Source of the DNA: Bolinopsis microptera
Lineage: Eukaryota; Ctenophora; Tentaculata; Lobata; Bolinopsidae
Direction of reading: 5' to 3'
DNA length: 64,000 bases
Assembly (NCBI RefSeq): GCF_026151205.1
Contig: NC_087084.1
Coordinates: 4,829,538 to 4,893,537, forward strand
The notes beneath the pieces were generated by a model. The model searched no databases. It was not told the origin of the DNA and saw only the letters and a program-made list of their open reading frames with translations. The position numbers and the translations under genes are program-made. Of this stretch, positions 1 through 64,000 are shown piece after piece; within the stretch, counting starts at the first letter, position 1, and every line of letters starts with the position of its first letter.

Positions 1-363
1 TACCAAAATTAAAGTTAGGTGGTATGTGCTGCTCCATAAATGTTATCCGAATGTGTTCATATTGAACGTTTTACTGTGCTGGAAATGTCTAAAGACTTTT
101 TTAGCCCGAGATACCATAATTAAGTACATGTTTGATGTTACTATTTTATGATGCATGAAGGTTAAAACAGTTTTTAATGAGTTTTTAAAAACTAAGCACT
201 ATAGTCATAGAGTATAGACCCTATGTTTCTTTACAGTTGGTATATAAATGTGGCCATCGTAGTTAGTTTGAGCTCAAAGAGAGGCCCCTACAACGTTCAG
301 AAGCCGAGATAGAAAAGTCATATATTTGCGCCTGGGGGTAATTTAGGAGTTTTGCTCCCTAGT

Positions 364-1062
364 ATAGGGTTGAAACTACTCATAGAATTTGCGTACCTTA
401 TCAATTCTGATTCAGAATGACCTTACAAAGGATCCTGTGTTTAGAAACGTTGCAGACACTGAACTTCATACTCGATTTCACTTAACTTCTAAGCGTCGAT
501 TTTTACTCACGCCCAAGTGTCGCAAACTTGAAAATCGGTTTTACTGAATTTTTCCAAAAAATAAGCATTCTGGGCCTTCATGACCCTCATAGTGCCAATA
601 TAAACATGTACATTGCGGTCATTTTAAGCCCACCTTTGAGTCTCTAAGACCTTCAGAAGCTGAGATACAAATTTCCGATATTCGCACATAATATGAAATA
701 TGGGCGTGGCTCCTCAGGGTTGAAACTACTAATAAAATTTGCTTACTTTATCAATTCTGATTAAGAATGACCTAACAGAGGACCCTGTGTTTAGAAATGT
801 TGTAGACACTGAACTGCTTACTCGATTTTCACTCAATTTCTAGTGTATATTTTTTACTCGCGCCCAAGTGAAAATTGGTTTTTCTGAATTTTTTCCAAAA
901 ATAAGCATTTTGGGCTTTCATGACCTTCATAGTACCAATATAAACATGTGTATTGCGGTCATTTTAAACTCAAGTTTGAGTCTCTAAGACCATCAGAAGC
1001 TGAGATACATATTTCCCATATACGCACCTGATATGAAATATGGGCGTGGCTCCACAGGGTTG
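364..1062. repeat. ~350-bp tandem satellite, two units plus a partial unit upstream
   Basis: Two adjacent, diverged copies run from about 364 to 716 and 717 to 1058. Each begins GGGTTGAAACTACT and passes through matching blocks such as TTATCAATTCTGATT and ATATGAAATATGGGCGTGGC. A partial, more diverged copy seems to precede them (about 240-363), and the next unit start at 1057 fades into unrelated sequence. No open frame is conserved. Confidence 0.8.
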
Positions 1063-1335
1063 GGACTAGCGACACAACATGCGGCCCTCGATTTTTTGAG
1101 TTACCAATGACCTATTTAACCCGATCCAGCAGCAAAAAACTCTGTACATCGAAGTGCACACTCAACTCCTCCCTGCTACTGGAGTATAAACTATATTGTT
1201 GAATCAATGAAAACAAGGCATTATAAAATTTTAACGATCTAAATTGTAAATATCACATTATGGCATGATCACTATCTTGATCTAAATTTTTTTGCCCATG
1301 CAGTTGATCTACAACTACAAGGGAAAAAAATCAAT

Positions 1336-1783
1336 CTCTTCCTAAGTATACATTTCCGAAAGACTTTGAGGTTCTTTTAACGAGAAACATTGGGCAAATG
1401 AATCTACAACAATAAGTTTTATCGAGAACATCATAGTGCCGCATATGTTAACGACGAAAAGGTTCTCCTTGATCTGCCGGAGGCACAGAAAACTTTTCTA
1501 GTATATGATCTTTTCAAGGGTCACTTGACGGAAAAAGTCAACGAAATTATGGCACTCAACAACATAATTCATGCGCTAGTGCCTAGTCCCCGCCAACATG
1601 ACTAACTTGTTTCATATTTCAAGATAAAACCACTTCACGCCGAATGGCTTGTAAAAGTTTACACTGAAATGCAGGACCGAGATAGTTTGATAAAAAAAGG
1701 TTTTCAAAAAGCAGGTATTACTGATGCTTTAAGCATGGAATATTTAATGCACAAAAACCCATTTGATGAAGATGATATGTGAT
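1336..1783 (+). pseudogene. Decayed DDE transposase (pogo/Tigger/Jerky-like), C-terminal part
   Basis: Read on the plus strand with frame changes, this stretch gives the order of conserved blocks of DDE-superfamily transposases: FPKDFEV, then WANESTTISFIENIIVPH, then after a frameshift KTFLVYDLFKGHLTEKV (matching the usual 'D-x-F-K/R-G-x-x-T' block) and NNIIHALVP, a stop, then a tail ending DEDDM. At least one frameshift and several stops (near 1411 and 1602) show that it is dead. The 3' flank to about 2032 contains repeated GTCCG motifs shared with 5207-5524, so it belongs to a repeat family in this genome. The family call rests on motif recognition only. Confidence 0.6.
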
Positions 1784-2032
1784 ATTAGACAATAATCAGG
1801 TACATATATTTTAACATGTTTACTGATTAAAAACTGCTTTTCCTGCTTACTGTATGGAAAATGGATTTAAAAATCATTTGCTAAAATTCAAAAAACCGTA
1901 AAAAAAAAGATGAAAAAAATTCGAATATTTGATGGTTTTGATTGCCTTCTAGTTCTAGCGTTTAAATTAATGTCCGTTCATAATTATGTCCGTTCTAGTA
2001 ATGTCCGTCCAAATAAGGTCCGATAAGGTAAC
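1784..2032. mobile_element. 3' flank of the DDE element with repeated GTCCG motifs
   Basis: This is the non-coding end of the transposase remnant. It closes with several GTCCG motifs and GGTCCGATAAGGTAA. Nearly the same stretch recurs at 5207-5524, and related ends occur at 29142-29686 and 31819-31919, so this looks like the terminal region of a DNA transposon family. Confidence 0.55.
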
Positions 2033-2093
2033 TCGATTCCGATCGAAGTTGTAAATTGGTAATCTTGTTTTGCTCTTATGAGTGGGTCAATCA

Positions 2094-2962
2094 TTTATTT
2101 TTAATTGTAGTTGACGAAATGAGAGTCTCCACTCAGTGTGTTAAAACATAATTCTTTGTCGACGTTTCGGCTACATGCCTTTGTCATAAACAGGACGTAC
2201 TGAAAACTTACATAGCTGCAAAGATACAATGTTAAAATAATCTATTAAAATAATCTATTAATACTACGAAATATAACAACAACAAATAACATCTTGAAAC
2301 ACAACAACAATCACAAATTTATCCAAAAGAAACATAAAATATAACGGCTAAAAGAATCCAAACCGCAACAAGCCGTGAACAATTCTTCATAATACTACAA
2401 ACATTTTACCAAGATAGCTCCTTCATAAAACTGATTAATCAAAAATTATCTAGGTTTATAAGTTCAATATTACATTAACTTCCAAGTATATTTTATCCAA
2501 TCACCTTCATTTACGGACTCAGACAATTGAGTATTTATTTCTGGGTTTTCACGTTTTATTAGAACCGACTGCCACAATTGACGGTCCACATAGTCTTTAC
2601 ATCTTTTTCGAACTATAAACCGAAACGGTATGTTTGGCATATCTTGGTAAAATGTTTGTAGTATTATGAAGAATTGTTCACGGCTTGTTGCGGTTTGGAT
2701 TCTTTTAGCCGTTATATTTTATGTTTCTTTTGGATAAATTTGTGATTGTTGTTGTGTTTCAAGATGTTATTTGTTGTTGTTATATTTCGTAGTATTAATA
2801 GATTATTTTAATAGATTATTTTAACATTGTATCTTTGCAGCTATGTAAGTTTTCAGTACGTCCTGTTTATGACAAAGGCATGTAGCCGAAACGTCGACAA
2901 AGAATTATGTTTTAACACACTGAGTGGAGACTCTCATTTCGTCAACTACAATTAAAAATAAA
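2094..2962. repeat. Large palindrome: two ~323-bp inverted arms with a ~220-bp spacer
   Basis: The left arm (2094-2416) begins TTTATTTTTAATTGTAGTTG. The right arm (2640-2962) is its reverse complement over the whole length, as far as reading by eye can tell. The arms carry GTCGACGTTTCGGCTACATG, a phrase of the sort found near the ends of retroelements. The spacer has no convincing coding frame. It could be a foldback transposon or a head-to-head pair of retroelement ends. Confidence 0.85.
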
Positions 2963-4018
2963 AGAAGTTGTAAATTATTGCAAAACTATGCAGAGCCATT
3001 AGATTGACCAAATACCAATTAATTTAAATTAGCGTCACAGTTGTCAATTTTTCCCGATTCAGGGCACAATTTGATTATTGATAGTTCCTTGATTCGCATG
3101 TAAGCATATTTTATCATTGGCTCGTTTTTACTCGGAGCCAAAACTGGGTTGTAATATTAAACGCGATAAAGAGCAATGCTAGGTCTAGAGGTCTGCTAGA
3201 GGTGGGGTGAGGGGCAGGTTGGCTTTTCGGTTTTCTGAATTCTTTTTTAAATGTTTTTCTGGTAACCATTTTTCTCCACAATTTTGCACTCGAGGCTTCC
3301 CCTTGTAATGCGATCACGGAAGGCAGGCCTCCCTTTTCCAAAACGATCTCGGAAGCGGGAGCTCTCGATATGGGAGGTTATACGTATCGAGAATGACTCG
3401 GACCGAAAATGTTTTCTGGAAACCACTTTTCTCCGTTTCAAAAAAAATATTCTTGAAACTTTCATATTTTCAAAAAAAATATCCGGTCGGTTCCTAATAT
3501 GGTAATTGATAAAATACACAGTCTATGAATTACAAGTTCCCGGTACATTTCAAAATCTAGCTGCATCAGTGAAATTGAATGTACAGGAATGCACAGTTCA
3601 CACAGCTCTCCAAACGATAGAATTAGATATAGTTTAAGATACGGGTGGCTAATAATTGGATGCTTGTAATAAAATATAATATATATTAATTGCGCACTGA
3701 TTATAGTTTGATGATTGGGAACTGGGTTTTACTACCCCAGTTAATGTTTACTAAAAATAGATATTGAACAGCAATTTAAAATTGTAAATATACATATAAA
3801 AGTATGTATAAAGGCTGCACCAGCTGACTAAGAGTAATGAAACAGCGATCTCTGAACAAGATTCGCCTAAAACCAGATTAATCCCTTGAAAACTATACAG
3901 TTTTGTATAAGTGAAATAAAATGGTTAGATCCTTCGACAAAAACTAAGCACACAGAAGACAAATACTCATAGAGCTAAACTTTTTGATTTGCTCACAACA
4001 CGAAAAATATTTAGAAAC
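2963..4018. other. No gene recognised
   Basis: AT-rich intergenic sequence. Short open frames around 3114-3519 overlap one another on both strands and have no recognisable domain. Two short related phrases (near 3250 and 3408, both resembling TTTTCTGG-AACCA-TTTTCTCC) suggest an old inverted-repeat element, but its ends cannot be placed. Confidence 0.4.
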
Positions 4019-4210
4019 TCATTTTTGCCTCTCAAGGCTACAAATCTTCCCTTCACGAATGAAGAGTTTTTTGTCCTTCTCAATACCAGCTCTTCTTTTT
4101 AGCTCTAGGACAAGTTCTTTACGCTGAGCTCTCTCTTCTGCTGTACGATCTGGAGCTAGGAACACCCTCTTAAATCTCTCTGTTCCACACAGTGGATACT
4201 GTGGACATGA
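4019..4210 (-). pseudogene. Fragment of a non-LTR retrotransposon ORF1 protein, C-terminal end
   Basis: The minus-strand translation contains FKRVFLAPDRTAEERAQRKE followed by an ELKRRAG stretch and IREGKI. This 'aromatic-x-x-P-D-x-T/S-x-x-E-R' block followed by a basic helix is typical of the C-terminal end of ORF1 RNA-binding proteins of CR1/L2-like elements. The intact ORF1 at 27037-28116 has the same arrangement (YWINPDLSQAERR). No ORF2 is seen next to it, so it is a fragment. The call rests on a short motif. Confidence 0.4.
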
Positions 4211-4320
4211 GATTCCTGATTCATAGGGAACTAACCGGGGCAAATATGTCGTGGCAACTACTATAACTCTATTACTATACGTATAAAAAATCACTGAAAT
4301 CTTATTACCTATACCCTAAG

Positions 4321-5206
4321 CCCTTGAGAAAGAAAAGAATTTAGACCTGATGGCGATTTTTCTCACCAAGTTAACAGAGCGAGACTAAATAGTGCCTCCA
4401 ATATACAATTTATTTATACTTTTATAGATTGCAACGGCCCTTAAGCGCCTGGTACATCGACTTTAATTCTATTTTAAGTCTATATAATTATCTGCATCCG
4501 GGAATTAAAAACTGCAAAATCTTGCAGCTTCGGGAAATTATATTACCACAATGATATCAGAGTTCAGACTACGCAATATGTAAGTCAACGAAAATAAATC
4601 CCATGGAAAAAGCGCTCTTGATGAATCGCTAATGAGAGCTCCCACACTGTAAAACACTAAATCATGTCGAGTCCTAAATAATGGTGATCACTGATCAGTG
4701 CAGACCAAACAGCAAAGCCAAAAAAAAAGAAAAGGGGCGCCTCAACCCATGTAGGCGTAGCTGAGACGCCTCACAGCAAGTAGACCAAAGTGGCTCTTGC
4801 TTGTGAAAGGTGTATCAACTCCCCGCTTAGTTCAGCTAGGCCTGATGGAGTTCTCTTCCAATTATTCAATTAGACAGTTATATATAGTATAGCCTTCTGA
4901 AGCAGCCCACAAGTGAGCCAGAAAGGAGGTTAACTTATTTCATTCCAGCTGTTGTGAGCCTAATGATCATTATGAAAGTCTGGAAATAGAGATCAAGTTT
5001 CTAGCTGACTCGTTGAAACTGAAAAGATGTTGAAACTGGGATAAAAAACATTACACGAACGCCCAAAAAGATGAACCAATTGATATGAGCAACGTTTAAA
5101 ATTGAACAGCGTTTTAACGTTGTATTTAATTTTAGATTGTGAATGAAAAGTTCACCAACGTTATAGGCCAACGTTGGTTAATTTTAAAGGTTAATTGTTT
5201 AACGTT
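4321..5206. other. No gene recognised; small GC-rich hairpin near 4735-4775
   Basis: Non-coding sequence. The only structure seen is an imperfect stem formed by GGCGCCTCA and TGAGACGCC around 4737-4771, with a short loop. It lacks the arms of a tRNA. Confidence 0.4.
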
Positions 5207-5524
5207 GAACATTATTTCATGCACGAAAACCCGTTTATTGATGAAAATGATATCAATATGCGATACTAGACACTGATGCATGTACACATCTTTTATTTTT
5301 AACATTTTTACTGCTTAACGACTGCTTTTCTTACTTCCTGTATAAAAAAATGGATTTAAAAATCATTTTCTGAAATAAAAAACATTTTTTTAAATGAAAA
5401 AAATTCGGATTTTTGATGGTTTTGACATGAGTGCCTTTTTGCTTCTAGCGTTCATATTAATGTCCGTTCATAATTTTTTCCGTTCATTTAATGTCGGCCG
5501 TCCAAATAAGGTCCGATAAGGTAG
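5207..5524 (+). mobile_element. Second copy of the GTCCG-ended DDE element, 3' part
   Basis: Co-linear with about 1735-2030: AAAACCC-TTTGATGAAGATGAT-like, ATGGATTTAAAAATCATTT, TTTTTGATGGTTTTGA, then TTAATGTCCGTTCATAATT and GGTCCGATAAGGTA. The coding part is absent, so this is a 5'-truncated copy. Confidence 0.65.
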
Positions 5525-6600
5525 ATCATGATTATAGAGTACGCTATATAATTGACCAGAAATGGTTGGATATCAATTTAGTTTATAGTTTCCTGTTTGA
5601 CAAACTGGAAGTGGAACCGAGTGGTAAGCGTAACGGTAAACAATTAGGTATTGGTAATTATGATTTTATTGAAAACTTTGGTTTTTATGGTTTTGCAACC
5701 GAACAAAACGGTTTTACATAAACTCGACTAATCCTAACCCTAACCATAGGCGGTGCACGATAAAAATAAACTTGCTTGGATTTTCAAAATTTTTGTACCA
5801 TCGTTTTCTAGAGACTGTGAGAATTTTCACAGTACCAAATTTATTATACCTTTTTGGAATGATCAGTGATTTTCTCATAAGTGCCATATTTGATGGTGCG
5901 CGGCTTTTGGATCAAAATTTGGTGTAAAAGTCGCGTAATTTGACGAAATTCGTTGATTTTTGTCGTATTATTCTGTCATATATTCGGTTCCTGAACATGA
6001 ATCATGGTGAAAATTTGTCAGAACCTTCCAATCATACTTAACTACCGAACCTAATTTAGTTGGGAGAGATTGGCCTTGATTAAGAGGTCTAAAAATGACA
6101 AAATAGGTATAAATTCGTTGATAACTCAAATTCTGACCATTGAAATTGCTCAAACTAAATTAGGTTCAGTAGAACATAAGTGTTTACGTAAGCTGACCAA
6201 ATTCCAACAAAATTGTTATATGGGAAGTATTATAACTTTTCAATTGTTTCCAAAATAATGTGCTGGCCGAAATAAGAGCTAAAAAACCATTCAATGGTCA
6301 GTGCGCGCGTCTTATTGTCTACTAATCATAAACCCAAAGCTATCCATAATCCTAACCCCAACCCTAAACAATCAAATTCGAGCCCTAAACAATCAAATTC
6401 GTGTTTTACTAGCGTGTCACGTGACCAAAACAGTATTTTGCCCATAACTTTCCAGGGAAGCATTTTTGGGGGTGGGGGAGGGGGCGCCATTCGCCAACGG
6501 GCAACGTTATGCCTAGCTATGGCTATAAGGCTAACGCCACTACACACTGGCGTGGCACGCGAGCTCAAAAGCTGTAACAAATAGTATTGGTATGAAGTTA
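5525..6600. other. Intergenic; CCCTAA-like short repeats, MITE end and G-rich tract
   Basis: No gene is recognised. CCTAACCCTAACC occurs near 5731 and a related run near 6350, both too short to be telomeric. At about 6254-6310 there is one end (GGCCGAAAT...GCTAAAAAACCATTC) of the hairpin MITE found complete at 9114-9258. A G-rich run (GGGGGTGGGGGAGGGGG) lies near 6468-6484. Confidence 0.45.
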
Positions 6601-7495
6601 AATACTATTACTAGTCATCAAAAATATCGGTTTACAAAAGCGAAACATGACTCACTGAATTATTAAGTTTAACTGTGCACTTATATTATAGTGATCAAGA
6701 AATTGTCAAAAAGAGCATACTAACAATATCAAAATATATCGAAAATTAGGTTAATGAAATGTGAAAACTAAGTTAGGCCGGTAATAATATTATTGGTGAT
6801 TCAATTTTCTTGGACTTCGTTTGATTAACTTTAAGATTGCACACCAAACCCAAAATGTAATTTTATGAAGAAATAAGTTTTGCATAATTGATACTCATTA
6901 CTCAATACTGATAGTGCAACTGCAAATGTGAAATGGGACAACTGATCTAGATTGCAGACTTGATGGTATGGTTGAATAATATTTGATGGGATCAGTTTCG
7001 TGCGGAATTCAAAGTTACATTGTAATTTTATTTTTCCATCGTTAATTGACTGACACGGCGCGCTACATAATAATAATCTTTGTAGAGCTTTTCCAGGGGT
7101 CATGATATTTCGATTAAACTTAAAGTTCGAAGTTAAATCCGTATCATCCGTCAAACTTACAATGCGTTGGTTAAGGAAAATAAAAGGAAATAGTCACGAA
7201 CGTATTGTTATGTTATAGTGTGCACTGTTCTACTTATAAAAAGTGTAAAACGTTTTGTGATCTTTTGTTATACTATTTTGTACTATTTTATATTATTATT
7301 TATACATAACAAACGGTATAACATACAAGCGCTAATTGATTTACAAATGGTATGAAAAAATTAACGTTAAGAAAATTAAGGCTAAAGGGTGTATTAAAAC
7401 ATTTTGTATTTCCTTCTGTTATCAATATTTAATTTTAAATAATCAGCTGCGCGTTCGATGTTGCGTTATAAATTAAGTTTAACTTTAAGTTTAAC
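6601..7495. other. No gene recognised
   Basis: AT-rich sequence. The 107-codon minus-strand open frame at 6831-7154 has no recognisable domain and no clear splice context, so I do not call a gene. Confidence 0.4.
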
Positions 7496-7568
7496 TTAGG
7501 CGTGCGCCATCAACAATGAGCCACGCATACTGACTGTAAAATGGTTTTTAGCACTAATTTCGGCATAA
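7496..7568. mobile_element. Half copy of the hairpin MITE seen at 9114
   Basis: GTGCGCCATC, AATGAGCC, then CTGACTGTAAAATGGTTTTT and AGCACTAATTTCGGC match the right half of the 9114-9258 element. The left half is missing. Confidence 0.55.
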
Positions 7569-7708
7569 GTAAAAAAGTGAATAGAATAAAATATTTGGTT
7601 AACTTCCCTCAAGCTCAATTTAATCCTTTGAGAAAAGTTTGAACTTATCCAATCATCAGACATTATGTTACAACTCAAATTACAAAATAACACACATCAT
7701 TTATAAAT

Positions 7709-8001
7709 ACTAGCAGGAACCCGTATAACCCTAAAATGGTGTCAAGACTCTTAGACTCAAGAGACTAAAATAATTATTACCTATTTAATTCGCGTTTTTG
7801 ACACCATGCTTAGCTTGGGGGTCAAATTTTGGGCTCTAAAACTCCTATTCCTTGGCCAATTTTTTATATTTTCATGCTGATTTGGAGGCCATTAAAGCAT
7901 TTGACCCAGTCAAAAAAGTTTCAATTGTATATCTTTTACGGTTTTTGCGGAAAGTCGCGTTAAAGTTGATGCCGTGGTGTCAGTAAAATGGTACGGATAA
8001 A
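7709..8001. repeat. Dispersed ~290-bp repeat, copy 1
   Basis: Runs from ACTAGCAGGAACCCGTATAA to GGTGTCAGTAAAATGGTACG. A second copy lies at 34936-35207 inside PDE1 intron 3 and shares GTGTCAAGACTC, ATTATTACCTATTTAATTCG, and GTATATCTTTTACGG. No open frame is conserved. GGTGTCA near both ends suggests weak terminal repeats, as in a small DNA element. Confidence 0.75.
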
Positions 8002-8334
8002 CACATCCATATATACCGTAAGATGGCATTATAAGATGAAACTCAATAATCATTCCAAAAAAGTATAACAAATTTGGTATTGTTAAAAATATCACATTCT
8101 CAAAAAAAAATACATCAGACAAAAAATCCAATGTCCAAGCAAGTTCAATTTTATCGTGCACAAAAATTTGACGAAACGCGAAATTCAATAATTTTGTTAA
8201 ATTTGGTGAGATGTTTAGTTCCCCGAGTTAGCGTAAATTTAATGTAGCTCTGCGTAGAGCTTTTACTTTTGACCCTAGTATAGATGTATAGGACTCATCA
8301 AATAGATCTCGGAAGGACCTACCAGCAATTTTAA

Positions 8335-8425
8335 GCGTAAATTTAAAGATAAATTTAAAGTTAAATTTAAGTTAAATTTAAAGTTAAATTTAAAGTTAAA
8401 TTTAAAGTTAAATTTAAAGTTGAAT
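8335..8425. repeat. 12-bp AT-rich minisatellite
   Basis: About seven copies of AAGTTAAATTTA in tandem with slight variation. Confidence 0.85.
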
Positions 8426-9113
8426 TTTGAAATTCAACTGTAAAGTATGTTTTATCGTAAAAAATGTGTCCAAAATGTGTATATTTTAAACCATGATCAA
8501 TGATGCATCACTGTCATGATATGTGTTGCGAAATTTGTAGCTCGAGTTATATTTCAAAATGTGTGCGACTAGACGTGTTTCTGACTTGTCCTATATTATT
8601 GCGTTAATTTATCAAATACACGGATATTTGTAACATGTAAACAATCTATATTTTATGCTATCGTTTGGAAAAGTTATTTGTACATGGATTGAGGATTCCA
8701 TGTCCAGAATTTTCCAGGGTTGCATCATTTCAATACTGAATACAATCTATCACGAGCTTTTGAAAACGTTCGACGCTGAGCAAAATTTTAGCAAAATAAC
8801 GCCGTTTTTTTAAAACAATTATTTTATTTCAAGGCGGTTTTTAAAACACGATATCCCAATAATAATATAGTGAAAGTTTTCGCAGAATTATGCCTATGGC
8901 AGTGTGTTCGATCTGAGATCAGCATGGCTAGAACTATTATATACCATGATACCAAAAATTTAATATAAATTCGAGAAACTAAAAATATTTCGATTACAAC
9001 CTGAGGCTAAAGTAAACTCACCAATTTTTGTTAGAATTTAATTGGATTAAATATAAATAAAGTTTACCAAATATGTGATTATATTTACTTTTTAAATTTA
9101 AATAATTTTCAAC
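8426..9113. other. No gene recognised
   Basis: AT-rich non-coding sequence; no repeat or open frame of note was seen. Confidence 0.4.
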
Positions 9114-9258
9114 TGGCCAAAATTAGCGATCATAAAAACCATTTTACAATCAGTATGCACGGCTCACTGTCTAGTCGATGTAGGTAGTGCGCCATCGCAT
9201 CGACAGTGAGCCGCGCGTGCCGACTGTAGGATGGTTTTTTAGCGCTAATTTCGGCCAG
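9114..9258. mobile_element. Hairpin MITE, complete copy
   Basis: Nearly self-complementary over about 145 bp: TGGCCAAAATTAGCG at the left pairs with CGCTAATTTCGGCCA at the right, and CGGCTCACTGTC pairs with GACAGTGAGCCG near the centre. Partial copies occur near 6254 and 7496, showing a small family. Confidence 0.75.
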
Positions 9259-9924
9259 CACAATTTTCTTCAAATAAATAGATATTGAGTATCCTTCCCG
9301 ACCTCCGATTGCAACAAAAATTGGTAAGCTTACTCATAGACTTACAAGGAAAGTGTCCGAAAAATTTAAAGCATATTCAACCATCAGACATTATGTTACA
9401 GCTAAAAGCAGCGTATTTTGCCCCATTTTGATCACTAAATCAACTATGTTATCCACAAAATTTTTCGGACAGTTGTTAAAGCCCTATTGGAAGGTCGTCT
9501 ATGTTTTGAGCGAAGTCAGTTTTGCAAATATTGCGAACTGAGATATGGGCGATTTTGTTCATTTTTTGCGATTATTTGAACACAGAATCCATAGTTAGGT
9601 AGATATTGAGCTGATAATCATAGAGAATGTGTAGTATTACCTACATATAGGCTTACCTTCCATATAAAGTTGGTTTTATTCAAAAATATTGATATTTGAC
9701 CAATTTATGGACCAGAATCGATCAAATTTGGTGCGTATGCCCAAATATGGGCATATGGTTTTTATCCCATAACTTGGCCTGGCCAATTTTTATCCAATTT
9801 TGATAAAACTTAATATGTGTGTTCAAGAGACTAGTAGCTACAAGTAGAGCATCCCAAAGCATGGTTTTGGGCATGTTCAGGGTATTTGGCTAAATTGGGC
9901 CTAATTTGGACCAAATATGGGCGT

Positions 9925-10035
9925 GGCTGCCCCGCGGGCACCGTTTGGCTGTTGGGGTCCGGGACCCCCTCAAAAGTTCGGTCACCGGTCCTAGTTTGTT
10001 TGTCAACTGCTATCTCGAAACCAAGTTTCACAAAA
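9925..10035. repeat. Dispersed repeat shared with 28638-28742
   Basis: Shared blocks are GTCCGGGA-CCCC, TGCTATCTCGAAA and GTTTCACAAAAAAATCAGGG, in the same order and spacing as at 28638-28742. Flanking sequence from about 9730 is related in style (repeated 'ATATGGGC') but its limits are unclear. Confidence 0.6.
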
Positions 10036-10099
10036 AAATCAGGGTGAACCCCCCTTAAGAGTAAGACTAAAAGGGACATTTGGCAAAAGTCCACCAATT

Positions 10100-12248
10100 A
10101 GTTTATTTAGAAATCCTGTGATTATCTTTAACAGTATCACGCCGGCAGATACCCGGTCAACTTACTAGAGTTCACCCCAGCCTGACAATTCTACTTCTAA
10201 TGTTGACCCCTCTGACGTCAGACGAAATTAAAGACCACTGCACAAATAAGATAGGGTACAAATTCAGCCTATATACTGCTGAGAAACAATGAATAATAAA
10301 CGTAGGTAATCAAACTTTAGGTGAGAAAGATTGACAAGACTTGCAGACTGAAAATTGTGACCTACTCTGCAAGGTGCCAACATGTAGAAGCGCTTAAACT
10401 CCGAAATAAATTAAAGTCGGTCTTCTACCATACCTTCACACATTAATGTCATATCTCACTTTTTGCAGGTACCATTTCGGTACAGCGCTATTCTGATTAG
10501 GAGGATCCCGAACCAAACAAAATTCATCAAATTTACTCGCAAAGATTTTCAAACTTAATGACATTTGCGTTCATGAATATGATACAATCATAACTCTACT
10601 TTCTTTTGTACTTAGGTTGTAAATAGGATAAGTGTAGCTGAAAAGTTAACAAGTCTTCAGTCTTATTTAAGTATTTAGGAGAGGATATGTTGTCTAATGC
10701 ATAAGAAAATTTTGATTTCCAGTCATGAAAATGTTCGGTTCTCCGGCTAGTAAACAAGTGAAACAGATATAATTACGGCATAAATAACAAATAAACAGAG
10801 AGAAATAAATCATATAGAAATTTCAACGTAAAAATGCTAAGATTGTTCTTCACTGCTAACTTTTAGTATGATGTTACAATGTTTGGTGCCATTAAAAACA
10901 CTTTTTAAATGTTTAGGTTGAATTAGTACCTTATTTACGGGATATTGTCGCTCCCTTTTTGTTAACGTATCTGTATATTTTCATGGATCTATCCGACGCG
11001 TCATTAGCTATTTTTCCCAATGTTTCCAAAATAACGAAATATCATCCGGTATTTTATGTGGTAATATATTATCCTTTAAAAGGTTTGACTAATGAGCAGA
11101 TCATCGACCACGCACCCATAAAATATATCGATCACTAGTCACTACTAAGATTGATGTCCATAGATTTATATAACGGTCGCCGCTTAAGCGTTATCCTGGA
11201 TTTAACCATTGGTTATGTGAAATAACCAATGGTTATTCAGTATGTTGTGAAGCAAATTTAAGGTATAAATTGAAATCAAATTTGTCCAGTAATTTTTACG
11301 TATGTGTCAAGTACGATTTTCTCTAGCATATCCAAAATTCCTTAACTCATTTGACATCATCAATACCGTGCCAAACACAGAACTTAGTTGGTCCTTTCCA
11401 TACAAAAGCTAGCACGAAGCCTGATATAAGTCATGATGAAGCAAGACGAAGTTTCTTATCTAAATTTCATTAGTCGGTCCGGGGGCAGCGAAATATGCAT
11501 GTTGTGATATTATGGTGAAGCAAATGAGCCTCCTTGACAAATTTGGAGATTTCATTTGGGCCCGTTTTCTAGGAAAAGCAAAAACCCATGACTAGACGGA
11601 AATGCGATTTCAATTTTCAGGTCGCGTTTGGTTGCAAATATAAAAACCCTGAAGTATCCTAATCGAATGCCCCGTTTAAATCTAAAAAACGTGATCTCTA
11701 GCTTACATTTTCAGCCACCTTCTTAAAAATTTCAGGCTGTTGATTTTAGCGGACCTTGTCATTTGCGCTTTCGACTAATCTGTAAAAAACATTCAACATC
11801 TTCGCAATATGATGATTGATGACATTGATTTTAGTAGTAACCGTTATTTTAGGCTAATCCAAGTATTAGGGCCTTAAGAATTTGGAAGGAAACACAGGCC
11901 ATAGCTTTTTTTACCGTAACTATTTCCTCGTTAAATGAAAAATTAGGGCCTACAAATTGTATACAAAATAAAGGTAAAATGTTCCCTCACGATTTAGATT
12001 GTAAATAACTCTTTAGGGATATAGATATTATTAAATCAGCCCTCCCAGAGGATACTTACTAGTTATAAACTTAAAGTAACGATAGAGTTCTCCGAATGCC
12101 TTCAATATATAACAAAAGTAACGATAGATAACACATATATAATCATAATACCTTATCGGAACAAATCATAGTGAGTTTTAAAATTCGTTCCTGACAAATT
12201 AAACGTAATGATTAGAAAAATTTAGCTCACAGTAATATACTCCGATAA
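10100..12248. other. No gene recognised; small hairpin near 11199
   Basis: Non-coding as far as I can see. AACCATTGGTTA and TAACCAATGGTT at about 11199-11233 form a short perfect stem. No open frame over 60 codons has a recognisable domain. Confidence 0.4.
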
Positions 12249-12410
12249 GAATCGTTCACGTATTACGTCCGTACACAAGGGGGAGGGGGGAGGTGGGGGG
12301 GTTTTAAATTGGCTAAAATATTGTCGCTGATGCGAAATTTGTTATATATTCAAGTGTAAACTTGCTACTTGGGGATGGGGTCTGATGACGTAATATGTGA
12401 ACGGTCCCTA
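12249..12410. mobile_element. MITE with GTTCACRTATTACGTC terminal inverted repeats
   Basis: The left end ATCGTTCACGTATTACGTC is the inverse of the right end GACGTAATATGTGAACGGTC. The interior holds a G-run (about 12279-12300). A related end phrase (GGGATCGTTCATACATTACG) occurs near 53581. Confidence 0.65.
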
Positions 12411-12742
12411 GGGAAAAATCTTGCTCCATAAGTTGTTGACCAACCGAACATGTAACCTGCCAGAAACCCCTTTGGGGCTGTACCCGGCTCACCGTACACT
12501 ACGTACCATTACTTCGACAACTATTGGCAAAGGCCCAACTCACTTTCGGGCGAGAGTGAAAATCAGTACGAGAGTGAAATCTGTTTCACTCAAATAGTTT
12601 AGGTTTTGTCGCAATAATGGTACGGTTTTCTCTACTTCTTTGGATAATCTGAACTGTCCACATGAGAAATTGACTTGGTTATGGTTTATTTCCCTAGGGA
12701 AATTGTATCAGGGTATGAAGTTTTAGCTTAACAAAAGAATTC

Positions 12743-12893
12743 ATGAATCAGGACTCAAGATCAGGACTCAAGAATCAGGACTCATGATTCAGGACTCAAG
12801 AATCAGGACTCAAAAATCAGGACTCAAGAATCAGGACTCAAGAATCAGGACTCTTGATTCAGGACTCAAGAATCAGGACTCGAGAATCAAGAG
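12743..12893. repeat. 14-bp minisatellite (AAGAATCAGGACTC)
   Basis: About ten tandem copies of AATCAGGACTCAAG with a few variants (CATGATTCAGG, CTTGATTCAGG). An open frame through it is a by-product of the repeat. Confidence 0.9.
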
Positions 12894-13811
12894 GAATAAT
12901 ATACATACGCGACATATTAATATCAGACAGTTCAGCCGTTATCCACTCCATATCAAAAAGCTACATAAAACTTCAAGTCATCATACTATCATAATCACTA
13001 AGTCACAGGGCCGCATTATAGCTGATAAACTAAATGACAAAATAACCTCAGAAAATCCATGTTAGCACGATAAAATACTATCTTAGATAAAATAAAAAAT
13101 AATATTTTTACTTCGAGCTGAAAAATTCCAACCGTCGGATCAAATCGATGCATGAATTGCTTTCAACTACCATGTTATATGAATAATATTTTCAGCCATT
13201 TATTTTCAAACTGCGATATTTAAATAAATCTCCTTTTTAAAACTAAAATACGATTGAATTCCTGAGGGTCACAAGCGTCTTATCAATATCATGAGTATTC
13301 GATACATGCGTCCATATCGGGTTAAAATACGTCTGAACTTCTCAGTATGAACTTATAAAGCATTTGAAATGAGTAAGTTAGCAAATATAAGGTTTTCTCA
13401 AACGTTCTGCCTTAATGCAAATTTATGAGCTGTATGGCCGTATGATACAAATTTAAATACTTGGGTATCTTTATTTTTTAAATTCTTATAAATCGTGTTT
13501 AGTTTTATCTAGATCTGAAGTTATACATATCAAATTTAGTCTAAAGTCGACTAATTCGCATTGAATGAAGCTCAAGGAGGAAATTGATTATTATTTATGA
13601 AAGCAAAATTGTACCCTATAAAATTGTGAACATAAGTTTAAAATATCTGTATCATGAGCAATTTGTATCAAACGGCCATCAGTCTCACACAGTAGATCAA
13701 GTTGCAGTCTTAGACCATTTTAGGCGTTCATTAGCCTCAAGGCGTTCATACTGTTATTTATTCAAGGTTTTACAGTTCTCAATCCCATGTAGAGGGAATA
13801 TAAACTATCTG

Positions 13812-16800
13812 TTATGAGACAATCCTGCTAACTGGTAACACAGCATCACATCCTACCACCCTTGTCTCCCAGTCGTGCTCCCACTTACCTCCCTCTCCTT
13901 CAGGCATACACTCTGCCTTCACCAGCCGGAGTATGTGGCCCTTTTCATACCGGCTGTTACAAATAATGTCCCCTTTCAGGGCCCTGTTCTTCTGACAGGT
14001 CACACTCTTCACGAAGAAGGGAAACTTGTTGTACCTCCTCACGTAGTACGTCTCCAGCTCACAGATACTCATTTCCTTGAGACCCTTGGTTACCCGGTAG
14101 AGGATCTCTGTTCTCTCCACCCGGTTGTAGTAGTTTTCCGGGGTTCCGGTGGATGCGGTCACACCGCTGGGTGTCACGTACCCGTAGTAGAAGGTCATGT
14201 CTTCAGAGGGCTGTCTGGTGTGAATCTTGTTCTTTTTTATGTGTCTGGCAGACCTGGAACGTTTCTTGCGACGAGTCAGGGGACCCTCACCATCGTACCC
14301 GGGGACCTGAAAAACGGTTTAGTTCAACTCTGGTGCCGTCAGAAAGTGTGATATGTTGGAGCATGAAGATATGAACTACGGTGTTTTATCTTGGTGTCGT
14401 CATCATTGACTGATTATCTAATTATGTTGGAATTGAATTAGGCTGGGAGTACGGCCAAAAGATAAAATCCACATTCCGCAAGGAAGCGCACGACAGGCAT
14501 ATAATCCATGTAAATAAAAAATTCTGGAATCAAGACAAGGTTTTTTCAAGGAACTTCAAGTTATTATACCAGTTATACGTATTGATTATATGGATAAAGT
14601 CTCCAGGACTGTCGTAAAATGATGGGATGAAATACATGCAATGTCCTCTAGGATCCTGTAGAAAGGTGATGTTATTAAAATGATAAAAAAGAAATAATCT
14701 TTCATTGTCGCGACAAAAAACCTGTCATCCTTCGTGATAGCGACCAATGTTATCACTCTGTGAGAATGCCAAAGAATGTCTAATCAGTGCATGCTCAAAG
14801 AAGGCATCCCGGCACCACTTTTATTAGTATTACTTTATTTTCTAGGGAAGTACGTGGATATTATGAATATTCCAAGTAGTGACCGGCAGGTTTCTATGAA
14901 GTCCGGCGAATCAAGAGGAGAATGTGGTTGGCATTTCTGAGAAAAGTCGTGAACAAAATTAGGTTGATTATTACCATAAAGTCTAGCTGCAGAATAACCG
15001 GCGAGAAAAACCAGGAAAACTGAAGGAGTCACATGACTAGAATTAGATAGGTAATTCTGGGAAACCTTGTGGGTACGTTGAAGTTCAAGTGGGTACGTTG
15101 TATTGATCAAACATGCGATAGGCTAGTACGAAAAATTTAGAATCATGTCCCAATGTGATGAAATGGTCGAATCTTTAATGTTGAATAGAGGGATTTAAAG
15201 GATTGTGCCTGCATCGAAATAAGTGGCAATAGTTATTTCGTAACGGTCTCGATAGGACCTTAGGGCTTAGACCTGAACATTTAACCAAAAGTTGGTGAAG
15301 AGATCTGAAGAGTATTTTCAGGTGGTGAAATATGATTTGCAACATTTCATTTCACGATGCTTTCAATAATTGGAGCTTGTTTGGTTTTAGTTTAACGTAG
15401 ATGTTTGGCTTATAAAAACGCACAATAAATTCAAATGTATTGACTTCACTTTACTTTACTTTAGGAATCTGAACTCCTCAGAATCAGCTGAGGATTATCA
15501 GCTGTTTTTCAGATACTCGGAAAATGCTAAAGCATACCTTGAGGCTTATGAATGATTATGTTTCAAATAATTTTGAGCGATAGAGCAAAAATTCTTGAAT
15601 GGAGAAATGTTATCGATCACAATTGAAATATTTGACAATTAATTCATTCGAACTTCCATCAAATAAATTCCTTTACAATAGTGCATTTGAAACTACGCTC
15701 TTCTTTTTCTATTGGGTCTATTATTTTAGTATTAGAGATGACAAAGATATCATAGTTAATCAAACTTTGAAGACATTTGTTGAAGGATCCCATTTCTGAC
15801 TTGTACTTGATGTTGGTTTGTGCGTGGTGTGAATTTGCCACCTGATTAAATGAACTTCAGGAGAAATAACTGAAAGTTTAACAATGCTTAAAGAGAAATG
15901 GAGGAATTTGACAAATTTTAGTGTTTGATTTAATTTTGGTAAAACTATCAAAAGTTGAATCTTTGTCGTGGTCGGCTTATCACTCATGTTCGATATCCAG
16001 ACAAAAGAAATTCTCCCACGTTTATGAAGAAGAAAATGAATGATTGCTCATGCTACGAGTAAATTCTGTTTCACTCTTGGACTGTAGGAATGCCAGTTAT
16101 ATATTACTATATTACCTGAGATTCGGCGGAATGACAGGCTGAACGCCGCCCAATAAGTTACATGCAATATGTGATTGCTCGCGTGGTTCAAATAATTCGG
16201 ACGAATGCCCGAATCTCCACAGAATTCTATGGAATTCATCCTTGCAAGGACTGGGACCCTGTTTTTCATTCTGAATAATATTCAAAATCGCGGTTTAATG
16301 ATAGGCTGGAATATAGGCCACTACAGTATATCAAATATTCTATTTGGGTAGGTCTTGACTTCTCGTCCCCCAGGGAATTACTCCCATTCCCTAAAATTCT
16401 TGAACCTGGCTCTTAATCCATGTTAATAATCCACACCATAGTGCATGGTTTTCAATAATTGGAGGTTTCCATCAGTTCTGGGGAACAATCCATCAGTTCT
16501 AGAGAACAATTCTCGATAGAATTTAAACCGCAACTAGCTGCCAACTTAACCGCTGGTTCACCAAAATAAGTTAAAGTAGCATTACCTACCCATGACTCAC
16601 GCACCTAATACCTATACGAAGAAGCGGGAGTAGAACGAGACTAAAGTCGCCTCCTTTAATTCGAAATAATTTTAAACTCCCAAAATTGAAGTTTACAGTA
16701 CCTATTCAACCCTATTGGTCTGTTAGTGTTATTGTGCTACTCATCACTTTCTTATGTTAGTAGAGTACCATGACCACGCGTTATCAAATTTACGTACTCT

Positions 16801-19800
16801 GAACTGACTTAGGGGCCATCTATACTTAGGACGTCCGCCAAAATCGCAGATTTTCAGATCATCCCCATGTCCGGGTTTGTCCGAATTTTCAAAGCCACCC
16901 CCCCCCCCCCCCCCCCCCCTCCTCCCCCGGACGTCCGGATTTCCAGCTGCTTTTAAGAGTAAAAATAAAACCAACTCAAATTCATTGTTAATAAAATTCA
17001 AAGAGTTGACATAAAATTCAAGGAGTTGAAATAAATGGGACTTTTTCGTTAATTCTGCCCAAATTTCCGGACGTCCGAATTTTCAAAAACCACCCCCCTC
17101 CCCCTGTCCGGATTGTCCGAAATTCCAAAATCACCCCCTCCCTAGTTGCCGGACGTCCTAAGTAGATGACCCCTTAATGAATTCTGAATAAAGCTCTATA
17201 ATCGTTCAACAACGTCATTTCCAGTAGAATTGCCCAAACAAGATCAATTCAGTCTAAAAATTGCGCAGATTCTATTAAAAGTGTTACATATTCACATATC
17301 CATAGATGTTTAAATTGAATTCACGGCTCGTTGACTTACAAGTACATATAATTATAATTATATTGTATAGCAAAGGTTCGTAAACAGCTATTACTTAAAA
17401 ATTATTTGTATAATCTAGAATATAGAACGCAGTTTTAGGTAATATCTTACTTGTAGATGAGTCGCCTCAGCGGTGAAAGTTCTGTTCGCCTCTAGCACTC
17501 GGAGAGTTTTCTGCACTCTAACGGGCTCGGTCTGTCTCCCGAGCTTGTTGTATTCTTCTACACAATTTTCTTGGACTAGGTCGTTAGCTGAGAATAAGTT
17601 ACTGGGTTAGGATATGAATAAACTTTCATGAATTTAAAAAATTTTGAAAATGAGTTACTGGGAGTACTATAGTTCTGAAAACGACAAATAAACTGATAAT
17701 GTTTCGTGGTGAATGCCAAAGGACACAAAGTTATGATTTTATCATTAGACATAAATGCTATTTTAAGTTGCTATCCATGACCACCAAAATTTAGCTCCAT
17801 AAAATCATACTCTTCATTTCTTCTGTTATTAAATTACAGGCAGGGATAGGACGATGACTTGGCAAGGGTATATATTATGTAGTAGTTACAGAATTACAAA
17901 TCTTCTGTAGCAATATTACAAACTCGGTTTACCACCCCCTGCATCGAAAATATGCTACCAATAGCGCGAAATGAGGGCTGAAGACCGCAGTTAATAAACG
18001 ATTATTACCCAGTACTACGTCTACCTTGAGGTAATTCCGAGCTGTCTAGCGCGAGGCCCAACTATAATGAGCTTTATGCCGCCAGAAGATACGAGGAATA
18101 ATATTTTTAATTTTAAAACGTTGACCCTGGGTCTAAGTTGAAGTTATGAATGAGCACACGAGCTCATTCGTAAAAGTGCGCAGTACAGATACCTGATTTC
18201 AGTGACATTTCGTAACGAAGATTATTCTAAGTATTTAAAATATTTAACGTCGTAACAATCACGCTTGAGGGCGGTGAGTTTTAAAACCACAATAAAGTAA
18301 AATAAAGAATGCGATGGATTTACACAAAGAAATTTTTAGATTTACTGGCTCAGGTTGGCACGCATTGGTATTTCAAAACCTCAATCTGGACTATCGGGAT
18401 CCACCCAGGATGCTTTGATCGTTTTTCAGATCCATGGTTTAAAAAAAGAGTTAAAGACCCCGCCTTTTTGTGCCGTAGATTATTTCTCCGCAGAAATGGA
18501 TTAGAAACCGCATGGCGCTTGAAATATTTGATTTCAGATTAAGATTTATTATATTATTATTCATAATTCAGACTAGAAAATGAATTTCTGGTGATTAAAT
18601 TGGCTGCTTTGACTTTTTACGGTGTCAAAAGTGTTTCACCAACTCCAAGTTTATGTGTCTGGAATTTGACGTATTGAAATACCAATTTTGACTCTATATC
18701 CACATTTATTCACCATGGGTTTGTTTGTTATTAAATAGTTTTTCATAAATTTTTGGATTTAGATTAATTCGATGTAATGGGTCCAAGTTACTGCGGACAT
18801 AGTTCACTATGTGTTTACCGTGTTTGGGTGCCCATCATATTCTACAGATGGGGGCGATATTTTGAACGATTCTATTTTATATTCATCTATTGCTGTACTC
18901 TGTAAAATTTGAAAAGTATTTAATAAAAAAAATGTATTTTTACGAACAACTTTCCGCTATGATGCAAGTGTCAAAAATGTCATCTATAATTGAGAAAATA
19001 TAAAACTTGACCGCTTTGCCAATGCCAAAAGTAACAATTTGCGGATGGAAATTTATAGGTTGACGTGACTTTTAATTAGTCACAGCTGTAACTGAGGCTG
19101 TTACATTACGATATCTTATAGAATTAGATACATTGTGCACCGTGAGGTGCAGTTAAAACTTTTTCAAGCTCATTATAACTTTATGAGTGAAAATAAATAC
19201 AGTAATTTCCAAGCATCTTTTAAAAATTAGGTGCACAAACACAGACTTCTTTTGTCTCTCAGAAATGTGTTTCTGTGAAAGCCTAGGTTAGTAATAGTAA
19301 GTCAGTAATGGTAAGTTAGTTGTAATTTATAAGGCTGGTCAAGGTGGGACGATGAGACCATCGAAAATTTAAAAAATTTCCTCACGCAATCGCAATTATG
19401 TAAAAATCACACTTTTTACAGCACCAGATTTCTTAACTTTAGAATTAATCTGAAAAGCAAAATGATGTCATTTAGGTGTCGACACACGCACAACGACACG
19501 AGATTTCAATTATAAACCAGGAATCAGTTGTCTTTGATAGAGGCGGCGTAGAGGATACTTTCGTTATCACAGTAATAGCGCTTAAACCAACTAACGTGGA
19601 AGGAAGTGTCGATAGTGGCTTAAGAGCGATGATACTACTATTTAATCACGTAATCTTATCGTAAAACTGAGAGATTGTAATTTATTCACTTATAGGTGTT
19701 TCCGAAAGTCCTTTGAAATTGAATCTTGAGAAATAAAATTTTTAAGCTCGATATTTGTAAATATGGTCCCGGTCTGGCACGGTGCCCATATCTTAAATCT

Positions 19801-20642
19801 GAACGGTTTCCCCCGGGAAAAATACCTTAATCGGGATTCAGGGACTCCACCCTTCCAATAACACGTGTTTCTAGAGTCACTTCTCAGTTATCTTGGTAAT
19901 TGAATTTCCCGTCCAATTAGGCTCCAAATTTTGTAGAGGACGTGGTCTGTAATTCAAATTAGGATTGAACGTACGGGACATTTCCTGGTCATAAGAGGTG
20001 GAGCTAGCGTGCCAACCTAAGCCGGTTTGGAATTTCCAAAAAGCCTGGCTGATTTGGGGTCCTGGCTGAATAGGGCCTGATTGATTGGGGACCTGAGTGG
20101 AGACAGAACTCGGCCTTAGAAACAATTGGTAATGGAAAATATTCCCTTTGTCGACCAAGTTTATTTACCAAGATTACCAATCTTACGAATTTGGTAAGCC
20201 ATAAGTATCTCCTCCTAATCTAAACAAGAAAATTACCATACACCTATAACAATTATTACAAATACAATGATCAAATTAACTTTGCAGGGTGCAAATCCTT
20301 AGTCAATGATGATGTCAATGCTGTACATGAGTGAAACTTTATCCACACTATAATGTGTTTTAGGTCGAATGTTTCGAGTTTTCTTGGGACTGATATTTTA
20401 ATTGAACCAAAAACATCAAACCTAAAATTGTGGCCTGATTTTATTAGACTTTACTTCAAAACTACGGGGAAAAAGTTTTACAATATGTACGTGATTATAA
20501 AACATTTCCCACCATATTCCCCACACCACTACACCTCACGTTATAAATAGAACTACTAACCAGTTATAGTGGATGACCTGGGTCTCCTCGAGTAGACAGC
20601 AGGAGCAAGCACCGCGAGCAGTTGTAGGATCAATATTTGTAC
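13812..20642 (-). CDS. Secreted cystine-knot ligand, trunk/PTTH-like or IL-17-like; three exons, first exon missing
   Basis: Exons joined by phase: 20561-20642, 17451-17587 and 13812-14306, 237 codons plus stop. The first encodes a hydrophobic signal core (ILILQLLAVLAPAVYS). The next is a propeptide with one Cys (ENCVEEYNKLG). The last opens with a polybasic RRKKR, a likely furin site, then a mature part of about 150 residues with five Cys: SIC, FPFFVKSVTC, DIIC, KAEC and a final VVGCDAVLP. The 'FP-x-x-V-x-x-x-x-C ... C ... W-x(5)-V-G-C' spacing is that of the trunk/PTTH and IL-17 folds, where the last Cys is normally part of C-x-C; here the second Cys is Ala. Exon junctions agree in phase (0, 1, 0). 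The exon with the start ATG was not found; the signal exon begins in phase 0 after an acceptor at 20643. Function as an extracellular signal is inferred. Gene and domain confidence is good, family choice is open. Confidence 0.7.
14400..16808. other. Intron of the ligand gene, with one MITE copy
   Basis: No further exon is recognised. Open frames at 14835-15110 and 15599-15987 lack domains. A deleted copy of MITE family A lies at 16112-16155. Confidence 0.4.
16112..16155. mobile_element. MITE family A, shortened copy 1
   Basis: TTACCTGAGATTCGGCGGAA then ATGACAGGCTGAACGCCGCC and CAATAAG. Matches the copies at 31977, 37029, 37816 and 40535 but lacks the middle section. Confidence 0.75.
16809..17177. 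mobile_element. TTAA-associated MITE with poly-C core
   Basis: The left end TTAGGGGCCATCTATACTTA (then GGACGTCCG) is the inverse of the right end CGGACGTCCTAAGTAGATGA (then CCCCTTAA). Internal GGACGTCC palindromes repeat, and a run of about 26 C residues followed by a C/T-rich stretch lies at about 16896-16929. The TTAA-like ends suggest a piggyBac-type non-autonomous element. Confidence 0.65.
17588..20560. other. Intron of the ligand gene; no confirmed exon
   Basis: Mostly AT-rich. A minus-strand open stretch at about 19880-20096 after an acceptor has exon-like composition (rich in Pro, Gln, Trp), but its phase does not fit between the flanking exons, which already join cleanly. Confidence 0.4.
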
Positions 20643-22789
20643 CTGAAATATTTAGTCATTACCCGCTGAAACTTGTTACCGATGCATTTCGAACAATGTA
20701 GCAAAGCAGACAGCTTTTACAGACTCCTCCTCAGAGGAGTAATGACTCTGCTCTTTACCATTCGACCCAACCCGGATTGAGATGACCTTTGTTGTTCCTA
20801 AGCCGATCAATATAATGACTCAAGATTCCTCATTCCCATAATGGCCAAGATTGATTACTATTAGGATCAGTTTTCATCGCTGACTTCACATCTTAGCGAT
20901 TTACAAAATAGCTTGAATACCATTCAATTAGCCAAATAAGGAGGAAACCCCAATTAAATCAGTCATTCCATGTCCGTGTACTGCACCCCAACAAGCCACG
21001 ACACGAGAGGGTCTATCTTAAATCCAAGACCAAAGGATATGGCGCGACTTTACCAACAACTTGCTGGTCTACCCTTGGAGAGAGACTTTGTCAATTCTTG
21101 GAGAGAGGGGTGGTACCTATCACGCCAAGCGTCAGTGTTTCCCGCGAGTCACGCCATGATCTAGCCTTTCTAGCTGGAACTCTCCTGGAAACTGTCTATT
21201 TGAGGGAGGGGCATGTTGGCATGATCTCGAGTAAGAGTGTCTGTTTGCCTCAAAGAAATTTCGAGAAGCTGGGTAAAGACCAGGTATGCCTGGGTAAAGA
21301 TCGTACCGTCTGTAAACAATGTTGGAGAGGTCATGTTGTATGATTATCACAATCAGCAATAATGATCGGCTGGAAATGTGATTTGATCTGATTGAATTTC
21401 ATTAAATACAATGAAACTACCGCTACCCGCATAAGGTCGGTTAGGATGGGATTTGATTGTTTGCAGCAAACTTCAGTTACTTAGAAAACCGTTTTGCAAC
21501 GAAGTAAACGATCTTTAAAATAGCAGGGACGACGAATACTTCGATTGGCAGATATCTCCTGCAAAACACCGTGAAAAACTAGGCATGCTCCTCGAATGGT
21601 TCTTGGATTGTTTAAATTTATACAATTCGGTTTGAATTCATAAATTAGTATTTGAGAACTTGAGCACTAAGGAGGTAACACTCTTCACGCCCCAGTTAGC
21701 ATGCCGAGAACATAGGATCCCGTAATACCTGCTAAACTGGGTTACCGGCTAAACTGGACTACCTGCTAAACTGGCAATCTCCGAACCGGCTGAAAGCAGG
21801 CACCGAAGAAATGTTTACCTGAGAAGCTACCACACTAAAAAACGAGGACAGTGCTGAATATCAAATTAAATGAGGGTTAAATTTCAACAGAAAGAGAAGT
21901 TTTTAACACTGAAAACAGTTTAATCCCTTACAAAATTGCGGTTCCATCATACTGGAAAAAAAAACGTGGACCAGAAGTAACCTTAAACTCGATAATACCG
22001 TCATCCAATTACTGTACTATATAAATGATAAAATTAACAGCCTTAAATTCTCTTCTGCAGAAAGACTTACCCTCATGTTCAATAAGATTACTTCCTTGGT
22101 TGGATATCACCGATGGTGTGAAAGAAGAAAACAGATCTGTGACGAGATGCAAAAAATGAGATCAACTTGTCTTATAAGCACGCTTATATATAAACACAAA
22201 CAGGAATTCTATTTGGCACGAAGTACGATGAAGAAAGCAATACCGATGCGGTAGGTGTACTGGGGAGGTGGCGGGAGAGAGCTGGGCCGGCCTCAACGTG
22301 AGGCAGCTCGTCACGTGACAAATCACGTGACCAGATCAACAGTGCACGTGGGCAGCTCTAGCTGGTCACGTTACTCGCCCTCGCTTCCTCTTGAGCTGAC
22401 ATTACGTATGCTTTAATTAATATGGGACCGTCTCTTGGTGACGGAGTTTGGATCGCAAAAAAGTCAGATCCGGTAGTATCTCTTACGGGGAAGGGGGCGG
22501 TAGTAAGCATCGACGTCATCATGAACAAAAAAAAAATGAATTGACAGAAATGATGGCGTCATGGGGTTGGTTAACAAGGTATATGTTATATATTTTACAG
22601 AGGGTCTAGGCGGGTCATTACAGGTGAGACAGGGTATAACGGCGGTCCCCTTTGCGCTGTCTCGCTAGCCAGACACAGTCGCTGTGGAGTGCCTGTACTG
22701 GCACGTGCCGGAACACGATACAGCGCAGATCAGTGGCATTAGTCGATATACCCTGCCCCACTCTCCGCTAGTAGTACAGGACCAAGCCC
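20643..22789. other. Upstream region of the ligand gene; CACGTG cluster at 22310-22375
   Basis: The missing first exon of the ligand gene may lie here, but I could not fix it. Near 22310-22375 there are four CACGT(G) sites in 65 bp: GTCACGTGAC, ATCACGTGAC, TGCACGTGGG and GTCACGTTAC. Short direct repeats of GCTAAACTGG occur at about 21731-21775. Confidence 0.4.
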
Positions 22790-22794
22790 CGCGG

Positions 22795-23745
22795 CACTCC
22801 CCTCTCCAACTATCCGCCACATAGCCACTAGGGCACTTCCTTAATCTCACTAACTATCAGCCACATAGCCACTAGGGCACTCCCCTCTCCAATTATCCGC
22901 CACATAGCCACTAGGGCATTCCCTTAACCTCACTTACTATTATAGCAACATAGCCACTGGGGCACTCCCCTCTCCAACTATCCGCCACATAGCCACTAGG
23001 GCACTCCCTTAACCTCACTAACTATTATAGCAACATAGCCACTGGGGCACTCCCCTCTCCAACTATCCGCCACATAGCCACTAGGGCATTCCCTTAACCT
23101 CAATAACTATCAGCAACATATCCATTAGGGCCTCACTAACTATCAGCAACAGAGCCATTTGGACACTCCCTGAACCTCACTAACTATCTGCAACATATCC
23201 ATTAGGGCCTCACTAACTATCAGCAACAGAGCCATTTGGACACTCCCTTGACCCACTAACTATCAGCAACAAAGCCATTAGGGCACTCCCTTAACCTCAC
23301 TAACTATCAGCAACAAAGCCATTAGGGCACTCCCTTAACCTCACTAACTATCAGCAACAAAGCCATTAGGGCACTCCCTTAACCTCACTAACTATCTGCC
23401 ACAAAACCACTAGGTTCCCTTGCCAACTATGATCCGCCACAGCTAGCCACAAGAATCCCTCTCCAACTAGCAGCCACATAGCCACCAACTATCAGCCACA
23501 GAGCCACTAGGTTCCCTCGCCAACTTTCAGCCACATAGCCACCAACTATCAGCCACAGAGCCACTAGGTTCCCTCGCCAACTTTCAGCCACATAGCCACC
23601 AACTATCAGCCACAGAGCCACTAGGTTCCCTCGCCAACTTTCAGCCACATAGCCACCAACTATCTGCCACAAAACCACTAGGTTCCCTCGCCCACTTTCA
23701 GCCACATAGCCACCAACTATCTGCCATGCAGAGCCACTAGGTTAC
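22795..23745. repeat. Minisatellite with 44-bp and 57-bp related periods
   Basis: Repeated blocks such as CACATAGCCACTAGGGCACT and ACTATCAGCAACAAAGCCAT with a 44-bp period for most of the array, changing after about 23480 to a 57-bp period (AGCCACTAGGTTCCCTCGCC). The long minus-strand open frame through it simply reads the repeat. Confidence 0.9.
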
Positions 23746-23850
23746 AATACAGTTAATACTCTAATAGAGTTATAGGCATCATCAAATTATAGTGTACAGG
23801 TGTACGTTAACTAACCAACACAACGTCATAATCATATTGTCAATCCAAGC

Positions 23851-23871
23851 ATAATAATAATAATAATAATA
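23851..23871. repeat. (ATA)n tract, probable 3' tail of the retrotransposon
   Basis: Seven ATA trinucleotides lie downstream of the minus-strand ORF2. CR1-group elements end in short tandem repeats instead of poly-A, so this is the likely 3' terminus. Confidence 0.6.
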
Positions 23872-24034
23872 GGATTATGGCCACATGGCCATCTCGACAA
23901 AACTTGAAACCCAACTGCACTCTACGCTATTGCAGTTCGCACAATATTATAATCAAAAAGAAAAATGTTCCTATCCGGAACATTTAATGATTAATTATTT
24001 TTAGGACGTTAACATGTAGTTCTGAATTTAACAA

Positions 24035-26959
24035 TCAAGAAACATTGATTCCTCGGTATTTAGCAATCAATGGGTTATTAGACATGAAATGTGCATATGA
24101 ATCATGCTCACATGTATTTATTTTTGACATCAAGGTTTCGCTGAGTTCCCAGAAGTGACCCTTTGACGATGCTCCACTCGCTATCAGTTCATTTTTATAA
24201 CATTGAAGTCGAGCTTTGAATGCGTCTACTGAACTGGCTTCTTTAACCGAACTTGGTACTTTGTTCCAGTAATTGGCAACACGGTTACTGAGGACCTGAT
24301 TTCCTCTTTTATCTTTTAGGATCTTGGTACCGCTACGTGATATCCTGAAAAGATCTTGTCCATAGTCCACTTTACCCGTCGTTATTTTAAAGGTTTCAAT
24401 AAGATCACCCCTCATACGGCGCTCCAGTAGTGTTGTTAACTGGAGGATTCTCAGTCTCTCATCGTATGGTAGGATACCAATCCCGTCGATTATTCGTGTA
24501 AATTCTCTCTGAACGTCTTCTATCTTCTTAATAGTCCTCCAGTTTCCGTGCTCTGCTGGTAGATTCCACACTTGCACAGCGTATTCGATGTGTGGTCGAA
24601 CTAGAGTTCTGTAGACATTTAGCATAACAAATTTGTTACGGCAGATCAAACTTCGTTTGATCCAGCCTATAACAGACTTTGCTTTTTTCACGGACTTATC
24701 TATATGATCACTCCAGTCCAGGTTTCTGGTAGTTAGAACTCCAAGATCCTTTTCTGCCTTCACTTGGGGGAGGCGTTCCCCATTCATGAAGTACTCGTGC
24801 ATTGGATTGTTACGCCCAATATGTAGTACCTTACACTTGCCATCCTTCACATTGAATCTTAGGAGCCATTCCTTCTCCCACGCATTGAGTTTCAGTATAT
24901 CATCTTGTGCAACACTGTGCTTAGCTGTGCTCGTTACTAGCTTAAGATCGTCCGCAAAGAGTGATACGAAGCTCTCAATTCCATCAGGGAGATCATTTAT
25001 GAAGAGCAGGAAGAGCAGGGGGCCCAGCACGGTTCCTTGAGGGACCCCAGATGTTACAGCAAACACTCTAGAAAATGATGATCCAACCCTGACGCGAAAT
25101 GTTCTTCCTGTTAGAAAGTCTTCCACGACTGCAAGGGTGTTGCCAGATATTCCAAAGGATTGCAATTTTCTCAGCAATCGTTTGTGTGGTACAGAATCGA
25201 AAGCCTTCTGAAAATCGAGATACAGTATATCAGCTGACCCGTCCTTCTCTAGTATCTCACTGACAATGTCCATACATTCCAGTAGGTTCGAGACGCAGGA
25301 TCTTTTTGGTAGGAAACCGTGTTGTTCATTCACAATCATGAGGGATACGTGAGCTAGAATATGGTTCCTTAAAAACCTCTCAAAGATCTTGGAAAGAACG
25401 CACGTTAGGCTAATAGGGCGATAATTGCTGGCTTGGGATTTATCCCCCTTTTTATGCAATGCAGTGACATTTGCCTGCTTCCAGATTTCGGGAATCTTTC
25501 CCTCGTTGTAGCATTTTTGGAACAGTGCTGTGACTGAATCAGCAAACTGTTTGTTTTCGGCTAGTGTTTTCAAAAGCTTGGGGTGTATATCATCAGGTCC
25601 AACGGACTTCCAGATGTTAACTTTACGAAGTTGATCTTGAACTTCACTTGTATTGAATTTCAGGTCAGGAATCGTCTCCTTTGCGCTGTCTCCGGGTAGT
25701 GGGTCAGGTATTGAGGCCTGATCCTCCTTTACAAACGTGCTCTCAAAGAAAATCCCAAGTTGGTTAGCCATATCATGTGCTGAGTGGAGTTCATCCCCAC
25801 TAGCATCTCTGATTCCAGATATTGCAGCCCTAATCTTGCGCTTGGAGTTCATATAGCTGTAGAAAGCTTTTGGATTTATTTTTAGCTGGGCTGCTGCTTT
25901 ATTCTCATAGCATATCATGAGCTGCTGTTGCTTCTTCTCGTAAGCACTCTGCTGATGTAGTGCATGATTCAGGTTTTTTGATGTCGGGTCGTTTTCAAAA
26001 ATAGACCACAGTTTTTCTTTTAGCTTCCGTGCCTTGATTAGACATGGTTTGTCCCAGACCGATCGTGATTTTATTGCACCTGCACGATTTATCCTCAATT
26101 TGACGACTGGAACAGCTTCAGCAATGGTGTTGGCATTGGCCTGAATCAGATTCCAGTGCTCTTCGATAGTCAAGTCATGATTGGCACTCCATTGCAGCGG
26201 CCCTGCTGTATCAATGATTAGATCTTTGTTTGCTTTTGACCAATTTTTCTTCTGTTGAGTCACATACTCATCATGGTTAGCAATTGACCACTTACTGATA
26301 ATTCCCACATGGTCTGATTTTCCCAGCGGTGCGGTTATTTGAACTTCCTGAAATATGGCGGGGTCTGAAGTCATAACATTGTCAAGAGTTGACGATTGCA
26401 CTGTTGTTAAAACCTTCCTTCTGCGAGTTTTAACATCGTCTCCGATAACCCAACTGAGATCATGTTTTGCGAAAAAATCAAGATAGCACTGTTGAATCAG
26501 GAATTTTTGATTAATTGAATTATTCGGACATTTAACTACACCTAAATCCCACACAACATCAGGAAGATTGAAATCTCCCATCATGATTAGTTCGGTATTA
26601 GGGGCTAGATTTTCAATCGCTACGGACAGATTAGATAACATTGATTGACACTTATCGATTGTTAATGAAGGGGATCGGTATATAACAAATAATGCAATAT
26701 CAATACAATCAGAATTTAGCATGACACATATGCAATCAGGTACATTTATTGTTACATTGTGAGATTGGATAGAATCATGCACATATATACAAGAACCACC
26801 ACCTTTCCCCGTTAATCGATCTACTCTATACAGCCTAAAGTTCGCTAATGCTACCTCTGCATCATACACATCTGCACTGAACATTGTTTCTGTAATTCCC
26901 AAAACCTTGCAGTCGCTGGATTCGGCTACAATTTGCAGTTCACTGATTTTATTCTTCAA
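24035..26959 (-). CDS. Retrotransposon ORF2: APE endonuclease and reverse transcriptase
   Basis: At least 974 codons. The endonuclease half shows LGITETMF, GDFNLPDVVWD and the terminal SDH (KSDHVGII). The reverse transcriptase shows NYRPISLTCVLSKIFERFL, QHGFLPKRSC, DILYLDFQKAFDSVPH, SGVPQGTVLGPLLFLLFIND and the catalytic FADD (SLFADDLKLV), then EKDLGVL and a C-terminal region with WNKVP of the CR1/Daphne type. The frame stays open upstream of the given start through FYSNANDLKNKISEL and into the end of ORF1, without an ATG; the first in-frame ATG would remove part of the endonuclease. Translation may therefore start by reinitiation or frameshifting after ORF1 (inference). The enzyme would nick target DNA and prime cDNA synthesis there. 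All catalytic motifs look intact. Confidence 0.93.
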   Translation of the reverse strand: MKNKISELQIVAESSDCKVLGITETMFSADVYDAEVALANFRLYRVDRLTGKGGGSCIYVHDSIQSHNVTINVPDCICVMLNSDCIDIALFVIYRSPSLTIDKCQSMLSNLSVAIENLAPNTELIMMGDFNLPDVVWDLGVVKCPNNSINQKFLIQQCYLDFFAKHDLSWVIGDDVKTRRRKVLTTVQSSTLDNVMTSDPAIFQEVQITAPLGKSDHVGIISKWSIANHDEYVTQQKKNWSKANKDLIIDTAGPLQWSANHDLTIEEHWNLIQANANTIAEAVPVVKLRINRAGAIKSRSVWDKPCLIKARKLKEKLWSIFENDPTSKNLNHALHQQSAYEKKQQQLMICYENKAAAQLKINPKAFYSYMNSKRKIRAAISGIRDASGDELHSAHDMANQLGIFFESTFVKEDQASIPDPLPGDSAKETIPDLKFNTSEVQDQLRKVNIWKSVGPDDIHPKLLKTLAENKQFADSVTALFQKCYNEGKIPEIWKQANVTALHKKGDKSQASNYRPISLTCVLSKIFERFLRNHILAHVSLMIVNEQHGFLPKRSCVSNLLECMDIVSEILEKDGSADILYLDFQKAFDSVPHKRLLRKLQSFGISGNTLAVVEDFLTGRTFRVRVGSSFSRVFAVTSGVPQGTVLGPLLFLLFINDLPDGIESFVSLFADDLKLVTSTAKHSVAQDDILKLNAWEKEWLLRFNVKDGKCKVLHIGRNNPMHEYFMNGERLPQVKAEKDLGVLTTRNLDWSDHIDKSVKKAKSVIGWIKRSLICRNKFVMLNVYRTLVRPHIEYAVQVWNLPAEHGNWRTIKKIEDVQREFTRIIDGIGILPYDERLRILQLTTLLERRMRGDLIETFKITTGKVDYGQDLFRISRSGTKILKDKRGNQVLSNRVANYWNKVPSSVKEASSVDAFKARLQCYKNELIASGASSKGHFWELSETLMSKINTCEHDSYAHFMSNNPLIAKYRGINVS

Positions 26960-27036
26960 GTCATTTGCATTTGAATAAAAAACTTTCAGAAAATGACTAG
27001 CATTGTTTCTTAGTTTAGAGTTATAACTAGAGATAG

Positions 27037-28116
27037 CTAATAGGTCGCAACGTTGCCGGAGTTTTCCGATTCCGTACCACCTGTCAATAGTCCCTTGGAA
27101 CCACTGTCCTTCGTCCGCTCCCGTCTTTTTTGCCGCGCCTCGTAGTTCGCCCTTCTTTCAGCCTGGGATAAGTCTGGATTTATCCAGTAGTCCTCACCAT
27201 CCTTGAGAACCTTGCAGCCATTTCCGTACTTGTGCTTGCTACGGGCAAGATCTGGTGTCGCAAGCACAACAACAAGGGGTCGTGGCTTTGTTCTTTCCTT
27301 ATTAGAGCCAGACCCGAGAGGGGGACCAGCTCTGTAGCAGCGTTCTATCTGGTCGGTTGTGACATCTAGAACCGTGGCAGCTATCAGCTTATCGGCTGCG
27401 ATCCTGTCCTTTATCTCTGTTAGTGAGCTCTCGGGAACAGTAGTGATCACGACGTTCCTGATACGCTTCTCTTTGTCGAACACATCAGCTTCCTGTCGAG
27501 CTGTGGTCTGAGATACAATCTCAGACTGGCTTTCCTTAAGCGCAGATGCTAAACTGTTCTCGAAACATTTCTTCGTCTCGCGGCCAATGATACTTTCTGT
27601 ATTCTTCACAACGTCAGCAAATGTTTTTGTCATTTTGTCTGTTTTGACTATCGTGGAGACAGTTTCAGTCATAATCTCTTTCAGGTGTTCTTTAACGACC
27701 TGCTTCACTTCTTTCTTCATATCTATACCTGATACATCAAGATCTTGCTTCCAGTTTTCCAAAACAGTCTTGACTTCACCAACAACGTCACTATAGGTCC
27801 CAATTAGCGTATCTGCTCGGGCATTCAAGCTCTTGTTTTCCGTTTGCAACTCTCTGATTATGAGCTGCAAATCTTTGATCTCAGCCGATACTCGCACATT
27901 CTCCTTTACAATGTAAGTGTATGATGTAGCACCCTTATCAGTGATAACAGGCAGAATGCTTGACTTCATGAGGTTGAAAATCTTCAGCTTTGAATTATCA
28001 AACGCCTTTTGACTGTCTTCCTTCGATCTGTTGCTTTTATTTATAGTCGGGAAACTATCCAATATATCGGAAATTTCAGTGTAGGCCGTCTGAGCCTTGG
28101 CTATATAGTCGGGCAT
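27037..28116 (-). CDS. Retrotransposon ORF1: coiled-coil RNA-binding protein
   Basis: 359 codons from the ATG at 28116. The N-terminal half is helical and charged with heptad-like Leu/Ile spacing (IKDLQLIIRELQTENKSLNA), suggesting a trimerising coiled coil. The second half (RNVVITTVPESS ... RPLVVVLATPDLAR) resembles the RRM-like domain of ORF1 proteins, and the end is basic (YWINPDLSQAERRANYEARQ). It would coat the element RNA in the cytoplasm. Its stop overlaps the open frame of ORF2. The assignment rests on position before ORF2 and the fold pattern. Confidence 0.8.
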   Translation of the reverse strand: MPDYIAKAQTAYTEISDILDSFPTINKSNRSKEDSQKAFDNSKLKIFNLMKSSILPVITDKGATSYTYIVKENVRVSAEIKDLQLIIRELQTENKSLNARADTLIGTYSDVVGEVKTVLENWKQDLDVSGIDMKKEVKQVVKEHLKEIMTETVSTIVKTDKMTKTFADVVKNTESIIGRETKKCFENSLASALKESQSEIVSQTTARQEADVFDKEKRIRNVVITTVPESSLTEIKDRIAADKLIAATVLDVTTDQIERCYRAGPPLGSGSNKERTKPRPLVVVLATPDLARSKHKYGNGCKVLKDGEDYWINPDLSQAERRANYEARQKRRERTKDSGSKGLLTGGTESENSGNVATY

Positions 28117-28207
28117 CAAGTTACAAGTACAAGGGGTGCAGTACTGTTAGTGTTAAAACGAAGAGAGAGAAATTTGACGCAAAACAAAAACAGATTTTCA
28201 GAACTGC

Positions 28208-28311
28208 ATATCTTCACACAATTTTCAATTACTATAACATTGCGAAATATTATTTTATAGTAAATAATATGTCGCAATGTTATAGTAATTGAAAATTGTG
28301 TGTGAAGATAT
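28208..28311. repeat. 104-bp palindrome upstream of the retrotransposon
   Basis: ATATCTTCACACAATTTTCA with AATTACTATAACATTG is followed after an AT-rich centre by its inverse, ending GTGTGTGAAGATAT. Only a few mismatches are visible. Confidence 0.85.
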
Positions 28312-29141
28312 TACATCATTACTGAGTACAACACGTTATATCATTGCAACACAAGTTTCACAGGTTTTACAGGGTAAACAAATCTATTTATGTATTATAA
28401 TTATATCATTGATATATGAGATTGTCATGGGGAAATGTTTAAATTCTGTAATCCAAACTCAGTCAGTTTCCAAAAAACAAGTTTATCAGGATTAAATATT
28501 TATTGATAACAACAAATGAAGGAAATACGTGAGTTGCCTTTGTAATTGTATCCGGTGAAAATTGGGGAAATTGGAAAATGACATGTTAGGTGACCAAAAA
28601 ACGTACATGTGACATGATTTTAAATTTAACCGTACGATGGGCGTTTGGTGTCCGGGATCCCCTTAAATTTTCGGTTACGGGCTTTAGTTTTATCATCGCC
28701 TGCTATCTCGAAAACAATTAGTTTCACAAAAAAATCAGGGTAAAAATTGTGTATCTTTCACACGTACGTGTTTATAATAATTTGAAGGTAAAAAGAAACG
28801 ACCTAAACTTTTTTGTAAAATCTGAAATCGAAATCGCGACATTTGATCTTAGCCATCAGCTTTATTCGAATTAGGTACTATTTAAAAAATGTTTGAATAT
28901 GATGCTATTTTTTCAGTAGCAAGCCCAATTTCCGTCCGGGATAAACTATTTCGTTTAAGAATGCAAGCGATTAATTAGTCTTGATATGCGGTCAAACCTG
29001 GTTATAGTTATACTAAATATCATCGGAATTCCAACTATGCAGAGATGTTGGTCGTTAGACTAAAGAAGTCGGCAGACCGTGAAAATATTTTGTAATCAGT
29101 TTCAATAACAGGTCAGAAGTCTGGGTACTAAAGCATAATTA
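28312..29141. other. No gene; dispersed repeat copy at 28638-28742
   Basis: Non-coding. 28638-28742 is the second copy of the repeat at 9925-10035. Otherwise nothing is seen. Confidence 0.45.
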
Positions 29142-29686
29142 TTGCCTTATCGGACAATATTTTACCGGACATTTCGTGAACGGACATAATTTTGAATGGA
29201 TATTAAAATGAACGCTCGAAGGCATTTATTTAATTTAACTGCTTTTCCATTACTATTAGGGGTTACAGAGGTGCCAAAACTCTTCCATTCACGGCAATAA
29301 GTGATTTAGACCTAAATCTGATCAACACTCCTAGATCATAATTATAAAAGATCGGGGAGTGTTTGATGGGCGAGGGCCTGAACTGCATGTTGTTGTGAAG
29401 TGAATTCATGGAATTTTATTTTTATTTTTATTTGACCATTTTATGGCTTACAAAGGGTTTTATTTTCACCCTGGTTTTTAAAAATGTATACCGTTTTTAA
29501 TTTATTAATTTATTGACAGAAGTTTACTTTTTGGTGTCTAACCTTATAGTTAGACAATTACCAATATAACCATTGTCGAAATTATTAGTGTATATTGTTC
29601 GAATAATTTTCTTTATTTAACTACCAGTGCAGTACCTCCAGCGTCCAATTTATTTGTGTCCATTCAAATAAAGTCCGAGAAGGTAA
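29142..29686. mobile_element. Short inverted-repeat element with GTCCG/CGGAC ends
   Basis: The left end TTGCCTTATCGGACAATATT with further CCGGAC and ACGGACATAATTTT matches, in inverse, the ends of the 1784-2032 and 5207-5524 copies. The right end GTGTCCATTC...AAGTCCGAGAAGGTAA is the inverted partner. About 545 bp without a transposase, so a non-autonomous relative of the DDE element. Confidence 0.6.
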
Positions 29687-29842
29687 CTTAATTACTGTAC
29701 TACCAATCACTTTAATATGTACTACGTAAGTTCCAAGTATAATAACTTAATAAGCTGGGACAGAAGGGGACTGTTTCTGTCACCCTTAATTAACCCGGGA
29801 AAGCACAACTTCCCCCTTTGCGTCTGTACCTACCGATGCATA

Positions 29843-30732
29843 TACAGGGTGGGCCAAAAGTCAGTGGGCATACGTTGGCCTTAATAGCTCAGTCACTGAG
29901 TGACCAATTGAAATTATTCTTTCTGGTACGACTTACTACCACCACTGGTTCGAGGAATTTGTCAAATCGAAAAATATTAGAGTTCATTTTTTTCAAATGA
30001 AGGTTCATTTTTACATTTATTTGATAGTTTGGATAGTCGGAACGAGCTAAATTTTATTGAATTGTGTTTGGCCATTCGAATTACGTTTGTCCTGAACAAA
30101 TTACAGTTGTAGCTTCTCGTATAGCCGAGATACGAAGCATAACGAGTTAATTCATTAAGTGTGATCAGGTGATAGGCTTACCTAACCAACCCATTAAAAA
30201 TTATGGAAATCGTTAATGCTGCCAAATTAAGGTGTCGTGTCACTGGTCACGGTGTCACATAATCACCCAGTCAATTTTGTTAACGAGACACACAAAATGC
30301 TTGATAACTTTGTCATTTCTAATCCGTTTCACGTCATTTTTTATTGACCATTGTTAATGATCTGGCCCGGCGCGCGCTACTTTGTAGCACTTGCCATCGG
30401 GCCATTTCTAGAAGAAAGCGGCGCGCGCTACTTCGAAGAAATTTAGACGAGTAACATCCGTCAATTTTTTTAGAGATGCAACATTTAATAATCTACCGTC
30501 TCTAAAAAATCAGGCGTCCAGCATATTCAAAGAAAACAATATATGTGTTTTAATTTTGAATGGGCGTGGTCTAAAATATTCGAATTTTCAAATTTTGACG
30601 ACGGAATCCTCGAACCAGATAAAGAAATAAAAAGGTACAGTATGCCATCTGAAAAGCAACAGCTCTCAAATATAAAACACAGCGGAGCTATTAAGGCCAA
30701 CACATGCCCACTGACTTTTGGCCCACCCTGTA
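29843..30732. mobile_element. Tc1/mariner-like non-autonomous element, ~890 bp, long TIRs
   Basis: The left end TACAGGGTGGGCCAAAAGTC continues for about 48 bp to TTAATAGCTC. The right end (30685-30732) is its inverse, finishing TTTTGGCCCACCCTGTA. The element sits at TA, typical of Tc1/mariner insertion. The interior has no transposase; it contains a repeated GGCGCGCGCTACTT (30369 and 30420) and a short hairpin of TTTTTTAGAGA/TCTCTAAAAAA. Confidence 0.85.
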
Positions 30733-30792
30733 CTTAAGAAATAATAACCAACGGTATTTTCTCTTTCAGATGACACTGCACATACCTTATCC

Positions 30793-30897
30793 TTGTCATA
30801 CGTTGTATGACCCGCCGCGCACGAGTGCGCGGCTCCCCTGTATCGTCGAAACTCTACAGGGGTGAAGCGATCGTGGGGGTCACCACGTGATACAACC
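30793..30897. mobile_element. MITE family B, copy 1
   Basis: TTGTCATACGTTGTATGACC, then CCGCCGCGCACGAGTGCGCGG, CCCCTGTATCGTC and CACGTGATACAAC. GC-rich compared with its surroundings. It shares this order with 36821-36938 and, inverted, with 32053-32130. Confidence 0.75.
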
Positions 30898-30953
30898 TTA
30901 TCCGTATCGGTCATAATTATCAAAGACATTACTTTCACGCTATGAAGATCTTA

Positions 30954-31814
30954 TAGTAGAGGCTCTTACGGGCAAAAAGACGTGTTTTCTGCTACGAGTT
31001 TAGAGACCTAACCGCTAATTGGACACAATAGTATGATGTCTAAGGATCGATAATATGTTAAGAAGTATAAATTTGGACTTATTAGTCACGTGCTATACCA
31101 ATGCGCGTTTTAAACTTTGACAGTCTATTACTCTAAGGCAAATAGAGTAATTATATTCATATTTTGTCAGCAATAAGATCACATTATTTTCTATTTAGTG
31201 TGAAAATATGAGCTAGAACGGACATAATCTCGCTGAGTTATAGCTGTTTGAAATTTATGATGAACGCGCGGGTGCCAATTGATAACAACTAAATGCTTTT
31301 GCGCGTAGTGCGCGTCGAAAATTTGGCAAAAACGCTTGCGGAGTGACAATATTCAAACTTCGATAAAGTATATGAAGTGGGTACTTCTCGGAAAGGAAAA
31401 ATTTAGGCAAACACGATGTGACTATTTTTGGGTTGATTTAATACAACTGCAAAAAATTATTCAAACTTCAAGCAAAAAAGTCAAAATTTTTACCACTTTT
31501 TTGGATTTTTACCTCAGAACAAATAGAGGGATTTGTTTTATTTTTATACAATCTTGTGCGGCTGTCTTTTAGCTATCTTTATGCAAGTTTTGCCGACATG
31601 CCAACAAAATTAACTTGCTCAAAATATCAAAAAACATGGTTTTTTGGCCTATTTTTGGCCCAAAAATCGGTTTTTTGCGATTTTACCCCAGAACAATCAG
31701 TCCAATCATCTTGAAACCACTTTCAATCGATTCTACGGTCAAAAATACGTCTAGTAAGGTGTATCTGGGGTCCCTAACGTATCGAGCAGACAATGCCCGT
31801 AAGAGCCTCTACTA
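30954..31814. mobile_element. TIR element, ~860 bp (TAGTAGAGGCTCTTACGGGCA)
   Basis: The left end TAGTAGAGGCTCTTACGGGC is exactly inverted at the right end (GCCCGTAAGAGCCTCTACTA), flanked by TTA on both sides. Open frames inside are short and unrecognised, so the element is non-autonomous. Confidence 0.8.
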
Positions 31815-31818
31815 TTAG

Positions 31819-31919
31819 CCGTAGCGCGAATAATTAAGTCCGTGAAAATAATGTTTGTGGCATTAAGGTCCGTGAATAATTATAAAGTCCGGTCAAATAA
31901 CAAATAATCCGATAAGGTT
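31819..31919. mobile_element. GTCCG-type transposon end fragment
   Basis: AAGTCCGTG, AAGGTCCGTG, AAAGTCCGG and TCCGATAAGG recur within 100 bp, as at the ends of the 1784-2032 and 5207-5524 copies. Confidence 0.55.
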
Positions 31920-31976
31920 TCATGTATTACGTCGTGACCCCCATTGTCGTAATTTTCACTAAGAGTAAGTATTGTG

Positions 31977-32050
31977 TTACCTGGGGACCTCAGGCTATTA
32001 TGTTCATAATAGAGATTCGGCGGAATGACAGGCTGAACGCGGCCCAGTAA
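31977..32050. mobile_element. MITE family A, copy 2
   Basis: TTACCTGGGGACCTCAGGCT, then AGATTCGGCGGAATGACAGG and CTGAACGCGGCCCAGTAA. The TTAC...GTAA ends mark it as a short inverted-repeat element. Confidence 0.8.
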
Positions 32051-32052
32051 GT

Positions 32053-32130
32053 ATTGTGGCGAAAGCCACGATACAGCCGCGCACTCGCTCGTGCGCGGCG
32101 CAGGTTAGGTCTACATGCTACAGCGTATGA
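32053..32130. mobile_element. MITE family B, copy 2 (inverted)
   Basis: CCACGATACAGCCGCGCACT, TCGTGCGCGGCGCAGG and GCGTATGACAA are the inverse of family B blocks. It abuts a family A copy, as also happens at 36.8-37.1 kb. Confidence 0.65.
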
Positions 32131-33179
32131 CAAAATAAAGAAATAAGGTAAACTATTCGGTAATCTGTTGATGGTCACTTAATGCACAGTTAAGGCACAG
32201 TAAAAATCGAGTTTCTATTTGACCACACCGTGTTTTAATAATCACTTAGCCTCTGATACACACTCCACAAACGAAGGCGACTAGGTGCTGCCTAGGTTTC
32301 TAATTGCTAATGTTATTCATGTAATCAAATTACATCAAAAAGGTCTCTGGTCTGCAGCATTTGTCTCTAAGAGATGGCAAGGGACTCTTCCTCTTACCAT
32401 CATACAACCTGCTTCAATTGCCATTCTTCGCGTTCGTTGCTAGATTTCATTCTTTAGTAGTAAAGTAGTAATAATCGAAATATATTTAAATTCTGAACCC
32501 TTGCCTGTGAATCGATAAATACTATAATTCCATTTAATTTATTGGGGTATTTAAAAAGTATACTTAATGCAGGCCAACAAGACGAATTAATCCTCTTCGC
32601 GTTTTATTGTATTAAATGTTATTTAGATTTTACTTTTATTTTTAAATCAAGAATAGAAGTTTAGCCACTTTTTATTCTGTAACAGATTCTGCAAAGATTT
32701 GGCACGGTGCCGCTTTATTTGTGGCACTGAGAGCATACTCTTTCAGGGATTAGACAAATGCACTGGACAGAATTCATGAGCGGGACTGCGAGCATACTCT
32801 TTTCTTTCACCAAATTGATGCGATATTATTGAAAAGTTGAAATAAGCTGCATCAGGACAAAAATGCTGGTTTGAATACAATGACAATCTTTGGATCTGAC
32901 TCTAAATTTGAAATGTTGCTGATGCCACCACAGTCTAGTATTAGTATATAGCTGAGTCGGAAATCTTACTGCGTCCACGTAACGTACGTGGAGCAGCAAA
33001 ATGATTGTCAATAATGGAAGCTTGCGCCGTTTCCATGGTAACGCTGCAGTGTGCACGTGTAATGTTATAACGCGCGTATAACGCGCGCCTTCATATCTTC
33101 ATCGCGGTTCGTGGTTACAAATTAAAATAATTTAATGAGTTCGACCGTCGCATACGGAATCCAGATGGAATAACAACAA
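32131..33179. other. Upstream region of the PDE1 gene
   Basis: No other gene is seen. A short tandem ATAACGCGCG/TATAACGCGCG lies at 33067-33088, about 100 bp before the PDE1 start codon, and may be in the promoter or 5' UTR. No TATA box can be assigned with confidence. Confidence 0.4.
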
Positions 33180-36100
33180 ATGGGTTCATGCTGCAGCAAT
33201 GTATGTGTATTCACTCACGATGCGGTGAATGACTTAAAATGGAAATATGACAACTTTTCTTCTCCAATCCGATCAAGAGGCTGCCTTTGCTGGAAAAAGG
33301 GAAGCAAAATTTCTCAAAGGACTGAGGATAACTCTCAATTTACTCAAACCGAAGAAGTCGTTTTCAAGCTCATGGAAAAGCCAAATGTGCAGTTGAAGCT
33401 ATTGAGTAATGAAATCGATAATAATAATAAAAGAAACAGAAATTGGTCAACAGAAGCGAAGCACTCGCATATTTCTCTTGTATCAGTATGTCAACGTGGA
33501 AGCTCTACTGTTGGTAACACTAGATCAATCGAAGAAGTTTTGGCAGTGATCGAGCGAGTTCAAAATCTGTGTAATAAGGCAAGTTTGCAGGATCAACTGT
33601 CACTACTCTGTACTGTAGGTTTTCTCAGAGAATACTGTCTAATGCTCAATGATGATACAATCGGTGGAAGAAAAAAGTCCGATAGCAGTGTTACTGACGA
33701 CAACGCTCGTTTTTGGGTTACTGCATACGATTACAGTGGAAAAAATAAAGACCACGGTATTACGAAGTTTAAGAAGATAGCCATGGCCGTTAAAACGGCG
33801 CGGGTATTTACCCGTATGACCAGATCATCACTCTTATCACATTCTTCTTCTACAGAAAGTATTTATGAACCGGTCGGCTTGACAAATCAATTCCGTCAGT
33901 TCCTCGATAAAAACCTGCTCAGTTGGAATTTTGATCAGTTGTTGTTTGACAAGCTGACAAATAATCATGGTTTATCGTTATTGTTTCTTAAGATTCTGCA
34001 GGCAACGGATCTGTTTAAAGAGTTCAAGATAAACAAAGAAAAGATGAACAAATTTTGTTTGGCAGTGGAGAGAGGGTATCAACAGCATAACAATCCTTAC
34101 CATAACGAACGACACGGAGCAGATGTGTTACAAACTGCTTATTTTATCATCGTAGATACCAAGGTTAGATCTTTAGATATCATTTTCAAATTATTTGTTT
34201 TAGATGCCATTCCATTAGTTAGGGTTAAAAAGTTCTTTTCAAAGTTTCAAAGCAGGTGCCCATTTACTCCAAAGTTGACTAATACACATTTTTTCGATGT
34301 ATAGCAAATAATACTTTGTAACCTCGTTGATGGAACGGAATACAAATGATACATATCCATGACGTACCAATGAAATAGATTTAGTTATCATCAAGTATCA
34401 ACCACCCAGATCAAAGATTGGCTGAGTAGCCTGGAGTTACTTTCCCTCCTCTTCGCAGCTATGATACACGATTTGGAACACACGGGAACTAACAACATTT
34501 TCCACACGCAGTCTTCTTCAAGTCTATCGCTGCTCTACAATGATAAGTCGGTGTTGGAAAATCATCACGTTAGCAGGTTCTTAATTAATTTTAAACGTAG
34601 ATATCTTCCATAGCAGAAAATCCAGCTGTGGTCCCGATGTTACTAGTTTATCGTTTACTTTCTTAAGTGGGCCATTTTCTTAGTCTTCGATCTTAGCTAT
34701 TCTTGCAATTGTTTTTATTGATATATTAGTCATGTTAGTGATGATATTTATCAACTGTATACAGGGCTTACATACTCATGTCTGATCCAGAGTTAAACCC
34801 GTTCGAGGCGATGTCAAAAGCACAGTTTCAGAGCATGAGACAAATAGTTGTGGACTGTGTTCTGGCTACTGACATGGCCCACCACTTTAACCAGGTTATA
34901 AATCTATTTATAGAATTGGTGGACTCATTATAATCACTAGCAGGAACCCTAAAGTGGTGTCAAGACTCAAAAGACTAAAATAATTATTACCTATTTAATT
35001 CGCGTTTTTGACACCACTTGGGGGTCCAAATTTTGGGCTCTAAAACTCCTATTTCTTGTCCAATTTTTTATTTTTTCATGCTGATTTGAAGGCCATTAAA
35101 GCATTTGACCCAGTCAAAAAAGTTTCAGTTGTATATCTTTTACGGTTTTTGCGGAAAGTCGTGTTAAAGTTGATGCCGTGGTGTCAGTAAAATGGCACGG
35201 ATAAATAAATATATATATATCGTCTCGCTTTATATATAGTAAGATAAACCAAACTGATTTTAGTTTGATTAACTTAAATGACATAATGCTAAAGACTTTA
35301 GCCTAAAGTACTCTCACGAATTTCAGACTATTCGGGAAGTCAGACTGGCATAAATATAATTACACTTCTTGAAATGGCTAACTTGATATAAGTTTGATTT
35401 ACTCATGAAGTTATACTATGTACTACGATATTATGTTTTTTTGTTTGGTTGAATAATTTTCATTTAACTGATTGGGATCTGACATTTTGTCATGATCTTT
35501 CTAATTTCTAATTTCTAATACTACCCCTTCATCACTCATGATCATAGGTAACCACTCTCAAGAATTCCTTGATCGACCTCTCGCTGATTGAAAGACAGGA
35601 CGTTATGAACAGCATTTTGCACTGTGCCGATATATCTGGACCCGGTAAATGCTGGAACATTCATGAGAATTGGACTCTGCTACTCATGCAGGAATTCTTC
35701 GCACAGGTAATACAGCTCCTTCGGAGAGTTATCGTTATACATAATGATATTTGTCTCGATGAGATTTGTAACGCTAGTTAATCTAGATGTCAGACACAAT
35801 AATTGTAGAAGTATGACAAAAATTAAGAATTAAAATTTGTATTCGAAAACAAACCATACATCATAAATCACCAATCATTGCACACCAGGGTGACGAAGAG
35901 AAAAAATTGGGTCTTCCCATCTCCCCACTCTGTGACAGACAAACCACCAACATCCCAGAGTCTCAGGTCGGATTCATCACCTACATCACAACGCCCGCCT
36001 TCACGGCACTCGGTAACACCATAGACGCTATCCTCAGAGAAAAGGAAGAGCGAGAGTTTCTGGAATTCTCTACGTCCTGGGTTAATACTAAACAAAGAAG

Positions 36101-36308
36101 GGGGTCAACTGTTACTCAGATGACACCGATAGAAGAAAATCCATATCACCAGCTAGTGAGCCAGAGCCCCTTATCTTTGGCGCCTGAACGAGTAGGAAGC
36201 GCTGGAATTACTCAATCATTCCAATACATGCCAATAAATAGGGTGTGGGACACACATTTCCAGTCAAACCTCGCTCGGTGGAAAGACCGGTTAACGAATT
36301 CAAGTTAA
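33180..36308 (+). CDS. PDE1-type cyclic nucleotide phosphodiesterase, five exons
   Basis: Exons 33180-34163, 34410-34576, 34765-34894, 35548-35706 and 35889-36308, all phases agreeing, give 619 residues. It would hydrolyse cAMP and/or cGMP in the cytoplasm. The catalytic domain (about 230-530) shows NPYHNERHGADV, the metal site HDLEHTGTNN (H348, D349), LYNDKSVLENHH, HCADIS (D455) and the purine-binding Gln in ESQVGF (Q506). AYILM, VLATDMAHHF and LGLPISPLCDR follow PDE1 closely, as does KKIAMAVKTARVFTRM before the domain. The N-terminus is MGSCC, a possible site for myristoyl and palmitoyl anchoring (inference). The usual PDE1 calmodulin-binding N-terminal domain is not obvious, so calcium control is unproven. 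Intron 3 carries a dispersed repeat. PDE4 was considered, but the HDLEHTG and SPLCDR contexts favour PDE1. Confidence 0.92.
34936..35207. repeat. Dispersed ~290-bp repeat, copy 2, in PDE1 intron 3
   Basis: ACTAGCAGGAACCCTAAAGT to GGTGTCAGTAAAATGGCACG, the same order as 7709-8001 with a few small deletions. Confidence 0.75.
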
Positions 36309-36594
36309 ACAAACTATATTTGATTTTGTTAAAGAGTGAACTTTTTTAATGAGTTATAGCCAATTTTATATTTATAAGTATAATAATGTATCATCGCAAT
36401 TTATTTACTAAGAATAACAGGGTATGGATGTATGATACCTAGGCCTGGCTTAACTAATTTATCATGTATCGTAACATTTACTGCTTTACTGTCATCATTT
36501 AGAGAGGTACATTCAAAAATCAAAATATCAATCTATCGATAACTTATAGACCGAATGCAAATGTTTGAGTGACTGCGTTAATGAAAAATGAATT
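36309..36594. other. PDE1 3' flank
   Basis: AT-rich. No canonical AATAAA was fixed; the 3' UTR end is undetermined. Confidence 0.4.
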
Positions 36595-36820
36595 TTACAT
36601 CCCTCTCTTGCTCTTTTGGCCTTGGTATCTAACGAACCTGGCACTGATCCCAAACAAGAACTTTACGACGAAGTTGCTTGTAACAATTAATACCGCAATA
36701 TAATCATGTGCGAGCATCCCTCCAAAACTAGCCACATTCGGTAAAGCAACTATCACCAGGGATTTGCGGAAACTGAATTTTTCCTCGTGAAGCATGTATG
36801 AATAACCTTCCGAGGATAGC

Positions 36821-36938
36821 TTGTCATACGTTGTATGACCCGCCGCGCACGAAGTGCGCGGCTCCCCGCTCCCCTGTATCGTCCCCCCTGTATCGTCACC
36901 ATAGTGAAACGACCGTGGGGGTCGCAACGTGATACAAA
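36821..36938. mobile_element. MITE family B, copy 3, inside the MFS pseudogene
   Basis: TTGTCATACGTTGTATGACC, CGCGCACGAAGTGCGCGGCT, CCCCTGTATCGTC twice, then CGACCGTGGGGGTCGCAACG. Longer than the 30793 copy because the CCCCTGTATCGTC block is doubled. Confidence 0.75.
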
Positions 36939-37028
36939 GGATAGCTGCGCGAACAGCGAAATTGACAAAAACCAAAAGCATGAGTTCCTTTCCAGTTCCT
37001 TGAGTCACAGTCACAGAGCAGTCGCTGT

Positions 37029-37114
37029 TTTACTGGGCGGCGCTCAGCCTGTCATTCCGCCGAATCTCTATTCGTTTATGAACATAATATTAATAGCCTG
37101 GGGTCCCCAGGTAA
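37029..37114. mobile_element. MITE family A, copy 3 (inverted), inside the MFS pseudogene
   Basis: TTACTGGGCGGCGCTCAGCC, TGTCATTCCGCCGAATCTCT, ending AGCCTGGGGTCCCCAGGTAA. The inverse of the copies at 31977 and 37816. Confidence 0.8.
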
Positions 37115-37815
37115 TCACTGTTTGGTTTGGCCTCCTTGATCTTGAAGCTTGGATCAACCTTGGAACAAGAATAGTAATCCAGCCCTGGAACATGATTACA
37201 AAGCTAAACAATCCGAGTTTTTTAGTTTTGGCAACAAAGTTAGGAACAGTCACCGTTTTTTTCTTCACTGTTTGGTCTTCCTTGTTTTTAATTTGTCACG
37301 TCTTCAGTCTTTGGTGCTGCTTTCCCTTCAATACAAAAGTGAAGCATATAAATGGGTGGTATAAAGAAAGGTTACGACGTCAGAACAATGAACATTCTCC
37401 ATCCTACCACATATTCTATAAGTATAACAGCAGGTATCCCAGAGTCGCCGACCAGACTCCTCCATTAAACTGTACATGAGGCACGGTATCGTCACTATGA
37501 CGTCAAGAATCTTCTTAGTAGAAATCAGCTCAGCAAGCATGACGCAATGAACATTTAAATGGAGTCCAAGAGCAACCCCGATGAGGGCTCTAGGAAGAAG
37601 AAGTGTGGTGTAGTTAGCTACAATAGCACAAACAACTGTGCTGATAATGCTCAAATAGAGGGAGAATAGGGTAGCGAATTTTTACTGTTATGTATAACAA
37701 TTTAATAATATAAGGTAAAACTATTTGAAATAATATCATCGCTGAAAGTAAATCCTGACTGTATTAAAGTTTATACTTCATTGTAGTCAAATTGAACAAA
37801 GATACCTCGTTTATT

Positions 37816-37914
37816 TTACCTGAGGATGGAGGACCCCAGGCTATAATGTTCATAATTAACATAATATTAATAATAAAGATTCGGCGGAATGTCAGGCTAA
37901 GCGCCGCCCAGTAA
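37816..37914. mobile_element. MITE family A, copy 4
   Basis: TTACCTGAGGATGGAGGACC, CCAGGCTATAATGTTCATAA, AGATTCGGCGGAATGTCAGG, ending GCCGCCCAGTAA. Confidence 0.8.
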
Positions 37915-38475
37915 CGGTTATTGTAATGAAAATGAAAATTAAGCCTTAACATATTGGGTTTGGAGATGATCGATGGGACCAATTCATATCATCTAACACA
38001 ATTATAAACGCGTGTAGTCAGTAGTGCGTATTCAAGTCACGGTTAAACTTAAGTGGTTCACAAGTTCAACTAATTGATAGTAGAATAGTAAAATAGTAAA
38101 ATACAGCTCTTTAAAACTTTTAACAAACTTCCAAATTTATATTTATATACCGGCCTTGAGTAAATAACAATTGAGTACACTCTAAACTATTAACATTCGT
38201 ATGTTTTAAATACTTGCAGCTGCCTCAAGGTTCCTCAACACTCATTTCTCTTTGAAATTATAAACTCTCAATATTGTAAGATAAATTTGTCTGTTACTGT
38301 TAGTGTTTATCATTCGACTTGTTTAGCATAATTTTTAAAATAAATTGGCAACCACCAATCACAGACCCTCGTTGTATCTGACTGTGTCTTTTCGAGTGGT
38401 TACCAACGAGAACTGAAAAAACTCAAAACTTGATAACGTCCCACTTGGAAGTGGAATCGTTCCTCTTTGCCAGTA

Positions 38476-41400
38476 ATGCTCAACGTAGCACAAAGCATAC
38501 CGACGAATATAGTCAACCCATTTAAAGCGTACACCCTTGACGATGCATATTCAAGATTCAACAGGGTCTATTTGTTTGTTTTTTCCATCATTTGTGGTGC
38601 CGTGGTTACTTTGAATGACTATGCTGGTAAGGGGAAGAGTTTAAATTAATTTTTCACCTAAAATCAGCAAAAATCAGCTTTTTGAGGTTAAATTTTGAAT
38701 AAATATTCAAAAATCGTACTGCTAATGCTATTGTTTCCTCCTTACATCGTTTCAACAGTTACAGTTAACTTTATATTAAAAGTTAGAAGCTAACAATTAC
38801 CCCGACTCAGACGTGTAACTTGTTTCATTTTAAATATTTTTCTTCCTTGTTAACAGTTTTTGGCTTTTATAAAATAAGGGTCGTCTATAATAACCATCCG
38901 ACAGGAGAAACAATCGAGTGCCACGGATTCGACATTTTCGCGCTACCCTTCCACGAAAACTACTGCTGGACTCAAGGAATCTACACTCTTCTAGAAGCTT
39001 ATGATATTCCTAATAACAATAGGCAGATTCCCTACCCAGGGATTATACCAGAGCAAACACCCTGCTTCGATTTCACGTGAGTGACATCATCATGACAACG
39101 GGTAATATCCTGTCCAAACCCAGGATACATAATATGAAGACTTTGTTGTAACTTTGTATGAAAAGTATTTGAAATATAAGTAACTAAGTTTAACTAACTG
39201 TCTAAAACATTAAATTTAAGAAGCTGCTGATCTCAGTCCTTACTTTTAGAGACCACGAGAATTGTTCTAAGCGACAAAAATATTAAATACTTCTTTTTAA
39301 GTTTTTATATTGTTTATGTTATATAGTAACAAATATCAAACTGAAGAAAGGACTGGCGTTGACCGTTTAGGCAGAAAATTATAATTCACCCTCCCAGTGA
39401 ACTTAACCATAATATGATGTTAACTATCCATATAATCCCTCTGTTTAGGTACTCCAACGGTACGAAGTACGTGTGTCCGAACGCGAGCTCCATCCTCCCT
39501 CTTACGAGAGTGTACCACCTGTGGTACCAGTTTATATCGTTCTACTTCTGGGTTTGTGCAGTCGTGTTTTATGTGCCCTATTTGGTGTTCCGTAACTCTG
39601 ACATTGGTACTCTCAAACCAGTGGGTGAGTTAACATATGATATTAAATTTACAAAACCAACGTGATTCGCGAATTCAGTATTGACGCGTCAATACTGAAT
39701 AGTTTTCAGAACATTTTGTTTCTGGGCACTGACTAAAACAAACTGTGTGCTCATGTTCGTACGAAAATTTCAGGCTAGGTTCGACTTATGAGGCTCCGCC
39801 GAGAAGTAAAGGTACTTTAACAATTATAATATCATCCTAAAACTTGAAACTGAAGGAAAACAGTACAGCTCCATTTACTATAATCACCACGTTTCAGTGC
39901 AAATGTTACAAGATCCTGGTTTAAGCAGCGAGGATGAAGAAAACCAGAAAATAGAGAAAGCGAGCAGATGGCTCGCAACAAGACTTTCAACTTTCCTCAA
40001 AGCTAAGGGACCTCTCCAGTGGTTCCTGGTCAGACACAAGTTCTTCTTTATCGTGGTGTTCGATAAACTTGCTAACTTGGCTGTGGTGGTGCTGGTCATA
40101 TACGCCACGGATAAGGTTTGTCTATTGTATGGTTTTAAAAAAACTCAGATTATCATTATTATTTGATGGTGGCCATCATGCTTTTATTAACAGTTATGAA
40201 GATGTCTAGGTTGATCTGGTCATGATCATCAAATTGATTCTTATGGTAATCAACTTTATCGCAAGTGACACACATTTTGATAACACTATAACAGAATCCT
40301 GAAAATCACTTCAATATCTAAAGATCTAAGCTCATAAAAGTTAAAACCCCCTCTCCAGATGTTTGTGATAACTTCCTACACAACCTACGGCTCAGACTGG
40401 CTCATGTCCCTGTCAGGTGACCACCCTTCGTACAAGGACAGTCCACTTGACAAGCTCTTTCCTAAGATGGTAGCTTGTGAGGTTACCAAGTGGGGAACTA
40501 CGGGACTAGTTAACGAAGCAGGTGAGTACTGAGTTTACTGGGCCACGCTCAGCCTGTCATTCCGCCTAATCTCTATTCCGCCTAATCTCTAGATGTTTAT
40601 TATTATTCGTTAATTAACTAATCATTGATTTGTGCAGGAATGTGTGTGTTGGCCCCGAATGTAGTTAACTCCTACTTCTTCCTAATTTTCTGGTTTGTCC
40701 TGGTTCTGGCACTGATTGTTAACGCGTTTGCAGTTCTTTTTTCCACCACCTCTCATCTGTTTACGTTAGGTTTGTGTTCTGTTGGATACTTTATTTAGAA
40801 CATAACCTGTGACAATGGCAGAGCAATTATGTTCTATGCTTGAAACTTGAAAAAAGATTTTCGTCAGGATATGTGAACATTAGAATTAAGACTGCACTTG
40901 ATTTCGGAGATTTTGAAACTACATTTTCTTATAGGAAGATGGAAAGCACTGACGGCTTCAACGTTTATGAAAGGATCAGCACAAGAAAAATGGGTATATT
41001 TCACTTCAGGTAACATCAATTTGTATATTTCGTATATTTCACATATTTCATATATTTCATATATTTCACATATTTCACAAATTTCTGAAATACATAGATC
41101 GGTCCCGGAAATTTGGGACAGTATGATTTTTTCAATTTTCGTCGGGATTTTGGTTCCTAGTACCTCAATTTGGTTTCAAACAATCATCAATTAACTGAAT
41201 AATTGGTCTCTGGGCAAAAATTCTAACCAATCTGTCAAATTTGTATTCAGAAATTTTCATATTTGAAAATGGGACAGAATTTGGAAAATATGAATTTTCG
41301 TTTTGTTAACTTTTCTGCAGTGATCGCTTCCTCCGATCGAAATGAAACTTCCAGCACCTCAATAGTGTCATATGCCACCTATAGATGACTGACTAATTGA

Positions 41401-44400
41401 TTTTGGGTAAAAATTCAGTTAAACTGTAAAATATCGGTCCTGGAAAGTTCATCTTCAAAATCCGAAAATGGGACAGAATTTGGATTTTGGGACAATATGA
41501 TTTTTCAATTTCGTCGGGATTTTGGCTTCTAGTACCTCTATTTGGTTTCATACAATCATCAATTAACTGACTAATTGGTCTCTGGGCAAAAATTCTATCC
41601 AATCTGTCAAATTTGTGTTCAGAAATTTTCATATTTGAAAATGGGACAGAATTTGGAAAATATGAATTTTCGTTTTGTTAAGTTTTCTGCAGTGAGCTTC
41701 CTCCGACCGAAATCAAACTTCCAGTACCTCAATCGTGTCATATACCACCTTAAGGGGGCATACCCCAAAACAGTGGTTTGTGCCGTCCAGACCAAATGAC
41801 CTCATAGGCAGTTCAGTGACCTTCTAGCGCACAGTTTCCACACCAAAAAAAAATTATTTTGAGAATTCCCATATTTGTAATCGAGCATTTCCTGGTTAAG
41901 AAGTGCAATTTTCGGAAAAAATTATTTTGTGGTTGAGACGCTATAAGTTAATCATTTCTTGCGGTATCGGGTTGAAATTTTGCTCGCCGTTTATTCACAT
42001 CTATGTCAAGGTGTGTGTAAAATCTTGATATCGTATCTAAAAAGGCTGGTGTGTTATGAATTTTTAAAGTCAAAAAGCTAAAATTGTCCTTTTCAGGCTT
42101 ATTTTAACAAAAAGTCAGTCAGGGAAGATCGGATTATTTGATGCTTGAAATCAAATTGTTCTCTAAATTCTGGCGCAGTTTTTGATGCCCTCAAAAATGT
42201 TTTTACTCATTCACCTTCTGATCTATTGGACCTCAAAGCCAAACAACAAATTTAGGCACATTTTTCGTTTTTAATATTTACTGATTTTTCTAAAATTTGA
42301 TAGGAATGTGCTAGTGACTTTTTGAAGGGTGCAAAATAACCGCAACTAGCACATTTATATATGAGTTATGAACAACAAAACATCTTAAAATGCTTCCCTT
42401 TGAAGTTATGGGAGAAAATGTGATTTTTTGGCTTTGCAGATAAAAAATCACATTTTCATCAAGCCTGAAAAGGACAATTTTAGCTTTTTGACTTTAAAAA
42501 TTCATAACACCCCAGCCTTTTTAGATACGATATCAAGATTTTACACACACCTTGACATAGATGTGAATAAACGGCGAGCAAAATTTCAACCCGATACCGC
42601 AAGAAATGATTAACTTATAGCGTCTCAACCACAAAATATTTTTTTCCGAAAATTGCACTCTAAACCAGGAAATGGTCGATTACAAAAATGGGAATTCTCA
42701 AAATGATTTTTTTTTTGTGAAAACGGTGCGCTAGAAGGTCACTGAACTGCCTAAGAGGTCATTTGGTCTGGACAGATTTGGGGTATGCCCCCTTAAGTTG
42801 ACTGACTAATTAGTTTTGGGTGAAAAATTCAGTTAAAACTGTTAAATATCGGTCCTGGAAAGTTCATCTTCAAAATCCGAAAATGGGACAGAATTTGGGA
42901 CAACATGATTTTTCAATTTTCGTCGGGATTTTGGTTTCTAATACCTCAATTTGGTTTCATACAATCATCAATTAACTGACTAATTGGTCTCTGGGGAAAA
43001 ATTCTATACAATCTGTCAAATTTGTGTTCAGAAATTTTCATATTTGAAAATGGGACAGAATTAGGAAAATATGAATTTTCGTTTTGTTAAGTTTTCTGCA
43101 GTGAGCTTCCTCCGATCGAAATCAAACTTCCACCACCTCAATCGTGTCATATGCTACCTAAACATGACTGACTAATTGGTTTTGGGTGAAAAATTCAGTT
43201 AAAACTGTAAAATATCGGTCCTGGAAAGTTTATCTTCTAAATCCGAAAATGGGACAGAATTTGGGACAATATGATTTTTCAATTTTCGTCGAGACTTTGG
43301 CTTCTAGTACCTCAATTTGGTTTCATACAATCATCAATTAACTGACTAATTGGTCTCTTGGCAAAAATTCTATCCAATCTGTCAAATTTGTGTTAAGAAA
43401 TTTTCATATTTAAAATGGGACACAATTTGGAAAATATGAATTTTCGTTTTGTTAGGTTTTTTGCAGTGAGCTTTCTCCGACCGAAATCAAACTTCCAGCA
43501 CCTCAATCGTGTCATAAGCCAACTATAGTTGACTGAATGATTGGTTTTGGGTTAAAAATTCAGTTAAAACTATAAAATATCGGTCCTGGAAGTTCATCTT
43601 TAAAAATCGAAAATGGGACAGAATTTGGTACAATATATATGGTGTTTAAATTTTTTCCGCAATTTGACTTTGTGAACCTTAAATTGCTTAATTACTAAAT
43701 TTTAACTGAACGACAAGAATTATATGTTATAATTAACTAATATTTATTAATTATTTCAAGGACTTAGTGGACAGATTACAATAGACATCATAGCCGCCAA
43801 CCTTTCACCAAGAACGTTTGAGAAGGTTTTTAAACGGACATCTGAGAAACTGGCAGACATGGAAAAAAGCGAGTATAACATATATAGTAATAGAAATAAT
43901 AATCGAAATGTTGCCGAGGTGCTCCCAACTGTGAATAAGTAATAAATAAACTGAATAGATTTGTGTTCAGCCTCTGAAAATGAACATTTTACTCTGAGTC
44001 TTAACTTCTGAGTTATATTGGACGATTTAATCTAATTTAGTTTGCTTTTCTTCAGAAAAATCGATGATTATTTCTAAAACTAACGAATGTTCACAATTAA
44101 GTACACTTTGTTTCTGTTGGTTGGAAATTGCGAATTTTACCGAAATACAATTTATAGTTCAATATATTATTATCTGTAAATTGTAATGAAGTTCTAACAC
44201 TTAAACCTTATGATTGTCAGTGTCTCGAACAAGATCTAAATGCTCATAAAACAGAATATATTATCAATTAGGTTTAAAATCTGATATCAGTTACTAAAAT
44301 TGTTAAAATGCCTGTTACCATTTATCAATATGCCTCAAAAATATTAGCAAAAGCGGAAAATACATGGAGGCATCAAAATTCAAGTGACAATACTTCAGAA

Positions 44401-44747
44401 TAGATTATTACAACTGAAATGTTTGAAAAGTTGTCTTCTGGTCGCAATGATATTTATTAACAGTTTCTGTAATATCATTCAAAACTTGAAGACTTTGAAA
44501 AGTTAACTCTCGCGTAATATTTAAGAATTTAATTTAATTTAATTAAAGAATATTCATCTCTAGATCAGATTTAAATTCTAAAATACTTCAATTATTTCAT
44601 AACAGTTTCCCGCAAAGTGTGACCGACCGTGATCTTCGTGGAGATCTTCACTTTCTAACAGATTTGGGGAATTATTTGACGGACAATTCTACCTCCACGT
44701 CTCAAATAGACACAGTTAACTATACTGGAATCTTGAAATCCTGTTAA
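38476..44747 (+). CDS. Innexin gap-junction protein, nine exons
   Basis: Exons 38476-38626, 38857-39076, 39449-39624, 39898-40115, 40359-40521, 40638-40769, 40935-41009, 43761-43938 and 44606-44747 join in phase to 484 residues. Innexins form hexameric hemichannels in the plasma membrane that couple neighbouring cells. Four membrane segments are visible: LFVFSIICGAVVTL, FYFWVCAVVFYVPYLVF, FDKLANLAVVVLVIY and FFLIFWFVLVLALIV. Extracellular loop 1 holds Cys in IECHG, NYCWTQ, TPC and YVCPN; loop 2 holds VACEV and GMCVLAPN. LWYQF stands where many innexins have YYQWV. Exon 8 can also be read past its donor to a TAA at 43940, giving a 438-residue form; with the splice the tail continues NFPQSVTDRDLRGDL to ILKSC. 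The ATG follows the exon's upstream TAA, so the start is well set. Intron 7 is swollen by satellite and foldback DNA. Confidence 0.9.
40535..40592. mobile_element. MITE family A, copy 5 (inverted, partial), in innexin intron 5
   Basis: TTACTGGGCCACGCTCAGCC, TGTCATTCCGCCTAATCTCT, then a duplicated ATTCCGCCTAATCTCT. The distal end is missing. Confidence 0.7.
41020..41092. repeat. TATATTTCA short tandem repeat
   Basis: About seven units of ATATTTCAC/ATATTTCAT directly after the donor of innexin exon 7. Confidence 0.8.
41100..43630. repeat. ~365-bp satellite in innexin intron 7
   Basis: Unit starts (GGTCCTGGAAAGTTCATCTT or close) occur near 41101, 41434, 42852, 43217 and 43582. Each unit carries AAAATGGGACAGAATTTGG twice and ATCATCAATTAACTGACTAA once. 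The regular array is broken between 41750 and 42796 by the foldback element. Confidence 0.85.
41750..42796. mobile_element. TTAA-flanked foldback element, ~1.05 kb, inside the satellite
   Basis: The left arm (about 41754-42108) begins GGGGGCATACCCCAAA and the right arm (about 42460-42792) ends TTTGGGGTATGCCCCC. The arms are inverted copies with some mismatches around a ~350-bp centre. TTAA stands at both ends, and neighbouring satellite units show an uninterrupted sequence at the equivalent point, so this is an insertion with a TTAA duplication, as made by piggyBac-type transposases. No transposase is encoded. Confidence 0.8.
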
Positions 44748-44796
44748 TCTTCATTAAGATACACTTGCAGTGGTATCCCTAGGGGACATCAGACCT

Positions 44797-62851
<18,055 letters not shown>

Positions 62852-63911
62852 CTACAACAGAATTAGATGGTTAAATTTAGAGATTACAATAAACATAGAT
62901 TTGACAGTTTATTTAGGAACTGTCAAAGATACAATAATATGGTTGTGTTAGTAGTTTATTTAAGGAATTTCCAATAATAGGATCTCGTTTTGAGACCATG
63001 GGTTATCCCCAAACATTCCTCAAGCATATATTAAGGTTATTTAGCAGATAGTAAAAATGATATCGTGTTCATTAATTTGAGATAACATTGAAACACCTAT
63101 CTCCGAACTAGCCTAATTCTGGGGGAAATACTATATTATTTAAGGCAAAACTTCAATCCATGTCGAGTAAAACGGGAAATAAATGTTTTCACAACGTCTT
63201 TACATATTCATACCAAGGTTTGTACTGCCTATTAAAGCTAGAAACTGACTCTGTCTCGAAATGACGGCAGTATAAAATTCACAACAATTAACAACGATCG
63301 CTTCTTAATTCTGTAACTCTTAAAGCAAATCGAATTTTAAGAATTACGATCTAAAATAAATATTTTCATTTGAACTGTAAGATGGTTAACTTTACGGAGA
63401 GGTAAATTTGTCCCATATTTACATTATAATATAAAAAAGATAGGTAATTTATAAGTACTGGATGGAATAATTTCAACCTGAAATCAGAAAATCAAGGATT
63501 TTATGCAACAGTAACATGGTTATCTTTGCTTAATTATAATTGATCCTGACTGAAATTCTCAACTCTACGTCTTGAAATCCTACCGTGATGCGGCGCAACT
63601 TCATATTGGGCCGTTTTGCGGGGATTAAGCAGTCAACAGTTTCAATTCTCAAGCTGATGTTCAATTAACGAGACCCTGTATGAAGGAACCCTCGCCACGT
63701 TAAACTACAGTCCCAGAGATCGCTTTTAGGACCAGACTACAATATAAACGATTATAAACTCTCCAACATAACCTTATAAACTCCAACATAAGCTTACATT
63801 TACAAACTCCAACGTAAACAGACAAACCCACACACCATGCACCAAAAACAAAACATTACCCCAGGTATTATCTGGACCCCACTGTACCTCACACACGACA
63901 AGAACGAGTAA
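62852..63911. other. Region upstream of the first Lhx3/4 exon seen; no exon recognised
   Basis: The exon with the start codon must end in phase 1. No such exon with a clear donor was found here, so it is either very short or lies past the window. Direct repeats of CTCCAACATAA/TATAAACTCC occur at 63756-63820. Confidence 0.4.
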
Positions 63912-64000
63912 GCAGGGATCGACCGGGGACGAAATTTAGCCGGGGCCGGGGCCGGGACCAAGTTGAATCAGCCGGGGCCGGGATTAAACGGGATTTTGAA
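63912..64000. repeat. GCCGGG/GACCGG array, cut by the window end
   Basis: GACCGGGGACG, GCCGGGGCCGGGGCCGGGAC and GCCGGGGCCGGGAT. Same style as the arrays at 48.9 and 49.7 kb. Confidence 0.8.

Follow-up and report, generated by a model that had tools for sequence, protein, structure and literature searches.

Precursors of the trunk/PTTH type consist of a signal peptide, a propeptide, a basic cleavage site and a C-terminal cysteine-rich core. Cysteines III and VI of the knot are taken here to be the two partners of one disulfide, with Bombyx PTTH presumably pairing residues 17-54, 40-96 and 48-98, and IL-17 is assumed to retain the II-V and III-VI bonds, with Ser50 and Ser90 replacing knot cysteines I and IV. 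Both serines were invariant in the three IL-17s compared, and the column of IL-17F Cys107 was absent from IL-25 in the IL-17 alignment. The available part of one source groups Noggin, Noggin-like, Trunk and PTTH as cysteine-knot proteins that are similar to one another and affect signalling through BMP or Torso (PMC9071555). Counterparts in other animals have been recognised for few of the signalling peptides of ctenophores, according to the accessible portions of two reports (PMC6660194, PMC9004410); the former described in 2019 a trunk-like peptide in the ctenophore Mnemiopsis leidyi, called there the first such case, and the latter cites that report and adds phoenixin and nesfatin precursors. 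An excerpt of a further source places SEFIR in Bolinopsis microptera (PMC11797021). A joint origin of trunk/PTTH and IL-17 was found in none of the titles and abstract openings among the literature matches listed.

The window, that is, the whole stretch of 64,000 nucleotides of B. microptera DNA that was analysed, lies at C13:4829538-4893537 and contained a candidate ligand gene on its minus strand. Table 1 shows the features of this gene (the window gene) and of its predicted product.

Table 1. Features of the window gene, in positions of the window
Feature	Positions	Strand	Basis
TATA box TATATAT; 116 bases above ATG	22186..22192	-	pattern
Exon 1, ATGAGG (Met-Arg), donor gtaagt, phase 0	22071..22076	-	inferred from DNA
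Exon 2, hydrophobic core and end of signal peptide (by eye); next intron phase 1	20561..20642	-	
Exon 3, propeptide with one N-glycosylation motif NRT at residue 64; next intron phase 0	17451..17587	-	
Exon 4, propeptide end, furin-type site, whole mature part and stop codon	13812..14306	-	
Furin-type site RRKKR	14259..14273	-	
Mature protein, 148 aa, five Cys	13815..14258	-	
Cysteine core C-x21-C-x11-C-x16-C-x19-C, then D-A	13848..14063	-	
Polyadenylation signal AATAAA; 50 bases below stop	13757..13762	-	pattern

An earlier note on this DNA had joined three minus-strand exons in phase and taken the first exon as missing. The three exons lie where it had placed them, and exons 2 to 4 join in phase through introns of phase 1 and 0 with GT donors and CAG acceptors. 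The first exon was indeed absent from those three, but it could be found: a search for starts between 20700 and 23900 (ATG to donor, phase 0, donor GTRAG) returned four candidates, and the two-codon ATGAGG, which supplies the start in phase 0, was the only one with GTAAGT, the other three using one weaker donor. Exon 4 had a G+C content of 0.53, exons 2 and 3 one of 0.49, and the introns 0.36-0.41. The joined product was 239 aa long and started with MR and a hydrophobic run up to AVYS, so that a signal-like core, a propeptide, the RRKKR site and the mature part followed one another; read by eye, the layout of a trunk/PTTH-type precursor was present. Translation showed exactly five cysteines in the mature part (positions 66, 88, 100, 117 and 137), as had been claimed, and the claimed motif FP-x2-V-x4-C is fitted by FPFFVKSVTC. 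The reported replacement of the last C-x-C by C-x-A was also seen in the translation. The spacing W-x(5)-V-G-C had been miscounted; the core has W-x10-C, leading up to Cys V, and this is the spacing that PTTH and noggin share. Judging from the DNA, the four-exon gene is real and has the design of a secreted ligand.

Coding potential was scored against the codon use of six receptor frames, the controls being length-matched stretches free of stop codons, placed at random in the rest of the window. The whole of exon 4 scored 0.185 per codon, a value reached by none of 1092 control draws, which overlap heavily because stop-free stretches of such length are few. The 86-codon core alone was background-like (reached by 262/2000 controls), as were exon 2 (323/2000) and exon 3 (175/2000). 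A pattern of cysteines and prolines was derived from PTTH and noggin and then loosened until the window gene fitted; when the mature part was shuffled 300,000 times, 3 of the results fitted this loosened pattern, and none of 300,000 did once W-x10-C was added. Across 139,492 bases read in all six frames (the window and further loci, partly overlapping), the full pattern was found in this gene alone, the gene's own copies in three of these loci being left aside in the count.

A search of the whole genome (264.65 Mb in 232 pieces) with the core returned the gene itself and one weak place 1.5 Mb off on the same contig (E 1.2), next to which stood a second exon of a paralogue containing WEHSTELVNTGCQA. 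The joined paralogue piece recovered the window gene with E = 2e-5 over the whole genome (35% identity over 83 aa). The paralogue has seven exons (6340350-6343847, + strand) in a single open frame of 276 aa, whose N-terminal exon is hydrophobic and is followed by an acidic propeptide, an RLKRR site and the core; an exon with its start codon was not found around these seven. Exon-by-exon, non-exhaustive genome searches with both proteins returned no third copy. The order of the five cysteines, W-x10-C and the C-x-A ending are common to both genes, and the paralogue has P-x7-C with Lys for Val (FPFIKISWTC), so that it does not fit the exact motif. Gene structure, processing motif and cysteine layout can be read directly in the DNA, and the layout is conserved in the paralogue; the same five-cysteine order and C-x-A there mean that the layout is no error, and that both genes have lost a disulfide pair speaks against decay or errors of sequencing. 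The paralogue is stronger evidence for the predicted coding of the window gene than codon use. Taken with the completed gene model, a paralogue of like design supports the claim of a furin-processed secreted ligand, and the host, a lobate ctenophore, supports that of an early animal lineage. In agreement with such a host, a glutamate-receptor ligand domain of the genome matched ML032222a, whose ML number marks a Mnemiopsis gene, with 422 bits over about 260 residues, the next different receptor being 4zdm with 240 bits and the others reaching 103 bits or less among the best 60 of 261 matches.

The cysteine gaps were 21, 11, 16 and 19 in the window gene and 21, 13, 15 and 21 in the paralogue, compared with 22 (I-II), 7, 5, 41 and 1 in PTTH and 22, 5, 7, 14, 7, 12, 1 and 1 in noggin. 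When aligned to trunk/PTTH/noggin, both ctenophore proteins retain cysteines I, II, IV and V and are without III and VI, and their extra cysteine falls where IL-17F (Cys107) and noggin have one. Structure prediction with AlphaFold without an alignment gave pLDDT values of 35.3 and 36.1 for two models, too low for judging a knot fold. Both of these low-confidence models place strands around the second and third cysteines, an observation not counted as evidence.

Profile comparisons were made with 2000 shuffles each, the cysteine positions being fixed and unscored shuffles counting as lower. On the window gene the PTTH+noggin profile gave 7.8 bits, which was reached by 3/2000 shuffles and, with 18 comparisons made, becomes about 0.03 after correction; the score of the IL-17A/F/E profile was reached by 86/2000. 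The window gene therefore leans to PTTH+noggin, and the paralogue leans to neither, being no better than its shuffles for PTTH+noggin (1174/2000) and for IL-17A/F/E (626/2000). Single-sequence profiles gave a weak signal on the window gene with PTTH (32/2000) and did not pick it out with noggin (327/2000), and the corresponding counts on the paralogue were 1478/2000 and 1422/2000. A profile built from the two genes was reached by 24 of 2000 shuffles for IL-17F, 34 for IL-17A, 106 for PTTH, 1101 for noggin and 1116 for IL-25. As a yardstick from known relatives, PTTH and noggin scored each other at 10.8 and 11.0 bits (noggin on PTTH, 2/2000; PTTH on noggin, 3/2000), while the IL-17 profile was reached by 53/2000 shuffles on noggin and 55/2000 on PTTH, and PTTH+noggin on IL-17F by 478/2000. 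Profile-profile comparison gave weak scores for both, with E 0.069 for PTTH+noggin (8/200 column shuffles) and E 0.2 for IL-17 (49/200). Pairwise alignment, again with 2000 shuffles each, gave best p values of 0.03-0.07 (local PTTH, local and global IL-17F) and no signal for the window gene with noggin (p 0.3-0.6) or with global PTTH (p 0.4).

The HMM check that the earlier note had proposed had a divided outcome, as the PTTH+noggin profile picked out the window gene, which had no Pfam or NCBIfam family, and the paralogue's only Pfam-A match was IL17, below the cut-off of 24 bits (core, E 0.0082, 17.0 bits; trimmed core, E 0.0077, 17.1 bits; whole protein, E 0.049, 14.5 bits). The match of the paralogue core to IL17 is about as strong as that of PTTH to Pfam Noggin (E 0.0088, 16.3 bits), and neither gene matched Pfam Noggin. 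With an E limit of 10, searches of PDB sequences with the protein and the two-gene profile returned chance-level matches and no cystine-knot protein. Six-frame searches of the organism's own genome with the IL17, SEFIR and Noggin families returned no match; the controls were silent too, and these null results therefore do not show absence. A six-frame query with PTTH returned two copies of a stop-interrupted stretch (E 0.23), which were taken as chance. Overall, kinship of the two-gene family with trunk/PTTH/noggin or IL-17 is likely from these comparisons, with modest support. The description 'between trunk/PTTH and IL-17' in the earlier note is apt for the cysteine layout, and as a statement of ancestry it is weakly supported.

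Several other explanations of the locus were weighed. In favour of open frames strung together by chance, or of a gene that has died, stands the background-like codon use of exons 2 and 3 and of the core alone, but exon 4 as a whole scored above all of its overlapping controls, every splice site and phase fits, and the paralogue of matching design was recovered at a low E-value; on splice phases, exon 4 coding score and paralogue, both possibilities were rejected as extremely improbable. A secreted cysteine-rich protein restricted to ctenophores, with knot-like spacing reached by convergence, is possible and would agree with the window gene having no family or cystine-knot PDB match, with a paralogue that does not rise above shuffles for PTTH+noggin, and with the want of a usable structure model (pLDDT near 36). 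We nevertheless regard convergence as unlikely, as two genes coincide in cysteine gaps, in the proline before Cys II, in W-x10-C and in a furin-type site before the core, and the 3/2000 result for the window gene also speaks against it.

A divergent IL-17, acting as a dimeric cytokine-like ligand of an IL-17-receptor (SEFIR) protein, would account for the paralogue's sole Pfam-A match, for the resemblance (by eye) of IPVQEERPILKISHGC to IL-17F VPIQQETLVVRRKHQGC and for the low shuffle counts of the two-gene profile with IL-17F and IL-17A, and the partly available source cited above places SEFIR domains in this species (PMC11797021). The window gene itself, however, had no IL17 match and an IL-17 profile score that shuffles reached more often, IL-25 was not picked out, nor was the paralogue by the IL-17A/F/E profile, and the two sides differ in their bonds, the III-VI disulfide of IL-17 being missing here and cysteines I and IV of the present proteins being missing there; the genome searches for IL17 and SEFIR were empty as well, but with silent controls. 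This identity is accordingly held to be improbable. For the proposal that the window gene or the paralogue is the Bolinopsis orthologue of the reported Mnemiopsis peptide, which would make it a member of a family already known from this phylum and is compatible with the best explanation below, the chances appear about even. Six-frame genome searches that used Bombyx PTTH and Noggin-family queries gave no other good candidate, though both genes were missed as well; against it, the Mnemiopsis peptide is said, in the available part of the report, to match bilaterian trunks directly (PMC6660194), neither gene here matches PTTH strongly, and the reported peptide could correspond to a third gene missed by the exon-by-exon search.

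The best explanation, which we consider fairly probable, is that this lobate-ctenophore gene encodes a prohormone-like precursor of a secreted ligand with a reduced knot of the noggin/trunk/PTTH type. Transcription, secretion, fold, pairing, dimer and receptor are predicted as follows. The first ~20 residues would be cut off by signal peptidase, and a furin-type protease would cleave past RRKKR, releasing a secreted mature protein of 148 residues. The C-terminal ~80 residues of this protein would most likely fold as a growth-factor domain with a reduced cystine knot of the noggin/trunk/PTTH kind, in which cysteines I-IV and II-V would pair and there is no III-VI pair. The fifth cysteine, which stands where IL-17F has Cys107, would remain available for linking two chains, and the resulting extracellular dimer may, by analogy, have as its receptor a tyrosine kinase like Torso or, with lower probability, a protein of the IL-17-receptor type. 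The two-gene family is thus probably a trunk/noggin-type ligand family with IL-17-like traits and an unusual reduced core.

A genuine kinship of the family with both trunk/PTTH/noggin and IL-17 is a doubtful proposition. If it were true, the ctenophore family would keep the I-IV and II-V bonds, complementary to the II-V and III-VI bonds of IL-17, together with an extra cysteine of the IL-17F type; cystine-knot hormones and IL-17 cytokines would share one ancestor predating the divergence of ctenophores from the rest of the animals, and different disulfides of that ancestor would have been lost in different lines. The new bearing on family origin suggested in the earlier note is weakened by the Mnemiopsis peptide, known since 2019; from the accessible portion of that report (PMC6660194), the phyletic claim is not new. 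What may be new is the paralogue pair with its common loss of one disulfide and its altered cysteine layout. A gene pair with hormone design and a consistently altered knot would offer a handle on the relations between trunk/PTTH/noggin and IL-17 ligands.

Comparison with the known systems showed partial likeness to each. The Mnemiopsis leidyi trunk-like peptide shares the phylum and the claimed family with the present genes (PMC6660194). Noggin (Pfam PF05806, PDB 1m4u) is like them in motif, gaps and W-x10-C, which in the window gene runs from the first Trp of KWEHDWETRVVGC; the II-IV gap is 13 in noggin and PTTH and 11 and 13 in the window gene and the paralogue, and the extra cysteine lies 14 residues past Cys IV in noggin and 16 and 15 past it here. 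Noggin differs in having nine cysteines in its C-terminal core against five, and the ctenophore genes bear a furin-type site, which noggin is not known to have, and gave no Noggin family match. With trunk/PTTH (Bombyx PTTH, PDB 5aoq), the likeness lies in a C-terminal cysteine core behind a propeptide and, for PTTH and the window gene, in hP-x-[FWY]-[VIL]-x4-C and W-x10-C; the differences are the six knot cysteines with a final C-x-C there, in place of a core without III and VI that ends in C-x-A, the one extra cysteine of the ctenophore proteins, and no database-level match. IL-17 (Pfam PF06083; IL-17F, PDB 1jpy) differs from the ctenophore proteins in knot composition, since these have cysteines at I and IV and are without III and VI. 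It is like them in the proline seven residues before Cys II (P-x7-C), which both ctenophore proteins have, and in the weak PF06083 match of the paralogue. The spacings agree as well: the I-II gap is 21 in both genes, against 22 in PTTH and noggin, and Ser50-x21-Cys72 and Ser90-x16-Cys107 of IL-17F equal the C-x21-C and C-x16-C of the window gene.

The contig that carries the window also contained a paralogue of the minus-strand gene with the RRKKR furin-type site, as shown in the table below. The paralogue had an open frame of 276 codons over its seven exons, contained an RLKRR site and shared the five-Cys core with the window gene. The exon with its start codon was not found.

A LINE-like element was located about 2 kb upstream of the start of the window gene. 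Its frame of about 1040 codons carried both domains listed and was directly preceded by a 369-codon frame. Within the third intron of the window gene, the minus strand carried 22 consecutive G (16898-16919), with similar G-rich pieces around them.

Features in the window and, for the paralogue, on its contig (C13, genome coordinates)
Feature	Position	Strand	Characteristics
Paralogue of window gene	C13:6340350-6343847	+	Seven exons
LINE-like element	24041-28146	-	Endonuclease and reverse transcriptase domains
CAP-family exon	57330-57614	+	Family match
Similar exon	59661-59957	+	Likeness to CAP-family exon
Long simple or tandem repeats	47444-47968, 60185-60670, 61494-61892, 12740-12900

Repeat-borne open frames were rejected as genes; three of the four long repeats gave frames of repeated letters. 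Exons of a cyclic-nucleotide phosphodiesterase matched PF00233 (33174-34610, plus strand), and a later frame reaching 35778 (plus strand), judged by eye, is perhaps a continuation of this gene. Weak innexin matches (PF00876), below the cut-off, were obtained for two exons (38787-39659, plus strand). The likeness between the CAP-matching exon and the second exon of the pair suggests that they arose by tandem duplication.
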